From contig NZ_LR593886.1 in assembly GCF_901538265.1 (NCBI RefSeq), positions 8,825,738 through 8,889,737 of the forward strand: DNA of 64,000 nt, written 5' to 3'. Position numbers and translations under genes: made by a program. Of this stretch, positions 1 to 64,000 are shown piece by piece. The stretch is from Gemmata massiliana (GTDB taxonomy: Bacteria > Planctomycetota > Planctomycetia > Gemmatales > Gemmataceae). The notes beneath the pieces are model-generated. The model searched no databases. It was given only the letters and a program-made list of their open reading frames with translations, and was not told the DNA's origin. How positions within the stretch are numbered: the stretch's first letter is position 1; every line of letters starts with the position of its first letter.

Positions 1-3000
1 CGACCCGCAACCACCGAGGAGCGCGCGGCACTGGCCCGGTTCGGGGGCTTCGGGCCGGTCGCCCTGTCACTGTTCCCGAACCCGGCCACGGGCCGATACA
101 AGGACGAGTCGTGGGCCGCGCTGGGCGCCGAACTCCAGACGCTCCTCGCGCCCGAGGAGTACGCCAGCGCCAAGCGTACCACGTTCAACGCGTTCTACAC
201 CTCGCCCACCGTCATCACCGCGATGCACGCGGCCCTCACCCGGCTCGGGGTTCCCGACGACGCCCTGGTGCTCGAACCGGGGTGCGGCACCGGCAACTTC
301 CTGCTCCCGGGCAAGCGATATATCGGGATCGAGCAGGACTCGATCTCCGGGCGCATCGCCCGTGCCCGCCATCCCGACCAGGACGTCCGGATCGAGAACT
401 TCGCCGACACCACGCTCCCGGAACTGGACGCGGTCATCGGCAACGTGCCGTTCGCCGACGTGCGGCTCGAGTACCGCGGCCAGAAGTTCGCGCTGCACGA
501 CTTCTTCCTGGCCAAATCGGTCGACGCACTCGCACCGGGCGGGGTACTGGCGCTCGTGACCTCGCACTACACGCTCGACAAGCAAAACGGCGCGATCCGC
601 GAGTACCTGGCCGACCGGGCCGACTTCCTCGGCGCGGTCCGGCTCCCGTCCGACGCGTTCCGGCGAGAAGGAACCGCGGTCGTAACCGACATCGTGTTCC
701 TGCGCAAGCGTGCCCTCGAGGAACCCCCGGGGCACGTCGATCCCGACTGGCTGAAAGCGGCGCCGACCGAGATCGAGGGCGTCACCGTTCCCATCAACAA
801 CTACTTCCGGAACCACCCGGAGCAGGTGCTCGGCACCTACACGAGCCGGGACTCGCTCTACGGGGCGGGCTACGGGGTCCGCTCGACCGGTGACCTCGCG
901 CACCAGCTTCGGGACGCCGTCGCGCGGCTCCCCGAACTACCGGCACGACTGCCCCGCCCGCGCCCGGTCACAACGGCTGCGTTCGTGCCCCCTCCCCCCG
1001 AGCGCCACATCGCCGAGGGCAGCTTTTTTGTCCACGACCAGCGCGTTCACCAGGTCGTCGACGGCCAACCCGCCTCGGTAGTCTACGGCGGCTCGGAACT
1101 GTGGGCCCACGGCGGGCTGGTCGGTCGGCGCGTGGCCGCACTGATCGAACTGCGTGATCTCGCGCGGCACGTGTTGCAATCCCAGAACGAAGGGTGGTCC
1201 GAACTCAACCGTGCGAACGCCCGCCGCGAACTGAACCGCGCCTATGACTGGTTCGTCTCCGCCTTCGGGCCGATCAACAAGACCACGTTCAGCGCCACCG
1301 CCGACGGGTCGGTCACCCGGCGCATGCCCAACCTGGTGAAGTTCCGCGAGGATCCGGACGCCATGCTCGTGATGAGCCTGGAGGAGTACGACGAGGTCAC
1401 CGGGGAGGCGCAAAAGGCCCCGATCCTGCTCAAGGACGTGGTGGGCCGGGCCGCGCCCGTCACCGCGGTCTCGTCCGCCGAGGACGGGTTACTCGTCGCC
1501 CTCGACCAGACGGGCACGGTCGACCTCCCGTTCATCGCCCGGCTCTACGGCAGGTCCGAAGACGCGGTCATCGCCGAACTGGGCGAACGGATCTACCGGG
1601 ACCCGGAAACGCGGCACTGGGTGCCGGCCGACGAGTACCTCTCGGGCAACGTCCGGGCCAAACTCGCCGCGGCCGAGCGGGCCGGCGTCACACACAATAT
1701 TGAGGCCCTGCGCGCGGTCCAACCCGAGGACGTGCTCCCCGGCGACATCGACGCCAACCTCGGGGCGCCCTGGATCCCGTCCGAAGACGTTCAAGCGTTC
1801 GCCGCTCACCTGTTCCAGGTGCCCGCCGACGCGGTCACCGTCGCGCACCTCCCGAAAGACGCGGTGTGGGCAGTCGAAGGGGATTACCGGGCCCAGCGCG
1901 CGGTCGCGGTCACGGCCGATTACGGCACCGAGCGGGCCGGCGGGCTGTGGCTCCTGGAGCTGGCGCTCAACATGAAGGCCCCGGTGATTTACGACCCCGA
2001 CCCGACCGACCCCGACAAGCGGGTGGTGAACCCGGAGGCCACGCTCGCCGCCAAGGAGAAGCAGAAGCTCATCCGGGACCAGTTCCGCGCCTGGGTCTTC
2101 GCCGACCCGGACCGCACCGAGCGGTTGGTGCGGCTCTATAACGATGCGTTCAATAACGTGCGCCCGCGCCAGTTCGACGGGTCGCACCTGGCGTTCCCGG
2201 GGATGAGCCGGGCGGCCCCGCCCCTGCGCCCGCACCAGAAGGACGCGGTGTGGCGCGGGATGAGCGGGGGCAACACGCTCCTGGCCCACGTGGTCGGCGC
2301 CGGCAAGACCGGGTGCATGGTGGCCACCGCGATGAAGATGAAACAGGCGGGGCTGATCCGCAAGCCCCTCGTGGTGGTGCCCAATCACCTGCTCGAGCAG
2401 TTCGCCCGCGAGTTCCAGCAGTGGTACCCCAACGCCCGGCTCCTGGTGGCGGGCAGGGACGACTTCACCAGGGAGCGCCGCAAGGCCCTGACCGCGAAGA
2501 TCGCCACGGGGGACTGGGACGCGGTGATCGTGACCCACTCCGGGTTCGAGCGGATCGGGATGTCGCGGGACTTCCAGGCGCGGTTCCTGCGCGAGCAGAT
2601 CGCCGAGTACGACCGCTTACTCACCGACCGGGCCGCGGACCGTGACTCGAGGGCCCGCCGCAACATCCTCAAATCCCTCGAGAAGCAGAAGGCGGCGCGC
2701 GAGGCGCGGCTCAAGAACCTCCTGGCGGCCGACAAGAAGGACGACGGACTGGTGTTCGACGAACTGGGCGTGGACCACATTCTGATCGATGAGGCCCATT
2801 ACTTTAAAAATCTCGAAACCGCGACCAAGATGGACCGGGTGGCGGGGATCCAGACGGGCGGGTCCGAGCGCGCGTTTGATCTGTTCATGAAGTGCCGGTA
2901 CCTGCACGAGCGGCGCCCCGGGCACGGGGTCACGTTCGCCACCGGCACCCCGGTCTCCAACACGCTGGTCGAACTGTACACGCTACAGCGGTTCCTCGAT

Positions 3001-4905
3001 CCCGAGGGGCTCACGAGCCGGGGCCTCGAGCACTTCGACGCCTGGGCCGCGACGTTCGGCGAGGTCGTCGAGGCGATGGAGATTTCGCCCGACGGGAAGA
3101 CCCTCAAGCCCCGGTCGCGGTTCGCCAAGTTCGTGAACCTGCCCGAACTGCAGCAGATGTTCCGCCAGTTCGCCGACGTGCGGACCGCGGAGATGCTGAA
3201 CCTGCCCCGGCCCGCGCTCGAGGGCGGCAAGCCGCACGTCGTCGCGTGCCCCATGTCCACCGAACAGCAGGCGCTCCAGCAGGAACTCGTCGCGCGGTAC
3301 GAGCGCGTCCGTTCGCAGAAGATCGACCCGCGCGAGGACAACGCGCTGGCGATCACGACCGACGGGCGGAAACTGGCCCTGGACGCCCGGATGCTCGCGG
3401 CGACCGCGCCCGATTTCCCCGGATCCAAGGTGAACGCGATGACGGAGAAGGCGATCACCGTCTGGGAGCGGACCGCCGAATCGCGCGGGACGCAACTGAT
3501 CTTCTGCGACATGGGCGTGCACCCGACCCCGTGGGGGTACGGCGCCTACGACGAGATCGTCGCGAAGCTGGTTCAACGGGGCGTGCCGCGCGAACAGATC
3601 ACGGTGATCGGGGAGGCCGACTCGGACGCGAAGAAACAGGCCCTGTTCGAGAAGGTGCGCCAGGGCACGGTACGGGTCCTGATGGGGAGCACCGCGAAGA
3701 TGGGGACCGGGACCAACGTGCAGACGCGCCTGGTAGCGGTACATCACCTGGACGCCCCGTGGAAGCCGGCCGAGGTCGAGCAGCGCGACGGGCGCATCTT
3801 GAGGCAGGGGAACACCAACGCCGAGGTGGCCGTGTACCGGTACGTCACGGAAGGGAGCTTCGACGCGTACATGTGGCAGGCGCTCGAGACCAAGGCCAAG
3901 TTCATTTCGCAGGTGATGACCGGCGAGGCGGCGGCGCGCCGGGCCGAGGACGTGGGGGGCCAGGAGCTGTCCTACGCCGAGGTGAAGGCCATCGCGTCGG
4001 GCAATCCGGCGGTGCTGGTGCTGGCCGGGGCCGACGCCGAGTTGCAGCGCCTCGCGGTCCTGCGGCGCAACCACGCCGACGAACAGTACCTGGCGCGCCG
4101 ACGGCTGCGCGAGTTGCCCGATCACATCGCGCGCCTCGAGAACCGGACCGCCGCCGTGCGAGCGGATCAGGCGACCGTCGCGGGCGGGGACGCCGGGGGC
4201 GTCACCATTGGCGGCACGAGCGTCCCCGTGCGGGACGCTCATGCCGCCCTCGCCCGCGCGCTGGAACGGGTGCCCGGAACGGCCGACCGGCGGTTCGCGC
4301 TCGGTCGGTACCGGGGCCTGGTGTTCGGAATCGAGCACCACGGGAACCGCGCCGAGGTGTACCTCACCGGGCGCGCCGACCTGAGCGTCCCGCTCGCGCC
4401 CGAGGCGCGCGGCGCGCGGGCCGTGCTCAACGCCCTGAACCGGGTCGTCGACTCGTACGCCGAGCGGCTCGGGGCCGACACGAGGGAGTTGGAACTGGCC
4501 CGCGCGCAGTTCCGCGACTACGAGGCCCGACTGGGCCGTCCCTTCGCCCACGCCGCGTACCTCGATGAGTTGACGGACGTGCGCGACCGGCTGAAGGCGG
4601 CGCTGTCCGGCGCGCCCACCGAGGGCGAACCGGACGCGGCGGAACTGGCCGAACGAATCACGGCGCTGAAAGCGGCGCACGGCGCCGAGGCCGTGTCCGC
4701 GCCCATTCGGGACCGCCCGGTCGTGGCGCCGTCCGAAACGCGCTCCGCTCCCGCCCCGATCGAGGACGTACCCGGTCCGGAAGTGGTACCCGATGTTGTG
4801 CCCCCGGTGCCCGACGCGCCGCCCCCGAGCGACGACGAGGGCGCGGCCGCGGGCCTGTTGCGCACCCGGGTTAAACCGACCGGAACTCAGCCGGGCCTGT
4901 TCTGA
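1..4905 (+). CDS. DNA methylase-helicase fusion, DarB-like (5' end outside window)
   Basis: The frame is open from base 1, so the first internal ATG at 223 is not the true start; 1634 residues are visible. Near residues 91-100 is a class I SAM-binding motif (LEPGCGTGNF). It is followed by an N-V-P-F motif at about N148, which replaces the NPPY of N6-adenine methylases. The second half is an SF2/SNF2-type helicase: Walker A GAGKT (K769), DEAH box at about D930, and a motif VI-like segment ending in QRDGRILRQGN. The tail is charged and low-complexity. Such methylase-helicase giants occur on phages and plasmids; P1 DarB is the best-known type and protects incoming DNA. The family and enzymatic halves are clear, while an anti-restriction role is inferred from plasmid context (parA and rep downstream). 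Confidence 0.85.
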   Translation, partial: RPATTEERAALARFGGFGPVALSLFPNPATGRYKDESWAALGAELQTLLAPEEYASAKRTTFNAFYTSPTVITAMHAALTRLGVPDDALVLEPGCGTGNFLLPGKRYIGIEQDSISGRIARARHPDQDVRIENFADTTLPELDAVIGNVPFADVRLEYRGQKFALHDFFLAKSVDALAPGGVLALVTSHYTLDKQNGAIREYLADRADFLGAVRLPSDAFRREGTAVVTDIVFLRKRALEEPPGHVDPDWLKAAPTEIEGVTVPINNYFRNHPEQVLGTYTSRDSLYGAGYGVRSTGDLAHQLRDAVARLPELPARLPRPRPVTTAAFVPPPPERHIAEGSFFVHDQRVHQVVDGQPASVVYGGSELWAHGGLVGRRVAALIELRDLARHVLQSQNEGWSELNRANARRELNRAYDWFVSAFGPINKTTFSATADGSVTRRMPNLVKFREDPDAMLVMSLEEYDEVTGEAQKAPILLKDVVGRAAPVTAVSSAEDGLLVALDQTGTVDLPFIARLYGRSEDAVIAELGERIYRDPETRHWVPADEYLSGNVRAKLAAAERAGVTHNIEALRAVQPEDVLPGDIDANLGAPWIPSEDVQAFAAHLFQVPADAVTVAHLPKDAVWAVEGDYRAQRAVAVTADYGTERAGGLWLLELALNMKAPVIYDPDPTDPDKRVVNPEATLAAKEKQKLIRDQFRAWVFADPDRTERLVRLYNDAFNNVRPRQFDGSHLAFPGMSRAAPPLRPHQKDAVWRGMSGGNTLLAHVVGAGKTGCMVATAMKMKQAGLIRKPLVVVPNHLLEQFAREFQQWYPNARLLVAGRDDFTRERRKALTAKIATGDWDAVIVTHSGFERIGMSRDFQARFLREQIAEYDRLLTDRAADRDSRARRNILKSLEKQKAAREARLKNLLAADKKDDGLVFDELGVDHILIDEAHYFKNLETATKMDRVAGIQTGGSERAFDLFMKCRYLHERRPGHGVTFATGTPVSNTLVELYTLQRFLDPEGLTSRGLEHFDAWAATFGEVVEAMEISPDGKTLKPRSRFAKFVNLPELQQMFRQFADVRTAEMLNLPRPALEGGKPHVVACPMSTEQQALQQELVARYERVRSQKIDPREDNALAITTDGRKLALDARMLAATAPDFPGSKVNAMTEKAITVWERTAESRGTQLIFCDMGVHPTPWGYGAYDEIVAKLVQRGVPREQITVIGEADSDAKKQALFEKVRQGTVRVLMGSTAKMGTGTNVQTRLVAVHHLDAPWKPAEVEQRDGRILRQGNTNAEVAVYRYVTEGSFDAYMWQALETKAKFISQVMTGEAAARRAEDVGGQELSYAEVKAIASGNPAVLVLAGADAELQRLAVLRRNHADEQYLARRRLRELPDHIARLENRTAAVRADQATVAGGDAGGVTIGGTSVPVRDAHAALARALERVPGTADRRFALGRYRGLVFGIEHHGNRAEVYLTGRADLSVPLAPEARGARAVLNALNRVVDSYAERLGADTRELELARAQFRDYEARLGRPFAHAAYLDELTDVRDRLKAALSGAPTEGEPDAAELAERITALKAAHGAEAVSAPIRDRPVVAPSETRSAPAPIEDVPGPEVVPDVVPPVPDAPPPSDDEGAAAGLLRTRVKPTGTQPGLF

Positions 4906-4994
4906 TCGTCCCGGCCGACCGGGCCTCCGGTCCGCGAGCACGCACGTGTCCGAACGACGGCCTGGCATTTCCGGATCGACAGCCGGCTTGCTTG

Positions 4995-5042
4995 CCAGCT
5001 TGCCAGCTTGCTTGCCGGCCGACAAGCAAGCTGGCAAGCTGG
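4995..5042. repeat. 20-bp perfect inverted repeat with 8-nt spacer
   Basis: The left arm 4995-5014 (CCAGCTTGCCAGCTTGCTTG) is exactly complementary to 5023-5042, with spacer CCGGCCGA. The arms are themselves built of a repeated CCAGCTTG unit. It lies between the methylase-helicase stop and the next gene, with no T-tract, so it is more like a protein-binding or cruciform site than a standard terminator. Related CTGGC/GCCAG motifs recur upstream of parA. Confidence 0.85.
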
Positions 5043-5138
5043 GTGGTGAGCACGGGTTCGGCGGACGCGGAACGGAGCGGTAGACAACCCGGGCGGCATG
5101 TGTTACCCGTCGCCGGATCACTGCCACCGCGAGCCCGT

Positions 5139-5690
5139 ATGACCGATCCCGCTCTCCACGACGCCCTTCCCGGCACGCCCCTCGAACTCCCGGTGCCGCC
5201 CGAACTGGCCGAGGCCCTCGGGTACCCCGGGCGCGCCCGGTTCGTGGCCTTTTACATCAGCCCGTTCGGGGACGACCTGATGCACGCGGACGGGCGCGAC
5301 TCGGGCTCGGGCCACAGCTGGACGTTCCTCGCGTACAAAAGGCACTGGGCCGTGGCCGGGCTCCTGGCCCCGTGGGACCTGGGCTCACCAGACACGCGCG
5401 GCGAGTTTTGGCTCGTGCTCGATCGGTTCGGGGCGCGCGCCAGTGTGGCCCCGGCGGGCGAAGCCGAAACCTTCCTGCGCGGTCAGCACGCGCCGGCGCC
5501 CGAACTGACGCCCGACGAGGCCCGGACCCTGCGAGCCGAGATCGCGCGGACCCTTGATGAGTGGCGGACGCGCGCGGTGGACCCGGACGAGGTGCGGCGC
5601 CTGATGGACGAGCACCGGGACCGGGTCGAGCGCGTGATGGCGTTCCTGGACGCGTGCCCGACGGCCCCGGAACCGCCGGGCCGGACCTGA
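5139..5690 (+). CDS. hypothetical protein (183 aa)
   Basis: The open frame extends upstream to 4992, but that stretch would translate the inverted repeat. The ATG at 5139 gives a sensible N-terminus (MTDPALHDALPG). The product is soluble and acidic, with no signal peptide. The N-terminal half has aromatic-rich strands (FVAFYISPFGDDLM, SWTFLAYKRHW) and the C-terminal half is a predicted long charged helix (residues about 120-170). I do not recognise the family. It lies between the methylase-helicase and parA on the same strand and probably belongs to the plasmid module. Confidence 0.7.
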   Translation: MTDPALHDALPGTPLELPVPPELAEALGYPGRARFVAFYISPFGDDLMHADGRDSGSGHSWTFLAYKRHWAVAGLLAPWDLGSPDTRGEFWLVLDRFGARASVAPAGEAETFLRGQHAPAPELTPDEARTLRAEIARTLDEWRTRAVDPDEVRRLMDEHRDRVERVMAFLDACPTAPEPPGRT

Positions 5691-6454
5691 ACCGACGCGT
5701 TGGGGTACACACACACGGGCACGTCAGGGACGGTGCGACCGTTTAATGGCTCGTGGGCACGAGGCCGTTGCGCGCGGGATCCGGTCGCGCAACATCTCGC
5801 ATCAATACAAGATCGCATCGGTCGCGAGTCATGACTTCGTGGCACACCAACGAGCGCAATCCGTTTACTCCGGGCGCCGTGACGGATGGGTTCTGCTCGT
5901 CTTTCGTCCCTGGTCCTCGACACGCTCCCACGAGTGTGAATGAGGCTGGTTCGGTGCCACTCGCCGCCGGTGAGTCAGTCAACTGAGTTACTTGAGTACG
6001 AATCAGAATGTGATTCAGACGTCTTCCCTCAACTCCGTTGAGGACGAATTTCGCCGCGAAACGCGCCCGACCGGCTTTCCGGGCACTCGTTTGGACAGTC
6101 CACTGACTTACGTGCCGGCCGACGGGACGGCTCGCCACCCGGCCGGCCGATATGACGGCCTTCTGGCTTTCACGACGGCCCGTCGGGCCACTGTCCGGAC
6201 CGCACGTCAGCCCGCCGGGTTGCTGGCTTGTCAGCCGGCCATTCGGCCGGCATGCTGACAAGCCGTCTTGCTGGCATGCTGGCTCGTCAGCAAGACGGCA
6301 GGCAGGTTTTCCAACCGGGTGGCCCACCATCCGGCCGCAACTCTGGCTGGCGAGCCAGCGGGCCGTGTTGCCGGAATGCCACACGGCCGACAAACCTGTC
6401 GTCGGGCCGCACATCCCGCTTGCCCGGCGCCAACAATGGCGCTACGGTCGGGGC
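5691..6454. other. 764-nt non-coding region upstream of parA
   Basis: No convincing gene is visible here. Open frames on both strands have compositions typical of shadow translation. From about 6150 the sequence is dense in nested inverted repeats, annotated separately. The first 450 bases are less GC-rich than the neighbours and hold nothing I recognise. Confidence 0.6.
6225..6388. repeat. cluster of inverted repeats upstream of parA (candidate centromere/operator)
   Basis: Four inverted repeats can be read directly. GGCTTGTCAGC (6225-6235) pairs with 6254-6264, with an inner CGGCC/GGCCG stem. GCCGTCTTGCTG (6262-6273) pairs with 6288-6299. GCTGGC (6346-6351) pairs with 6354-6359. GGCCGTGT (6361-6368) pairs with 6381-6388. 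All lie within 230 bases of the parA start. Repeats in front of a parA gene are the usual place for a parS-like centromere or for autoregulation by the partition complex; that role is inferred. Confidence 0.6.
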
Positions 6455-7153
6455 ATGATTATTGTCCTCGCGAACTCCAAGGGCGGGGTCGGCAAAACGT
6501 CGATCTCGGTGCACCTGGCGGCCTGGCTGGCCGAACAGGGGCACTCGGTCGTGCTCGCCGACTGCGACGCACAGGAGTCCTCGAGCGAGTGGGTCGCCGA
6601 AGCCGCGCCCGGGATCCGCACGGTCCGGCTCGCGGACCCGACCGCGATCCTCGACGCCATGCCCCAACTGGCCCAGGAGGCCGACTTCGTGGTCGCCGAC
6701 GGGCCCGGGAGCAACACCGAGACGAGCCGCGCGCTGCTGCTCCGGGCCGACCTCGCGCTAGTCCCGTGCAAGGCGTCCATGCTCGAGGTCCGGGCCCTGG
6801 CACAAGCCACGACCGTGCTGCGCCAGTCCCAGGACATCCGCCAGGGCAAGCCCGACGCGGTGATCGTGCTCTCGATGGTGGGCAAGCGGTACCGGCTCAC
6901 CCAGGACATGAAGGACGCGGCCGCGGCCCTCGAGTTGCCCCTGGCCCGGACGGCGCTCACGCTCAAGCAGATTTACGCGGACGCCCCGGGCCAGGGGACC
7001 GTGGTGTGGCGCATGGGCACCCGGGGGCGCGAGGCCGCCGCGGAGATGGAGGCCCTGTTCCGCGAGGTGCTGCCCCATGCGGTGGCCCGGAAGACGCGCC
7101 GGAGCAAGCCGGTCGACGTGACGCAACACGAAGCGAAGAGGAGGTGGGGATGA
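6455..7153 (+). CDS. parA: ParA-family partition ATPase
   Basis: 232 residues starting at ATG 6455 (MIIVLANSKGGVGKTS); the longer open frame from 6152 runs through the inverted repeats and is not credible. It has the deviant Walker A KGGVGKTS near residues 9-16, the ADCDAQ switch strand near residue 38, and a Walker B-type VVADGPG. Length and layout fit the short, plasmid-type ParA ATPases (no N-terminal DNA-binding domain), which segregate DNA with a small partner protein at a centromere site. Its stop overlaps the next ATG (ATGA), so the pair is translationally coupled. Confidence 0.9.
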   Translation: MIIVLANSKGGVGKTSISVHLAAWLAEQGHSVVLADCDAQESSSEWVAEAAPGIRTVRLADPTAILDAMPQLAQEADFVVADGPGSNTETSRALLLRADLALVPCKASMLEVRALAQATTVLRQSQDIRQGKPDAVIVLSMVGKRYRLTQDMKDAAAALELPLARTALTLKQIYADAPGQGTVVWRMGTRGREAAAEMEALFREVLPHAVARKTRRSKPVDVTQHEAKRRWG

Positions 7154-7443
7154 GCGAACGCCGTCCACTGATCGAGGGGCTGAAACCGGTCCCGGCGAAC
7201 GACCCGCGGGTCGAGAAGGAGTTCGTGTTCGGGGGCCGCGAGCGCCCGATCCCGCCCGTGGAACGCACGGTGGCGGTGCCGGTGCGGGCCCCGCTCACGA
7301 CCCGGATCCGGGCCGACTATGTGGCCGCACTCAAGCGCGCCAGCCTCACGCGGCAACTCGACGGCCAGATCCCGAACTCGGTCCAGGAGTTCCTGGAAGA
7401 GGCCCTGGAACCGTGGCTCCGGTCCCACGGGTACATCCCGTAG
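7150..7443 (+). CDS. small ParA-partner-like protein, possible ribbon-helix-helix
   Basis: 97 residues; the ATG at 7150 shares bases with the parA TGA (ATGA). The N-terminal half is basic and proline-rich. The C-terminal half (about residues 48-93: TTRIRADYVAALKRASLTRQ, then QEFLEEALEPWLRSHG) has the strand-helix-helix pattern of small DNA-binding proteins of the CopG/ParG kind. Coupling to a short ParA makes it the best candidate for the centromere-binding partner. The role is inferred from position and pattern, not from a recognised family match. Confidence 0.65.
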   Translation: MSERRPLIEGLKPVPANDPRVEKEFVFGGRERPIPPVERTVAVPVRAPLTTRIRADYVAALKRASLTRQLDGQIPNSVQEFLEEALEPWLRSHGYIP

Positions 7444-8363
7444 CGGTCGTGGGCACGCTCACCGACGGCCTGCACCTGACCCGGACCCAGCGCAAGCGCC
7501 TGGACGCCGCGAGCGCGATCATGACCGCCCGGCCCGAGCGCATCGACTTCCTGCACACGGTCCAGTGCCAGTGCGGGATCCCGTACGGGAACCCGGGCGA
7601 CGAGGTACGCGAGTGGGAGCGCAAGCAGGGCCTGGCGACGCTCCGAATCGAGGCCGGGTCGGCATACGATCCCGCGACCGGGGACTTTGTCCGGCTCGGG
7701 CTCCCGTACGGGGAGAAGCCCCGGCTCGTGCTCATCCACCTGGCCACCGAGGCGATCCGCACGGGTTCGCCCGTGGTGGACGTGGAGGACTCGATGACCG
7801 CGTTCGCGCGGGCCCTGGGGATCGCGGTCAACGGCCCGCACCTGCGCCACTTGAAGGACCAGTTGTCCCGATTAGCCGCGGCGACAGTGCGCATGGGTAT
7901 GGTCGAGGGGGGCCGGGCCGTGCAGTTCAACACCCAAATCGTCAGCGCGTTCGACCTGTGGTACCCGACCGAACCGGGTCAGCGCATGCTCTGGCCCTCG
8001 ACCGTGCGCCTGAGCGCCGAGTACTTCGCCAGTTTGGAGCGGCACGCGGTCCCGCTCGACCGTCGGGCCGTGGGCGCGCTGTCCGGTTCGGCCCTGGCCC
8101 TGGACGTGTACACGTGGCTGGCACAGCGCCTGCACCGGGTTCCGGCGGGCAAACCTCAATTCATTCCCTGGACCGGGGTGTACGACCAGTTCGGTCAGGG
8201 GTACGCGCGGATCCGGGACTTCCGGCGCCGGTTCCTCGAGACGCTCCGGCAGGTCCAGGCCGTGTACCCGCAGGCGCGGCTTTCGGCGGACGAGAAGGGC
8301 GTGACCCTGGAGCACAGCCCGCCGCCGGTAAGCGGACGCTTGAACACATTGCTCATCGGGTAA
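7413..8363 (+). CDS. RepA-type plasmid replication initiator
   Basis: 316 residues if the GTG at 7413 is used; a second in-frame GTG at 7449 would remove the 31-base overlap with the previous gene. The layout resembles the plasmid-encoded RepA family: an N-terminal QCQCGIPYGNPGDEVREWER segment, a central helical region (SMTAFARALGIAVNGPHLRHLKDQL), and a C-terminal block around ALDVYTWLAQRLHRV and WTGVYDQFGQGYARIRDFRR. Proteins of this type bind iterons and open the origin. Four iteron-like repeats begin 270 bases downstream, as expected for an iteron-controlled replicon. Confidence 0.8.
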   Translation: MAPVPRVHPVAVVGTLTDGLHLTRTQRKRLDAASAIMTARPERIDFLHTVQCQCGIPYGNPGDEVREWERKQGLATLRIEAGSAYDPATGDFVRLGLPYGEKPRLVLIHLATEAIRTGSPVVDVEDSMTAFARALGIAVNGPHLRHLKDQLSRLAAATVRMGMVEGGRAVQFNTQIVSAFDLWYPTEPGQRMLWPSTVRLSAEYFASLERHAVPLDRRAVGALSGSALALDVYTWLAQRLHRVPAGKPQFIPWTGVYDQFGQGYARIRDFRRRFLETLRQVQAVYPQARLSADEKGVTLEHSPPPVSGRLNTLLIG

Positions 8364-8920
8364 TTCGCCCCGATGGGAGTGCCCTTCACAATCGGTCAGA
8401 AACGGGTCACAGAAGCACGAAAGGTACGGACGGGTAGCGTGTGACCGACCCGAGCCTTCCGCTACTGGAAGGGGCGTTTCCGGTGCTCGGACGAGGGAGC
8501 GAACCCGGGACGTCACCACACACGGCCCTGAATGACACGGGACGCGATCGATCCCCGGTCGGGGAAGTTATCCCCGTTATCCACCGAAACGAGCCCCCAA
8601 CTATCGGAAGAAATAAAGGTGTATATAGGTTTGAGCGACCAAGTGTACGTGGAGCCCCCGCGGAAACGGGTGGGCGGGCGCGACCAAGTGTACGTAACGG
8701 GCGCGACCAAGTGTGCGGGGATAACTCCAGAGCGCGACCAAGTGTACGTGGAAAACTCGGACGAAGATGAACTGGCGTGTAAAAATTTTTGTCCCGCTTG
8801 TGAGCAGCGATTTCCGACCCGCGGTACGACGGGCGCGGCCGTCTCTTAAGGGGAAACGCGGGCCGGCACTATTTCAATTATCGAGTAGGGAACCCGCCTT
8901 ACAGAAACGATTCGACATTC
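8364..8920. other. origin-like non-coding region downstream of rep
   Basis: No gene is supported here; two small open frames cross the iterons and are rejected. In order it holds about 200 bases without features, two tandem DnaA-box-like 9-mers at 8568-8585 (TTATCCCCG, then TTATCCACC, one mismatch from TTATCCACA), an AT-richer stretch 8600-8634, four iterons 8635-8749, and an A/T run near 8778. This order is that of an iteron-type replication origin. Function is inferred. Confidence 0.75.
8635..8749 (+). repeat. four 16-bp iterons, GCGACCAAGTGTACGT
   Basis: The copies are at 8635-8650, 8680-8695, 8703-8718 (last bases diverge: GTGTGCGG) and 8734-8749. All have the same orientation. Start-to-start distances are 45, 23 and 31 bases, close to 4, 2 and 3 helical turns, so an initiator would bind the same DNA face. 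Copies 1 and 4 also share the following GGA. Confidence 0.9.
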
Positions 8921-9388
8921 TCAACCGGCGTTCTCACCCCCGTCCCGTTTGTGCGCCCAGCGCAGCCACGCCCGCCAGAGGGTGTCCACGAGCGCCACGA
9001 GCTGGTGCGGGTCCACCGGTTTGACGAAGTGCAGATCGAACCCCCCGGCCTTAATCCGCTGACGGGCCTCATCGCCGCTCATCGCAGTCACCGCCACCAG
9101 CACGAGCGGGTTCCCGTCGGCCCGCTCGCGGAGCCGCCGCGCGAGCTCGTCCCCGTCCATTCCGGGCATGTTCAGATCGATGAGATACACACTGGGGCGG
9201 AAGGACGTTGCCTCCGCGAGCGCACTCGGGCCGTTATAGCAGGCGCGCGGCTCGAACCCGCAGATCCGGAGCAGGTCGACCGCTGAGTCGGCCGCGTCGG
9301 AGTTATCATCGACGTAGAGCACCCGCAACGGCGGGGCCTCCTCGAGTTGTGTGTTGTGACGGAACACAATAGCTACTTCCGGCAGCAA
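8921..9388 (-). CDS. single-domain response regulator (CheY-like)
   Basis: At most 155 residues from a TTG at 9388; a GTG at 9367 (start of VFRHNTQ) is an alternative. It is a complete receiver domain: acidic pair in LYVDDNSDAAD, phosphoacceptor Asp in YLIDLNMPGMDG, Thr in VAVTAMSGDEA, Lys in FVKPVDPHQL. There is no output domain. Stand-alone receivers usually pass phosphate between hybrid kinases or act by protein contact. No kinase is adjacent; the nearest kinase-like gene is at 17.7 kb. Divergent from the desaturase gene. Confidence 0.9.
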   Translation of the reverse strand: MLPEVAIVFRHNTQLEEAPPLRVLYVDDNSDAADSAVDLLRICGFEPRACYNGPSALAEATSFRPSVYLIDLNMPGMDGDELARRLRERADGNPLVLVAVTAMSGDEARQRIKAGGFDLHFVKPVDPHQLVALVDTLWRAWLRWAHKRDGGENAG

Positions 9389-9615
9389 GTGGCACGGGCG
9401 CGGGGACGCCCACCGCGGCCCGCGAGCACCGGTGACATTGGCAATTCATGTGCCGGTTCCAAAAGTTCCGATGCGCGATGGGCGGTTCGGGATGTGTTCC
9501 GGGGAGTGGCACGGTGACGCATTTGCTCGCGGTCGAAGAAACACTAGCACCGGCGCGAGACGTGCATGAGGCGGGCGCAGGTTGTTTATTGATTCGTGAT
9601 GAAGTGGGAGCCGCT

Positions 9616-10602
9616 GTGACGACTACTGACACATTATCCGACCGCACCGGGGCACCAGTGACGGTTTCGCCGTCGGTACGCGAAACCGTGTTCTCTTGGG
9701 CCGTCGTGCTTGCCGGAGTTACGATCCCGTTCCTGGGGCTCGTTGCCGGGGTCGCGGCCGCCGTGCGGTACGGGTGGTTCAGTGCGGTGGACCTGGTCCT
9801 GTTCCTGGGGATGTACGTGGCGACCATGCTCGGACTCACGGTGGGGTTCCACCGGCTGTTCACGCACCGCTCGTTCGAGGCCGCCGAGCCGGTTCAGTTC
9901 GCCCTCGGGGTTCTCGGGTCGATGACGTTTCAAGGGCCGCTCCTGGAGTGGGTCGGGCGGCACCGGATCCACCACCGGTTCAGCGACCGGTACGGGGACC
10001 CGCACTCGCCCCACGCCCCGCACCGGAGCGGCTTCTGGGGCCGCGTTCGGGCGTTCTGGCACGCCCACATCGGGTGGGCCCTACCGGCCGACCCACCGGA
10101 CCTGGACCGGTACGCACCGGACCTGCGCAAGAGTCGGATGCTGCGGCTCGTGAGCGATCTGTTCCTGGTGTGGGCGCTGCTCGGACTGGCGCTGCCCGCG
10201 GCGATCGGGTACGCGTTCGGTGGGTGGCCCGGGGCGCTCACCGGGTTCCTGTGGGGCGGACTGGTGCGGGTACTGGCCGGGCACCACCTGACGTGGTGCG
10301 TGAACTCGGTGTGCCACTTATGGGGGAGCCGGCCGTACCGCTCCAGCGACGAGAGCCGGAACAACGCGGTGATCGGGGTCCTGGCCCTGGGCGAGGGATG
10401 GCACAACAACCACCACGCGTTCCCGACCTCGGCCCGGCACGGGTTCGAGTGGTGGCAGGTCGACATCAGCTACTACCTGATCCGGGGGCTGGAGACGTTG
10501 GGACTCGCGTGGAAGGTGCGGACCCCGTCACCGGAGACACTAACCAAGAGTAACGTGGACGCGGCCGACGGCCCGTGTTCGGAAGGACGAGGAGCGGAGT
10601 AA
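9616..10602 (+). CDS. membrane fatty-acid desaturase (delta-9 type)
   Basis: 328 residues from GTG 9616; the open frame reaches ATG 9448, but the extra 56 residues do not look like desaturase sequence. The three histidine boxes of acyl-CoA/acyl-lipid desaturases are intact: HRLFTHR at residue 79, HRIHHR at 116 and HNNHH at 263, with four or so hydrophobic segments between them. These di-iron enzymes insert a double bond into membrane acyl chains with O2 and a reductant, often as a cold response. No ferredoxin or reductase gene is adjacent. Confidence 0.9.
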   Translation: MTTTDTLSDRTGAPVTVSPSVRETVFSWAVVLAGVTIPFLGLVAGVAAAVRYGWFSAVDLVLFLGMYVATMLGLTVGFHRLFTHRSFEAAEPVQFALGVLGSMTFQGPLLEWVGRHRIHHRFSDRYGDPHSPHAPHRSGFWGRVRAFWHAHIGWALPADPPDLDRYAPDLRKSRMLRLVSDLFLVWALLGLALPAAIGYAFGGWPGALTGFLWGGLVRVLAGHHLTWCVNSVCHLWGSRPYRSSDESRNNAVIGVLALGEGWHNNHHAFPTSARHGFEWWQVDISYYLIRGLETLGLAWKVRTPSPETLTKSNVDAADGPCSEGRGAE

Positions 10603-10661
10603 CCGCCGCCACCGAGCAGCAGAGGCGAGAGATCGACGACCAGGTTTCGGGCCTACGAGTC

Positions 10662-11213
10662 TTAGCAACCGGTGCCGCGGGCCGACCCGGTCGTTCGCCC
10701 TCCCCGGTGGTCGCGCCCGGGGCCTGGGGCGCCGTCGTCATCGGACGCCTTCTTCGCGACGAGGATCGGCGCGGGGGGAAGCAGGTCGAAGTTCAGCGGC
10801 CGCCCCGGGAACGTGCCTTCTCGCTCGCCTGTTAGCGCGACATCGACCGTGGCCACATACAAACGGACCCCGTGAACGATCGGGCCGGGGCCGGAACCGA
10901 ACCGCACGATCCGCAGCTGCCCCGTCGAGAACCCCGCGAACGGCCGGTCGTTCCAGCACCCCTGGACGCCGACCAGGAGCTCCTCGGCGTGCCCGATTTC
11001 GATGCGGTGGCACGGCCGCGTCTCGCCCGAACTGGCCGCGGATGGCAAGTGCGTTCCCGCCGCGAACGCCCCGCGCACGGCTTCCTCGAACGGGCGGAAG
11101 CGGAGCGCGGGCGCCGGCCCGACCGCGGGTGTTGCCGCTGTCAACCGGGTCCCGAGGCCGAACGGGAGTGCCAGCCCGATGGTGGCGAGAACGGAACGCC
11201 GGTCGTGAGCCAT
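10662..11213 (-). CDS. secreted hypothetical protein with Tat-like signal
   Basis: 183 residues from ATG 11213. The N-terminus MAHDRRSVLATIGLALPFGLG has a twin-arginine pair followed by a hydrophobic stretch and an A-rich cleavage region, so export is likely, perhaps by Tat. The mature part has strand-rich segments (LRIVRFGSGPGPIVHGVRLYV) and a disordered glycine/arginine tail. I do not recognise a family. It starts 80 bases beyond the catalase stop on the same strand, so the two could be co-transcribed. Confidence 0.65.
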   Translation of the reverse strand: MAHDRRSVLATIGLALPFGLGTRLTAATPAVGPAPALRFRPFEEAVRGAFAAGTHLPSAASSGETRPCHRIEIGHAEELLVGVQGCWNDRPFAGFSTGQLRIVRFGSGPGPIVHGVRLYVATVDVALTGEREGTFPGRPLNFDLLPPAPILVAKKASDDDGAPGPGRDHRGGRTTGSARGTGC

Positions 11214-11293
11214 TGCAGTTACCCCCACGAAAACGCGAAGAGGTGCGAAGTGGGGCCGGAGCCGCGTCTGGCCCCGGCCCGAAGGAGGTCGGG

Positions 11294-13378
11294 TTACCGT
11301 TCCGCGGCGGCGCGGTCCCAGAACCGGAGCTTGCGGCACGCCGCGACGAACGTGTCGCAGTCGCCCGCCTTGTTCAGGGGCACGAACCCCTCGTCGCGCG
11401 CGACGCCGGCCTTCTCGAACAGCGCGGTGGCGCCCGCCGAGTAGCCCACGAATTTCCGGTGCGCGACCGCGTCGGCGATGAAGTCCCGGGCCGCCGGCAG
11501 ATGGGCCAGGGCCGTCACCCCGTCCTTGGACGGCAGGATCGCGACGGCGTCGAACAGTACCGACGGCCCGCCCTCGAGTTTCTCGTCCGCGTCGTGCCAC
11601 GCCCCGGCCGAGTCCTTCACCCCGCCCACCTCCGGCGCGACCAGTTTGAGTGTCGCCCCTTCGGCCTTCAGAGCCTTACGGAGCCCCGCCAGCACGTCGG
11701 CGTCGACGCCGTCGGTCACCAGCGCGCCGACTGTCCGCCCGGTGAAGCTCTTGGGCGGGTTCTTGACGATGCTCAATTTGTCGGACGGCTTGAGATCCTG
11801 GCGCGTCGGCTTCGCGGCCGGCATCGGCTTGGGCGCCTCCTTCAGCCGCAGCCCCTTGGCCACCGCGTCGGCGAGTCCGGCGTCGATGTTCAGGAGGTGC
11901 GACACCATCCGGGCGCGGATGTCCACCCGACTCACCTTACTCAGCTCGAACACAAGCGCGTTCTGAATGTGCCGCTGCTCGATCGCCGTCTGGCTGACGT
12001 AAAACTGCCGCGCCTGGCTATAGTGGTCCGAAAACGTCTCCGACCGCTGTCGCACCTTCGGCCCCTCGACCGGTGCGGGGAAGCTGGTGTAACCGGCTGC
12101 AGGCGACTCGCGGGGCCCCGGCTCCTCCCGCGGGCTCTTTCCGTCCCACGAGTTCGGCTCGTAGTTCACCCGCCCCTTGGGGTTGCGCATCGCCATGTGC
12201 CCGTCCTGCTGGAAGTTCATCACCGGGCACTTCGGGGCGTTGATCGGGATGTGCGTGAAGTTCGGACCGCCGAGGCGCTTCAGTTGTGTGTCCAGGTACG
12301 AGAAGTTCCGCCCCTGGAGCAGCGGGTCGTTGGTGAAGTCGATCCCGGGCACCACGTTCTGCGTGCAGAACGCGACCTGCTCCGTTTCCGCAAAAAAGTT
12401 GTCCACGTTGCGGTCGAGTACCAGCCGCCCGACGACCTGCACCGGGACGTCTTCCTCGGGGACGATCTTGGTCGGGTCGAGGACGTCGAACGCGAACTTG
12501 TCCGCGAACGCGTCGTCGAACAACTGCACCCCGAGTTCCCACTCCGGGAACTCGCCCTTCTCGATGGCGCTCCACAGGTCGCGGCGGTGGAAGTCCGGGT
12601 CGGCCCCGTTGATCTTCACCGCCTCGTTCCACACCACCGACTGGAGGCCCAGCTTCGGCTTCCAGTGGAACTTGACGAAGGTGGACTTCCCCTCGGCGCT
12701 GACGAGCCGGAACGTGTGGACCCCGAACCCCTCCATGAACCTAAACGACCGCGGAATCGCACGATCCGAGTACACCCACATGACCATGTGCATGGATTCG
12801 GGTGTGAGGGAGATGAAGTCCCAGGCGTTGTCGTGGGCCGTGGCGGCCTGCGGGAACCCGCGGTCCGGCTCGTCTTTGAAGGCGTGGACCATGTCCGGGA
12901 ACTTCATCGGATCCTGGATGAAGAACACCGGGATGTTGTTGCCGACGAGATCCCAGTTGCCCTCCTTCGTGTAGAACTTGGTGGCGAACCCGCGCACGTC
13001 GCGGGCCAAGTCGGCCGAGCCCTTGTTCCCGGCGACCGTCGAGAACCGGACGAACGTGGGCGTCTTTTCGCCCTTCTTGAACACCGCGGCCCGGCTCACC
13101 TTTTCCAGCGCGCCGTTACTCTCGAAGTACCCGTGCGCGCCGTACCCGCGGGCGTGGACGACGCGCTCCGGGATGCGCTCGTGGTCGAAGTGGAAGATCT
13201 TCTCGCGGAAGTGGAAGTCCTCGAGTAGAGCCGGCCCGCGCGGCCCGGCGCGAAGTGTGTTCTGGTCGTCGGAGACGGGCACGCCCTGTTGGGTAGTTAA
13301 GACCGGGATGTCGCCCCCCGCGGTCTGGTGCGTTTCACCACCTCTACTCTCGACCGGAGTGGCCTTCGGTTGGGTCAT
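11294..13378 (-). CDS. katE: large-subunit catalase (KatE/HPII type)
   Basis: 694 residues from ATG 13378 ([13 protein letters not shown]). The open frame continues upstream to 13837, but that part is unrelated sequence. Catalase core features: distal His in [13 protein letters not shown], the heme-side [16 protein letters not shown] block, and the proximal Tyr in [13 protein letters not shown]. After about residue 540 there is a DJ-1/PfpI-like C-terminal domain ([16 protein letters not shown] to [15 protein letters not shown]). This is the architecture of clade 2, HPII-type catalases, which decompose H2O2 in the cytoplasm and are usually stationary-phase or stress induced. Confidence 0.95.
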
Positions 13379-13592
13379 ATCGGCAATCCTGCTGGAATGT
13401 CGGTGCGGGTCGGGAATCGGGTGGCGAAAAGGTTGCAAATTGCGCTCCCAGTGACCGACCGGCCGTGTCAGGATTTTGAGCAGGAGACAATCGAGTTCGA
13501 GATTGGGGGGCGCGGGTGCTTGAAGGTGGGACGTGGTTGACTGTGGGTCCGTAGCGAACCGGTTCGGCGCGCGGCACCGAACCGGTAAATGC

Positions 13593-13883
13593 TCAGGAGG
13601 CGTGGACGCGATCGGATCCGGCGACCTTGACGATCTTGTTGTACACCCCGAGGAGCATGAACGGGGCGACCCACTGGCCCACGAACTGAGCGTCCTCTTT
13701 GCGGTTGAGTACGTGCAGGGTGAGCGACCCGACGATCGAGGCCCCGGCCGCCCACAGGAACCAATCGGACGGCACTTGCGCGGTGTAGTTCTCGATGTTG
13801 CGGGCCACGGCACCCTCGGAGTGCTTCTCGGCCTCACTGTTCTGAGTACGGCCGCTCTGATTGCTTAGCGTTGCGGTTGCCAT
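13593..13883 (-). CDS. small membrane protein, hypothetical
   Basis: 96 residues from ATG 13883. The N-terminal 40 residues are polar, followed by two hydrophobic helices (about 44-60, [19 protein letters not shown], and 68-82, [19 protein letters not shown]). The spacing suggests a small inner-membrane protein with both helices inserted. Similar short proteins sit near stress genes in several bacteria, but I cannot name a family. It is 215 bases upstream of katE on the same strand. Confidence 0.7.
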
Positions 13884-14349
13884 TATGTTCCTCGGAATTG
13901 CATATTAGAAGGGCGAGACGGGCGGGGCACAGTTGATTGCAATCCCGGTGCCGAGGGTTTACTTCGCCAATGTACCGGCCAGCACCCGGCAACCTATTCG
14001 TCTGCTTCCTTCTCGCAGTTGTGGCCCGCTGATGTTTGCGTTCGTCGAGCACAATCAAGACCAGGGCACCGCGAACACAGTGGCAGGTCCGACGTGTTCG
14101 CGCGGGCACAAGCGCTCGAAAGAAGAGGAGCCGGCAGCACGTGCTGCCGGCTCTTTTGATGGGTGCTTGAGGTGCCGGGAGGTATGTGAAGCGGGCCGGA
14201 AAACCCGTGCCCGACTTGGTTTTCAAGGGCACTAATCAGGTTGCACGCCACGTGCCAACCGCCGACCAATCTCACTCCCCCGCGGCACCGCGGTTGCTCC
14301 ACTGGGCCCGCCCATTCTCTCCAGCGACACACGTGATACGGAGAACGAC
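13884..14349. other. 466-nt intergenic region with a strong hairpin
   Basis: No supported gene is visible. The one clear structure is a terminator-like hairpin at 14128-14157. Bases 14320-14349 probably carry the ribosome-binding region of the next small gene (GGAG at 14340-14343). Confidence 0.5.
14128..14157 (+). terminator. rho-independent terminator without an obvious gene upstream
   Basis: GAGCCGGCAGCAC (14128-14140) pairs perfectly with 14141-14153 and is followed by TTTT. The stem is very stable. No plus-strand gene ends nearby, so it could end a small RNA transcribed from within 13.9-14.1 kb or a read-through transcript. Confidence 0.7.
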
Positions 14350-14529
14350 ATGGCGGACCAAAAGAATCGCGGTGGACAGAAACAAGGTAACCAGAACCCT
14401 CAGCAGTCCGAGCAGGCCCAGGGCACGGCTACCCAAGGGGCGGCGGAACGGTCGGACCCGGACAAGCGGCGGGACCAGCAGAGTAACCCGGACGACGCGA
14501 GCCGCCAGCCGACCGATCGGACGCGGTGA
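14350..14529 (+). CDS. small hydrophilic stress-type protein (59 aa)
   Basis: ATG 14350 follows a GGAG at a spacing of 6 bases. The 59 residues are almost wholly polar: G, Q, N, D, R, with NRGGQKQGNQNPQQ near the start and no hydrophobic core. Such short disordered glycine/glutamine-rich proteins resemble the KGG-type stress-induced proteins, but the repeat motif is not canonical, so the family is unassigned. The neighbours (catalase upstream, Crp/Fnr regulator downstream) favour a stress role. Confidence 0.6.
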   Translation: MADQKNRGGQKQGNQNPQQSEQAQGTATQGAAERSDPDKRRDQQSNPDDASRQPTDRTR

Positions 14530-14760
14530 CCGCCGTTCGCGCGGGAAGGGCACACGGGAGCGTGAGTTCGCTTTACGCGAGCCCTCCGCGCCCCAACCTT
14601 CAAATCCCATGACTTCCCTTGCGCGCGAGTCGCGTCTCGTCGCGCAAGTAATCGGGCGCGACCCGGAGATGAGCGGACTGTCGCCGAATTGGGTAGCTCG
14701 GCCCGGTGCTCACGTCCGGGAGCGCCGCCCACTCGCCCACTACTGACGCGCGAGAACACT

Positions 14761-15450
14761 ATGTCTGCTAGGCCGCAAGAAAATCGTCTCCTCGCCTCAT
14801 TACTCCCCGCCGATCGGGCCCGCCTGCTCGCCCGCACGACCGAGGTGACGTTCGGCCACAGGGACGTCGTGTACAGCGCCGGCGGGGCGATGGAGTACAC
14901 GTACTTCCCCCGGGCGGGGGTACTGTCGGCGGTCGTACTGATGGAGGACGGGGCCGGGGCCGAGGTAGCCGGGATCGGGCCCGAGGGCGTGGCCGGGGTG
15001 TCGACCGCCCTCGGCGCGGATCGCTCGAACGAGCTGGTGCTCTGCCAGGTGGCCCCGTGCCCGTGTCACCGGATGTCCGCCGCCGAGTTCGCGGCCGAAG
15101 TGGCCAAGGGCGGCGCGGTGCGGGACGCGGTGCACCGGTACGTGCGGGCGGCGCTGACCGTGTCCGCCCGGCAGACGGCGTGCAACTGCCTGCACCCGGC
15201 CGACGAGCGCTGTGCCCGGTGGCTGCTCCAGTGCCACGACCGGGCCGCGGCCGACGAGTTCCCCCTCACCCACGAGTTCCTGTCACAAATGCTCGGGGTC
15301 CGCCGGGCAACGGTCACGGTGGTCGCCGGCACCCTACAGACGGCCGGGCTCATCACGTACAAGAACGGTGTCGTCCGGGTCCGCGACCGCGGGGGGCTCG
15401 AGGGCGCCGCGTGCGAGTGCTACGCCGCGATCCGCAACGCTTTCGCGTAA
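14761..15450 (+). CDS. Crp/Fnr-family transcription regulator
   Basis: 229 residues from ATG 14761. Residues about 15-130 form a cyclic-nucleotide-binding-like beta barrel (GHRDVVYSAGGAMEYTYFPRAGVLSAV). Residues 150-225 form a Crp-type helix-turn-helix (FPLTHEFLSQMLGVRRATVTVVAGTL). The sensor domain lacks a clear cAMP-binding R-x-A-T signature, so the ligand is unknown. Similar CRP-like regulators are plentiful in Gemmata relatives. It is followed by a hairpin at 15470-15489. Confidence 0.88.
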   Translation: MSARPQENRLLASLLPADRARLLARTTEVTFGHRDVVYSAGGAMEYTYFPRAGVLSAVVLMEDGAGAEVAGIGPEGVAGVSTALGADRSNELVLCQVAPCPCHRMSAAEFAAEVAKGGAVRDAVHRYVRAALTVSARQTACNCLHPADERCARWLLQCHDRAAADEFPLTHEFLSQMLGVRRATVTVVAGTLQTAGLITYKNGVVRVRDRGGLEGAACECYAAIRNAFA

Positions 15451-15469
15451 AAATCGAAAAAGGACGGGC

Positions 15470-15489
15470 GCGGTACGGTTCCGTACCGC
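15470..15489 (+). terminator. possible terminator after Crp/Fnr gene
   Basis: A 9-bp stem (GCGGTACGG paired with CCGTACCGC) with a TT loop ends 39 bases after the stop codon. It is followed by C-rich sequence rather than a T-tract, so it is at best a weak intrinsic terminator. Confidence 0.4.
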
Positions 15490-15610
15490 CCCCCTCGTCC
15501 ACCCACCATACCGTTGAGTCGCCGGCTCGGTTCCTTCGCTCTTTTGAGACGCCCGGACTTAAACGACTCACGGACGGGGTGAATTGGCCCGCGCCCCGGT
15601 GGACGGCATT

Positions 15611-16306
15611 ATGACGAGCGCCCCCGGAAATGTGACCCGTGTCTTAGTGGCCGATCCCCATGCGGTCGCCCGGGAGGGGCTGAAAGCCATCCTCGGTTCC
15701 CGGGCCGACTCGGCCGTTGTCGGTGAGGCGGCGGACGGACCGGGCGCTCTGGTCCGCGCCGGCGAACTGAGCCCGGACGTTGTGGTGATGGAGGCGGACC
15801 TTCCGGGCCTCGACGCCGCGCAGGTGATGACCCGCTTACGCGAACTACCTTTGGTTCCAAAAGTACTGGTGTTTACCGCGTGCGAATATCCGGAGGTGGT
15901 ACGGTTACTCTGGACCGAGGGGGCAAGCGGGTACGCGCTGAAGACGTCACCGACCGAGCAACTCGTTCAAGCCGTCCGCACCGTCGCGGGCGGCGGAAGG
16001 TACCTGGACCCTGGGGTCAGCGGGGACGGTCTAATCGGCAAAGCGGACGGGGCCACCGACCCGGCCGCCGAGTTGAGCGCGCGGGAAACGCAAGTGGTGC
16101 GATTGATCGCGCTGGGGTACAGCAACAAGGAGATCGCCGTTCGGCTCAAATTGTCCGTGAAAACGGTCGAGACGTACAAGACGCGAGCGCTGGAGAAGTT
16201 GCATTTTCGGAGCCGGGTGGACATTGTTCGGTACGCGACCCGGTACGGCTGGCTAACCAGAGGCGCCCCGGGCCCGCCCCTCGCGGACCAGGAAACTCCG
16301 TTTTGA
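15611..16306 (+). CDS. NarL/LuxR-type response regulator with altered phosphosite
   Basis: 231 residues from ATG 15611; a TTG at 15584 is less likely. The receiver domain covers residues about 8-125 and a LuxR-type helix-turn-helix about 158-215 (ELSARETQVVRLIALGYSNKEIAVRL). In the receiver, the usual phosphoacceptor Asp is Glu (VVVMEADLPGLD) and the second acid of the N-terminal pair is Pro (VADPHA), while the Thr (FTACEY) and Lys (YALKTS) sites remain. It may therefore be constitutively active or respond by other means. No kinase is adjacent. Confidence 0.88.
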   Translation: MTSAPGNVTRVLVADPHAVAREGLKAILGSRADSAVVGEAADGPGALVRAGELSPDVVVMEADLPGLDAAQVMTRLRELPLVPKVLVFTACEYPEVVRLLWTEGASGYALKTSPTEQLVQAVRTVAGGGRYLDPGVSGDGLIGKADGATDPAAELSARETQVVRLIALGYSNKEIAVRLKLSVKTVETYKTRALEKLHFRSRVDIVRYATRYGWLTRGAPGPPLADQETPF

Positions 16307-16465
16307 CGCTCCGGGAACCGGCGTGCGCGGCCCGTAACCGTGTCGGGTTTTGCCCAGGGGAAGCGTCGGGGAGTTGTGTGAGCCTTACGGGGGCGCACGC
16401 GCGGGCGCAGGGATTGCTACATCTCTCGCGGTCCCGGCCGTAATTCTTCCCCTGGAGCTCTCCCG

Positions 16466-17131
16466 ATGCGCGTTCCGTTCGTACCTATTCTCCCCTGTCT
16501 CTTCTTCCTGACCGCCGCCCTCTCCGCACAGCCACCGGCCCGCCCGGGCGCCGCGCCGGTCACACCGGCCTACACCTACCCGGCCCCGCTGTACCGGATG
16601 AACGACGTCGGCAAATCACTTAACCTGACCGCGGAGCAGGTCGCCAACCTGAACAAGTTGACCGACGCGACCCAGGCCCGCTACCGCGACGACTACGCCA
16701 AACTCGGCGCCCTCAACGACACCGAGCGGTTCACCCGAACACAGGAACTGAACCAAAAATACTATGCGGACTGGAACAAGGGCGCGCGAGACGTGTTCAA
16801 TGACACCCAGCGGGCCCGGTACCAGCAGGTCAACTACCAGTACGGCGGGTTCAACACCTTCTACGACCCGGACGTGCAGAAGCAGCTCAACCTGACGGCC
16901 GAGCAGCAGCGGAACCTGCGGACCCAATACGACTGGAGCAACCAGCAACTGGCGGAGATCAACCGGGCGGGCGCGGCCGACGCCACAAAGGGGGCGCGGA
17001 TGTACCGCGACTACTGGACCGCGCGGCAAGAGCGGATCAACAAGTACCTGACCACGGAACAGCAGAAGGCGTGGAACCAGATGATCGGCGACCCGTACAC
17101 GTTCCAGCCCGACTTTACCCCGCGGCGCTAG
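16466..17131 (+). CDS. secreted Spy/CpxP-like repeat protein, hypothetical
   Basis: 221 residues from ATG 16466, with a clear signal peptide (MRVPFVPILPCLFFLTAALSA, cleavage near residue 21-23). Two copies of the signature SLNLTAEQ / QLNLTAEQQ (residues about 51 and 139) head two helical repeats rich in Q, R and Y. This is the pattern of periplasmic LTxxQ-type helical proteins such as Spy and CpxP, which act in envelope stress. Assignment is by motif only. No partner gene is adjacent. Confidence 0.72.
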   Translation: MRVPFVPILPCLFFLTAALSAQPPARPGAAPVTPAYTYPAPLYRMNDVGKSLNLTAEQVANLNKLTDATQARYRDDYAKLGALNDTERFTRTQELNQKYYADWNKGARDVFNDTQRARYQQVNYQYGGFNTFYDPDVQKQLNLTAEQQRNLRTQYDWSNQQLAEINRAGAADATKGARMYRDYWTARQERINKYLTTEQQKAWNQMIGDPYTFQPDFTPRR

Positions 17132-17162
17132 GGCCGAACATGGGGCCGATCGCCCGCCCCGG

Positions 17163-17480
17163 TCACCTGTTACTCTCGGGTTCCACTCCCGGGATCTTCT
17201 TCGCGACCCCGGCGACCACATCCATCTTCTTGTTCGCGTCGGCCAGCCCGTGCCCTCGATCCGCTTGCCGGTCGCGCCGAGAGCGCAGGACACGGACTAC
17301 ACCGTCTTGTTCATCTCGGTGGCGGTCGCATCAACGTGGACCACGGTCCCGGTCACGGTCTCGACCTCACCCCGAACGCCCCTGATGCGAGCGACTTCTC
17401 GATCCGCGCGACCCGCGGGTTGGTTTCTGTGAGCTATGCGTCGATCTCGGCGTTGCCGACTTCCACTTGGCACACGCGAG
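17163..17480 (-). pseudogene. decayed small gene (frameshifts and stops)
   Basis: On the minus strand, coding-like pieces appear in successive frames: TETNPRVARIEKSLA, then GEVETVTGTVVHVDATATEM, then KRIEGTG, and finally ADANKKMDVVAGVAKKIPGV ending at a stop at 17163. Pieced together they resemble a short secreted beta-strand protein, but no single frame is open. The boundaries are approximate and the family is not certain. The rest of 17132-17702 shows no other gene. Confidence 0.5.
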
Positions 17481-17702
17481 CGACTCGTCAGCGTGGTCGA
17501 GCCGCGAGGTAACGGAGCGAGCGCGGCTTCCTTAGTGTTCTGCCGCCCGGCGACAAACAAGGAGAGCGTGCCGAGCAGTAGACGCGACATCACGCGCCCC
17601 GTTGAGCAGGCAAGGTTACAAGTACCGGACGATCGGGGGCGCCGGATGAGGCGATTCGACCGACGAGGGGAGCCCGAGACGCGGCTTTCGGGAATTTCGG
17701 AT

Positions 17703-18716
17703 TCACGCCCCCGGGTAGTCGGCGCCCGGCGCGTAAGCGGGCCAGTGGAACCAAGTGTAGTAATCGCTCCCCTCCACCTTCGCCCCCAGGTACCCCCGTG
17801 CCACGGCCTCGCCCGGCGAGGACAGCCCGAAACAATCGGCTACGATCTCGGCACAGTTGGCCAGTCCCACCCCGGTGCCGCCGCGGGTGATCCCGCCCGC
17901 AAACAACCGCCCGAGGTCGCCCGCCCGCTCGGCCAGAAACGCCACCTGGTCGGGAGCGACGGCGTTCTGCACCACCCACCGGGTGAGCCCGGCCGTTACC
18001 GGGAAGACCCACACGACCACCGCCCCACCGACCGCGAACCGGACCGCGTTGTTGACGTAGTTGTACACCACGCGGTCGATCGAAGACGTCTCCAGGCACC
18101 GCGCCGAGACGGCCCCGGCGAACGAGCACCGCACGCTCACCGAGACCGGACCGCTCGGGCCGCGCGTGGCCATTCCGTCCCACTTGGACGTGAAGTGATC
18201 GATCCCGTGCGCCTTCGTGACCTCGTCCGCGGCCCGCACTTCCGGGTCGATGTCCGGGAGCAGGTTGCGCATGATCTTGGCGTGGTCCCGGGCCGCGTAC
18301 ACGCACTTGAGGACGGTGCCGTGGTCACCGGGCAAAATGTCGAGCAGGTCGGCGGTGCCGAGCAGGACGGTGAGCCCGCCCCCGCGGATGTCGTGGGCCG
18401 CCTTGCGGACCGCCGGGTCGGCCCCGCCCCCCGCGTAAGTCGCCTCACCGAGCGCTCCCGCCTCGGCCAGCAGCGTGCCGCCGCCGACCGCGCGGATGTG
18501 CGCCTCCAGGGCGGGGTAATCGGGCGCGTGTCGCATCGGGTGCCAGAGCCGCGGCAGTCCGGTGACGCCCCGGTAAATGCGCCCGAGGATGTCGCGGTCG
18601 ACGGGCGCGAACCGGGTTAGTGGAACCTCGTAGCCCGCGCCATCGAACCGCTCGGAACGGCGGCTCGGGAGGGCGAGAGGGGCGAGACCATAAAGTGTGT
18701 CGGGGATCGCGCGCAT
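17703..18716 (-). CDS. histidine kinase-like ATPase protein
   Basis: 337 residues from ATG 18716 (MRAIPDTLYGLAPLALPSRR); the frame is open to 18785. Residues about 125-145 (AAHDIRGGGLTVLLGTADLL) resemble a degenerate HisKA helix with its His. An N box (VVYNYVNNAVRFAV) and G box (GGTGVGLANCAEIVADCFG) of a GHKL ATPase follow. There is no membrane segment and no receiver domain. It is probably a cytoplasmic sensor kinase or phosphatase; the substrate is unknown. There is no response regulator next to it. Confidence 0.75.
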   Translation of the reverse strand: MRAIPDTLYGLAPLALPSRRSERFDGAGYEVPLTRFAPVDRDILGRIYRGVTGLPRLWHPMRHAPDYPALEAHIRAVGGGTLLAEAGALGEATYAGGGADPAVRKAAHDIRGGGLTVLLGTADLLDILPGDHGTVLKCVYAARDHAKIMRNLLPDIDPEVRAADEVTKAHGIDHFTSKWDGMATRGPSGPVSVSVRCSFAGAVSARCLETSSIDRVVYNYVNNAVRFAVGGAVVVWVFPVTAGLTRWVVQNAVAPDQVAFLAERAGDLGRLFAGGITRGGTGVGLANCAEIVADCFGLSSPGEAVARGYLGAKVEGSDYYTWFHWPAYAPGADYPGA

Positions 18717-18923
18717 AAGTGACGTGGGTGAAGAGGGGGCGGAGCGGCGACCGAATTGTAGCGCCCGGGCGAGCGACAAATGCAACGGTGGCAGTAATTT
18801 CTTAATGGCTCGCTGGTGTAAAGCAGTGGCGAACGCGAGCGGCGCGGGCCGGTGGCACGAACCGTGCTACCGGAGCCCTACCGGCCCTCCCGACCGGTTA
18901 CATCTTTAATAGCGAGGCTCATC

Positions 18924-19442
18924 ATGGCTAAGGCTGCGGCCTGCAACACGACTGTAGGTGTCTTCTCCACTCGCGATGCCGCCGAACGGGCGATCGACGA
19001 CCTCAAGAGCGCCGGGTACCGCGACGACCAGATCGGGCTGGTCGCGAAAGATTCCAGCGGCAAGACCGTGAGGACCGACGGTTCGGGCGCTCGGGACACG
19101 AACGCGGCCGAGGGCGCCGCGATCGGTGCCGCCGCGGCGGGCGGGGCGATGGCGCTGGGCTCACTGGCGGTGTCGTTCGGGGTGATCCCGGTGATCGGCC
19201 CGGTCCTCGCCGTCGGTCCCCTGGCGGCCGCGCTCATCAGTGCCGGGGCCGGCGCGGCCGCGGGCGGGGTCGCCGGCGCACTCATCGGCTGGGGCATCCC
19301 CGAGGAGGACGCTCGGTACTACGAGGGCGAGGTCCAGGCCGGGAAGTACCTGGTGACGGTCGAGTGCGGCCAGGGCGCCGACGCTCGGGACCTGCTGGGC
19401 CGCCACGGCGGGTACAACCGATCGACCGCGCCAGTAATGTGA
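18924..19442 (+). CDS. YflT-domain general stress protein with glycine-rich membrane segment
   Basis: 172 residues from ATG 18924; the frame is open from 18852. Residues 10-45 (TTVGVFSTRDAAERAIDDLKSAGYRDDQIGLVAKD) match the heat-induced YflT domain pattern. The middle third is glycine/alanine-rich and hydrophobic (EGAAIGAAAAGGAMALGSL to AGGVAGALIGWGIP), like a glycine-zipper membrane segment. It ends with a conserved YYEGEVQAGKYLVTV block. Proteins of this design are stress-induced in many bacteria; the exact function is unknown. Confidence 0.85.
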   Translation: MAKAAACNTTVGVFSTRDAAERAIDDLKSAGYRDDQIGLVAKDSSGKTVRTDGSGARDTNAAEGAAIGAAAAGGAMALGSLAVSFGVIPVIGPVLAVGPLAAALISAGAGAAAGGVAGALIGWGIPEEDARYYEGEVQAGKYLVTVECGQGADARDLLGRHGGYNRSTAPVM

Positions 19443-19466
19443 TTTAGTAGACCGCGCGGCACACGC

Positions 19467-19487
19467 GGGCTGGGGGCACCCCGGCCC
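19467..19487 (+). terminator. possible terminator after YflT gene
   Basis: GGGCTGGGG pairs with CCCCGGCCC (one internal T-G mismatch) around a GCA loop, 25 bases after the stop. The following sequence has only a short T run (CATTTTC), so strength is uncertain. It could also serve the convergent antiporter gene. Confidence 0.4.
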
Positions 19488-19606
19488 GTACTCATTTTCA
19501 AATCGAGTGATCTGGCGCGCGACCGTGGGGCACCTTCAGAACCGGCCCCACGGTTCAAGCCGAACACCGGGGCGCGCCGAGTGCGCCCGTTGGTGGAGCG
19601 CGGCAC

Positions 19607-20908
19607 TCAGCGGACGCGCGTCCGCCCGTACAGGTTCATGAGCGGTGTGACCGAGATGCCGTGGAGAACGATCGACGCCGCCACCGTCGTCAGCGTCAGC
19701 CGCGTGAGCTCGTCCGCTAGCGGTTTCGGTACGCCGTGTACGAGAGCAAACGCCAGGTAGTACACCGACCCGGCCCCGCGCACGCCGAACCACCCGACCA
19801 GCGCGCGCTGGGGGCCCCTGAGTCGCGCCCCGACGAGCCCGGCCCATGTCGCCAGGGGGCGGATCACGAGGAACAACAGTGCCACGAACCACCAGCCGGT
19901 AGCAGAAAACGTGGCGCCCGACAAGAGGCTACCCAAAACGAGCACAACGGCCACCTCGCCGATCCGCTCGATGTGCTCGTTGAACCGTAACACCTGCCGG
20001 GTCATGTGGGCCGGGGCGGTTCGCGGGTCGGTGGCCAGCTCCTCTTCGTCGACCTCCTTCCGCCGCTCGCGCAGCTCCTCCCGCGACACGCCCCCGTTCG
20101 CCCGCATCTCCACCCGCCGCAGCGCCACCCCGGCGGCGAACACGGCCAGGAACCCGTACCCGTGGACCAGGTCCGCGAGGCCGAACGACAGGGCGATCAG
20201 CCCGAGCGCGAGGAAATCGTCCAGCCCGACAGCCTCCCGGTGGTGGCGGCGCAGGTGTAGCACGAGTTTGCCGGCGCCGGTCCCGAGCGCCCACCCGACC
20301 GCGGAACCCGCCGCGACGCCCCAGACCACGTCCACCGCCAGCCACCTCCACCACCCCGCGCCGGGGTCGTGCACCCCGAGCAGCCCGAGCCCGAGCAGGA
20401 CGAACGGGAACGCGGTGCCGTCGTTCATCCCGGCCTCGCCGGTGAGCGAGAACCGGACCCGGTCGTCGTCCCAGGCGTCGGTCACCTGCACGTCGGACGC
20501 GAGCACCGGGTCGGTCGGGGAGATGATCGCCCCGAGCAGGACCGCGGCCCCGACCGGTAGGCCCAGCAGGTACACCCCGACGAGCGCGACGAGGGTGACG
20601 GTCGCTGTCATGGACAGGACGGCCAGTCGCAACGGGAGCAGCCACCTCCGGTCACCGGGCGGGACACGGAGCTTGAGCCCGGCGGTGAACAGGGAGACGA
20701 GAACGGCGACCCCGGCGAGTCGCTCGACCGCGACCGCGCCGGCGGGGAACCGCAGGTCGAGCATACCCGCGCCGGCCGGGCCGATGGCGCACCCGGCGCC
20801 CAGGTAAAACATGGCGGCGGACAGCGGGGCGCGCTTGAGTACCGACCCGGCGAGCGCCATCGCGGTGAGCAGCAGCCCGATCACGAGGAACCACGCGGTG
20901 TCGTCCAT
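19607..20908 (-). CDS. cation:proton antiporter, CPA1/NhaP type
   Basis: 433 residues from ATG 20908 (MDDTAWFLVIGLLL); the frame extends upstream to 20986. About 11-12 hydrophobic helices are visible. The ion-site motif GAIISPTDPVLASDVQ and the later GEAGMNDGTAFPFVLL are hallmarks of CPA1 Na+/H+ antiporters. A charged cytoplasmic loop (RRKEVDEEELATD) separates the two halves. It would exchange Na+ or K+ for protons across the inner membrane in pH or salt homeostasis. It is convergent with the YflT gene and has no regulator beside it. Confidence 0.9.
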   Translation of the reverse strand: MDDTAWFLVIGLLLTAMALAGSVLKRAPLSAAMFYLGAGCAIGPAGAGMLDLRFPAGAVAVERLAGVAVLVSLFTAGLKLRVPPGDRRWLLPLRLAVLSMTATVTLVALVGVYLLGLPVGAAVLLGAIISPTDPVLASDVQVTDAWDDDRVRFSLTGEAGMNDGTAFPFVLLGLGLLGVHDPGAGWWRWLAVDVVWGVAAGSAVGWALGTGAGKLVLHLRRHHREAVGLDDFLALGLIALSFGLADLVHGYGFLAVFAAGVALRRVEMRANGGVSREELRERRKEVDEEELATDPRTAPAHMTRQVLRFNEHIERIGEVAVVLVLGSLLSGATFSATGWWFVALLFLVIRPLATWAGLVGARLRGPQRALVGWFGVRGAGSVYYLAFALVHGVPKPLADELTRLTLTTVAASIVLHGISVTPLMNLYGRTRVR

Positions 20909-21145
20909 CTCCGGCCTTTTCACTCGAACCGCCCACGGCGCGGGTAGACGCACTTGCAAACGCCGCGCCGCCGGGCAGCGTGCCACCGCGCCACGAATCG
21001 GTTCCCCGTATGAGGGAGCTTTAACACACGCCGCCCGTGGCGCGGCGCTCTACAACGTCCTGACCTGCCAGCGCTCGCGCTGGCGCACCTCCCGGGGCCG
21101 AACCGGTCGGCGCCGCTGGCGAATCCGGAGCGGAGGACCGCGCCC

Positions 21146-22011
21146 GTGTTCGACCCACCCGAGCCCTTGCGCGCCCTCACCGACGCGCTCGCGCGCGCCC
21201 GTACCGTCGAGGAGGTCGCCGACGCCCTCGTCCGAACGGGACAGCCGGCGATCGGGGCGTGCGTGACCGTGCTCGCACTACTGAGCGACGACGGGACCGA
21301 ATTCTTCTGCCCCCGGATCGCGGGCTACCCGGACCGCGTCGCGGACGAGTGGCGGCGGTTCCCTTCGGCCGCCCCAATGCCGATCTCAGAGGCGGTGCGG
21401 GAGGGCCCGTGCTGCTGGGGTCCCTCGAACGGCGCCGGGCGTATTACCCGCCCGGCACCGCCGTCCCGGTTCCGGTGGGGCGCGCGCTGGCCGCGATCCC
21501 GTTCCGGCGGGCGGACGTGGCCGGCGGGCTGGGGTTCACGTTCCCCGACGACCGGGCCTTCGGGCGCGACGAGCTGGTCTTACTCAGCGGCACCGCGGAA
21601 CTGTGCGCGGCCGCCCTCGGCCGGGTGCGGCGCGGCGGACTGGGGTGTGACGTGTTACTGGTCGACGACGAGCCGGCGGTCCGCGCGATGTTGAATTTCG
21701 TCTTGCGCCTCCACGCGTTCACCGTGCGGGTGGCGGCGAGCGGAGAAGAGGCACTGGAGCTGTACCGCGCCCACCGGGGCACGGTGGAGGTGGTGCTACT
21801 CGACGTGCAGATGCCGGGACTGGACGGGGCACAGACGCTGGCCGCGATCCGCGCAACCGACCCGGGCGCGAGGTGCGTGTTCATGAGCGGCCACACCGGC
21901 CGGTACTCGCACGCCGACCTCCTCGCCCTGGGCGCCGAGCGGGTGCTGCAGAAGCTGTTCTCCTCGCTCGACCAGTTGATCGGGGTGCTCGGCGAAGTGG
22001 CCCGGCGATAG
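21146..22011 (+). pseudogene. GAF-like sensor fused to receiver domain, frameshifted
   Basis: GTG 21146 opens a GAF-like domain (MFDPPEPLRALTDALARART to ISEAVREG). Near 21410 the frame breaks: the next piece (PVLLGSLERRRAYYPPGTAVPVPVG) continues one frame over to a full receiver domain ending at 22011. That receiver keeps LLVDDEPAVR, the Asp in VVLLDVQMPGLDG, the SGH site and the Lys in VLQKLF. One missing base near 21410 (GAGGGCCCG) accounts for it. Either a recent mutation or a sequencing error. An intact protein would be about 289 residues. Confidence 0.75.
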
Positions 22012-22044
22012 GTCCGCTCTCACGCCGCGCGGAGCGGGTGCACA

Positions 22045-22080
22045 GTCAGAAATAAAGAGGCCCGGTGGGCCAGGGCCTCT
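22045..22080 (-). terminator. intrinsic terminator for the DUF892 gene
   Basis: AGAGGCCC (22056-22063) pairs with GGGCCTCT (22073-22080). Read on the minus strand it is followed by TTTATTTCT, a fair T-tract. It lies just past the stop of the minus-strand gene and may also stop the convergent GAF-REC gene. Confidence 0.75.
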
Positions 22081-22103
22081 GGCGTTTCGTTTCCGCAACG
22101 TGG

Positions 22104-22667
22104 TCACTTTTTCCGCCCCGTCTTGGGCTCGGCCCTTCCGTTGCTCGGTGCGGCCTCCTCCCCTTCTTCCTCACCGCCGTCCTCGGCTCCGACGTTGATG
22201 ACGGTCTCGGCCAGTTCGGTCAACTTCTTGTCGGCCCCGCCCTCCTCGTCGAGTGTTTCCTGCAACAGGGCCGCGGCCCCCTCGTAACCCAGGAGGTTGG
22301 CGAACGTGCGGACGCACCCGTACCCGGCCATCTCGTAGTGCTCGACCCGCTGGGCGGCCGCGATGAGGGCCGCATCAACGACCGCCGGTGCGCCGTCCTC
22401 TTGCATGATCTCCTTGCCCTCTTCGATCAACCCTTCCATCGCCTTGCACTTCTTTCCCTTCGGGCTGACCTCGAGTTCTTCAAAGATCTGGTCGAGCCGT
22501 TCGACCTATTTTTGGGTAACCGTGAGGTGCTCGGTGAGCGCCGCCTTCAGTTCGGCCGAGGAGGCCGCCTTGGCCATCCGCGGCAGTGCTTTCAGGAGTT
22601 GGTTTTCCGCGTTGTACAGGTCCTTGAGTTCGTCCACGTACAGGTCGTGCAAGGAGTCGAGTGACAT
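22104..22667 (-). pseudogene. DUF892 ferritin-like protein (YciE/YciF type) with in-frame amber codon
   Basis: From ATG 22667 the frame reads MSLDSLHDLYVDELKDLYNA, the typical start of DUF892 proteins, and runs to a TAG at 22506-22508. It then continues in the same frame with VERLDQIFEELEVSPKGKKC and the second four-helix half, ending at 22104. Homologous positions usually carry Q or H, and a single C-to-T change (CAG to TAG) would explain the stop. Intact length would be about 187 residues. These di-iron ferritin-like proteins are stress-induced. It is either a recent nonsense mutation or an amber read-through. Confidence 0.85.
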
Positions 22668-22741
22668 ATCGGTGGTTCGGTGCGGGACAATGGAATGGGG
22701 CGCGCCCGGCAGGATCAGCAACTCGTGAGCCGTACGAGCCG

Positions 22742-23344
22742 CTACCCGGTCGCGAGCGCCCGGAAGTCGATTTCGGTGGCGCCGGGCGTACCGGCCTTGA
22801 GAACGCGCCGCATCAGCGCGAGGGCCGAATCCCGGTCCGCCGCCTCGTTCGATGCCACCCCGTCCGAGGGTACCACGACCCGCAGGTCGCGCATGTACGC
22901 GTCGTTGGCGGTGAACAGCACACACATGTCGGCAGCGAACCCGCCGATCACGAGCGCTCGGGTTCCCAGGTACCGCAGGAGCGTGTCCAGAGTGGTGGAG
23001 AAAAACGCCGAGTGCTTCGGCTTCAGTACGAAGTAGTCGCCCCCGTCGGGGCGGAGCCGCTCGACCAGTTCCCGGCCCTTGCAGCCCGGTTCCCGGCACC
23101 GTTCCACGACCGCGTTCAGGTCCGATCGCCAGCGACCGAAGTTGTCGTTGGCATAGACAACGGGGACGTTCGCCTCCCGCGCCCGGGCCTTGAGCCCGGC
23201 CAGCCGCTCCGCGGCGGGCGCCGCGTGGCGGAGCAGCCGGTCCGCTTCCGGGAAGTCGAACGGGTTGATCACGTCCACGAGCAGGAGCGCGACCGGGCAC
23301 TCGTCCGGCGCGCTGCCGTGAAGGGTTCCACTGGCTCCGGACAT
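22742..23344 (-). CDS. isochorismatase-family cysteine hydrolase
   Basis: 200 residues from ATG 23344. The catalytic triad of the cysteine hydrolase superfamily can be read: Asp in ALLLVDVINPFDF, Lys in YFVLKPKHSAFF, and Cys in VIGGFAADMCVLFTA. Length is normal. Members hydrolyse isochorismate, nicotinamide or similar amides; the substrate cannot be told from sequence alone. It lies 15 bases after the DUF2231 gene and 74 before the DUF892 gene on the same strand, probably one operon. A decayed relative is at 48.5 kb. Confidence 0.88.
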   Translation of the reverse strand: MSGASGTLHGSAPDECPVALLLVDVINPFDFPEADRLLRHAAPAAERLAGLKARAREANVPVVYANDNFGRWRSDLNAVVERCREPGCKGRELVERLRPDGGDYFVLKPKHSAFFSTTLDTLLRYLGTRALVIGGFAADMCVLFTANDAYMRDLRVVVPSDGVASNEAADRDSALALMRRVLKAGTPGATEIDFRALATG

Positions 23345-23359
23345 GAAGTGCTCCCCCGG

Positions 23360-23866
23360 TCACGCTACCGGGCCGGCGGGGCGCCCGGACAGCGAGCTCG
23401 GGGCGTCCGGATGGGCGCCCGGGGCGACCCCGATACCCAGCCGCTCGATCAGTTCGCCGCCGAGCCACGCCGTCACCCCGCCGAGTAAGAGCCCGAGGAG
23501 CGCCAGCAAGAGGGCCAGGTCCGGGGGGTTGGGAACGTCCGGACGGCGGAAGTACCAGCTCGCCCCGAACAGACCCAGGACACCGATGCCGTTGCCCAGC
23601 CCGTGGGCGAGACCGATCCTTTTGGCGCGGGTACCCGGCGGGATGGTGAACCAGTCGACCCACCCGGGTACCGCGGCGACCAGCCCGCCGATCAAACCGG
23701 CCACGATCATCCAGTAGGCCACTACCGCCCACTGCGGGTCGCGGCCCCCGAAGTAGAACACACCGTCGAAGGCGACCGCGCCGACGAACGTGCCGAGCGG
23801 GACGACGATCAGCATCGGGTGCATCGCGTGGCCGAGCACCTTCGCCCGACTTTCGACCGTTGCCAT
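23360..23866 (-). CDS. DUF2231 membrane protein
   Basis: 168 residues from ATG 23866. It begins MATVESRAKVLGHAMHPMLIV, with the HxxHPMLIV motif typical of DUF2231 proteins, and has four hydrophobic helices (VVPLGTFVGAVAFDGV, AVVAYWMIVAGLIGGL, HGLGNGIGVLGLFG, LALLLALLGLLLGG). The function of the family is unknown; a conserved His pair suggests heme or metal binding. It sits 35 bases after the alcohol dehydrogenase stop, so it is likely co-transcribed. Confidence 0.82.
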   Translation of the reverse strand: MATVESRAKVLGHAMHPMLIVVPLGTFVGAVAFDGVFYFGGRDPQWAVVAYWMIVAGLIGGLVAAVPGWVDWFTIPPGTRAKRIGLAHGLGNGIGVLGLFGASWYFRRPDVPNPPDLALLLALLGLLLGGVTAWLGGELIERLGIGVAPGAHPDAPSSLSGRPAGPVA

Positions 23867-23901
23867 AACGATTCTCACGGCGGTTGCGGCGCGACACCGG
23901 T

Positions 23902-25083
23902 TCAGGGCTTGAGGACGACCTTGATGCACCCGTCCCGTTTGTCGCGGAACGTCTCGTAGGCGGCCGGGCCGTCTTCCAGTTTGAGCGTGTGGGTGATGAC
24001 GAACGACGGGTCGATCTCGCGGGCCCGGATCTTCTCCAGGAGCGGCTTCATGTACTTCTGCGTGTGGGTCTGGCCGGTCTTCATGGTCAGCCCCTTGTTC
24101 ATGAACGCCCCGAACGGGATCTTGTCCGGGAACCCGACGTACACCCCGGGCACCGAGACCGTGCCCGCCTTGCGACAGCACATGATCGCCTCGCGGAGCG
24201 CGTGCGCCCGGTCCGTGCCCGCGCCGACCAGGGTCTTGGCCTTATCGAGGAGCGCGTCGGTGTACCCCGCGTAGTGGGCCTCGCACCCGACCGCCTCGAT
24301 GCACCGGTCCGGGCCGCGCCCCCGGGTCATCTCCTGGAGCCGGTCGTAGACGGTCACCTCGTCGAAATTGATGACCTCGGCCCCTCCGTCCCGGGCCATC
24401 TTGAGGCGCTCGGGTACCCGGTCGATGGCGATCACCCGACCGGCCCCGAGCATCCACGCGCTGCGGATACAGAACTGCCCGACCGGGCCGCACCCCCACA
24501 CCGCGACCGTGTCGCCCGGCTCGATCTGCGCGTTCTCGGCCGCCATGTACCCGGTGGGGAAGATGTCGGAAAGGAACACCACCTGCTCGTCCGGCATGCC
24601 GTCGGGGATCTTGAGCGCGTTGGCGCCCGCTTTCACCACTCTGAGGAACCCCGCCTGCCCGCCCGGGTACCCACCGGTCAGGTGCGAGTACCCGTACAGC
24701 CCGGCCGGGGCGTGTCCCATCGCCTCCGCCGCGAGCCCGGCGTTCGGGTTCGTGGTGTCGCAACACGAGTAGAACTGCTTCTGACAGAACCAGCACTCGC
24801 CGCACGCGATGTCGAACGGGACGACGATCCGGTCGCCCTTCTTGAACTCGGTCACCGAGCGCCCCACTTCGACGACCTCGCCCATCGGTTCGTGGCCCAA
24901 GATGTCGCCCGCCCGCATGGTCGGCATGTAGTGGTCGTACAGGTGCAGGTCCGAGCCGCAGATACACGTCGACGTAACCTTGATGATCACGTCGGTCGGT
25001 TCCTGGATCTTCGGGTCCGGGGCGGTGTCGCACCGGACGTCACCCTTACCGTGCCAGACGATCGCCTTCATGAAATTGTCCAA
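23902..25083 (-). CDS. zinc-dependent alcohol/formaldehyde dehydrogenase
   Basis: 393 residues from ATG 25083 ([10 protein letters not shown]); a second ATG four codons later is possible. It is a medium-chain dehydrogenase/reductase: catalytic zinc ligands in [10 protein letters not shown] and [12 protein letters not shown], structural-zinc cysteine cluster [15 protein letters not shown], and Rossmann motif [14 protein letters not shown]. The long insert and C-terminal [16 protein letters not shown] block resemble the glutathione-independent formaldehyde dehydrogenase subgroup. The cofactor is probably NAD. It heads a likely operon with DUF2231, isochorismatase and DUF892 genes. Confidence 0.9.
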
Positions 25084-25997
25084 TGGGATAAGTGGTGCCC
25101 ACCAGTTCGAAGAGTTCGGCCCCGGGTCGCGATCCCGGCGAGCGGGTTGCGGTGCAGGGGGGCGAGCCGGCGCGTGCCGAGTGACCGGAACGTGTTACTC
25201 CCCGGCCGGGTGTTTTGCCTACCTTCCGCTTTCGTGCTTCTTGATCGGAGAGCGGGGCTTCGAAAGGCGCCGCTCGCACACCAGCCGGTTCACGCGTACG
25301 GCAATCGAAAACTCCGGAGCGCGGTTCGGCTCGAAAGTGGAACATTCAATCCCGATCAGATTCACTAAGCAGTTTGCGAGCCGACAATGGGTTCCAATCC
25401 CGGATCGCGGGTAATCCCGACAGGTAAACCGGCCCGGTGACTGAATTGGTCCGAAGCCTAGCGGGAACCGTTTGCAGGGGCACGCGCCCCTTCGAAGAGA
25501 CGTGGTAAAGGGACGGACCGCGCGTCGACCAACGCTAACGGCCGTGCTACGGCAGAGTAACCGTGGCTCCCCAAGGTTCCCTTCCCGATAGTGTGCCCCC
25601 GGCGGGTAGGACCTCTCGGCGATCGCTCCAATCTGAGCCCTCCGCGGCTCGAATCGTTCCGGGAACGGGGCCACGCCTCGAAAGGAGGCGGTGGTCCGGT
25701 CGGTGCGCCGGGGCGAGGCGATTTGTCGAGCCGTGCTCACAAAGAGCAGCTCCCGGTTCCGGGAGAACAGATCTTCCACAGACACGGGAACTTCACTTCC
25801 ATGTCGGGGCACGCGACTGCCGTACGGTACCGTACCAGCGGCCACTCGCCGCGCCTCTCTTACGCGCCACCGGGGTCCGATGTCGGGAATACCCCGCCGT
25901 GCCGCGAGTGGGGTTCTCGGGTCACGGGTTCACACAATTGGTCCGGGCGTTGCTGTGCGCACTGACCCGTTCGGAGCGGGTTTGTGGAGCCACGAGC
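25084..25997. other. 914-nt region without a supported gene
   Basis: Open frames on both strands here have arginine/proline-rich shadow compositions and no recognisable motif. It separates two divergent transcription units, so it should hold both promoters. The only structure I noted is a 14-bp palindrome GTACGGTACCGTAC at 25822-25835; a similar GGTACGG/CCGTACC stem follows the Crp/Fnr gene at 15.47 kb. Confidence 0.5.
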
Positions 25998-26954
25998 ATG
26001 AAAACGGTCGGCTGGCACGCGTCGCACGAGCTGTACCCGCCCGGCAAGTTGATCCGGCTCGCCCGGCGCGCCGAGGGCGCCGGGTTCCGGGCGGCGATGT
26101 GCTCGGACCATTTTCACCCGTGGACGCCGCAACAGGGCGAGAGCGGCTTCGCCTTCTCCTGGCTCGGGGCCGCGCTCCAGGCCACCCGCCTCCCGTTCGG
26201 GAGCGTGTGCTGCCCGTTCGGGCGGTACCACCCCGCGGTCGTGGCCCAAGCGGCGGGCACGCTCGCCGAGATGTACCCGGGGCGCTACTGGCTGGCACTC
26301 GGCACCGGGCAGGCCCTCAACGAGTCGATCACCGGGGGCGCGTGGCCCGCGAAGCCGGAGCGCCGGGCGTACCTGCGAGAGGCGGTGGACGTGATCCGCG
26401 CGTTGTGGTCCGGGGAGACGGTCACGCACCGCGGCCTCGTCCGGGTCGAGGGCGCCAGGTTGTACACGCGCCCGGCGGCGCCCCCGCTCCTGTTCGGGGC
26501 GGCCCTCACCGCCGAAACGGCCGAGTGGGTCGGCTCCTGGGCGGACGGGCTCCTCACCGTCGGACACGAGCCGGACCGGCGGCGCGCGGTGGTCGACGCG
26601 TTCCACCGCGGCGGGGGAGAGGGCAAGCCGATGGCGCTCCAAGCCGCCGTCGGGTACGCGCCCGACGAGGGCGAGGCGTGGGGCGACGCGCGCGCCCGGT
26701 GGCCGGTCGCCGGACTGGGCCAGGACCTGCTCCAGGACTGCCCCGCGCCCGAGCGGATCGCCGCCGCGGCCGCGGCCGTACGGGCCGAGGATCTGAGGGG
26801 GAAACTGCGCGTGTCGTCCGACCCGGGCCGCCACGTCGATTGGATCCGGGGCGATTTCGCGGCCGGGTTCGGGGCCGTTTACCTGCACTTCATCGGTCGC
26901 GGCCCCGACCGGTTCATCGACGCGTTCGCCGAGAAAGTGCTCCCCGCCTGCTGA
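25998..26954 (+). CDS. LLM-class flavin-dependent oxidoreductase (non-F420 type)
   Basis: 318 residues from ATG 25998 (MKTVGWHASHELYPPGKLI); longer upstream frames are unsupported. It follows the luciferase-like monooxygenase fold: EGAGFRAAMCSDHFHPWTPQ, the GRYHPAVVAQAAGTLAEMYPGR block and GTGQALNE. The opening motif matches the subfamily described as probable non-F420 flavinoid oxidoreductases (TIGR03885). Substrate unknown. It is 48 bases upstream of treZ on the same strand and may share its transcript. Confidence 0.85.
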   Translation: MKTVGWHASHELYPPGKLIRLARRAEGAGFRAAMCSDHFHPWTPQQGESGFAFSWLGAALQATRLPFGSVCCPFGRYHPAVVAQAAGTLAEMYPGRYWLALGTGQALNESITGGAWPAKPERRAYLREAVDVIRALWSGETVTHRGLVRVEGARLYTRPAAPPLLFGAALTAETAEWVGSWADGLLTVGHEPDRRRAVVDAFHRGGGEGKPMALQAAVGYAPDEGEAWGDARARWPVAGLGQDLLQDCPAPERIAAAAAAVRAEDLRGKLRVSSDPGRHVDWIRGDFAAGFGAVYLHFIGRGPDRFIDAFAEKVLPAC

Positions 26955-27002
26955 GCGGGCCGCCCGTGGAACGGGCGCCCATTTAATTCAAGAGAAGTGA
27001 CC

Positions 27003-28865
27003 ATGCCGAGCTTTTGGAAGCCCCGGTTGGGGGCCGTGTACCTGGGGAACGGCACGTGCCGGTTCCGCGTCTGGGCCTCGAAGCGCGAACGGGTGGACCT
27101 CCGCGTCACCGCGCCCGCGGAGCGCGTGGTCCCGATGCGGCCGACGGGGGCCGGGTACTTCGAGGTCACGCTCGACGGCGTCGCGCCGGGCGCGCGGTAC
27201 CTGTACCGGCTCGACGGCGGAGTAGAGCGCCCGGACCCGGCCAGCCGCTCTCAGCCCGCGACCGTGCACGGGCCGTCCGAGGTCGTCGACCCCGCGTTCC
27301 CGTGGACCGACGCGCACTGGCACGGGGTGCCGCTCGACAAGTACGTGATCTACGAGCTCCACGTGGGCACGTTCACCCCCGAGGGCACGTTCGACGCGGT
27401 GGTCACGCACCTCGACGAGCTTGTGGAGCTCGGGGTCACGGCCGTCGAGCTGATGCCGGTGGCCCAGTTCGCGGGCTCCCGGGGCTGGGGGTACGACGGG
27501 GTGTACCCGTTCGCCCCGCACGCCGCCTACGGCGGCCCCGCCGGGCTCAAGCGCCTCGTGGACGCGTGCCACGCGCACGGGCTCGCGGTGGTCCTGGACG
27601 TGGTGTACAACCACTTCGGGCCCGAGGGCGGGTACCTCCAGGAGTTCGGGCACTACTTCACGGACCGGTACCGGACCCCGTGGGGCGACGCGGTCAACGT
27701 GGACGGGCCCAAGAGCGACGAGGTGCGCCGGTACCTGATCGAGAACGCGCTGTACTGGGCCCACGAGTACCACGTCGACGCGCTGCGCCTGGACGCGATC
27801 CACGCGATCCACGACGAGACCGCGACCCCGTTCCTGATGGAACTGGTCAACGTGCTCGGGCGGTACGCGACCGACCTGAACCGGCACGCGTACCTGATCG
27901 CCGAGAGCGACCTGAACGACGTGCGCGTGCTCAAGGCCCCGGCGCTCGGCGGGCTCGGGCTGCACGCGCAGTGGGCCGACGACTTCCACCACTGCGTGTT
28001 CACCCTGCTGGCCGGGGAGGAGAGCCCGTACCACCGGGACTACGACCAGTTCGACCTCCTGGTCAACGCGTACCAGCACGGGTACGCGTACACCGGCCAG
28101 TTCTCCCCGACCCGGGAGCGGCGCCACGGGAACCAGCCGCTCGACCTGCCGGGGCGCCAGTTCGTCGTGGGCCTCCAGAACCACGACCAGATCGGGAACC
28201 GGAAGCTCGGGGAGCGGTTCGGGGCCCTGGTCGGGTTCGAGGCCCAGAAGCTCGCGGCCGCCGCGGTGCTCCTGGCCCCGTACACGCCGATGCTGTTCAT
28301 GGGCGAGGAGTACGGCGAGACCGCCCCGTTCCAGTTCTTCACCGACTTCTCCGACCCCGGGCTCGGGGACGCGGTGCGCGCGGGGCGCGCCCGGGAGTTC
28401 GAGATGTCCGGGGGCGGGGAGCCGCCGGACCCGCAGGCCGAGGGGACGTTCCGCCGGTCCGTACTGAATCGCGACCTCCGGCACGCGGGCGCGCACCGGG
28501 CGCTGTGGGACTTCTACCGGGAGGTGCTGCGCCTCCGGCGCGAGTCCCCGGCCCTGCGGTTCCCGGACAAGGAGCGGATGCGGGTGACCCCGTTCCCCGG
28601 GTCCCGCACCCTGGCCGTCGAGCGGTGGGACGGGGACGACGAAACGCTGATCGTGATGAACTTTTCGGACCGCCCGGCGGACGCCCGACTGACACTGCGG
28701 GAGGGCACATGGGAGCGGCACCTGGACTCGACCGAGGAGCGGTGGGCCGGCCCCGGGGCGGCGTCCCCCCCGCAACTCGTGGCGCGCAGTGAGGTGCGCC
28801 TGACGGTTCCCGCCACCTCGGTCGTCGCGTACGCGCTGAGGGTCGAACCGCCGACCCACCGGTGA
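27003..28865 (+). CDS. treZ: malto-oligosyltrehalose trehalohydrolase, copy 1
   Basis: 620 residues from ATG 27003. It has an N-terminal CBM48-like domain (RFRVWASKRERVDLRV) and a GH13 barrel with the four classic regions: DVVYNHFGPEG, nucleophile D264 in LRLDAIHAI, acid/base E301 in LIAESDLND, and D395 in QNHDQIGN. A C-terminal beta domain follows. TreZ releases trehalose from maltooligosyl-trehalose made by TreY. No treY is in this window, but a second treZ lies at 34.8 kb on the other strand. It converges on the DUF421 gene with 7 bases between. Confidence 0.9.
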   Translation: MPSFWKPRLGAVYLGNGTCRFRVWASKRERVDLRVTAPAERVVPMRPTGAGYFEVTLDGVAPGARYLYRLDGGVERPDPASRSQPATVHGPSEVVDPAFPWTDAHWHGVPLDKYVIYELHVGTFTPEGTFDAVVTHLDELVELGVTAVELMPVAQFAGSRGWGYDGVYPFAPHAAYGGPAGLKRLVDACHAHGLAVVLDVVYNHFGPEGGYLQEFGHYFTDRYRTPWGDAVNVDGPKSDEVRRYLIENALYWAHEYHVDALRLDAIHAIHDETATPFLMELVNVLGRYATDLNRHAYLIAESDLNDVRVLKAPALGGLGLHAQWADDFHHCVFTLLAGEESPYHRDYDQFDLLVNAYQHGYAYTGQFSPTRERRHGNQPLDLPGRQFVVGLQNHDQIGNRKLGERFGALVGFEAQKLAAAAVLLAPYTPMLFMGEEYGETAPFQFFTDFSDPGLGDAVRAGRAREFEMSGGGEPPDPQAEGTFRRSVLNRDLRHAGAHRALWDFYREVLRLRRESPALRFPDKERMRVTPFPGSRTLAVERWDGDDETLIVMNFSDRPADARLTLREGTWERHLDSTEERWAGPGAASPPQLVARSEVRLTVPATSVVAYALRVEPPTHR

Positions 28866-28872
28866 CCCGGAA

Positions 28873-29625
28873 TCACGGATCGTGGGACCCTTTTTCCGTT
28901 TTCTCCCGCACCGTGGGCGCGGCCCGGTGTGCCGCCCCCACGCCGTGTCTACCGAGTAACCCGCGAACCGCTTTCGCGGCCTTTCGGTGGTTCTCGGCCT
29001 GTGATTCGTGCCAAGCGAGCGCGGCCCGGAGCTCGTCCGCCGCAGCCCGGAATTTGCTCAGGAGGAACTCGACGTCCGGGGGCGGGCCGAGTTCCACCGT
29101 CTCCCGGGGCGCCGCCGGTGCGGGCCCGTCGCCCTTGGGGACGACACTGACCGACCCGTCCGACTCAATGAACGCGGACCGCACCTCGCGCACGTCGTCG
29201 ACCCCGTTCTCGCGCAACTGGGCCCGTAACTCGTCGTCCGTAAGCCCTTCGGCGGACATGTTTTTCTCGAGCGCCTTGCCGTCCGCAACGACCGGGACCG
29301 GTTCGGGCTCCAGGCGCCGGCGCAGCCACGGCCACCTGTAGCACAGTCGATCGATCGAATAACTCCAGACCAGCAGCGCGAGAACCGCGGCCAGACCGTT
29401 CGGGATCGACTTGGCTTCGGCACCCAGGGGGGCGGACACGCACTCGGACACGAGCACCACGAGCATGATGTCGGGGAGCCCGATCGAGCCCCCTTGGCGC
29501 TTGAGGACCACGCGGAACAGCAGGAGTACCGACAGGTACACGACCGTGCCGCGCAGGAACGACTCCAGCAGGGACGCGTCCGGTACGAACACCTGTTCCC
29601 AGTTCGGGGCCTGAAACGCGCTCAT
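28873..29625 (-). CDS. DUF421 (YetF-type) membrane protein
   Basis: 250 residues from ATG 29625. Hydrophobic helices occur near residues 25-42, 52-65 and 78-92. They are followed by the cytoplasmic YetF-like alpha/beta domain (VPVVADGKALEKNMSAEGLTDDELRAQLRENGVDDVREVRSAFIE, then SVSVVPKG). The first 165 residues fit the family. The last 80 residues add a helical, charged tail (LLSKFRAAADELRAALAWHE) not usual for it. Function unknown; YetF relatives are linked to spore or envelope stress. Confidence 0.85.
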   Translation of the reverse strand: MSAFQAPNWEQVFVPDASLLESFLRGTVVYLSVLLLFRVVLKRQGGSIGLPDIMLVVLVSECVSAPLGAEAKSIPNGLAAVLALLVWSYSIDRLCYRWPWLRRRLEPEPVPVVADGKALEKNMSAEGLTDDELRAQLRENGVDDVREVRSAFIESDGSVSVVPKGDGPAPAAPRETVELGPPPDVEFLLSKFRAAADELRAALAWHESQAENHRKAAKAVRGLLGRHGVGAAHRAAPTVREKTEKGSHDP

Positions 29626-29851
29626 AACGTCCTCCGTGCTCGGAGGAGCATCCCGCGCGCCGGGGGCCCAGTGAGGGAATCGATTACCGATCCACGTTGC
29701 CCGCCGGTGCTATTGCGGCGCTCCCCGCCTAACCGGTCCGCGAATGCCATTTCTGGTACCGACTCCTGATGCGCGAGCACCGTTCCACGCGGCATTATGT
29801 TTGCACCTCGTCGGTCGACGATTTGGCTCTTCAAAGTTAGAGGAACGGTTC

Positions 29852-31009
29852 ATGCTCGATCGATTTGCTGCGTGGCTGTCGGACCCGTCGAACGTGTGGC
29901 TCGGGGGGCCGGCTTTTCTGGGGGTGACGACCGGCCAGTGGGTGGCCCTGGCGCTCTTCGCCGCGACCGGCTGGGTGCTCGGCCGGCTCTCCGGGTACCC
30001 GGCCCGGTCCGCCTTACAGAGGGTCCAGCGCCGGGTGCCCAGTGTCGTCTGGGCCGAGGGCCTTGAGGACCGCTTGACCGCGCCCATCGCATTACTCGTC
30101 ACGGTCGCGGTCCTGCGGGCCGGGTGCGAGCTCCTCGAACTGTCACACGGGGCCGGTAGCGGCGTCCGGCTCGCGTGCAACATTGTTCTCATCTCGGTGG
30201 CGACGCTCCTGGTGGTTCGGCTCGTCGGTGTCGCCAAAGAGTACCTCCAGGCGGTCCTGGTGGGCCGGACCACGGACCCGGGCCGGATCCGCTCGATCGC
30301 GACCCGGGTCACGGTCCCGGCCCGGATCCTCCAATTCCTCCTCTGGATAGCCGGAATCGCACTGGCCCTGCTCCAGTTCCAGGCCGTGCGCGAGGTCGGG
30401 GTGAGCCTACTCGCCTCGGCCGGGGTCGCGGGCGTAGTCCTCGGGCTCGCGGCCCAGCGGACCGTCGGGAACGTCCTGGCCGGGTTGCAGCTCGCGTTCG
30501 CCGAGCCGGTCCGGATCGGGGACACGGTCGTCGTCGAGGGCGAGTTCGGGGTCGTCGAGGAGATCAACCTGACCAACGTGGTGGTCAAGGTGTGGGATCT
30601 GCACCGGCTCGTGCTCCCGGTCAGCTACTTCGTCGAGAAGCCGTTCCAGAACTGGTCCCGTGGGTCGACGGAGATGATGGGGGCGGTCATGTTGCAAGCC
30701 GACTTCAGTGTCCCGGTCCCGGAGCTCCGCGCCGAGTTGGGCCGGGTGCTGGCCGCGACCGACCTGTGGGACGGGAAGACCAGCAACCTGCAGGTCACGG
30801 AACTGTCCGGGGGCCGGGTCGAGCTGCGCGCCCTGGTCAGCGCGTCGGACAGCGGGCGCTTGTGGGACCTCCGGTGCCACGTGCGGGAGCAGCTGTTGAC
30901 GTGGCTCCAATCCCGGGGGCAGCGCCACCTGCCGGTACAACGGATCGAATCCATCGGGGGCAACGGGAACGGGCACTACCCTCCGGGTACGAATGGCCCC
31001 AAGACGTGA
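29852..31009 (+). CDS. MscS-family mechanosensitive channel
   Basis: 385 residues from ATG 29852, with an AGAGGAA ribosome-binding site upstream. Four or five N-terminal helices precede the pore helix (LASAGVAGVVLGLAAQRTVGNVLAG). The signature MscS beta domain follows (FAEPVRIGDTVVVEGEFGVVEEINLTNVVVKVWDLHRLVLPVSYF), then an alpha/beta C-terminal domain. It would be a channel in the inner membrane that opens on osmotic downshock. The YihY gene follows 136 bases on, same strand; the pair could be a unit. Confidence 0.92.
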   Translation: MLDRFAAWLSDPSNVWLGGPAFLGVTTGQWVALALFAATGWVLGRLSGYPARSALQRVQRRVPSVVWAEGLEDRLTAPIALLVTVAVLRAGCELLELSHGAGSGVRLACNIVLISVATLLVVRLVGVAKEYLQAVLVGRTTDPGRIRSIATRVTVPARILQFLLWIAGIALALLQFQAVREVGVSLLASAGVAGVVLGLAAQRTVGNVLAGLQLAFAEPVRIGDTVVVEGEFGVVEEINLTNVVVKVWDLHRLVLPVSYFVEKPFQNWSRGSTEMMGAVMLQADFSVPVPELRAELGRVLAATDLWDGKTSNLQVTELSGGRVELRALVSASDSGRLWDLRCHVREQLLTWLQSRGQRHLPVQRIESIGGNGNGHYPPGTNGPKT

Positions 31010-31145
31010 CGCAACCGCTGTCGTACCGACCGTTTGTGTGATGAAGATCTACTTGAGGTGTATAGGTTCCGTCCGGGCCGCAGCGACCGTCTACCGGGTA
31101 CGAAATCCCGGCCCTCTCGCTCCCGTTCTTCGAGGTTTTGCCGTG

Positions 31146-32054
31146 ATGCACGTGGGAACGCTGACGCAAATCGTCCGCGAGGCCGGCTCGCAGTGGGTTA
31201 CCGACAAGGCCCCGCGGCTCGGTGCGGCGCTCGCGTACTATTCCATCTTTTCGATCGCCCCGTTACTCGTGATCGCCATCGCGGTGGCCGGCCTCGTGTT
31301 CGGCCGCGAGGCGGCGCAGGGGCAGATCTCGGCCCAAGTGGAGCACCTGGTCGGGAGGCAGGGCGGAGAGGCCGTTGAAGCAATGGTCGAGAGCGCGAGT
31401 AAGCCCGAGAGCGGGGCCCTCGGCTCGATCCTCGGTGTCGCGATGCTCCTGCTCGGCGCGGGGGGCCTCTTCGGGCAGTTGCAAGACGCGCTCAACACGG
31501 TCTGGGAAGTGCGGCCGCGGCCCGACCGCGGTATCTGGGGCGCGTTCCGCGACCGGTTCCTGTCCCTGTCGATGGTACTCGGGGTGGCGTTCTTGCTACT
31601 CGTCTCACTAATCGCGAGCAGCGCCCTGGCGGCCGCAACCACCCTGTTGGGGCACTGGCAGACCGGTACGGCCGGGCTGGTTCTCACGACGGCCCTCGAT
31701 CTGGCAACGGTCACCCTACTGTTCGCCCTCATTTACAAGTACCTGCCGGACGCGGAAATTGCCTGGCGTGACGTCTGGTTCGGGGCCGCGATCACGTCCG
31801 CACTGTTCACCCTCGGGAAGTTCCTGATCGGGTTGTACCTGGGGCGGGCCGGTGTGGGATCGGCCTACGGCGCCGCGGGCTCGCTCGCGGTGCTGCTCGT
31901 GTGGCTGTACTACGCGTCACAGATCTTCTTATTCGGGGCCGAGCTGACCAAAGCGTTCGCCGATCACCTGGGCTCGCGCATCAAGCCCAAAGCGCACGCC
32001 GAACCGGTTACCGCAGAGGCCCGTGCACAGGAAGGGCTCGCGCCGGCGCGGTGA
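31146..32054 (+). CDS. YihY/BrkB-family membrane protein
   Basis: 302 residues from ATG 31146; a GTG at 31143 is in frame. It has six hydrophobic segments and the family signature APRLGAALAYYSIFSIAPLLVIAIAVAG near residues 23-50, then GSAYGAAGSLAVLLVWLYYASQIFLFGAE near 238-266. The family was once called RNase BN; it is now thought to be an inner-membrane transporter-like protein of unknown substrate. It ends with a short charged cytoplasmic tail. Confidence 0.92.
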   Translation: MHVGTLTQIVREAGSQWVTDKAPRLGAALAYYSIFSIAPLLVIAIAVAGLVFGREAAQGQISAQVEHLVGRQGGEAVEAMVESASKPESGALGSILGVAMLLLGAGGLFGQLQDALNTVWEVRPRPDRGIWGAFRDRFLSLSMVLGVAFLLLVSLIASSALAAATTLLGHWQTGTAGLVLTTALDLATVTLLFALIYKYLPDAEIAWRDVWFGAAITSALFTLGKFLIGLYLGRAGVGSAYGAAGSLAVLLVWLYYASQIFLFGAELTKAFADHLGSRIKPKAHAEPVTAEARAQEGLAPAR

Positions 32055-32323
32055 GGTACCGGGTTCCAACTCGCAATTTCGTCCGACGACACAGATGAGA
32101 TCACTGCGCCACTCGGCCGTGGAACCAAGTACGGGGCACACACTACTTCGGCCGTTCAACACCAGGTCGCGCGCGCCGAGTTAAGAGATGGCCGACGCGG
32201 CCAAGAGCGCCGCGGACGCACCCCGCGAGGAACAGGGGCCGGCGTGACCCACGGTACGGGCGGCTGTCGCCACACATTTTGGCAAAGTTGTGACGGGTAA
32301 ACTGTTCGCCCCCGCACCGCGGG

Positions 32324-33169
32324 TCACGCCGGCGGTCCATCGGACAAAAGGCGCGCCGACGTCTCGCGAGACGGGCGGGCGAGGTATATGGCGTTGATGC
32401 ACACCAGTTCGGAACCCGGTCGGTTGTAGAGCGAGTCTGCCGCGCCCGGGTCGGTCGCGCGGTCGAACACCTTCTGAAGGGCGGGCAGAAGGCGCGGGCG
32501 CGCGAGCCGCCTCAGGTGCTCGAAGTGGTGCGTCAGGAACGCCGCGGTTCGGACGCCGAACGGCGCCGCCCGGTCGAACGATATGGTGGTCCGGCGGACC
32601 GACCCGAACCCGACCCGGTCGAGGAGGCCACGGAGTTTGCGGGTCGGTGCGAGCTTGATCCCGTCCCCGTACTCGCGGAGGCAGGCCGCGTGAACGGCCG
32701 CCGGGAGGACCGCCTCCAGTTCCGCGGGCCACGGCAGCAGGACGTGGTGGAACTCGTCCACCTCCAGGATCGCCACGGCCCCGTCCGGTTTGGTGACCCG
32801 GAACATCTCACGGACCGCACGGGCGGGGTCCAGACTGATGAGGCTCTGCGCGCACCAGACCAGATCGAACGTGGCGGCCCCGAACGGCAATTCGTACGCG
32901 TCCGCGCGCCGGACATCAACGGCATCCGCTCGGACCGTAGCGCGCACCCGATCGAGGTACTCTTGGCTCGCATCGACGGCCGCGAGCGTCGCGCCCGCGG
33001 GCAACCGCTCGGCCAGCCGGCGGGAATAGAACCCGTCCCCGCAGGGGACGTCGAGCACGCTCCCGCCGCGTGGGATCGGGAGGGCGTCGAGTACCCCGTA
33101 CAGTTCGACCCGGAACGCCTCGTGAAAGGACGACTGGTAGGCATCGTATTGGGGAGGGGCGCCCGTCAT
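32324..33169 (-). CDS. class I SAM-dependent methyltransferase
   Basis: 281 residues from ATG 33169. SAM-binding motif I is VLDVPCGDGFYSRRLAE, the acidic loop is LAAVDASQEYLDRVRA, and a later motif is DLVWCAQSLISL. The C-terminal third is helical with no recognisable substrate domain. Small-molecule or ubiquinone/sterol-type substrates are possible, but I cannot assign one. It is 81 bases downstream of recQ on the same strand. Confidence 0.85.
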   Translation of the reverse strand: MTGAPPQYDAYQSSFHEAFRVELYGVLDALPIPRGGSVLDVPCGDGFYSRRLAERLPAGATLAAVDASQEYLDRVRATVRADAVDVRRADAYELPFGAATFDLVWCAQSLISLDPARAVREMFRVTKPDGAVAILEVDEFHHVLLPWPAELEAVLPAAVHAACLREYGDGIKLAPTRKLRGLLDRVGFGSVRRTTISFDRAAPFGVRTAAFLTHHFEHLRRLARPRLLPALQKVFDRATDPGAADSLYNRPGSELVCINAIYLARPSRETSARLLSDGPPA

Positions 33170-33250
33170 GTTTCGGTTCTCGGGAACATGGGCGACGGGC
33201 CAGGATCGGTCAGCGCCGGGGAGCGAATCAGCGGGCGCGTTCCCGGGGTA

Positions 33251-34699
33251 TCAGCAGCGGTCGCAGTGCCCGCATTTCGGCGTCGCCAGTTCGGTGCCCG
33301 CGTCGAAGTAGTTCAGGACCGCGTGCCAGCGACAAGAGCGCCCCTCGGAGTACCCGATTAGGGTTTGCAACTTGGCCCGGTCGCGCTCTTCGCGCTCACG
33401 GTAAGTCCGCCCCTGGCGGGCCACCTGATCGCGATCCAGTCCCCGCGCGACGAGTTCGTAACGCGCGCCGGCCGCTCGCGCGACGCCGCGCCCGGCCAAC
33501 AGATCGAGGCACAGTTTTAACTTGGTTTTGGGCAGCGGCGAGATGGCGAGCAGTTCGGCCAACGTCGCGCCGCCCGGGGCGCGTTCCAGGGTGCGGTACG
33601 CGTTGACGAGGTCGGTGTCGTCCGGGTACCGACCGCGGCCGAAGAACCGTTGTAACTTTTGGTCGGCCGGGTCGTACAGGAGCACGCACCGCGCGGGGCC
33701 GCCGTCCCGCCCGGCCCGGCCGAACTCCTGGTAGAACGCCTCCACCGTGCCGGGCATCTGGTAGTGAACGACGGCGCGAACATCGGGCTTGTCGATCCCC
33801 AGCCCGAACGCGCTGGTGGCCACCATCGTCCGCACCGCCCCGGACATGAACGCGTCCTGCGCCGCCGCCCGCTTTTTCGGCGGCAGCCGGCCGTGGTACG
33901 CGGCCACGTCCGTTCCCCCGCCGACCAGGTGCTCGGCAAGCGCCTCGACCGCCCTCACGGTGGCCGCGTACACGATCGCGGGGCCGTCGGCGCGGTCCAA
34001 AACTTTGCGCAACAGCGCGCGCTTTTCGCGGTCACCGGCCGCCGGGATCACGTCGAGGGTCAGGTTCGGTCGGTAGAAGCCGGTGTGGACCACGTCGGCG
34101 CCCGGGATGCCGAGCCGCGCCAGCACGTCCTCGATCACGTCCGGGGTGGCGGTGGCGGTGAGCGCGAGCACCGGCGGGCGGCCGAGGTCATCAATCGCCC
34201 GACCGAGGGCGAGGAAGTCCGGCCGGAAGTCGTGCCCCCACTGGCTGACGCAGTGCGCCTCGTCCACCACGAACAGGTCGATGGGTACCCGTTTGAGCAC
34301 CGCGCGGAGCTCCGGGTTGGCGAGCTGCTCGGGCGTGGTGTACACGAACTCGGCCCGGCCCGACACGATGTCTTCTTCCGCCCGCTGCCGCTCGGCGGCG
34401 GACAGGGTGCTGTTGACAACGGCCACCCCCACGCCCTTCGCCCGGAGCGCATCGGCCTGGTCCTTCATCAGCGAGATGAGCGGGCTGACGACGATCGTTG
34501 TGCCCTCCAGCTCGAGCGCCGGGAGCTGGAAACACAGACTCTTGCCGCTACCGGTGGGCATGACGATGAGCACGTCGCGGCCCGCCATCGCGCACCGTAC
34601 GGCCTCCAGCTGGCCGGGCCGGAACTGGCGGAACCCGAAGTGCGCGCGGAGCTTCTCACGTAAAGCGCGGGCGGTGACGGTCGGCGGCAGAGCGGACAT
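33251..34699 (-). CDS. recQ: RecQ-family ATP-dependent DNA helicase
   Basis: 482 residues from ATG 34699. Helicase motifs: Q-motif region [13 protein letters not shown], Walker [13 protein letters not shown] in [16 protein letters not shown], motif III LTATATP, motif [13 protein letters not shown]. The C-terminal zinc-binding segment ends KCGHCDRC, and an HRDC domain is absent. This is the short RecQ form, which unwinds 3'-overhang duplexes and forks in recombination repair. It lies just downstream of treZ copy 2 and of the ligase-associated repair operon, on the same strand. Confidence 0.92.
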
Positions 34700-34789
34700 G
34701 GAAAGCCTCTTGGTGCGGAACCCGGCGGCGGTGGAGCAAAATCCGCACCGAACCGTCGCCGCCACGGGACGCTCAGAAGCAGCCCGGCG

Positions 34790-36616
34790 CTACACCGGTT
34801 CCGGGCCGAACACCAGGCACTCGTGGGGGTACAATTCCGGGCGCGGGTCGCCGTCCGCGCGCGGGCCACCGTAGGTAACCCACTCCGAACTGTGGAGCGC
34901 CCGCGCGCCCGCGGGTGCCCCGGTCGGCAGCGGCCGCGGGGACGCTGCCAGGTTGAAGTAAACGTGCAGCGCGGACGCCGGATCCGCCCCGCGGACGAGT
35001 TCGAGCACCGGCCCTTCCGCCACATCCGGAAGGAGCCGCGCGCGGCGGGCCACGAAGTCCCTCAGTGCCGGCCACCGGCGCCGCGCGGCGAGCAGGTCGC
35101 GGTACAGCCGGCGCAGCCCGGCCCGCGGCGACCCGGCGGGCCACGACCAGCTCGGCCGCGACGCGGTAAACGACAGCGTCGCCTGCGGGTCCGGCACCTC
35201 GCCCGCGAGCGCGTAGTCGCGCCGCCGCCCCCGGCGCACGGCCTCGATCAACCCGCGGTCGCCGAACGAGCAGAAGAACAGGAACGGGTTCGTCTCGCCG
35301 TACTCCTCGCCCATGAACAGGAACGGCAGGTGCGGCGCCAAGAGCGTCAGGCTCGCGGCCAGGCGCTGCACCGGGGGGCCGACCAGTGCCGCCAGCCGCT
35401 CGCCACGGGCGCGGTTGCCGACGTGATCGTGGTTCTGCACACCGACCACGAACCGGTCCCCGGGCACGTCCCCGGCCGACGCGCCCCACCGGCGCCCGCG
35501 GTGCCGGCTGTACCGCCCGTCCAGGACGAACGTCCGTTCCAGCACCCGCGGCAGGTCGGCGGCCGGGCCGAAGTCGACGTACTTGCCGTGCCGCTCGCCG
35601 GTCAGGAACGCGACCACCGCGTGGTGGAAGTCCTCGTTCCACTCGGCGTCGAGCCCGTACCCGCCGCGCCCCGGCGGGAGCAGCACCCGGACGTCGTTGA
35701 GCAGGCTCTCGGCGATCACATGAAACGGCCGGCCGAACGGCGCCGCGGCCCGGTCCGCCGCCCTCTTGATCTCGGCGAGGACGTGTACGGGGCTGGTGTC
35801 GAAGATGCTCTGCGTGGCGTCGAGCCGCAGCCCGTCGAGGTGGTACTCCTCGACCCAGTGCCGGACGTTGTCGAGCACGAAGTCGCGGACCCCGTCGGAC
35901 CCGGGGCCGTCGTAGTTGAGCGCCGCGCCCCACGCGGTGCGGTACCGGTCCGAGTAGTACGGCCCGAACTCGCCGGCGTAATTGCCCTCCGGACCGAGGT
36001 GGTTGTACACCACGTCGAGGACCACCGCGAGGCCGTGCGCGTGGCACGTGTCCACGAGGCGCCGCAAGGCGTCCGGGCCGCCGTAGGTGTCCTGCGGGGC
36101 GAACGGGTGGACCCCGTCGTAGCCCCAGTTGCGCGCGCCCGGGAACTGGGCCACGGGCATGATCTCGACCGCGGTGACGCCGAGGTCGCGCAGCTCCGGG
36201 AGCCGGGGGGCGATCGCGTCGAACGTGCCTTCGGCGGTAAACGTGCCCACGTGCAGTTCGTAGAACACGAGATCCGCGCGGGCGATCCCGCGCCAGTCGC
36301 GATCGGTCCACGGGAACCGATCGGGGAACACGACCGCCGACGGCCGGTGAACGCCGTCCGGCTGCCACCGCGAGCACGGGTCCGGGCGCTCCGGGCCGCT
36401 GTTGAGTCGGTACGCGTACCGCTGCCCGTCCGGCACCCCCGTACCGGCGTGAACGAAGTAACCGTCGCCCTCCGGGCGCATGGCGACATGCCGCCGGCGG
36501 TCGCCGTCGATCAGGACCAGTTCGACGCGATCCGCCTTCGGCGCCCAAACCCGCCACGTCACGGTACCGTCGGGCCGGGCGACCGCCCCGCACCTCCGCA
36601 TCTCCTCGGCTCCCAT
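34790..36616 (-). CDS. treZ: malto-oligosyltrehalose trehalohydrolase, copy 2
   Basis: 608 residues from ATG 36616; the sixth residue is also Met. It shares the layout of copy 1: CBM48-like N-terminus (TWRVWAPKADRVELVLIDG), GH13 regions DVVYNHLGPEGNYAG, LRLDATQSIFD (nucleophile), VIAESLLNDVRVL (acid/base) and VQNHDHVGNRARGE. It has no treY partner beside it either. The two copies are clearly diverged, not a recent duplication. It sits between the PdeM-type phosphoesterase and recQ, which is an odd place for a trehalose gene. Confidence 0.88.
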   Translation of the reverse strand: MGAEEMRRCGAVARPDGTVTWRVWAPKADRVELVLIDGDRRRHVAMRPEGDGYFVHAGTGVPDGQRYAYRLNSGPERPDPCSRWQPDGVHRPSAVVFPDRFPWTDRDWRGIARADLVFYELHVGTFTAEGTFDAIAPRLPELRDLGVTAVEIMPVAQFPGARNWGYDGVHPFAPQDTYGGPDALRRLVDTCHAHGLAVVLDVVYNHLGPEGNYAGEFGPYYSDRYRTAWGAALNYDGPGSDGVRDFVLDNVRHWVEEYHLDGLRLDATQSIFDTSPVHVLAEIKRAADRAAAPFGRPFHVIAESLLNDVRVLLPPGRGGYGLDAEWNEDFHHAVVAFLTGERHGKYVDFGPAADLPRVLERTFVLDGRYSRHRGRRWGASAGDVPGDRFVVGVQNHDHVGNRARGERLAALVGPPVQRLAASLTLLAPHLPFLFMGEEYGETNPFLFFCSFGDRGLIEAVRRGRRRDYALAGEVPDPQATLSFTASRPSWSWPAGSPRAGLRRLYRDLLAARRRWPALRDFVARRARLLPDVAEGPVLELVRGADPASALHVYFNLAASPRPLPTGAPAGARALHSSEWVTYGGPRADGDPRPELYPHECLVFGPEPV

Positions 36617-36728
36617 TTCGTCTCCCCGTAGCGCACTCGCGATCCCCGCCGTTCCGCTTGCTCCGACCGGCTTCGCCGTCGAGACGTTGCACCATCAGGG
36701 CCGCGGGCCCGATCGAATTGGGTGCGGC

Positions 36729-37367
36729 TCACCGTCGCGAGACGTCTACCACTGCGCCGCCGGCGACCGCGAACACCCGGTCGGCGCGCCGGATCGGCAC
36801 GTTCGCGGCTCCGGTGAACGCGCCGAACGCCGGTAGCACCCCGACCCGCGCACCGAACCAGAAGCACGGCAACCGCAATCGCTCGCGCCCGAGGGTTACC
36901 CCCGGGTGGAGGTGCCCGGCCAACACGTACCCGCCGTCGGACGGCTCCGGAAAGTGGGCGAGCACGAACGGTTCGGCGCGGAACGCGCCCGACCACTCGC
37001 CCCACCCGTCCGGCGGCGGCCCGGCGCGGTCGTGGTTGCCCCGCACCAGCCGGACGCCGAGTTCCGGGCGGGCGGCGCGCCACGCGGCCAACTCGCCGGC
37101 CACGCGGGCCGTGCGCCCCTCGCGCGCGTGCCAGAAGTCGCCCAGGACGAGCAGGTGTTCGGCCGCGGTGTCGGAGAGCGCCGCGCCCAGGCGCGCGAGC
37201 GGTTCGGCCGTGCCGCCCGGCACCGGCACCCCGGCGGCACGGAACGTTTCCGCCTTGCCGAAATGGGGGTCGGCAATCACGAGCGACTTCGCCCGCGGCC
37301 AGAACAGCGACCGGTCGGGGCGCAGGACCAGGTCCTCGCCGGCGATTTCGACCCCCCCCGCGGTCAT
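36729..37367 (-). CDS. pdeM: ligase-associated metallophosphoesterase, PdeM-like
   Basis: 212 residues from ATG 37367, which overlaps the helicase stop by ATGA. Calcineurin-like metal motifs: DPHFGK, LGDFWHAR, GNHDR, AHFPEP and the final GHLHPGV. The first residues (VEIAGEDLVLRPDRSLFWP) match the ligase-associated DNA damage response phosphoesterases. The family works with the Lhr-type helicase, ATP ligase and MBL exonuclease encoded upstream. This is the last gene of that operon. Confidence 0.9.
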   Translation of the reverse strand: MTAGGVEIAGEDLVLRPDRSLFWPRAKSLVIADPHFGKAETFRAAGVPVPGGTAEPLARLGAALSDTAAEHLLVLGDFWHAREGRTARVAGELAAWRAARPELGVRLVRGNHDRAGPPPDGWGEWSGAFRAEPFVLAHFPEPSDGGYVLAGHLHPGVTLGRERLRLPCFWFGARVGVLPAFGAFTGAANVPIRRADRVFAVAGGAVVDVSRR

Positions 37368-39862
37368 TCCGGCTCCGCCTTCCGCTCCAGGGCCGCGGCC
37401 ATCTTCCGCACGCGGTCGGCCAGCGCCTCGGACGACACCGATTCGCGCAATCGCTCGACCAGGAGCGGGAACGCGAACGGCGTCGGCCGCGGCGGTTCGG
37501 TTACCACGATCCGGCTCGCGGCGACGCGGTCCAATGCGGCGCGCAACCGCGTCACCTCGAACTGCCGGTCCAGCACCTCGCGACGCGCCTGCCACAGGAG
37601 CAGGTTCGACGGGTCGTGCTCGCGGAACACGTCGTAGAACAGCCCGCTGGACGCCTGGAGCTGCTTGGCGGTGCGACCGGCGTTCGGGAGCCCCGGGTTC
37701 ACCAGCCCGGCGACGCGGGCCACCTCGCGGAACTGACGCTTCGCGAGCTCGGCCGCGTTAAGGGACGCCAGCACGTCGCCCGCGAGCCCCGCGGGAGCGA
37801 GCAGCTCCTTCAGCGCGCCCGCACCAAGGTCGAGCGGGTCGGGGGACGCCAGTTCGAAACCGTAATCGTTGCACGCCAGGGCGAACGTCTGCGGCCGCCG
37901 GAGCGACAGGCGGTACGCCAGTAGTGCCGCCACGCCCTCGTGAACGAGCCGCCCCTCGAACGGGTAGAGGAACAGGTGGTACCCGTCGCGGGTGCGGAGG
38001 CGCTCCGCGAGAACCTCGTCGGCCATCGGCACACGCGACCAGCGCGCCTGAACCTCCAGTACCGGCCGAATCGCCCGCATCTCGGCGTCCGCGAACTGGC
38101 CGCGGGCGCCCTCGCCCAACTTGGCCCGCACCGCCGCCGACAGCTCGCCGGACAGCGGCAGCCGCGCGCCGGACCAGCGGAGCTTGGTGTCCGCTTGTTT
38201 CTTGGACAGCCGCACCCACGCCGTCATCTCATACAACTTCACGAACTCCAGCGTGCGCCCGGCGAATGTAAACCGGTCGCCGGGTTTGAGACGGGCGGCG
38301 AACGACTCGTCCAGGGCGCCCAACTTCGGCCCGCGGAGGAACCGAACCAGCACCGCCGCCTCAGACGTGATGACGCCGACCGACAGCCGGTGCCGGCGGG
38401 CGATCCGCGCGTCCTCGACCGCGTACACGCCGTCCCGCACCACGACGCGCCGGTAGTCCGGGTAAGCTTTCAGCGCCTCGCCGCCGCGGGTGACGAAGTC
38501 GAGCACCCACGCCCATTCGTCGCGCGCCAGGCCGCGGTAGGCGCGCGCCGTTCGGACCTCCGCGAGCAACTCGTCGGCCCGGAACCCGCCGGCCAGCGCC
38601 GAGCCGACGCAGTGCTGCGCCAGCACGTCGAGCGGCTTCTCGAGCGAGAACCGGCACTCGATCCGCCCTTCGGCCGCGGCCGCCCGCGCCGCGGACACCT
38701 CGACCAGTTCGAGCGCGTGCGTCGGGACGCAGGTAACGCGGCTGGTCTCGCCCGGCCGGTGCCCGCTGCGCCCGGCCCGCTGGAGCAGCCGCGCGACCCC
38801 CTTCGGGCTGCCCACCTGGAGCACCCGGTCCACCGGTGCGAAGTCTACTCCGAGGTCGAGCGTGCTGGTGCAGACGACGCACCGCAGGGTGCCGGCGCGG
38901 AGCCCGTCCTCGACCCAGTCGCGCGCCTTGCGGTCGAGCGAACCGTGGTGCAGCGCGACCTGCCCGGCCCACTCCGGTTTGGCGCCGAGGAGCGCCTGGT
39001 ACCACTGCTCGCACTGCCCGCGGGTGTTGGTGAACAGCAGGGCCGACTTCCCCCCTTCGACCGCGGCGACCACCTGCGGTAGCAGCGACAGCCCGAGGTG
39101 TCCGGCCCACGGGAACCGCTCCACCCGCGGCGGCAGCACCGCGTCGATGGCGACCGGCTTCGGCACGTGCCCGCGGATCACCCTCCCGGTGTTCGTGGTT
39201 CCAATTAGTGCCGCGAGGGCGTCGTCCAGGTTACCGAGCGTGGCCGACAGTCCCCACGTCCGCAGGTGCGGGCGGAACGTGCGGAGGCGGGCGAGGGCGA
39301 GTTCCGTCAGCACGCCGCGCTTCGAGCCGAACAGTTCGTGCCACTCGTCGCACACCACGCACCGCAGGTCCGCAAATTTTTCGCGCGCGTCCGGATAGGT
39401 GAGCAGGAGCGACAGGCTCTCGGGCGTGGTGACGAGCACCGTCGGCAGGCGCTTTTGCTGCCGCGCGCGGGCCGCGGTCGGGGTGTCGGCGGTGCGCGTC
39501 CCGATGTCCCAGTTCAGTCCCAGCGGGCGGAGCGGCGCCTCCAGCGCCAGCGCGGTATCGGCCGACAGCGCACGGAGGGGCGTCACCCACAGCACGCGGA
39601 CGGGCGGCGGGGTCACCGCCAACGGCTCCTCAACGGCTTCGAGCAACTCCCCGAAGAACGCCGCGTAGGTCTTTCCGGTTCCGGTAGAGGCGTGAATCAG
39701 CCCGCTCGCGCCGGCGCGGTAGGCCGCCCACGCTTCCTGTTGGAAGGGGAACGGCACCCACCCGCGGCGCGCGAACCAATCGCCCGGTGACATCACCTCT
39801 GCCGGGGCGATGGGGGCGCGCTTCGGCGGGCCGGGCCGCGGCGGCTTCGGAATGCCCCTCAT
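37364..39862 (-). CDS. ligase-associated DEXH helicase (Lhr-core type)
   Basis: 832 residues from ATG 39862; the frame is open much further, but the upstream part is shadow of the ligase. SF2 motifs: Walker A HASTGTGKT near residue 60, DEXH as CDEWHELFG, motif III GLSATLG, LDLGVDF, and motif VI QRAGRSGHRPG. The length and the C-terminal winged-helix/beta region fit the Lhr-core 3'-to-5' helicase. It overlaps the ligase upstream and PdeM downstream by ATGA. It probably unwinds or loads on damaged DNA for the ligase; that role is inferred from the cluster. Confidence 0.92.
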   Translation of the reverse strand: MRGIPKPPRPGPPKRAPIAPAEVMSPGDWFARRGWVPFPFQQEAWAAYRAGASGLIHASTGTGKTYAAFFGELLEAVEEPLAVTPPPVRVLWVTPLRALSADTALALEAPLRPLGLNWDIGTRTADTPTAARARQQKRLPTVLVTTPESLSLLLTYPDAREKFADLRCVVCDEWHELFGSKRGVLTELALARLRTFRPHLRTWGLSATLGNLDDALAALIGTTNTGRVIRGHVPKPVAIDAVLPPRVERFPWAGHLGLSLLPQVVAAVEGGKSALLFTNTRGQCEQWYQALLGAKPEWAGQVALHHGSLDRKARDWVEDGLRAGTLRCVVCTSTLDLGVDFAPVDRVLQVGSPKGVARLLQRAGRSGHRPGETSRVTCVPTHALELVEVSAARAAAAEGRIECRFSLEKPLDVLAQHCVGSALAGGFRADELLAEVRTARAYRGLARDEWAWVLDFVTRGGEALKAYPDYRRVVVRDGVYAVEDARIARRHRLSVGVITSEAAVLVRFLRGPKLGALDESFAARLKPGDRFTFAGRTLEFVKLYEMTAWVRLSKKQADTKLRWSGARLPLSGELSAAVRAKLGEGARGQFADAEMRAIRPVLEVQARWSRVPMADEVLAERLRTRDGYHLFLYPFEGRLVHEGVAALLAYRLSLRRPQTFALACNDYGFELASPDPLDLGAGALKELLAPAGLAGDVLASLNAAELAKRQFREVARVAGLVNPGLPNAGRTAKQLQASSGLFYDVFREHDPSNLLLWQARREVLDRQFEVTRLRAALDRVAASRIVVTEPPRPTPFAFPLLVERLRESVSSEALADRVRKMAAALERKAEPE

Positions 39863-41463
39863 GCCCCGCCCTCCGCCGGGGCGTTCAGTAGCGCCTTGAC
39901 GCGGTCGAGCGTGTCGGCCTCTTCCGGCTTCTTGTCGGTGCGCCAGCGGAGCATCCGCGGGAACCGCACCGCGACCCCCGACTTGTGGCGCGAGGACGCC
40001 TGAATGCCCTCGAACCCCAGCTCGAACACCAGTTCCGGCTTCACGGCGCGCACCGGGCCGAACTTCTCCAGCGTGTTCGCACGCACGAACGCATCGACCT
40101 TCTTGATCTCGGCGTCGGTCAGCCCGCTGTACGCCTTCGCGATCGGTACGAGCGCGCCACCGTCCCACACGGCGAACGTGTAGTCGGTGAACAGACCCGA
40201 GCGCTTGCCGTGCCCGCCCTGGGCGTTGATGAGCACCGCGTCCACCGCGAACGGCTCGACCTTCCACTTCCACCAGTCGCCGCGCACCCGCCCGACCCGG
40301 TACGGGGAGTCGCGCCGCTTCAGCATCACTCCCTCGACGCGGCGCTCGCGGCTGCCCAGGCGCTCCCGCGCGAGCGCGTCCCACGACTCCGGTTCGATCC
40401 GCGGCGAGAGGACGAGCGCCGGGTGGTTCGTCGCCGCGACGAGCGCTTCGAGCCGGGCGCGGCGCTCGCCCAGCGGGCGCTCGCGGAAGTCGGTGCCGTC
40501 GACTTCGACCAGATCGTAGGCGACGAGCACAACGGGGACCTCGTCGAGCAGTTTCTTGCCGACGGTCTTGCGGCCGATGCGCTTTTGCAGGTCGGCGAAC
40601 GGTTGCACCTGCCCCCCTCTCCAGGGAAGCAATTCGCCGTCGAGCACCGTGCCGTCGGGCAGGGCCGCGGCCATCGCCTTCAGCTCCGGGTACCGGTCGG
40701 TGACGAGTTCCTCGCCGCGCGACCAGACGAACGCCTGCCCGCCGCGCCGGACCACCTGCGCTCGGATGCCGTCCCACTTCCACTCGGCCTGCCACTCGGC
40801 CACGGGGCCGAGGGAGGCCGGGTCGCCTTCCAGGGGGTGGGCGAGGAAGAACGGGTACGGGCGGCTCAGTTCGGCGTCGCCGCTGTCGGCCGCCACGAGA
40901 CCGGCGTAAAACGCGGGCGTCGGCTCCCACGCCCCCATCAGCCGGTGCGAGATCACGTCGGCCGGGAGCTTCGACACCTGCGCCAGCGCGCGGACGACGA
41001 GGAGTTGCGACACGCCGACCCGGAACTCACCGGTAATGAGCTTGTTCCACACGAACCGCTGCCCCGCGTCGAGTTCCGCCCACGCCGCCAGCACCGCCGC
41101 CCTCTGCGCCTCTTCTTCGAGGTCGCGGAGCGGGAGTAAATGACCCTCAACCCAGCGCGAAAGCGGCACGTCGGACGCGTGCCCGGCCGGCGGGAGCAGG
41201 AGCGCGACCGTTTCGGCCACGTCGCCGACGTGGTGGTACGCCTCGTCGAACAGCCATTCCGGGACCCCGGCCAGTTCGCGCGCCCACAGCCGCAGACGCT
41301 TCGACGGCACCGCCTGGCGCGGCTTGCGCCCGCTCAGGAAGTACACCGCCCACGCGGCGTCATCCGGCGCGGCGGCCGCGAAGTAGCCTGCCAGCACCTC
41401 GACCTTTCCGGTCGTCTTGGTGGTCGCGTCGAGCGCGGCGTACAGGTCGGCGAACGCTTTCAT
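39859..41463 (-). CDS. ATP-dependent DNA ligase (repair cluster)
   Basis: 534 residues from ATG 41463. It has an N-terminal DNA-binding domain (about 1-200), then adenylation motif I EWKWDGIR with Lys 229, motif III/IIIa TVLDGELLPWRGG, motif IV VEGVMLKRRDSPY, motif V WWKWKVEPF and an OB-fold domain (VFELGFEGIQASSRHKSGVAVRFPR). It joins nicks using ATP. Its start overlaps the exonuclease stop and its stop overlaps the helicase start, each by ATGA, so the four proteins should be made together. Confidence 0.93.
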   Translation of the reverse strand: MKAFADLYAALDATTKTTGKVEVLAGYFAAAAPDDAAWAVYFLSGRKPRQAVPSKRLRLWARELAGVPEWLFDEAYHHVGDVAETVALLLPPAGHASDVPLSRWVEGHLLPLRDLEEEAQRAAVLAAWAELDAGQRFVWNKLITGEFRVGVSQLLVVRALAQVSKLPADVISHRLMGAWEPTPAFYAGLVAADSGDAELSRPYPFFLAHPLEGDPASLGPVAEWQAEWKWDGIRAQVVRRGGQAFVWSRGEELVTDRYPELKAMAAALPDGTVLDGELLPWRGGQVQPFADLQKRIGRKTVGKKLLDEVPVVLVAYDLVEVDGTDFRERPLGERRARLEALVAATNHPALVLSPRIEPESWDALARERLGSRERRVEGVMLKRRDSPYRVGRVRGDWWKWKVEPFAVDAVLINAQGGHGKRSGLFTDYTFAVWDGGALVPIAKAYSGLTDAEIKKVDAFVRANTLEKFGPVRAVKPELVFELGFEGIQASSRHKSGVAVRFPRMLRWRTDKKPEEADTLDRVKALLNAPAEGGA

Positions 41464-42530
41464 GCTTCGCCCTCCTCGCCCTCGCCCGCGTCGTCGCCGT
41501 ACCGGGTGGCGATCACGTCGGCGTCCAGCCCCTGCTCGCGCAGGTGGCGCGCCAGCACCGACGCGAACCCGTGCGTCGCCAGCACGCGGCCCGCGCCGCT
41601 CTCGGTCACGGCGGTTAGGAGGCCGGGCCAGTCGGCGTGGTCGGACAGCACGAACCCGCGGTCCACGGCCCGCCGCCGCCGCGCGCCGCGGACGCACATC
41701 CACCCGCTCGCGAACGCCTCCGACTTCGGCTCGAACTTCTTCACCCACGGCGACCCGTCGGCCGACGGCGGCGCGAGCACCAGCGCCCCGGCCCACGGCT
41801 TCGCCTTCGACTTCCCCTTCGCTTTCTCTTCGGTCACCACCTCACTGACGGGCCTCGTCGGCGGCAGAGCGACGCCGCTTTCGCGGTAAGCACGGGTCAC
41901 CTTCTCGACCGCGCCGTGCGTGAAGATCGGACCGATGGTCGCGTCCACGCCGGCCATGACGCGCTGCGCCTTCCCGAGCGCGTAGGCGTACACGATGCTG
42001 CACTTGCCCGCGGCCTTGTTCGCGCGCCACCAATCGTTCACCCCGCCGAACAGCACGCCCGCGGCTTCCCAGCGGTACACGGGCAGCGCGAACGTCGATT
42101 CAGTAACGAACGTGTTGCAGCGGACGTGTTCGAACGGCAGGCACGTCGGGTCCGGGTCGAGCTTGTAGTCCCCGGTAACCACCCACACCTCGCCGCGGTG
42201 CTCGAGCCGGATTTGCGCCGACCCCAGAACGTGCCCGGCCGGGTGGAACGAGACGCGCACGCCGTTGTGGTCGACCGGCTCGCCGTGCGGCACGGGGGTG
42301 ATGTCGGCCGTCTCGCCCAGTCGGGTGCGGAACAGGTGCTGCCCCGGCGCCGCGACGAGGTACTGGCCGCACCCCCAGCGGGCGTGGTCGGCGTGCGCGT
42401 GGGTGACCACCGCGCGCGGAACCGGGTTCCACGGGTCGACGTGGAACCCGCCGACCGGGCAGTACAGCCCGTCGTCGGTCAGCGTAATTAGGGCTTCGGA
42501 CACCGACTCGCTCCTTCCTGGACACGGCAC
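41460..42530 (-). CDS. ligase-associated exonuclease, metallo-beta-lactamase fold
   Basis: 356 residues from ATG 42530; a start at the Val ten residues in (VSEALITLTDDGLYCPVGG) is possible. Metal motifs: THAHADHARWG, the distal HPAGHVLGS and GDYK, and a late LSDHADW. The beta-CASP-type arrangement fits the exonuclease of the ligase-associated DNA damage response cluster. It is the first of the four coupled genes and may share a promoter with the small membrane gene 29 bases upstream. Confidence 0.9.
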   Translation of the reverse strand: MPCPGRSESVSEALITLTDDGLYCPVGGFHVDPWNPVPRAVVTHAHADHARWGCGQYLVAAPGQHLFRTRLGETADITPVPHGEPVDHNGVRVSFHPAGHVLGSAQIRLEHRGEVWVVTGDYKLDPDPTCLPFEHVRCNTFVTESTFALPVYRWEAAGVLFGGVNDWWRANKAAGKCSIVYAYALGKAQRVMAGVDATIGPIFTHGAVEKVTRAYRESGVALPPTRPVSEVVTEEKAKGKSKAKPWAGALVLAPPSADGSPWVKKFEPKSEAFASGWMCVRGARRRRAVDRGFVLSDHADWPGLLTAVTESGAGRVLATHGFASVLARHLREQGLDADVIATRYGDDAGEGEEGEA

Positions 42531-42559
42531 CCGTTATCAACCGCGGGTGCGGGCGCGGT

Positions 42560-43003
42560 TCAACGACCGGTGCGGCCGGCGCGGGCGCCGAAGGTCGCGC
42601 CGGCCACGAGCCCGCCCAGGGCGTACAACCCGACCGTCATAAGGGCCGTGCGCGAGGTCCGGCGGCTCGGCGCGGTGCCGAGACCGAGCGGGCCGGGCAA
42701 GAACACCGCGCCCAGGCCGGCCGCCAGCCCCAGCAGCGCGCCGCGGGTGGCCGCCCCGTCCGGCCCTCCCAGACCGACTAACGAGTAATAGGCGCCGTTC
42801 GACACCAGATCGCCGACGAGCGTTACGGCGTGCACGGTCCCTTCGTCCGGCAGCCCGAGGTGGACCGCGCGGAACCCGGCCGCGAGTGCCCGTTTACCTA
42901 ACACGTCCATCCGGGGCGCGTCGGCTAGGGCGTGCCGGGTCATTTCGTGTGCCAGGGTCAGCGCGACCGCCCCGGCCGTACCGCTCGCAATGGAATCGAT
43001 CAT
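42560..43003 (-). CDS. hypothetical membrane protein (147 aa)
   Basis: From ATG 43003 (MIDSIASGTAGAVALTLAHEMTRHAL). Three or four hydrophobic stretches follow, the clearest being GALLGLAAGLGAVFLPGPLGLG and ALMTVGLYALGGLVAGATFGA. I do not recognise the family. It ends 29 bases before the exonuclease start on the same strand, so it may head the repair operon, though nothing in its sequence suggests a repair role. Confidence 0.65.
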   Translation of the reverse strand: MIDSIASGTAGAVALTLAHEMTRHALADAPRMDVLGKRALAAGFRAVHLGLPDEGTVHAVTLVGDLVSNGAYYSLVGLGGPDGAATRGALLGLAAGLGAVFLPGPLGLGTAPSRRTSRTALMTVGLYALGGLVAGATFGARAGRTGR

Positions 43004-43496
43004 GAGAAGCCTCCGCGCGATAACTACCGCGCCGCTCACCGGACGCAAACCGCGGGCCGTCCGCCCGCATTTCGGTCCAGTCCTCGAGCGCCGGATCAGT
43101 GCTGCCGAAGGGGACGCCCGGGCGGTGTGACGGTCGCCAATTGGGAAGGTGCGCCCGGTTATCCTCTTCGGGGAACACCGGCTCGTGTGATTGGGGGCGG
43201 ATGTGTCGACGCGGCGATCAGACGGTCCACGGGGGAACTCGTGCGGACGAATCGATCCAAGATTGAAGCGCAGACGTGACCCAAAAAACGGGTCGAAGGG
43301 AGAGAAAGTCGAGATGGCCGTTAGGTGGCCGGCCGAGCGGCGAGCCGGCCGGAGAAGGGGGTGCGGATGACTAGCTGTTCGTCTCACGGCGCACCAGCCT
43401 CTTCGTGGGACGAAGCAGCGGAAGACCCGAGCGGACAAGCTCGAACGGACCCGTGAAAGAAGCGAGTTGCCTAATCATGATCATCAGTTCACATGA
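43004..43496. other. 493-nt intergenic region
   Basis: No gene is supported. It should hold the promoter for the minus-strand repair operon. Its right end carries the hairpin described at 43470-43501. The rest shows only a short GGCCGGCCGAGCGGCGAGCC-like GC-rich stretch near 43330. Confidence 0.5.
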
Positions 43497-43501
43497 TTAG
43501 G
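43470..43501 (-). terminator. hairpin at the end of the DUF3072 gene
   Basis: CCTAATCATG (43470-43479) pairs perfectly with CATGATTAGG (43492-43501) across a 12-nt loop. The stop codon of the minus-strand gene lies inside the stem. There is no T-tract, so termination would be weak; a regulatory or RNA-stability role is equally possible. Confidence 0.5.
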
Positions 43502-43745
43502 AAGTCTTCTTCCTGGCCACCCTCTTGCGAGCTTTCGGCGCTGGCTCGCCACGACCCGTCGCTTCCTGGAGCTCTTCGATCTTCTGGGACGCCTCGGCTT
43601 TCGTCAGGTCGGTCGGCGCGTCGGTGCCCGCTTCTTGTGCGAGCGTGTTCAAATAGGACTCTTGTGGCCCGGTCATCGGTTCGTCGCCCGTGACCCAATC
43701 AGCGGGATCTTTAGCGGCCGTGGTTTCAGTTCTCTTGGTGGACAT
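43497..43745 (-). CDS. DUF3072-type small protein
   Basis: 82 residues from ATG 43745. The core MTGPQESYLNTLAQEAGTDAPTDLTKAEASQKIEELQ matches the short DUF3072 domain. It is preceded by a polar linker (DPADWVTGDEP) and followed by a basic tail rich in K and R. Function unknown; small proteins of this family often lie near stress genes. The basic tail suggests nucleic-acid contact. Confidence 0.82.
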   Translation of the reverse strand: MSTKRTETTAAKDPADWVTGDEPMTGPQESYLNTLAQEAGTDAPTDLTKAEASQKIEELQEATGRGEPAPKARKRVARKKTS

Positions 43746-43930
43746 TACTACCTCCGTTCCGAAGTCGTTTGCCGAACGGCAAACTGAATAGACGTATAGC
43801 AATGCGCGTGCCGGCTCCAGCGGGACAAGAAGCGAGTCGTTGTGAAGCGAAATCAGTTGAGGCTCTGTCCTTCGGGCGCCCGAGACGGACGGGTGAAAAC
43901 CGACCGAGAACAAATTTCGGTCGCCCGGCC

Positions 43931-44308
43931 TCATTCAACTGTAATCTCGAGCCGGTGCTTTTTAATCGCGCCGCCCGGGGCCTTCACTTCGACCTCTAAC
44001 GTGACTCTCCCCTTTTCGAGGGCGGTCAACTCGTACTCCATTGTGTCGGCACCCAACACGGGCGTCTGGTCGACCTGCTGGACGATCTTCACCGCGTTCA
44101 GCTGTCCCTTTCCGTCGACTTTCGGTGTAAAGGTGGACCCGGCCACTCCACTCGCGCGGAGGCGCACCGCGGTCCCGATTTTTACAGTAACGGGCTTCCC
44201 GTCCACCGGTTCGACCACGACCCGCGGTGGGGGAGTATCTTTCTTATCTTCTGCGCCAGCCGGCGCAGACAGGGAGAACGCGAACAGTACCGCGAAACAG
44301 ATCTTCAT
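43931..44308 (-). CDS. secreted hypothetical protein
   Basis: 125 residues from ATG 44308 (MKICFAVLFAFSLSAPAGAE), a clear signal peptide cleaved near residue 19. The mature part is beta-rich (KPVTVKIGTAVRLRASGVAG to GRVTLEVEVKAPGG), suggestive of one immunoglobulin-like fold. No family is recognised. It is on the same strand as the DUF3072 gene, 185 bases upstream of it. Confidence 0.68.
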   Translation of the reverse strand: MKICFAVLFAFSLSAPAGAEDKKDTPPPRVVVEPVDGKPVTVKIGTAVRLRASGVAGSTFTPKVDGKGQLNAVKIVQQVDQTPVLGADTMEYELTALEKGRVTLEVEVKAPGGAIKKHRLEITVE

Positions 44309-45277
44309 AACCGCACCCGAGAAAAAGAGCCGCGAGCACGGGCTGGATGATCGGGAACTCTGCCCGAGAGAGAGCACCCACCCGAGTCGCGCGTTCATCA
44401 ATTAAAAAGCACCGGCCGGAGCGACTTTCTTTCGTGCCGGACCGTCGGACAGAGATCGGGACCGTTCCCGATGGCCGGCGCGTTCCTACTGACGCGGTTA
44501 TGGTTAACAAGTACGCGCACTTGCACCACGACAACCACTGCATGAACGCTCACTCCCCCGCCACCGGCGCATCCGAGCGAAGAATTCTATCCGAATGGAC
44601 GTACGCCCGGTGCAACTTGTGGCCCCGATACCGTAGCGAGCCGGTGGGAGCGTTTCCCACTGGTCAATCGCCCGTTCCGAATAAATCGGGTGACTTCAAG
44701 ATAACCGTTCACTGAAGGCAGACGCGTCGCGAACAGTCTGCATGCCGGGAATCACGTAAACCGGGCCACTCGAGCGCGGCCCGCGTCATGATTAACCGCT
44801 TTTGGCCCCGAAATTGTTTTCCGAAGGTACAAGGTCAGGCCCCAATTCTTGTCGACAATTGATGAACACGCCGGGAGGCGTTGTGGCCGCTCAACTCCGG
44901 CCCGGTGTCTAACAAGATAAAGTCCGGGCGGAACGCTTCTCCCGCGCGCTGGCGACCAACTTGTACCGGGCGAGGGGCGCGTAGTGTTCACCGCGATCGG
45001 AGCAGGTCTGTGTCGGGCGGTTTTGAATCAGGCAGCAACTGTTATGCCGGGCCGCGAGCGAGGCCGGCTCGACGGGAGAAAACTGGCGTATTGAGGCCAG
45101 CACCTCCGGCATGATAATCGCTACCATCGGCGGACAGGCGCACAGAACCGCGCTCGGATTAGACAGTTCGTTCGCCATGAGGAGCAGGTAGAAACTGCCC
45201 TCTCGCCCCGAATAAAATGGTCAGTTCCATACAGCGCGCAAGCGTTTCGGGGAATCGTAGTTACGGATCCGGTAGAG
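44309..45277. other. 969-nt region without a supported gene
   Basis: No open frame here has a convincing composition or motif. It is less GC-rich than its surroundings, especially 44400-44830. It lies between divergent genes and should carry their promoters. I see no strong hairpin or repeat. Confidence 0.5.
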
Positions 45278-48200
45278 GTGGCATTGAGCGATTCGTGTGA
45301 TCGGCACCCGAACGGGACCGCGCCGTCCGACCGCCAGCGGAGTGAGGAGGCCCTCCGTCGCAGTGAGGCCCGGTACCGCGCCCTCGTCGAGGCGTCGAGC
45401 CAGGCCGTCTGGTCCTGGTCGCCACAGGAAGCGAACGGCGACTTCGAGGGCACCATGCGGTGGTGGGCCGACGTCACCGGCCAGTCCGTCGAGGAACAGG
45501 GCCGGACCGGTACGGCGTGGCTCGATGTGGTCCACCCCGACGACCGCGCGGCCGCCGGAACCGCCTGGGGTACGGCGATCGCGACCGGCACCCCTTACGA
45601 GGTCGAGTACCGGGTCCGTGGTCGCGAGGGCGGGTGGCGCTACATCAAGGCCCGCGGCGTCCCCATCCCCGGTCCCGGCGGCCCCCCGCGGGAGTGGGTC
45701 GGCACGCTCAACGACGTAACCGACCAGCGGCGGGCCGAGGCCGAGCGGCGGGAGAGCGAGGACCGGTTCCGCGGGCTGATGGAGCAAGCCCCGTTCAGCG
45801 TCCAGGTGTTCTCCCCGGACGGGCGCACCCTCGGCGTCAACCGGGCGTGGGAGGAGCTGTGGGGGCTCACCCTGGACCAGCTCACCGACTACAACCTGTT
45901 GGCCGACCCGCAGCTCGAGATCAAGGGCATCGCCCCGTTCCTCCGCCGGGCGGTCGCCGGGGAGGCCGTGCTGATCCCCGCCATCCGCTACGACGTGGAC
46001 GAAACCCTTCCCGGCCGGACGCGGAACGCCGAGCCGCACCGCTGGGTGTCGGCCGTGGCCTACCCGCTGAAGGACCCGGCCGGGCGGGTGCGCGAGGTGG
46101 TCCTCGTCCACCAGGACATCACCGCCCGCAAACGGGCCGAGGACGAACTGGCGCGGCTGACGGCCGAGTCCGAGCGGCTCCGGCGGTTGTACGAAACGGT
46201 CCTCTCCAGCACCCCCGACTTCGTGTACGTGTTCAGCCTCGGCCACCGGGTCCTGTACGCGAACGACGCCCTGGTCCGGATGTGGGGGTGCGACCCGATC
46301 GGCAAGACGTTCCTGGAGATCGGGTACGAGCCGTGGCACGCCGAGATGCACGGCCGCGAGATCGACCGGGTGCGGGCGACGAAACAGCCGATCCGGGGCG
46401 AGGTGCCGTTCACCGGGACGGGCGGGCGGCGGATCTACGACTACATTTTCGTCCCGGTACTCGGGGCGGACGGTGAGGTCGAGGCGGTCGCCGGCACCAC
46501 CCGCGACGTGACCGACCGCAAGCGGCACGAGGAGTCCCTCCGCCACAGCGAGGAGCTGCTCCGGCTGGCGACCGACGCGGCCGAGCTAGGAGTGTGGGTG
46601 TGGGACGTGGCCGAGGACCGGGTCACCTGGGAGAACGACCGGCCGTACGCGATCTTCGGCCTCGACCCGGCCTCCGGGCCGGTCAACGCCGCTCGGTTCC
46701 TGGCCGAGTTCGTCCACCCGGAGGACGCGGGGGCGTTCGGCCGGGCGGTGGCCGACGCCGCGCGGTCGGGCGACCGGTTCTACTTCGAAGGGCGGCTGCG
46801 GCGCCCGGACGGCGAGGTGCGGTGGGTCGAGTTCACGGGGCGCCCGGTGCGGACGGCCGCCGGCGAGCACCTGCGGATGCACGGCACGGCCGCCGACGTG
46901 ACCGAGCGCAAGCGGGCCGAGGAGGCACTGCGGGCGAGCGAGGCCGAGTTCCGGGCGACGTTCGAGGGGGCGGGGGTGGGGAAAGCTCAGGCCGACCCGC
47001 TCACCGGCCGGCTCACGCGGGTGAACCCGAAGCTGTGCGAACTGCTCGGGTACACGGCGGGCGAGCTGGTCGGCATGACGATCCGCGACCTCACTCACCC
47101 GGACGAGCGGGCCGACAGCGACGCCCGGTTCCGGGCCCTGGTGGCCGGGGCGGTCGGCGAGTACGCGGTCGAGAAGCGGTACCTGCGCAAGGGCGGGGAG
47201 GCGGTGTGGGTGCGGGTCACGGCCACCATCGTCCGCGCGCCGGACGGCGCCCCGGTCCTGGCCTCGGCGATCATCGAGGACGTGACCGCCCGGACCCAGG
47301 CCGAAGCCGCCTTGAAGGAGGCGGACCGGAAGAAGGACGAGTTCATCGCCCTTCTCGCGCACGAGCTGCGGAACCCGCTCGCACCGATCCGCAACGGGCT
47401 CCAGGTGATCCGGCTGTCCCAGGACCGGGCGGCACGGGAGCGGTCCCAGGCGATGATGGACCGGCAGCTCGCCCACATGGTGCGGCTGATCGACGACCTC
47501 TTGGACGTGTCCCGGATCACCCGGAACAAAATGGAACTCCGGCGGGCGCGGGTAGAGCTGGCCGAGGTCCTGGGCAGCGCGGTCGAGACCGCCCGCCCGG
47601 CGCTGGACGCGGCCGGGCACGAGTTGATCGTCTCGCTCCCGCCGCGGCCGGTGCACCTGGACGCGGACCTGACCCGGCTGTCGCAAGTGTTCTCGAACCT
47701 GCTCGCCAACAGCGCCAAGTACACCCCGCGGGGCGGGCGCGTGTGGCTGTCCGCGGGGCGGTCCGGCGCCGGGGTGGAGGTGACGGTGCGGGACACCGGA
47801 ATCGGGATTCCCGCCGACGCCCTGCCGACCATCTTCGACATGTTCTCGCAGGTGGACCGGTCGATCGAGCGGAGCACCGGCGGGCTGGGGATCGGCCTCG
47901 CACTGGTCAAGGGGCTGGTCGAGATGCACGGCGGCACGGTGACCGCGGCGAGCGACGGACCGGGCCGGGGCAGCGCGTTCGTCGTCACCCTGCCGGTGCG
48001 AACGGACGCGGCCGCACCGGGGCCGGCCCACGGGCACCCGCCCCAGAACAGCGCCCCGGGGCGGCGGGTCCTGGTAGTGGACGACAACCGGGACGGGGCG
48101 GACTCGCTGGCCGAAGCGCTGCGGCTGCTGGGCCACGAGGTGGCGACGGCGCACGACGGGTTGGAGGCGGTGGCGCAGGCGGAGCGGTTCCGGCCGGACG

Positions 48201-48421
48201 TCGTGCTGATGGACATCGGGATGCCGAAGCTGAACGGGCTGGACGCCACGCGGCGCATCCGCGAGCAACCGTGGGGCCGGGAGATGACGGTCGTGGCGCT
48301 GACCGGGTGGGGGCAGGAGAGCGACCGGGAGCGGACCCGGGCGGCCGGGTGCGACGCACACCTCGTCAAGCCGGTGAACCTGCCGGACCTGCTGAGGGTG
48401 TTGGCCGAGGTGGCGAAATGA
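45278..48421 (+). CDS. hybrid sensor histidine kinase with five PAS domains
   Basis: 1047 residues from GTG 45278. Five PAS/PAC units fill residues about 25-680, each ending in a variant of the PAC tail (DVTDQRRAE, DITARKRAE, DVTDRKRHE, DVTERKRAE, DVTARTQAE). Then HisKA with His near 693 (LLAHELRNPLAPIRN), the GHKL ATPase (N box FSNLLANSAKYTP near 808, G box GGLGIGLALVKGL), and a receiver with Asp near 977 (VLMDIGMPKLNG) and Lys near 1029. No membrane segment, so it is a cytoplasmic multi-signal sensor. Its kinase core is very like that of the 49.0 kb gene. Confidence 0.93.
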   Translation: MALSDSCDRHPNGTAPSDRQRSEEALRRSEARYRALVEASSQAVWSWSPQEANGDFEGTMRWWADVTGQSVEEQGRTGTAWLDVVHPDDRAAAGTAWGTAIATGTPYEVEYRVRGREGGWRYIKARGVPIPGPGGPPREWVGTLNDVTDQRRAEAERRESEDRFRGLMEQAPFSVQVFSPDGRTLGVNRAWEELWGLTLDQLTDYNLLADPQLEIKGIAPFLRRAVAGEAVLIPAIRYDVDETLPGRTRNAEPHRWVSAVAYPLKDPAGRVREVVLVHQDITARKRAEDELARLTAESERLRRLYETVLSSTPDFVYVFSLGHRVLYANDALVRMWGCDPIGKTFLEIGYEPWHAEMHGREIDRVRATKQPIRGEVPFTGTGGRRIYDYIFVPVLGADGEVEAVAGTTRDVTDRKRHEESLRHSEELLRLATDAAELGVWVWDVAEDRVTWENDRPYAIFGLDPASGPVNAARFLAEFVHPEDAGAFGRAVADAARSGDRFYFEGRLRRPDGEVRWVEFTGRPVRTAAGEHLRMHGTAADVTERKRAEEALRASEAEFRATFEGAGVGKAQADPLTGRLTRVNPKLCELLGYTAGELVGMTIRDLTHPDERADSDARFRALVAGAVGEYAVEKRYLRKGGEAVWVRVTATIVRAPDGAPVLASAIIEDVTARTQAEAALKEADRKKDEFIALLAHELRNPLAPIRNGLQVIRLSQDRAARERSQAMMDRQLAHMVRLIDDLLDVSRITRNKMELRRARVELAEVLGSAVETARPALDAAGHELIVSLPPRPVHLDADLTRLSQVFSNLLANSAKYTPRGGRVWLSAGRSGAGVEVTVRDTGIGIPADALPTIFDMFSQVDRSIERSTGGLGIGLALVKGLVEMHGGTVTAASDGPGRGSAFVVTLPVRTDAAAPGPAHGHPPQNSAPGRRVLVVDDNRDGADSLAEALRLLGHEVATAHDGLEAVAQAERFRPDVVLMDIGMPKLNGLDATRRIREQPWGREMTVVALTGWGQESDRERTRAAGCDAHLVKPVNLPDLLRVLAEVAK

Positions 48422-48470
48422 CACCCGCGCGCCGGGCCGCGCGGGGCCCGATACGGACGGGAAGCGAAAC

Positions 48471-49022
48471 ATGTCGAAGCGAGCGCTGATCTTGATCGAT
48501 CTCAGGAACGACTACTTTCCCAGCAGGAAGTGGGCGCTCAGCGGGATCGAAGCTGCCGCCGACAACGCGGCGAAGGTGCTGACCGCCGCAAGGCCGGCGC
48601 CCCGGTCGCCCACGGCCGGCACGAGTTCCCCGCGGCCGACGCATCGTTCTTTGCCCCCTCAACGCTGGGGGCGCAAATTCACCCAAAGATCCGGAGCCTC
48701 GACGGCGAACCGGTGGCCCTGGAGCACCACGTCAACGCGTTCTGCGGCCCCGATCTAAATGCCGTGCTGGACCGGCACGGGGTCGAGGAAGTCGTGATCC
48801 GCGGGGCGACGAGCCACATGTGCGTGGGCGCCGGGACGCGGGCGGCCAGCGACCTCGAGTACAAGTGCGTCGTCGTACGCGACGCCCGCGCGACGCGGGA
48901 TCAGGAGTTCGCGGGCGCGGTCGGCCCCGGCCGCACAGGTGCACGCCGCGTTCATGGCCGCACTGTAGTTCGGGTACGCGAAACTGGTCTCCACAGACGA
49001 GTACCTCGCGGCCACCGCCTGA
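48471..49022 (+). pseudogene. decayed isochorismatase-family hydrolase
   Basis: ATG 48471 starts well (MSKRALILIDLRNDYFPSRK) with the catalytic Asp. The frame breaks near 48590 and continues in another frame with RHEFPAADASFFAP and VVIRGATSHMCVGAGTRA (catalytic Cys present). It breaks again near 48930, and the end (AAQVHAAFMAAL, stop, FGYAKLVSTDEYLAATA) holds an in-frame TAG before the natural stop at 49020-49022. Two frameshifts and one nonsense codon make sequencing error alone unlikely. It is wedged between two hybrid kinases. Confidence 0.85.
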
Positions 49023-49024
49023 CG

Positions 49025-50572
49025 TCAGTGGACGCCGTTCCGGAGGACGGCGGCGAGCGCGTCTAGGTCCGCCGGCTTGGTCAGGTGGTGATCGAACCCG
49101 GCCTCCCGGGTCCGGCGCCGGTCCTCCTCTTGCCCGTACCCGGTCAGGGCGATCAGGGTTACGTCTTTTCCGAAGGGCTCCGCCCGAATCCGCCCGGCCA
49201 GCTCGTACCCGTTCATCCCCGGGAGCCCGAGATCGAGTACCGCCACCTCGGGCCTCAGCCGGGCGGCGACCTCCAGCCCCTGCGGCCCGTTTCGGGCGAC
49301 CTCCACGCGGTGCCCGGTCATCTCCAGCAAGGTGGCGAGGCTGTCCCCGGCGTCGAGGTTGTCGTCCACGATTAGGATCCGGCGGGGCGTCACCCCTGCC
49401 GCGGCCGGTCGCTCGGCCGCGTCGCCCCCCCGGGCCCGCACGAGCTTCGGTAGCCGGACGGTGAACTCGCTCCCCTTTCCCGGCCCCCCGCTCGCGGCGG
49501 ACACCGTGCCGCCGTGCAACTCCACCAGGCTCTTGACCAGCGTCAGCCCGATCCCGAGCCCGCCGTCGGCCCGGTCGAGGGTCCGCCCGACCTGGGTGAA
49601 CAGATCGAACACACGGGGCAGCATGTCGGCTGGGATGCCGAGGCCGGTGTCCCGCACCCGGACGATCGCCTCCCCGTCCTCCTCCAGTATCAGGTCGATG
49701 CGGCCCCCCTCGTCGCTGTACTTGGCCGCGTTGGTGAGCAGGTTGCCGACCACCTGGGCCAGCCGGGTCGGGTCGGCCGAAACCGTGACCGGACGGCCGG
49801 GCTGGGTCACGATCAGGCGGTGGCGCCGGGCCTCAATCGTCGGGCGGACGGCCTCGGCCGCACGGGCGAGCACGGCGTTCAGGTCCACCGCCTCCTTCCG
49901 CAGCTCGACCTTACCGCGGGTGATGCGGGACACGTCGAGCAGGTCGTCGACCAGCCGCCCGAGGTGGTCCACCTGCCGGGACATCATCCCGTACGTCTTG
50001 CGCACCGCCGCCCGGTCGCCGTCCGCCATCTGTAGGATCGCCAGCCCGTTGCGGATCGGGGCCAGCGGGTTCCTGAGTTCGTGCGCGAGCATGGCCAGGA
50101 ACTCGTCCTTCCGGCGGTCCGCGTCCCGCAGTTCTTCGGCCAGCCGGGCCTGCCCGGCGACGTACTCTCGCACCTGGTACTGTCGCCGCCGGTCGCGCAG
50201 CGCGGCCCTCACGGCGTTGAGGAACTCGGTCGCTTCCAGCGGCCGCTTGAGGAGGGTGACGTCGCCCAGTTCGATCAGGGCCTTGACCCGGGCCGCCGGG
50301 GTCGGCCCGGCGGCGGTGAGCACCAGCACCGGCAGGTTCGACCACGGCGGCTGGTCGCGGATCGCGGCCCGCAGCATGTCGGCGCCGTTCCCGATTGCGG
50401 CCTCCTCGGGGACGATCACCGCGCCGACCCCGTTGGGAACCTCGCGGCACAACTCGTCGAGCGAGGCGCAGGCGCGGCAGCGCAGGCCGGCGCCCGTGAT
50501 CAGCGCCGCACCGGTGGCCGCGTCCCTCCGGGTGGGGCCGAGGAACAGAACCCGTTCGTCCGTCTCAGACAT
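49025..50572 (-). CDS. hybrid histidine kinase with N- and C-terminal receiver domains
   Basis: 515 residues from ATG 50572. Residues 1-115 form a degenerate receiver-like domain (GAVIVPEEAAIGNGADMLRA replaces the phosphosite). HisKA follows (MLAHELRNPLAPIRN), then the GHKL ATPase (NLLTNAAKYSDEGG; DTGLGIPADMLPRVFDLF; GGLGIGLTLVKSL), and a complete receiver at the end (VAVLDLGLPGMNGYEL, HHLTKP). Its start overlaps the stop of the KaiC-like gene by 8 bases, so the two are coupled; the KaiC protein may feed it a signal. Confidence 0.92.
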   Translation of the reverse strand: MSETDERVLFLGPTRRDAATGAALITGAGLRCRACASLDELCREVPNGVGAVIVPEEAAIGNGADMLRAAIRDQPPWSNLPVLVLTAAGPTPAARVKALIELGDVTLLKRPLEATEFLNAVRAALRDRRRQYQVREYVAGQARLAEELRDADRRKDEFLAMLAHELRNPLAPIRNGLAILQMADGDRAAVRKTYGMMSRQVDHLGRLVDDLLDVSRITRGKVELRKEAVDLNAVLARAAEAVRPTIEARRHRLIVTQPGRPVTVSADPTRLAQVVGNLLTNAAKYSDEGGRIDLILEEDGEAIVRVRDTGLGIPADMLPRVFDLFTQVGRTLDRADGGLGIGLTLVKSLVELHGGTVSAASGGPGKGSEFTVRLPKLVRARGGDAAERPAAAGVTPRRILIVDDNLDAGDSLATLLEMTGHRVEVARNGPQGLEVAARLRPEVAVLDLGLPGMNGYELAGRIRAEPFGKDVTLIALTGYGQEEDRRRTREAGFDHHLTKPADLDALAAVLRNGVH

Positions 50573-52070
50573 TCGCCGGCCCCATCAGCGTCTCCGACCC
50601 GCCGTCGTAGGTCGGGGTCCCGGTCAACACCCCGCGGAACGCCTTGAGTGGCTCGCCCACCCGGATCCCACCGTCGAGTTTCAGCTCGCGTATCGTCCGC
50701 TCGTGCGTGCCGCTCCGCTTCTTCACCACCGAGACCGCCTGCCGCACCTCACCGGCCGCCTCGAAGTACCGGAACAGGACCACGGTGTCGGCCAGGTAGG
50801 TCGTGTCGACCGGGGTCTGCATGCTCCCGATCATCCCGTGCTGGGCGAGGACGAGGAAGGTGACGACCCCCTTGTGCCCGAGGTAGGTGAGCAGCTCGTG
50901 CATCTGGACCGTGAGGAAGTCCTCCTCGGGCATGGCGTGCAGGTACCCGTTCAGACTGTCGATCACGATCACCTTGGCCGGCGCGTGCCCGTCCGCCCCG
51001 TCAACCGCGCGGCGCACGGTGGCAGCGAACTCGCCAGGGGACAACTCGGCCGGGTCCACTTGCTGGAGGGTGAGGGTCCTGTCCTTGATGTGGGGCGCCA
51101 GGTCCATGCCCAAGCCGGCCGCCCGGCGGAGCAGTACCTCGGCCCGCTCGTCGAACGCGAACAGGGCGGCCCGCTCGCCCTTCGCGGCCGCGGCCCGGGC
51201 GTAGTTGATGGCGACCGACGACTTGCCGGCCCCGGCCGGGCCGACCAGCAGGGCGCTGGTGCCGTAGTCGAACCCGCCGCCGAGCAGCCGGTCGAACTCG
51301 GGCACGCCCCCGGTGAGCAACCTCTGCTCGCGGCCCTCGACGTGCTCGGCGGCGACCAGCCGGGGGAACACGTCGAGCCCGCCGGTGGCAATGTTGAAGT
51401 CGTGGAACCCGCCGCGGAACTTCTGCCCGCGGAGCTTGGTCACGCGCAGGCGGCGGCGCTCGGCCCCGTACTGGGGGGACAAGTGCTCGAGGCTGACGAC
51501 CCCGTGCGCGATGCTGTGGAGCTGCAGGTCGCTGGCCGCCGACGTGTTGTCGTCGAGCAACAGGACGGTGCACGAGCGGCCGATGAAGAACTGCTTGAGG
51601 GCGAGGATCTGGCGCCGGTAGCGGAGGGAGCTCTGGGCCAGGAGCCGCAGTTCGGACAAGGAATCGATGACCACCCGGCGGGGCTTCACCCGCTCGACCT
51701 CGGCGAGGACCGCTTTAGTTGTCTGGCCCAGCTCCACATCGGCCGGCTGGAACATGGTGTGCTGGTTGTCCGGCTCGAGCTCGGCCTCGGACGCGACGAG
51801 TTCGACGATCTCGATGCCGGCGAGGGACCAACCGTGGGACCGGGCCACGGCGGCGAGTTCGGCCTTCGTCTCGGACAGGGTGACGTAGAGACACGGCTCC
51901 TTTTTGCGGACGCCCTCGAACAAGTACTGCAGGGCGAGGGTGGTCTTGCCCGAGCCCGGATTCCCCTCGATCAGGTACAGGCGGTTCGGGGGCAGCCCGC
52001 CGCCGAGGATGTCGTCGAAGCCGGTAATGCCGGTGGCGGAAAGGGGTAAGGAATCGGGCGAGTCGTCCAT
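50565..52070 (-). CDS. KaiC-like double-domain ATPase
   Basis: 501 residues from ATG 52070 (MDDSPDSLPLSATGITGFDDILGGG). Two RecA-like KaiC domains: the first with Walker A GNPGSGKTT near residue 40 and Walker B RRVVIDSLSELR, the second with GPAGAGKSS and KVIVIDSLNGYL. There is no KaiA or KaiB gene here. KaiC homologues without KaiA/B occur in many non-cyanobacteria and are often paired with a hybrid kinase, as here. They are thought to relay stress or timing signals; that role is inferred. Confidence 0.9.
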   Translation of the reverse strand: MDDSPDSLPLSATGITGFDDILGGGLPPNRLYLIEGNPGSGKTTLALQYLFEGVRKKEPCLYVTLSETKAELAAVARSHGWSLAGIEIVELVASEAELEPDNQHTMFQPADVELGQTTKAVLAEVERVKPRRVVIDSLSELRLLAQSSLRYRRQILALKQFFIGRSCTVLLLDDNTSAASDLQLHSIAHGVVSLEHLSPQYGAERRRLRVTKLRGQKFRGGFHDFNIATGGLDVFPRLVAAEHVEGREQRLLTGGVPEFDRLLGGGFDYGTSALLVGPAGAGKSSVAINYARAAAAKGERAALFAFDERAEVLLRRAAGLGMDLAPHIKDRTLTLQQVDPAELSPGEFAATVRRAVDGADGHAPAKVIVIDSLNGYLHAMPEEDFLTVQMHELLTYLGHKGVVTFLVLAQHGMIGSMQTPVDTTYLADTVVLFRYFEAAGEVRQAVSVVKKRSGTHERTIRELKLDGGIRVGEPLKAFRGVLTGTPTYDGGSETLMGPANV

Positions 52071-52716
52071 AGGACCGGGATGTTGGAATGCGGCGCTAGT
52101 TCCGGCCCGGATAATCTCCCCGGCACCACGCCTAAGTGAGTGAAGTGATTCGGCCGTAATGGCCGGCACCACGTTGATTGATTAGCTTAGCAAGTGGCGT
52201 GCCAAGGCCCCATCGCCGCTCAAGGGCTCCCGACGAATTGGTCGGGCCAGCCGCTACCGCGACATTGACCTCGGCGCCAGGCGCACTCAGCACCCTTCCA
52301 TCTCGTAGTTCGGGGCCAATCTGCCGGAAATACTCCGCACGCCGACGGCGGCCGATACCGGTCTGGTCGTCGCAGATTCCGTCGACGTGGACCTTGAGGC
52401 CGGCAATCACCGCGGCCGGAGGTCGCAAGGGGAGTACCCACACAAGCGAAACGGGCACGCTGCGTCCACCCGCTTCTGCTCGAACGTGCCGCGGTGCACC
52501 CCGCCGTTTGCGCGCAAGGCCAATAGCAGCAGGCTTCTGCGAATTACTTGAAAATCACGGATGGGAAATTCTGTACCGGGTACGGAAAGGGTGGCATTCT
52601 GGGCCAAAACGCGCTATTCTGTAGCGAGTCGCGGTCTTCCACCGGAAGTCTAAAAACCCGATAAAAGCCTTCTAAATTGGCGATTTCGTCACAAGCTTGA
52701 GTACGCGAGCACTCAC
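52071..52716. other. 646-nt region left of the att site
   Basis: No gene is confidently supported. A minus-strand frame at 52132-52458 has a stretch of fairly balanced composition (GICDDQTGIGRRRRAEYFRQ) and could be a gene remnant, but no motif confirms it. The region ends where the tRNA-like sequence begins, and base composition falls noticeably after 52530. Confidence 0.45.
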
Positions 52717-52758
52717 CTTTTAATCCGTTGGTCCTGGGTTCGAGTCCCAGCGGGCGCA
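52717..52758 (+). other. 3' half of tRNA-Lys(TTT): integration attachment site
   Basis: From CTTTTAA (anticodon loop, TTT) through TCCGT, the T arm CTGGG-TTCGAGT-CCCAG and the acceptor strand CGGGCGC ending in A, the sequence is that of a tRNA-Lys 3' half. The 5' half is absent: no ACGGA stem or matching acceptor precedes it. A bare 3' tRNA half 116 bases from a tyrosine integrase is the usual sign of an att site. It is not a functional tRNA. Confidence 0.85.
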
Positions 52759-52874
52759 CTGGTATAAGTCCAACTCGGCGAAGCAGTTAAGCTTACCCAT
52801 CGGTGTTCGATGGTGCGGCCAGAGTCAGGGGGTAATTCCGTACCCTACGGAAACCCTCCGTTCTACCGCACTTT

Positions 52875-54071
52875 ATGAACAGAACTCCGAAGCTCTGCCA
52901 CCACAAGGCAGCCCAGCAAGGTTACGTCACCCTCAACGGCAAAGAACACTACCTCGGTTACTGGTCGCGCGACCAGCGGAAGGCTCCACCCGCCGTCCGT
53001 GCCGAGTATGACGCCATCATTGCGAGGTGGCTCGCCCACGGTCGGAAACTCCCCGACGCGATCCCCACAACTTCACCCGTGACCGTGAACGGAATTATTC
53101 TGCCGTTCGTCGAGTACGCAGAGCAACACCACGCAAAAGGGGACGACGGCCGCAGCTCCGAGGTGGGCAACATCAAATCCGCTCTGAAGGTCGTGAGCGA
53201 GTTATTCGGCCGGCTCCCCGCCGCGGAGTTCGGGCCAAAGGCGTTGAAGCATATCCGAGAACGGATGATCGCGCTCGGTTGGTCGCGACCGTATGTCAAC
53301 CAACAAGTGCGGCGTGTGCGTCGCATGTTCAAGTGGGCGGTGTCGGAGGAGTTGGTTCCCGTCACGGTTCACCAGTCCCTTGCAACCGTAGCCGGACTCG
53401 CGAAAGGCCGAACCGAGTCACGGGAAACGAAACCAGTTTCGCCCGTGTTGGACCTTCACGTTGTGACGACCCTGCCCCACCTGACACCGACGCTCCGGGC
53501 GATGGTTCTCGTTCACCGGCTGACTGGGTACCGTCCCCAGGACGTCCGGCGGATGCGGGTCGAACAGATCGACCGTTCAACGAAACCGTGGGTGTACCGC
53601 CCTCCCACGCACAAAACCACATACCGTGGCGAGTCTCGCACGGTGTTTATTGGCCCGGCCGCGGCCGAAGTGCTGATCCCGTTCCTCAGTGACCGGCAAC
53701 CCGATGAATTGGTGTTCACACCGGCCCGGTCACGTGCGGAGCGGTATGTGAAGCTGAGGGCGACTCGAAAAACGAAGGTTCAGCCGTCGCAGGTGAGTCG
53801 AGCGAAGAACGCCACAGAGAAGAAACTGAAGGTGCCGGAGATGTTCACGGCCGTGGGATACATCCAGGCCGTGCGGAAGGCAGCGAAGAGGGCGGGAGTC
53901 CCGCACTGGCACCCGAACCAGCTTCGCCACACATTCGGAACCGAGGTGCGGTCGCGGTTCGGGCTCGAAGCCGCCCAGGTGCTACTGGGGCACAAACAAG
54001 CCAACGTGACGCAGGTGTACGCTGAGCGGGATATGACATTGGCCGCGAGAGTAGCCGAACGAATGGGGTGA
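52875..54071 (+). CDS. tyrosine recombinase / integrase
   Basis: 398 residues from ATG 52875. It has an N-terminal Arm/SAM-like region, a core-binding domain (about 70-180), and a catalytic domain with RLTGYRPQDVRRM (Arg), HWHPNQLRHTFGTEV (His-x-x-Arg), LLGHKQANVTQVYAE (His and nucleophile Tyr). It would integrate the element at the adjacent tRNA-Lys end. Length is normal for this family. No excisionase gene is visible nearby. Confidence 0.93.
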   Translation: MNRTPKLCHHKAAQQGYVTLNGKEHYLGYWSRDQRKAPPAVRAEYDAIIARWLAHGRKLPDAIPTTSPVTVNGIILPFVEYAEQHHAKGDDGRSSEVGNIKSALKVVSELFGRLPAAEFGPKALKHIRERMIALGWSRPYVNQQVRRVRRMFKWAVSEELVPVTVHQSLATVAGLAKGRTESRETKPVSPVLDLHVVTTLPHLTPTLRAMVLVHRLTGYRPQDVRRMRVEQIDRSTKPWVYRPPTHKTTYRGESRTVFIGPAAAEVLIPFLSDRQPDELVFTPARSRAERYVKLRATRKTKVQPSQVSRAKNATEKKLKVPEMFTAVGYIQAVRKAAKRAGVPHWHPNQLRHTFGTEVRSRFGLEAAQVLLGHKQANVTQVYAERDMTLAARVAERMG

Positions 54072-54078
54072 GTGACCG

Positions 54079-54387
54079 TCACTTGGCGGTGTAGGAAACG
54101 GCCGTCACGCCGTCCCCCGACGCGATGTCGTCGGTCAGGACCGTGACGACCCATTCGTCGGTCAACTTCTGATCGGGCGACAGGCCGACCGTCGGGACGA
54201 CGCGGAGCGTGTGCCACGCACGCCCGCTGGGGGAATTGGGTTCGGGGCGGCCGATCATAATGCGGTCCGGCGACCGGGCCGGGGCCGGTTTCGGCGGTGC
54301 CTGCTGTCGTGGTGGGGCGGCGTTGACCACCCAGTCGACCGCGGTCCCGATCACGAAGGTGAGTACGAGTGGGGCATACCGACGCAT
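54079..54387 (-). CDS. secreted hypothetical protein (102 aa)
   Basis: From ATG 54387 (MRRYAPLVLTFVIGTAVDWV), a short signal peptide or anchor, then a proline-rich linker (PRQQAPPKPAPA) and a beta-rich end (DEWVVTVLTDDIASGDGVTA). The frame reaches 54606 upstream but without support. Its stop lies 8 bases from the integrase stop, convergent. The GDGVTAV motif recurs as PDGVTAV in the split gene at 58.3 kb; this may be coincidence. Confidence 0.6.
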   Translation of the reverse strand: MRRYAPLVLTFVIGTAVDWVVNAAPPRQQAPPKPAPARSPDRIMIGRPEPNSPSGRAWHTLRVVPTVGLSPDQKLTDEWVVTVLTDDIASGDGVTAVSYTAK

Positions 54388-54689
54388 GTGCGGTCCCCGG
54401 ACGAAGGGGAGAGAACGAAACGTCGCGAGTTTACCCACGAGCGGGTTCGGCGTGACAGGTCGATTCTTGAGGTGCGACGGTGAGAAGGTGATGGGAGCGT
54501 TCGAGCAGGTCGGATGAACAGGAACGGAGCGGTCGCGAACCACACCCACCTGTTGCAGTAGATCACTTCGCCGGTCAAGCCTGGACATTACGGACGTGCC
54601 GACCACCAGCAGTCATTGCCGAGAATCTGTTGATGAACAATTTTGCCTAGGGTATAACAGTCAGCAATTAGTTCAGGTTATGCCGCCAA

Positions 54690-55013
54690 ATGGCAACGCC
54701 CGAGGATCTTATGGACCAACCGGCTGTTTGGATCGCCGTCGGGGTTGGGCTCGTTGCGGTCTTCGGCGTCGCCATCTATCTCCTGCGACACCACGCACGC
54801 GTAAGAGGGGGCGTTAAGGGGCCATTTGGGTTTGCTGCCGAGGTCGAGGCCGACAACCCTAACCCCGGAGGAAGCATAAACATGAAAGGGGTGACCACGA
54901 GGCGGGGTAGCGTTGTTGCGGCGACCGAGCCGGGCGGGACGATCGGAATGGAGAACATAGACGCCTCACTCGATGTGAAGGCTCGGACGGACGGTGGTGC
55001 GGCAAAAAAATGA
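54690..55013 (+). CDS. small membrane-anchored protein of the STAND operon
   Basis: 107 residues from ATG 54690; a later ATG at residue 8 is possible. One transmembrane helix (VWIAVGVGLVAVFGVAIYLL, about 13-32) is followed by a soluble tail with repeated beta-strand-like units (GGSINMKGVTTRRGSVVAAT, GGTIGMENIDASLDVKA). The stop overlaps the NTPase ATG by ATGA. It may tether or signal to the NTPase at the membrane; this is inference. I do not know a named family. Confidence 0.7.
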   Translation: MATPEDLMDQPAVWIAVGVGLVAVFGVAIYLLRHHARVRGGVKGPFGFAAEVEADNPNPGGSINMKGVTTRRGSVVAATEPGGTIGMENIDASLDVKARTDGGAAKK

Positions 55014-57524
55014 CCGCCCCCGGTGGGGTTAATCATCCCGTCGGGGAGTCTCATGTTACCCTCGAGCACGTTACAGCAGGGCAACACGTCTTTGCGGTTC
55101 AGGGCGATCTCCACCTGACCACCATGTCGGCTGCGGATGTGGCCGACACGGTGGAGGTACAAGCGGTTGACCCTTCCACCCGGGTGTGGGAGCCGGCCAT
55201 CCTCAGTACCCTTCAGCCGGCACAGCACTTCGCTGGCCGTGAGGGCATTCTCGACGACCTCTCCAAGTGGGCCAAGCGGGTTCGAGTCCAAGACCGGGTC
55301 GTCGCTCTGGTAGCTGTTGGTGGAACGGGCAAGACGGCCGTGGCAGAGCGGATCCTCCGTGCTCTTCCGAAGAATCGCAAGGCCGGCGTGTTCGTCTGGA
55401 GCTTCTACGAGAAACCACAGACGGAGGCGTTCCTCCGAGCCACGTGTGATTACTTCTGCGGTACCACACCAGTCACATCGGGCGGACTGCTCGCTCACCT
55501 CCAGCAAGGGCTCCGGGCAGCCGAACTGCCTCACCTTTTGATCCTCGACGGGTTGGAGTTGGTCCAAGCAACCGGGATGACTGGAAAGGCATTGGGAGAA
55601 CTCGAAGACCCACTACTGAAGCAACTACTTCGGTGGCTTGCGTCGGGCCACGGTGGACGGGCAAGAGTGCTCGTTACCAGTCGGTTCCCACTCTCAGATC
55701 TCTCCGACTGGGAGGGCCAAGGATATCGCTCGATCCTTCTCGTAGACCTCGAACCGGCAGCCGCACGATCACTCCTACAGAGGCGGGGAGTCAAGGGCGA
55801 CGACCAGGCCCTCAATGCCTTGGCTGAGAGCGTCCACCGACACGCCCTGACGGTCGATGTCCTCGGTTTGTACCTTAACCGGTTCGGCGGTGGCGATCCT
55901 AACAATGCCCCCCAGTTCGATCTCTCAACGCTGAAAAGCGATCAGAAGGGGGCGCGGTTGACGAGAGTGCTGGAGAGTTATGCCGACAAACTACCACCGG
56001 GAGAGCGTGACCTATTGGCCCGGTTGTCGCTATTCCCTCGCGGGGTCACCGTCGAGTACCTCAGGTTCATCATCGGAGCGGGCCACCACGTCGCAGGTGC
56101 CTTATCCGACTACGGGCCGGTCCAGTTGCTTGGTATGCTGGGGGATCTTCACGATCTCGGGCTGGCGTTCCGCTCAGAGCGGCAAGGAGGGAAGCACGTA
56201 CTCGGCCCACCCATTTCTACGAGACTTTTTCCGCTCCCTCCTCGGCACAACTAAGCCCGAAGATGTCCACGAGGCGGTCCGCGGCCTACTGGCACTCGGA
56301 TTGGAGAGTCGGCCTGGGGCGATCCCCTCTAACCCTGCGACCCGAGACAAATACGAGCAGCTAATCGAGGCCACACACTTGGCCGGGAGGCCGGCCGATG
56401 CAGCGGAATTGTACGCAACATCGCTCGGAGGCGTTTACGTACTGTCTCTCCAAATTGGCGAGAGCTCACGGGGGCTGAGAGTTGTATCCGGCTTACTGTC
56501 TGCTGGCCCTCCGCCGGCTACCGCGTTCGACAGGGCCGGTCTACTAGAAGATCAGGGTTTTTACGCATACATACTGGGCAACCTGATACTCAGCCGCCAA
56601 GCTTACGAAGAATCGGCAGCTCTATTCCGCTCGATTGGAAACCTGTCGAAGCTCGCGAACGTCCTCCGGCTGTGGGCCGACCTCGAACGGACGGTCGGCC
56701 ACTTAACCCGGTCGCGGGAGCTGGCGGAAGAATCTCTGAATATTGTTAATTCATTAAATCAAGATTATTCGCAGATTTTCGCTCACTCGTGTCTGGCTTC
56801 GACCCTGGTCTGTTTGGGAGAGACTCAGCTCGCGCGAGATCACTTTCAGAAGGCTACCGAGCTCGAGCGTCATGAATTGTTTTCTGGTCGCGGGTTCAGT
56901 GAAGCCGAATTGAAATACTTCACAGGCGATGTCGCGGGAGCGCGTCGCCAGACTCTGAACAATCGTGTAATGAGCGAAGAGAGGCGGGTCGAGAGGGATA
57001 TGGCGTTATGCGACAGCTTGCTCGGTCTCTTGACGCTGCACGATTCGGGAGATTTGGCAACCGCGGGCCGACACCTCGATTCGGCCCGAGCATACGCAAC
57101 ACGGTCCGGCCACTTGGAAGTTCAACTACGGTGCCACATACTCGCAGGTCGCATTGAGGCGGCCCAGGAGGCTCTGACTGCTGCTAAGGCCGAGTTCCAG
57201 GCCGGAATCGACTTGGCAGACTCGTGTGAGTTCAAACGTTTGGGGGCGGATCTTCGACTGGAGTTTGCCGCGGTCGGCATAAGGATGGGGGAGCTAAACG
57301 AGGTAATCGCTATTGCCTCCTCCGTCCTGAACTGGTCGGAGTGCGTTGATCATCAATATGAGTGGGGGGCAGCAGATGCCCTCCACCTCCTTGGGGTGGC
57401 CAATGCTCGCCTTGGACAGATCGAAGACGCTAGGACTTACCTCGCTAGCGCTGTCACGAGGCGAATTGGTCTCGGGCACCGTGGCGTCGCCGAGACTAAA
57501 TCTATGCTCCAAGGGCTCGCGTAG
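55010..57524 (+). pseudogene. STAND-type NTPase with TPR-like C-terminus, frameshifted
   Basis: From ATG 55010: a short N-terminal region with TAGQHVFAVQGDLHL, then an NB-ARC/NACHT-like NTPase (Walker A VGGTGKTAVAE, Walker B-like HLLILDGLEL, sensor RVLVTSRFPL, then HALTVDVLGLYL and a winged helix). At about 56198 the frame shifts by one: RQGGKH continues in another frame as YSAHPFLRDFFRSLLG and runs to 57524 through helical TPR-like repeats (RQAYEESAALFRSIGNLSKLA; LARDHFQKATELE). Deleting one G at 56198 restores a protein of about 837 residues. Such proteins act in bacterial conflict or signalling. Confidence 0.82.
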
Positions 57525-57918
57525 GAACCTGTCCGAAAGCTACGGCTTTCCGGTAGTTCAATACCCGAGTGGCAACGGTCGTCGAGTCCACCCACACATA
57601 TACACTGGCGATCTTTTTCCGAGGATCGCCCTTCCGAACGCACAGGATCAGTCGCTCCGACTCGAACTCACGGAGCCACCTGGAAATGGTTCCCTGACTC
57701 ACGCCCGCGAGCACACCGGCTTGGGTGCCGCTGAGTAGGAACTGCCCGCCCCACGCCCGGCCCGCCAGTTCGTAGCACAGCGTGGCCAACCGCCACTTTG
57801 TGTCGAGGTGCCGCAAGCCCTGAATTGATTGCGTGAACTCTGGGAGCGTCTCAACACCGAGTCGCTCCCAGATCTCCACGAGCTTCGGCGGGAGCGGTTT
57901 ATTGTTTTGCGGGTTCAT
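57502..57918 (-). CDS. winged helix-turn-helix DNA-binding protein
   Basis: 138 residues from ATG 57918 (MNPQNNKPLPPKLVEIWERLG). The helix-turn-helix is at about residues 60-95: LLSGTQAGVLAGVSQGTISRWLREFESERLI, followed by a basic wing (CVRKGDPRKKIASVYVWV). A 24-bp palindrome lies 22 bases upstream of its start and is repeated before the gene at 61162, which suggests this protein may bind both. Its stop overlaps the end of the STAND gene by 23 bases, tail to tail. Confidence 0.72.
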   Translation of the reverse strand: MNPQNNKPLPPKLVEIWERLGVETLPEFTQSIQGLRHLDTKWRLATLCYELAGRAWGGQFLLSGTQAGVLAGVSQGTISRWLREFESERLILCVRKGDPRKKIASVYVWVDSTTVATRVLNYRKAVAFGQVPTRALGA

Positions 57919-57940
57919 CACAGGCCGGCCTCGCGTGGTG

Positions 57941-57964
57941 AAAAGTGGTCGCGCGACCACTTTT
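57941..57964. promoter_or_regulatory. 24-bp perfect palindrome, operator-like (copy 1)
   Basis: AAAAGTGGTCGC followed by its exact reverse complement. It lies 22 bases upstream of the winged-helix gene start and touches the stop codon of the split gene at 57963. A second copy is at 61125-61148. It could be an operator or, for the upstream gene, a terminator hairpin. Confidence 0.75.
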
Positions 57965-58608
57965 AGGGGTACACGGTCGGGTTTCCGCCCAGGATGCCGC
58001 CGGTGATGGCCCCCAGGTTCGGCGTCGACAGGCCACCGGGAGCCAGTCCGTTCCCGGGAATAGAAACTGGAGGGCGTGTCCCACTGCCAAACGGGTCCGT
58101 GGGTTGCTGCCCGACGAGTAAGCCATCGCCCGTAAGCGGGTTCTGTCCACCCGCCTGACCCGCGGGCCAAAGGATATCGTCGGAGAAGTTCCGGGCCGTA
58201 CTCAGTGACACGTCTTGGAGCAGCGGCGTGAGGAACGGCGGGATCGCGGCCGAAACTGAAACCGCGGACGGGTCGATAACGCCATAACTGTAATGCCCGC
58301 CGACCTTGTGAACGGCCGTCACGCCGTCCGGGGATAACTCGACGTTCGAGAGCGTCACGGCCGCGTTTAGTGCAACGAAGTTGGTGTCCCTCGACTCGAA
58401 CGTGGGGAGCACCGGCGGGGCACCGGTTCGCATCGCCACCCAATCGACTTCGAGCGTCATCTGCCCGCCGTGTACGGTCACGGCCTTGGCCTTGCCCCCG
58501 TTCGGACCGACGCCCGTACCGGGCATCATCTTCGTGCCCGTCTCAAAGGCGTAGGACGAAGTGATTTCGTAAGTGTCGTAAGGGGCACGGTCGATGTACG
58601 CCGTGGCT
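57963..58608 (-). pseudogene. 3' part of a 630-residue gene split by an IS
   Basis: This continues the frame of the segment at 59824-61070 after removal of the insertion sequence and one target copy: ATAYIDRAPYDTYEITSSYA, then ETGTKMMPGTGVGPNGGKAK, with strand-rich DGVTAVHKVGGHYSYGVI and a proline/glycine-rich end. The stop is at 57963-57965. No family is recognised. Confidence 0.8.
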
Positions 58609-58618
58609 CCGCGGGCCG

Positions 58619-59823
58619 CAGGGCGTGCGCACTATGAACGGCTGACGGTGTAGGGTTTTATGTCTACACCGAGGGCATCTGGAGGATATCCAATGCCCCT
58701 CGCGCTGACCACGGTGTTTGCGGACCTGCCCGACCCACGGATCGAGACTGCCAACAAGTTGCACCCGCTGACGGACATCCTGGTGATCGCGACGTGCGCG
58801 GTGATCGCTGGGGCCGACGGGTGGGAGGAGATCGCCGAGTACGGACAGAGCAAGGAGGACTTCTTTCGACGGTTCCTCGAACTGCCCAACGGGGTGCCGA
58901 GCCACGATACATTCGAGCGCGTGTTCGCCAAACTCGATCCCGATGCGTTCGCCGACCGGTTCGGGCGCGGGATGCGCGCGTTGTGCGAATCGACGGGGTT
59001 GGTCCACATCGCGGTCGACGGGAAGAGCGCACGGCGTTCGGCCCAAGGCACGTTCACCGGGTGCCTGCACTTGGTCAGCGCATGGGCCACCGAGAGCCGC
59101 CTGATCCTGGGCCAGCGGTCGGTGCCCGAGGGCGGGCACGAGATCACCACGGTGCCCGACCTGTTGGCCGCGCTGAACCTGAACGGCGCGGTGGTGACGC
59201 TGGACGCGGCCGGGTGTCAGAAGGCCACGGTCGAGCAGATCCGCCAGCAGGGTGGGGACTATGTGGTGCGCGTGAAGGGGAACCAGAAGGGGCTGCACGA
59301 CGCCGTGGCCGACGTGTTCGACCGCGCCGGGGGCGCGGAGCTCGCGGGGTGCGACATGGCGGGCGAGGCGGGGGTGGGGCACGGGCGCGAGGAAGAGCGG
59401 TACGTGACTGTGGTCCAAGACCCCGAGGGCTTGCCGGGCGGGTGGACCGATGTCGGCGCGGTCGCACTGGTGTGTCGGGAGCGCCGGGCCAAAGGCCAGA
59501 AGAGCGAAGGCACGGGGCACTACTACATCACCAGCTTGCGCGTGCGCGCGGCGGTGTTGGCGGGTTACATCCGGAACCATTGGGGCATCGAGAATGGGCT
59601 GCATTGGGTGTTGGACGTGGCGTTCCGTGAGGACGATAGCCGCGCCCGCACCGGACACGCGGCAGCGAATCTGGGGATGCTCCGGCGCGTGGCCGTGTCC
59701 CTGTTGACGCGCACCAAGGTCAAAGGCAGTATCAAAACCCGGCGCATGAAGGCCGGGTGGGATGACAACTACCTACTGCAAGTTATCCAAGGAATTACAG
59801 CCTAATAAAGTGCGCACGCCCTG
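58619..59823. mobile_element. ISAs1-family insertion sequence with 10-bp target duplication
   Basis: The ends are 15-bp inverted repeats, CAGGGCGTGCGCACT at 58619-58633 and its complement at 59809-59823. The 10-bp target CCGCGGGCCG appears at 58609-58618 and again at 59824-59833. The element is 1205 bp with one transposase gene. Perfect ends and target copies mean a recent insertion. Confidence 0.95.
58660..59805 (+). CDS. ISAs1-family DDE transposase
   Basis: 381 residues from ATG 58660; a Met at residue 12 (MPLALTTVFADLPDPR) is an alternative start. Family motifs: the opening DPR-type segment, IAVDGKSARRS (first Asp), VVTLDAAGCQKATVEQIRQQ (second Asp), and the terminal NHWGIENGLHWVLDVAFRED (Glu). 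The gene is full length and intact, so the element should be able to move. It fills the insertion sequence and is opposite in strand to the gene it interrupts. Confidence 0.93.
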   Translation: MSTPRASGGYPMPLALTTVFADLPDPRIETANKLHPLTDILVIATCAVIAGADGWEEIAEYGQSKEDFFRRFLELPNGVPSHDTFERVFAKLDPDAFADRFGRGMRALCESTGLVHIAVDGKSARRSAQGTFTGCLHLVSAWATESRLILGQRSVPEGGHEITTVPDLLAALNLNGAVVTLDAAGCQKATVEQIRQQGGDYVVRVKGNQKGLHDAVADVFDRAGGAELAGCDMAGEAGVGHGREEERYVTVVQDPEGLPGGWTDVGAVALVCRERRAKGQKSEGTGHYYITSLRVRAAVLAGYIRNHWGIENGLHWVLDVAFREDDSRARTGHAAANLGMLRRVAVSLLTRTKVKGSIKTRRMKAGWDDNYLLQVIQGITA

Positions 59824-61070
59824 CCGCGGGCCGAGAGTGTGGTTTCGCCGATGTTGAGCGAGAACCCCTGAGCGAGTTCGGCAGCTGCGACCATCTCAGC
59901 GTTGGGCTGTTGCCCGCCTTTTTCGGACCGCAATTCGGTCACGATCACTTCGGCCCGGGCACACGGATCTTTGAACGCCGCGGCCACCAACGCCGTGAGT
60001 CGTTTGCGGATCGGCGGGGCAAGCCCCGGGCGTCCCTCCTGAATGCCGGGCATCTCTCCGACGGTGGGCATCACGGCTGGGCCGGGCGGCTTCCCGATCG
60101 CTGCGGCCACCGCTCCGACTGCCGCTCCCACGAGTCCGGCCCCGAACCCACCCCCGACCGGGGACAGATTCGCCTGCATCCCGACCTGCACAGACGGGGA
60201 CATTAGGTCTTCACTGAACGTACCCCAGACCATCGGGAGCCCGTTCTCGAACCCTTCGCTCCGGAGCTTCGAGTAGCACATCGACAACGCGACGTTAAAC
60301 AGGTCTTTCCGGCTCGTCCCCTTCTGACCGGTAAGCGACAGCTCGATCTGTCCGGTCCGCCGGAACCCGGGCTTGGCGCAGTGGACCGTGAACCGCCCAT
60401 TCGCTTTCAAGGCCGGGAACGGGGGCATATACGCCTGCTCCATATCGTCGAACTCGAACGCCAGTTCGGTCCAGTTCGGATGAAGCGTGTACTTGGCAGA
60501 CTGGCGTTTGTAGTCGCTGAGAATCGGTGGCGTGACCTGATCGCGGAAGTTGTCCGCGGACTGGAGCAAATCGCCCCGCACGACAAGCTTCCCGTGCGTT
60601 TGGATGTGCGAGTAGTTCAACTCGTCGAACGTTTCACTCTGCTCCCAACGCAGGCTCACAACCGGATCAGTTAGTGGGTTGTCTCCGCAGTCGTAGGTCG
60701 AAACCTTGTAGCCCACATCAACGAAGAACGTCCCGGGGTTGATCTCCGTGATCGTGGCCGGCTGAATCGGGGTCGGTCCCAAGTCCGCATCGGGCCGGCC
60801 GTCGGTGGGTTGCCACTGAATGATCGTGGAACCGTTGACACCGTAGTAAAGCGGGCGTCGCGGCATATTCAGCATGTGGCGGATATCGGCGAGCAACAAG
60901 GCCGAGTCCGTGGGGATCACTGTTTGGACAGACGCGATCCCTCGTGCCCGAATCGTGCTCGTATTGCACACCACGTCCATCCCCGACACGGGATCGCGTT
61001 TGGTGTCAAACTGCACCGTAGCGGACTTGAGGAGGTGGAACCGGATGCCGTTGTAGGTGAGAGTGCTCAT
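59824..61070 (-). pseudogene. 5' part of the split gene (element structural-type protein)
   Basis: From ATG 61070 (MSTLTYNGIRFHLLKSATVQ); ATGs at 61076 and 61079 are also in frame. The first 400 residues are strand-rich (TDPVVSLRWEQSETFDELNY), then a glycine/alanine-rich hydrophobic stretch (GGGFGAGLVGAAVGAVAAAIG) and helices. The frame enters the insertion sequence after GETTLSARG. Joined to 57963-58608 it gives 1893 bases, 630 residues, with no stop. It is divergent from the tail-like genes and may be a structural or baseplate-like protein; family unknown. Confidence 0.8.
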
Positions 61071-61117
61071 TACCATCATGGTACGCGATCGATCGCGTAC
61101 CATGATGGTAATGAGCA
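61064..61117. promoter_or_regulatory. 54-bp perfect palindrome over a divergent start region
   Basis: Each 27-base arm, starting TGCTCATTACCATCATGG, is exactly complementary to the other, with the centre at GATC|GATC. It covers the start codon of the minus-strand gene, and mirror-image ATGATGGTAATGAGC faces the plus-strand gene. No spacer is present, so it would form a cruciform or a tight RNA hairpin. Confidence 0.9.
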
Positions 61118-61124
61118 TGCGACC

Positions 61125-61148
61125 AAAAGTGGTCGCGCGACCACTTTC
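61125..61148. promoter_or_regulatory. 24-bp palindrome, operator-like (copy 2)
   Basis: The sequence is the same as at 57941-57964 except that the last base is C. The 22-bp core is perfectly symmetric. It ends 13 bases before the ATG at 61162. Two copies before two starts of one element suggest shared control, perhaps by the winged-helix protein. Confidence 0.78.
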
Positions 61149-61161
61149 TGGGGCGGTCACA

Positions 61162-61674
61162 ATGGCGATCGACGGGTACACGGTCAACGGTGCGGCCCGC
61201 GTTCAGGTCGGCACGGGCAGTGCAGGTGCTCTGGAGTTGCTCGGGTACACCGATCGCGGCGTGCAGATCGACATCCAGGAGCTGACCAAGGACATCATCA
61301 CGGACATCTCCGGGGAAGCCCCGCAGGACGTGCAGTCGATGGGGATGATGGCCCGCATCGTGGCCAACCTGATCGCGATGGATCGTACCGTGTTCAAGAA
61401 GCTGCAAGGGCGTGGGGATCGAACCACACCCGGGTTGGTGAACACGGCCGGTCTGGTACTCGGGGGATCCGGTAACTACCTGTTCCGCGTCGGCATCGAG
61501 TCCCCGTTCGACGAACCGTGGTCATTCAACAAGTGCTTCGTCCGCCCCGGGTACGGCACCACGCTCGCGTCCGCTGCGAACCCGTTCCGCATCGAGTTCC
61601 AGGCGATCCCGTGGGCTGCCGCCACCGCCGTGACGAACAAAGACACGCCCCTCTGGACCCGATCCCTTTCCTGA
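61162..61674 (+). CDS. small tube-like protein, hypothetical
   Basis: 170 residues from ATG 61162. An in-frame open stretch runs back to 61057 but crosses both palindromes. The protein is strand-rich and soluble: YTVNGAARVQVGTGSAGALE, VQIDIQELTKDIITDISGEA, FRIEFQAIPWAAATAV. Size and position (before a frameshifting gene and a tape-measure-like gene) are those of a phage tail-tube protein; I cannot confirm the fold from sequence. First of three genes on one strand, 15 bases before the next. Confidence 0.65.
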   Translation: MAIDGYTVNGAARVQVGTGSAGALELLGYTDRGVQIDIQELTKDIITDISGEAPQDVQSMGMMARIVANLIAMDRTVFKKLQGRGDRTTPGLVNTAGLVLGGSGNYLFRVGIESPFDEPWSFNKCFVRPGYGTTLASAANPFRIEFQAIPWAAATAVTNKDTPLWTRSLS

Positions 61675-61689
61675 CCCCCGAGTCTTCTA

Positions 61690-62231
61690 ATGCTCAACTG
61701 GCTCAAAAAGCGGTGGGTACGTACCCACCGCTCGATCTACCGTTTCCACGACGGCACCAAGACACGGTACGCAGACCCGCTCGTTATTGCGAGGGAGATC
61801 GAGAGCAAGTGCCCGCAATACGCGGACCTGTTCGGGCTGCTCGTGGACGATCACAGTTTCGCGGGCGATTCCGGGCCGGTGGTAGACGATCTGCGTCGCC
61901 AGCAGAAAGAGGCGCTGGCCACGCTCGTGAAAGTATCACGTGAGGTGTTCGGCGTTTCGACCTCACCCGATCCGCTTATGGGCCACGTGCTCACCGAAGC
62001 GGCGAGTTTCAAGCTCCTCGGGGACTGGCTCGTGTGGATGAGCACTGCCGCGGAGGACGCCCGCCCTTTCTTGAACTGGCCGTCTCGGGCCTCACCTTTG
62101 ACGCCGCCCGACTCCCCTACCGACTCGTCTGCGGACTCTGGTTCCATCGAGACGACGTAGAGCGGCGTGAGGAAAAACGGGCGAACCGGATCGCCGGCCG
62201 AATTGCGGCCGAAATCGCACAGGCACTCTGA
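61690..62231 (+). CDS. tail-assembly-chaperone-like gene with -1 frameshift
   Basis: From ATG 61690 the zero frame makes 156 residues ending at 62160. A slippery CCCTTTC sits at 62064-62070 in exact X-XXY-YYZ phase (codons CCT TTC). A -1 slip there reads on as LELAVSGLTFDAARLPYRLV and REEKRANRIAGRIAAEIAQA to 62231, giving about 180 residues. The -1 tail looks like real helical protein, while the zero-frame tail is a S/P/D-rich run. In many phages the two products of this gene (such as lambda G and G-T) bring the tape measure to the tube. A separate gene from GTG 62034 is the alternative. Confidence 0.75.
62064..62070 (+). promoter_or_regulatory. -1 ribosomal frameshift slippery heptamer
   Basis: C-CCT-TTC in the zero frame of the gene at 61690. 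Both tRNAs can re-pair one base back (CCC, TTT). I did not identify a clear downstream stem. The use of the site is inferred from phase and from the coding quality of the -1 frame. Confidence 0.6.
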
Positions 62232-62240
62232 GGTGACGAC

Positions 62241-63251
62241 GTGGACGCAACTCTCGATGATGTGCTGGACGAACTGAAGAAACAGGTGAAACTGGCCACG
62301 ATCGCCAACACGATCGCGTCCGGCACGCAGTTGCTCATGACGAAGGCTTTGCCCGCGGGACTGATGGCTGGCCCGGGTACACAAACCGCCGCACCGAAGC
62401 CACCGGCCGGGATGCCGCTCCATCCGCCCGGTGTGCCCGGAACCGGGCACCCTCAGCAACACAACTCCCAGCAGCAACAGAATCAACAGGGCGGTCAAGC
62501 CCAGCAGAACTCTAACACCAAGAAGAATCGTCGTGGCAAGAAGTCGTCCCAGAGCTTCTGGAGTCGCGTGCGGGGCGGGATCGCAAACAAGGTCAAGAGC
62601 GGGCGACTCGGGCGGGCGTACAGCGGTGGGCAGAAGGGCGTCGGCTCGTTCCTCGGCGGCAAAGGTCCGACCGGGATGAAGGGGCTCGGCGGCATGTCAG
62701 GAGCTGCGGCCCGTGTCGCCGGCCCGGTCGCAGTGGTAGCGGGCGTGGTGCAGGGGTTGAACGAGTTCCGTAAGGCCGTGGTGCAGGCGACCGACGAGCA
62801 ACTCGCGGCGGCCCGGAAGCTCCGCGATGTGAGCGGCCATATGGACTTGATCTTCGCCCAGAGCGACATCAAGGACGCGATGCGAGGCATGCGGCAGGGG
62901 CAAGCCCAGGCTCAAAGTACCGCACGACTAGCGGACTCGGAACAACGCCGCAAGGACTCGATGGAGCCACTTGAGAACGCTGTCACGAACATTAAGAACG
63001 ACCTACTTGCAAAGCTGAACGACGCGATCCTTCCGGCGATCGAAGTCTGTGCGGACATTGCCAAGTTCATCGAGCGAAACTGGCCTTGGTCGGTTAAAGA
63101 AGAAGAGAAGAAGAAGGAGCCACTCGGCTTGGCCGGTAGCATGCAAGCCGCCGAAGCGGAAGCGGCCCGAATCACTGCCGAAGGGCGACGGCTCATGGAT
63201 CGCGCCAGAGCCGCAAGTGGAACATCTCGTCCGGGTGGACGACTGCCTTAA
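62241..63251 (+). CDS. tape-measure-like protein, hypothetical
   Basis: 336 residues from GTG 62241, 9 bases after the frameshift product ends. A Q/N-rich linker (QQHNSQQQQNQQGGQAQQNS, about 75-95) leads to a basic segment. A glycine/alanine hydrophobic stretch (GAAARVAGPVAVVAGVVQG, about 154-172) is followed by long amphipathic helices to the end (AQAQSTARLADSEQRRKDS; SMQAAEAEAARITAEGRRLM). Membrane segment plus helices and the position after the chaperone fit a short tape measure. No family is recognised. Confidence 0.6.
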   Translation: MDATLDDVLDELKKQVKLATIANTIASGTQLLMTKALPAGLMAGPGTQTAAPKPPAGMPLHPPGVPGTGHPQQHNSQQQQNQQGGQAQQNSNTKKNRRGKKSSQSFWSRVRGGIANKVKSGRLGRAYSGGQKGVGSFLGGKGPTGMKGLGGMSGAAARVAGPVAVVAGVVQGLNEFRKAVVQATDEQLAAARKLRDVSGHMDLIFAQSDIKDAMRGMRQGQAQAQSTARLADSEQRRKDSMEPLENAVTNIKNDLLAKLNDAILPAIEVCADIAKFIERNWPWSVKEEEKKKEPLGLAGSMQAAEAEAARITAEGRRLMDRARAASGTSRPGGRLP

Positions 63252-63488
63252 CACTTCAAAACGTAGTGGGTGGGAAGTACGATCTCAGGAGCGAGCCAGA
63301 CGATACTGAGCCCTTGACTCGTGGGTTCACTCAATCAGAGTCGATGCAATTTGCGATTCGAGTGCCTCGCCCGTAGCCGGTCACGCTCTTATGGCGTGAG
63401 GCCAACCTTCCCCGGACCGCTACAATCACGTCGACGACATTAACTCGGTCGACCCTCCGATTGCGTGATGTTTCTTAAGGGGAGCTGT

Positions 63489-64000
63489 ATGCAACGCCCG
63501 TACTTCTTGCGACCACCAGTGTTCCATCCCCGCTGGCTACTATCGGCTGTCGCTGCGGTGCTGGTCGTGAGCTCCCTGCACGCCGCGCCACCCGCGTTCA
63601 ATGCCGCGGAAGCCCGGAAAAGTGTCGTGTACATCAAGCGTATCACTCCGGGCTTGGGACCGGCGGTGGGGTCTGGTTTTCTCGTCAGTCACGACGGCCT
63701 GATCTTCACCAACCGGCATGTGGCCCTACCGTCCGATGAGGGGATCAAGGGGTCGATCACCCTGGTCGGTGTTCCTTCCGTCAAAGATCCTGATGTACTC
63801 GACTACTTTCGAGCCGAAACCGTTTACACACCGGAGAAAAAGGAAAACCTGGACTTCGCGGTTCTCAAGATCGAAGCCCGCAAGGACGGGCCGAAGTTCC
63901 GGCCACTGCCGCTCTCCTACGACAAGCTCGACCTCGGGAGCGATGTGGCCGTTCTCGGATACCCATACGTCCAGGAGAATCAGCCCAACTTGTCGTTCAA
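63489..64000 (+). CDS. secreted trypsin-like serine protease (3' end outside window)
   Basis: From ATG 63489 with GGGGAG upstream; the frame stays open to the window edge. A signal peptide follows a positively charged start (MQRPYFLRPPVFHPRW, then LLSAVAAVLVVSSLHAAPPA). The HtrA/S1C-like protease domain starts with VVYIKRI and GSGFLVSHDGLIFTNRHVAL (catalytic His). DFAVLKIEARK carries the Asp, and the Ser lies beyond the edge. It probably acts in the periplasm or outside. It is 237 bases beyond the tape-measure-like gene and may lie outside the element. Confidence 0.85.
   Translation, partial: MQRPYFLRPPVFHPRWLLSAVAAVLVVSSLHAAPPAFNAAEARKSVVYIKRITPGLGPAVGSGFLVSHDGLIFTNRHVALPSDEGIKGSITLVGVPSVKDPDVLDYFRAETVYTPEKKENLDFAVLKIEARKDGPKFRPLPLSYDKLDLGSDVAVLGYPYVQENQPNLSF

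Follow-up and report, generated by a model that had tools for sequence, protein, structure and literature searches.

The window, a stretch of 64,000 nucleotides of the Gemmata massiliana genome (G000), holds the left part of an integrase island carrying a cassette of four putative tail genes: that of a tail-associated protein of about 630 residues, a tube gene, a chaperone gene and a tape-measure gene (Table 1). The chaperone gene contains the heptamer CCCTTTC, whose first C falls on the third codon position of the ORF opening with ATG at 61690. The heptamer is therefore read as C CCT TTC within GCC CGC CCT TTC, and this X_XXY_YYZ phase is the one required for tandem -1 slippage. An earlier reading of this DNA, made from the sequence alone (the sequence-only reading), had placed the heptamer in exactly this phase and predicted a fusion product of 180 residues; both statements hold, with 127 + 53 residues running to 62231 and the 0-frame ending at 62160. 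Most ribosomes would make the 156-residue protein, and a minority would slip back by one base on C CCU UUC to yield the 180-residue fusion.

Table 1. Features of the cassette and the adjoining island in the window (omega, dN/dS of G000 against the larger G012 island)
Feature	Position	Strand	Remarks
Left island end, 45-bp direct repeat resembling a tRNA 3' end	52717..52761		Second copy 27.9 kb on, beyond the window
Tyrosine integrase, inward-pointing	52875..54071	+	PF00589, phrog_1
16-bp palindrome, second exact copy within the window	57945..57960
~630-aa tail-associated protein, C-terminal part	57963..58587	-	Beyond the IS
DDE transposase of the IS splitting the ~630-aa gene	58660..59805	+	PF13808, PF01609
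~630-aa tail-associated protein, N-terminal part	59802..61070	-	Divergent from the tube gene; interrupted by the IS
54-bp perfect palindrome	61064..61117		Between the divergent ~630-aa and tube genes
16-bp palindrome GTGGTCGCGCGACCAC	61129..61144		Upstream of the tube gene; common to other islands and the G002 prophage
Tail-tube-like protein, 170 aa	61162..61674	+	Prophage counterparts downstream of MCP and terminator-like genes; omega 0.13; weak tail-tube fold matches
Putative tail assembly chaperone, 0-frame product, gpG-like, 156 aa	61690..62160	+	Profile homologues in prophages; omega 0.19 up to the shift site
CCCTTTC slippery heptamer	62064..62070	+	0-frame reading C CCT TTC
Predicted -1 frame extension, gpT-like, 53 aa + stop	62070..62231	+	-1 continuation after the site in 7/7 lineages
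Short tape-measure-like protein, 336 aa	62241..63251	+	Homologues in the same position; omega 0.12

The chaperone sequence family is new, and the -1 frameshift of the G/GT type is itself already known. Searches up to E 1 placed the chaperone in no Pfam or PHROGs family, a profile search against solved structures returned only seven matches (E 0.13-0.78), all to unrelated proteins, and neither the chaperone nor the tube protein had a matching record among 50,697 phages.

Conservation of the slippery site

To catalogue homologues of the chaperone, 149 related genomes were searched with the single sequence, giving matches in eight, the window's own genome included. When a six-row profile built from the 0-frame part was run against the 95 genomes of the family, 12 of them gave a total of 19 matches. 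Across the phylum, 392 genomes were sampled, with scoring of a subset of the candidates (11 per genome among the rows listed); this yielded at least one match to the chaperone profile, that of G000 itself. An in-phase heptamer is present in eight of the 19 profile matches, namely those of G000, G012 (two copies), G002, G026 (two copies), G024 and G050. A ninth close locus, the viral contig L045 (IMG/VR 3300046739_000271), was found via its capsid gene and carries CCCTTTA in phase. All nine close loci, which represent seven lineages, thus have CCCTTT[C/T/A] in phase where the conserved 0-frame region ends. The heptamer directly follows a conserved ...RPF end (RPL in G024), and the -1 continuation runs for 36-60 residues (eight loci). 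As a gauge of chance, an in-phase XXXYYYZ is present at 54 of 26,357 codon positions in the genes of seven related loci, and an in-phase CCCTTT at four.

The remaining 11 profile matches lack the heptamer. By eye, neither heptamer nor -1 domain is present in G013, G029, G014 (three copies), G005 or G067 (four copies), and one of the three G014 copies (L041) appears to be out of frame mid-gene; G084 keeps the -1 extension, but has CCCTACC rather than the full heptamer at the expected place. Two of the eight genomes from the single-sequence search were dropped because their weak matches were judged to be chance: G098 (L007), which has no in-phase CCCTTT, and G034 (L008), which also has none, has another in-phase XXXYYYZ and was not matched in the profile search. 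The alignments indicate that close loci keep the signal without exception, and that the majority of distant members lack both signal and domain. The alignment of homologues called for by the sequence-only reading therefore bears it out among close relatives, where site, phase and -1 domain are kept in seven lineages, but not across the wider family.

The slippery site also uses a rare proline codon. The P-site proline is encoded by CCT in all seven lineages, and CCT makes up 1.5-29% of proline codons in these loci; the product of the local CCT frequencies is 1.3e-8, a figure to be read with G000 and G012 being close relatives and hence not fully independent.

Switch of the conserved reading frame

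The copies of G000 and G012 differ at 84 sites up to the end of the heptamer, distributed 23/13/48 over the 0-frame codon positions, and at 24 sites after it, distributed 3/15/6. The peak after the heptamer coincides with the wobble position of the -1 frame (contingency p = 2e-5). Between these two copies, the conserved reading frame switches at the heptamer. In the same comparison the -1 extension has a dN/dS of 0.26, and in the overlap region omega is 0.26 in the -1 frame vs 0.75 in the 0 frame, albeit from small counts. Together with the values for the tube, chaperone and tape-measure genes against the larger G012 island (Table 1), these ratios indicate that the tail genes are under purifying selection.

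Translation of the -1 ORF as a separate protein from an internal start, with no frameshift, would require a start codon such as GTG 62034 in G000. A GTG or TTG does lie upstream in the open -1 frame in six of the seven lineages, and in four (G000, G012, G024 and L045) a candidate is found 30 bases before the heptamer. However, G002 has no such codon at all, the -1 frame is conserved from the heptamer onwards, just where the 0 frame ceases to be, and the heptamer itself, rare codon included, is kept in all seven lineages. We consider separate initiation highly improbable.

Signals that might stimulate slippage were sought in the seven lineages. Downstream RNA folds no better than shuffled sequence (z -0.55 to 0.72), and GGAGG occurs within 20 bases upstream of the heptamer in only three of the seven; the search for a stimulator was thus negative. 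Site, phase, codon-position switch and -1 domain, the comparative tests with a direct bearing on the frameshift, all support it. On this evidence, positions 61690-62231 almost certainly contain the programmed -1 frameshift that the sequence-only reading had proposed for a tail-chaperone-like gene, and would encode a lambda G / GT-type tail assembly chaperone.

The tail cassette and its relatives with heads

The chaperone gene had also been described as lying between tube-like and tape-measure-like genes, and this order is backed by synteny with prophages and the viral contig. The tube and tape-measure assignments follow from that synteny and from position, not from a family model. The tube protein has no Pfam match up to E 1 and a best PHROGs match at E 0.07. 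A scan of the tube alignment against named genomes found no relative, nor did a scan of the G026 and G050 tube proteins against viral contigs. Structure predictions from three-sequence alignments were of low confidence (pLDDT 44 for the tube and 38 for the ~630-aa protein). The fold search with the tube model returned nothing at E <= 0.001; among the first 50 hits listed, 34 by hand count are tail, neck or baseplate chains of phages, gene transfer agents, contractile injection systems or type VI systems, which lends the predicted fold weak support as a tail protein. When solved structures were searched with profiles, the tube, the ~630-aa protein and the major capsid protein (MCP) had no match up to E 1, and PADLOC matched none of six cassette proteins.

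Where the two can be aligned, the N-terminal part of the G000 ~630-aa protein shares 83% identity with its intact counterparts in G012. Since an IS splits the gene in G000, this copy of the cassette may be inactive. At the G012 site matching 61064-61117, a palindrome of different sequence is found, with 17-bp arms and an 8-base loop.

In four relatives (G002, G026, G024 and G050) and on the viral contig L045, the chaperone gene lies near a major capsid gene. The prophage of G002, which is also recorded as IMG/VR 2836862175_000004 (47.6 kb), combines the cassette with small and large terminase subunits, a portal (phrog_113 at E 0; PF06074), a capsid protein and a terminator-like gene. Its MCP family recurs within a few kb of tube and chaperone in G026, G024 and G050. 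For both G026 copies and for G050, a portal match sits 15-18 kb upstream on the same strand, and that of G024 is on a different contig. Neither the MCP profile nor portal phrog_113 has a match anywhere in the G000 or G012 genomes. These data indicate that the four-gene cassette comes from a Gemmataceae phage lineage. The earlier suggestion of a new tail-like particle, made because no phage family was recognised, is right in that the lineage lacks family models, but the same genes also exist in prophages with heads.

By analogy with lambda, the part common to both products would coat the tape-measure-like protein, and the -1 domain would recruit tube subunits. The frameshift carries a well-known tail-assembly rule to a phage lineage of the Planctomycetota that has no family models for its chaperone, tube or tape measure.

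Integrase islands of Gemmataceae

The cassette of the window lies on an island of 27.9 kb between 45-bp direct repeats. Two further tail-bearing islands are found in G012, measuring 25.1 kb (45-bp repeats) and 18.0 kb (53-bp repeats), with their repeats at tRNA-Arg genes; ARAGORN in its bacterial setting detected no whole tRNA at either copy of the G000 repeat. The gene lists for the islands and for G002 were compiled with a simple ORF filter rather than a trained gene finder. Common to the three islands are an inward integrase, the tail cassette, a sigma factor (in the smaller G012 island assigned because it is 85% identical to the copy in the larger), a primase-like gene matching phrog_1829 weakly (E about 1e-5 to 1e-6) and an excisionase-like HTH gene. 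The last (phrog_66, E 2e-7 to 7e-9) is also found in G006. Adjoining the cassette in all three islands and in G002 is a gene whose short product has a hydrophobic stretch.

A fourth island, in G006, is represented by a contig of 18,732 bp. Its integrase, membrane-protein, HTH, ParB-like and sigma genes are related ones, and its primase is a strong match (phrog_13901, E 6.6e-53). No tail cassette is present in the expected place or in the part seen (best profile E 0.28); the contig stops before the right end of the island, so its absence applies to that part and is not provable for the whole.

The G000 island carries two terminase small subunit homologues (phrog_4102, E 4.8e-19 and 1.6e-16), the sole matches in that genome. 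This family has no match in the G012 genome, and also matches in five of 14 control genomes. Two large terminases of another family (phrog_9) are encoded elsewhere in G000, which suggests that other prophages are probably present; these terminases may or may not mark helpers.

Several other genes were observed on and around these islands. At positions 55010-57524 of the window, a gene for an AAA/NACHT-type ATPase precedes a repeat-rich reading frame that is in a different phase, and the two look like a single STAND-type defence gene that has been broken or frameshifted. On the island beyond the window, a HipA-like kinase adjoins a DUF3037 gene (L023:8255-9897), and the pair is more than 90% identical to one in the larger G012 island. 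The G000 island also encodes a trypsin-like peptidase and a subtilase (window 63465-64000 and on; L023:12379-13839), for which BLASTP gave no match in the compared islands or prophages. In G067, tube-like genes and short chaperone-like genes that are not frameshifted occur at scattered loci (L076, L077, L078, L079 and L083), in some cases close to integrase-like genes; these are perhaps a second class of headless tail islands.

These islands resemble phage-inducible chromosomal islands (PICIs) in being integrase islands with att repeats (three islands) and in having no match to the MCP or portal families (G000 and G012). We consider it more likely than not that they are satellite-like elements with a phage-derived tail cassette, which would probably be cargo captured from a phage. 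The islands might instead be decaying prophages that have lost their head genes, with the cassette as a leftover; the IS in the G000 ~630-aa gene would be expected of such decay, as would the lack of island homologues of the G002 terminator-like, 462-aa and 177-aa proteins (all-against-all BLASTP, E 1e-4). Against decay, the same cassette is kept on three islands at different repeat sites, with omega of 0.12-0.19 (0.26 for the -1 extension), and the two G012 copies are identical in DNA for the tube, the chaperone to the shift and the ~630-aa gene, with tape measures 91% identical. Moreover, the G006 island has the same non-tail core with no cassette in the part seen, and the integrases of all four islands point inward, which the accessible text of PMC10111431 gives as a mark of PICIs vs prophages. 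Decay is thus a rather unlikely origin.

A shared palindrome and a CRISPR spacer

The 16-bp palindrome GTGGTCGCGCGACCAC is found in four of the 95 family genomes, with six copies in G000, eight in G012, 33 in G002 and three in G006. Five of the six G000 copies lie in the island, all eight G012 copies lie in its islands, and all 33 G002 copies fall within one 46.5-kb stretch holding the prophage. Scans of larger collections returned 14 palindrome stretches on six IMG/VR contigs, with clustered sites on the G002 contig only, and at least 118 stretches in named genomes; among the 80 listed, only one Gemmata MAG had more than one site per stretch. The shared palindrome links the islands to the G002 phage lineage via a DNA-binding system, regulatory or otherwise, that they have in common. 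It may or may not serve as an operator: when one mismatch is allowed G002 has 44 sites, and only 16 of these precede a gene start by 50 bases or fewer, whereas 24 are within ORFs of the simple list. Allowing two mismatches, the region G002:C1:3623319-3671908 has 54 sites in about 48 kb, some just upstream of start codons and many within ORFs.

The sixth G000 copy lies inside a CRISPR spacer, which suggests that the host lineage met an invader bearing this mark. The full 38 bases of the spacer have no match among the compared loci, the best being 23 bases, in the island. The CRISPR array around G000:C1 3368019-3377362 (L131) comprises 109 spacers with a 36-bp repeat. The palindrome in common with the G002 prophage and the spacer point only indirectly to mobilisation of the islands by a helper, and the only complete phage found with clustered palindromes belongs to another species than G000. 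The clustered palindrome offers a DNA mark for finding further members and candidate helpers.

A palindrome common to the islands and the G002 prophage might also be expected if the cassette were a decoy that poisons the tail assembly of an incoming or helper phage, in the manner of PICI Tai proteins, and satellites are known to carry tail-assembly inhibitors (PMC11364771, accessible text). The Tai systems described there are, however, dedicated inhibitor proteins, and a conserved tail gene set that includes the -1 domain fits a working tail pathway better, making a decoy improbable.

A proposed satellite with its own tail genes

Considered as a whole, the locus is probably best explained as a G/GT-type chaperone on a phage satellite with its own tail cassette that depends on a helper for heads and packaging. 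With no recognised head genes on the G000 island, the satellite would bring the tail cassette itself and would obtain heads and packaging from a helper phage, a dependence suggested by its gene content. That such a satellite supplies its own tails to the particle is a more tentative proposal, to which we assign less than an even chance. A tail tube, a tape measure and a chaperone with a conserved frameshift but no recognised heads might instead belong to a headless, tail-like particle, a non-contractile tailocin deployed against competitors. Fibre, terminator and lysis genes were, however, not recognised among the scanned island proteins, and a mobile element accounts better for the integrase, primase-like and excisionase-like genes and for the terminase small subunit genes of G000; we give the tailocin little credence.

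If the satellite reading is true, satellites can also supply the tail side of the virion, which would change the view of how helper dependence and host range evolve. Tail-supplying satellites could then redirect the host range or the tail length of particles made by the helper.

Comparison with known systems

Long-tailed dsDNA phages have a conserved -1 frameshift in their tail assembly chaperones, as in G / GT of lambda, and such chaperones keep it despite low sequence similarity (PMC5009743, accessible text, citing Xu, Hendrix and Duda 2004). In lambda, according to the same text, the tape measure is bound by the short product and receives its tube subunits through the fusion. The present chaperone differs from lambda G / GT in having no Pfam or PHROGs match, and its heptamer is CCCTTTN.

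Like the Gram-negative PICIs described in the accessible text of PMC10111431, the present islands have an inward integrase and late genes apparently captured from phages, a capture that was proposed there for PICIs with examples; their excisionase-like HTH and primase-like genes, the latter weakly matched in G000 and G012, would be candidate counterparts of the HTH_17/excisionase-like regulator and primase of those elements. The difference is the tail cassette: in the same text, Phage_min_tail and Phage_tail_L have hits in 0/203, 0/923 and 0/273 satellite islands, whereas the present islands do carry one. The G000 island alone resembles the SaPIs, as they appear in the accessible text of PMC12409344, in having a terminase small subunit with no related large terminase on the island; unlike SaPIs, the present islands have no recognised capsid-size genes and do have a tail cassette. 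One satellite with tail fibres has been described (PMC10690885, accessible text), and the titles and opening lines of abstracts listed from the open part of PubMed Central yielded no satellite with a tail-tube cassette and no planctomycete satellite. A further parallel is with the capsid-forming PICIs, which are likewise islands with only one half of the virion genes. As presented in the accessible text of PMC10690885, those elements carry capsid and packaging genes and take tails, whereas the present islands have tail genes and no recognised heads. On the best reading, the tail-cassette islands would be satellite-like elements and the mirror image of capsid-forming PICIs.
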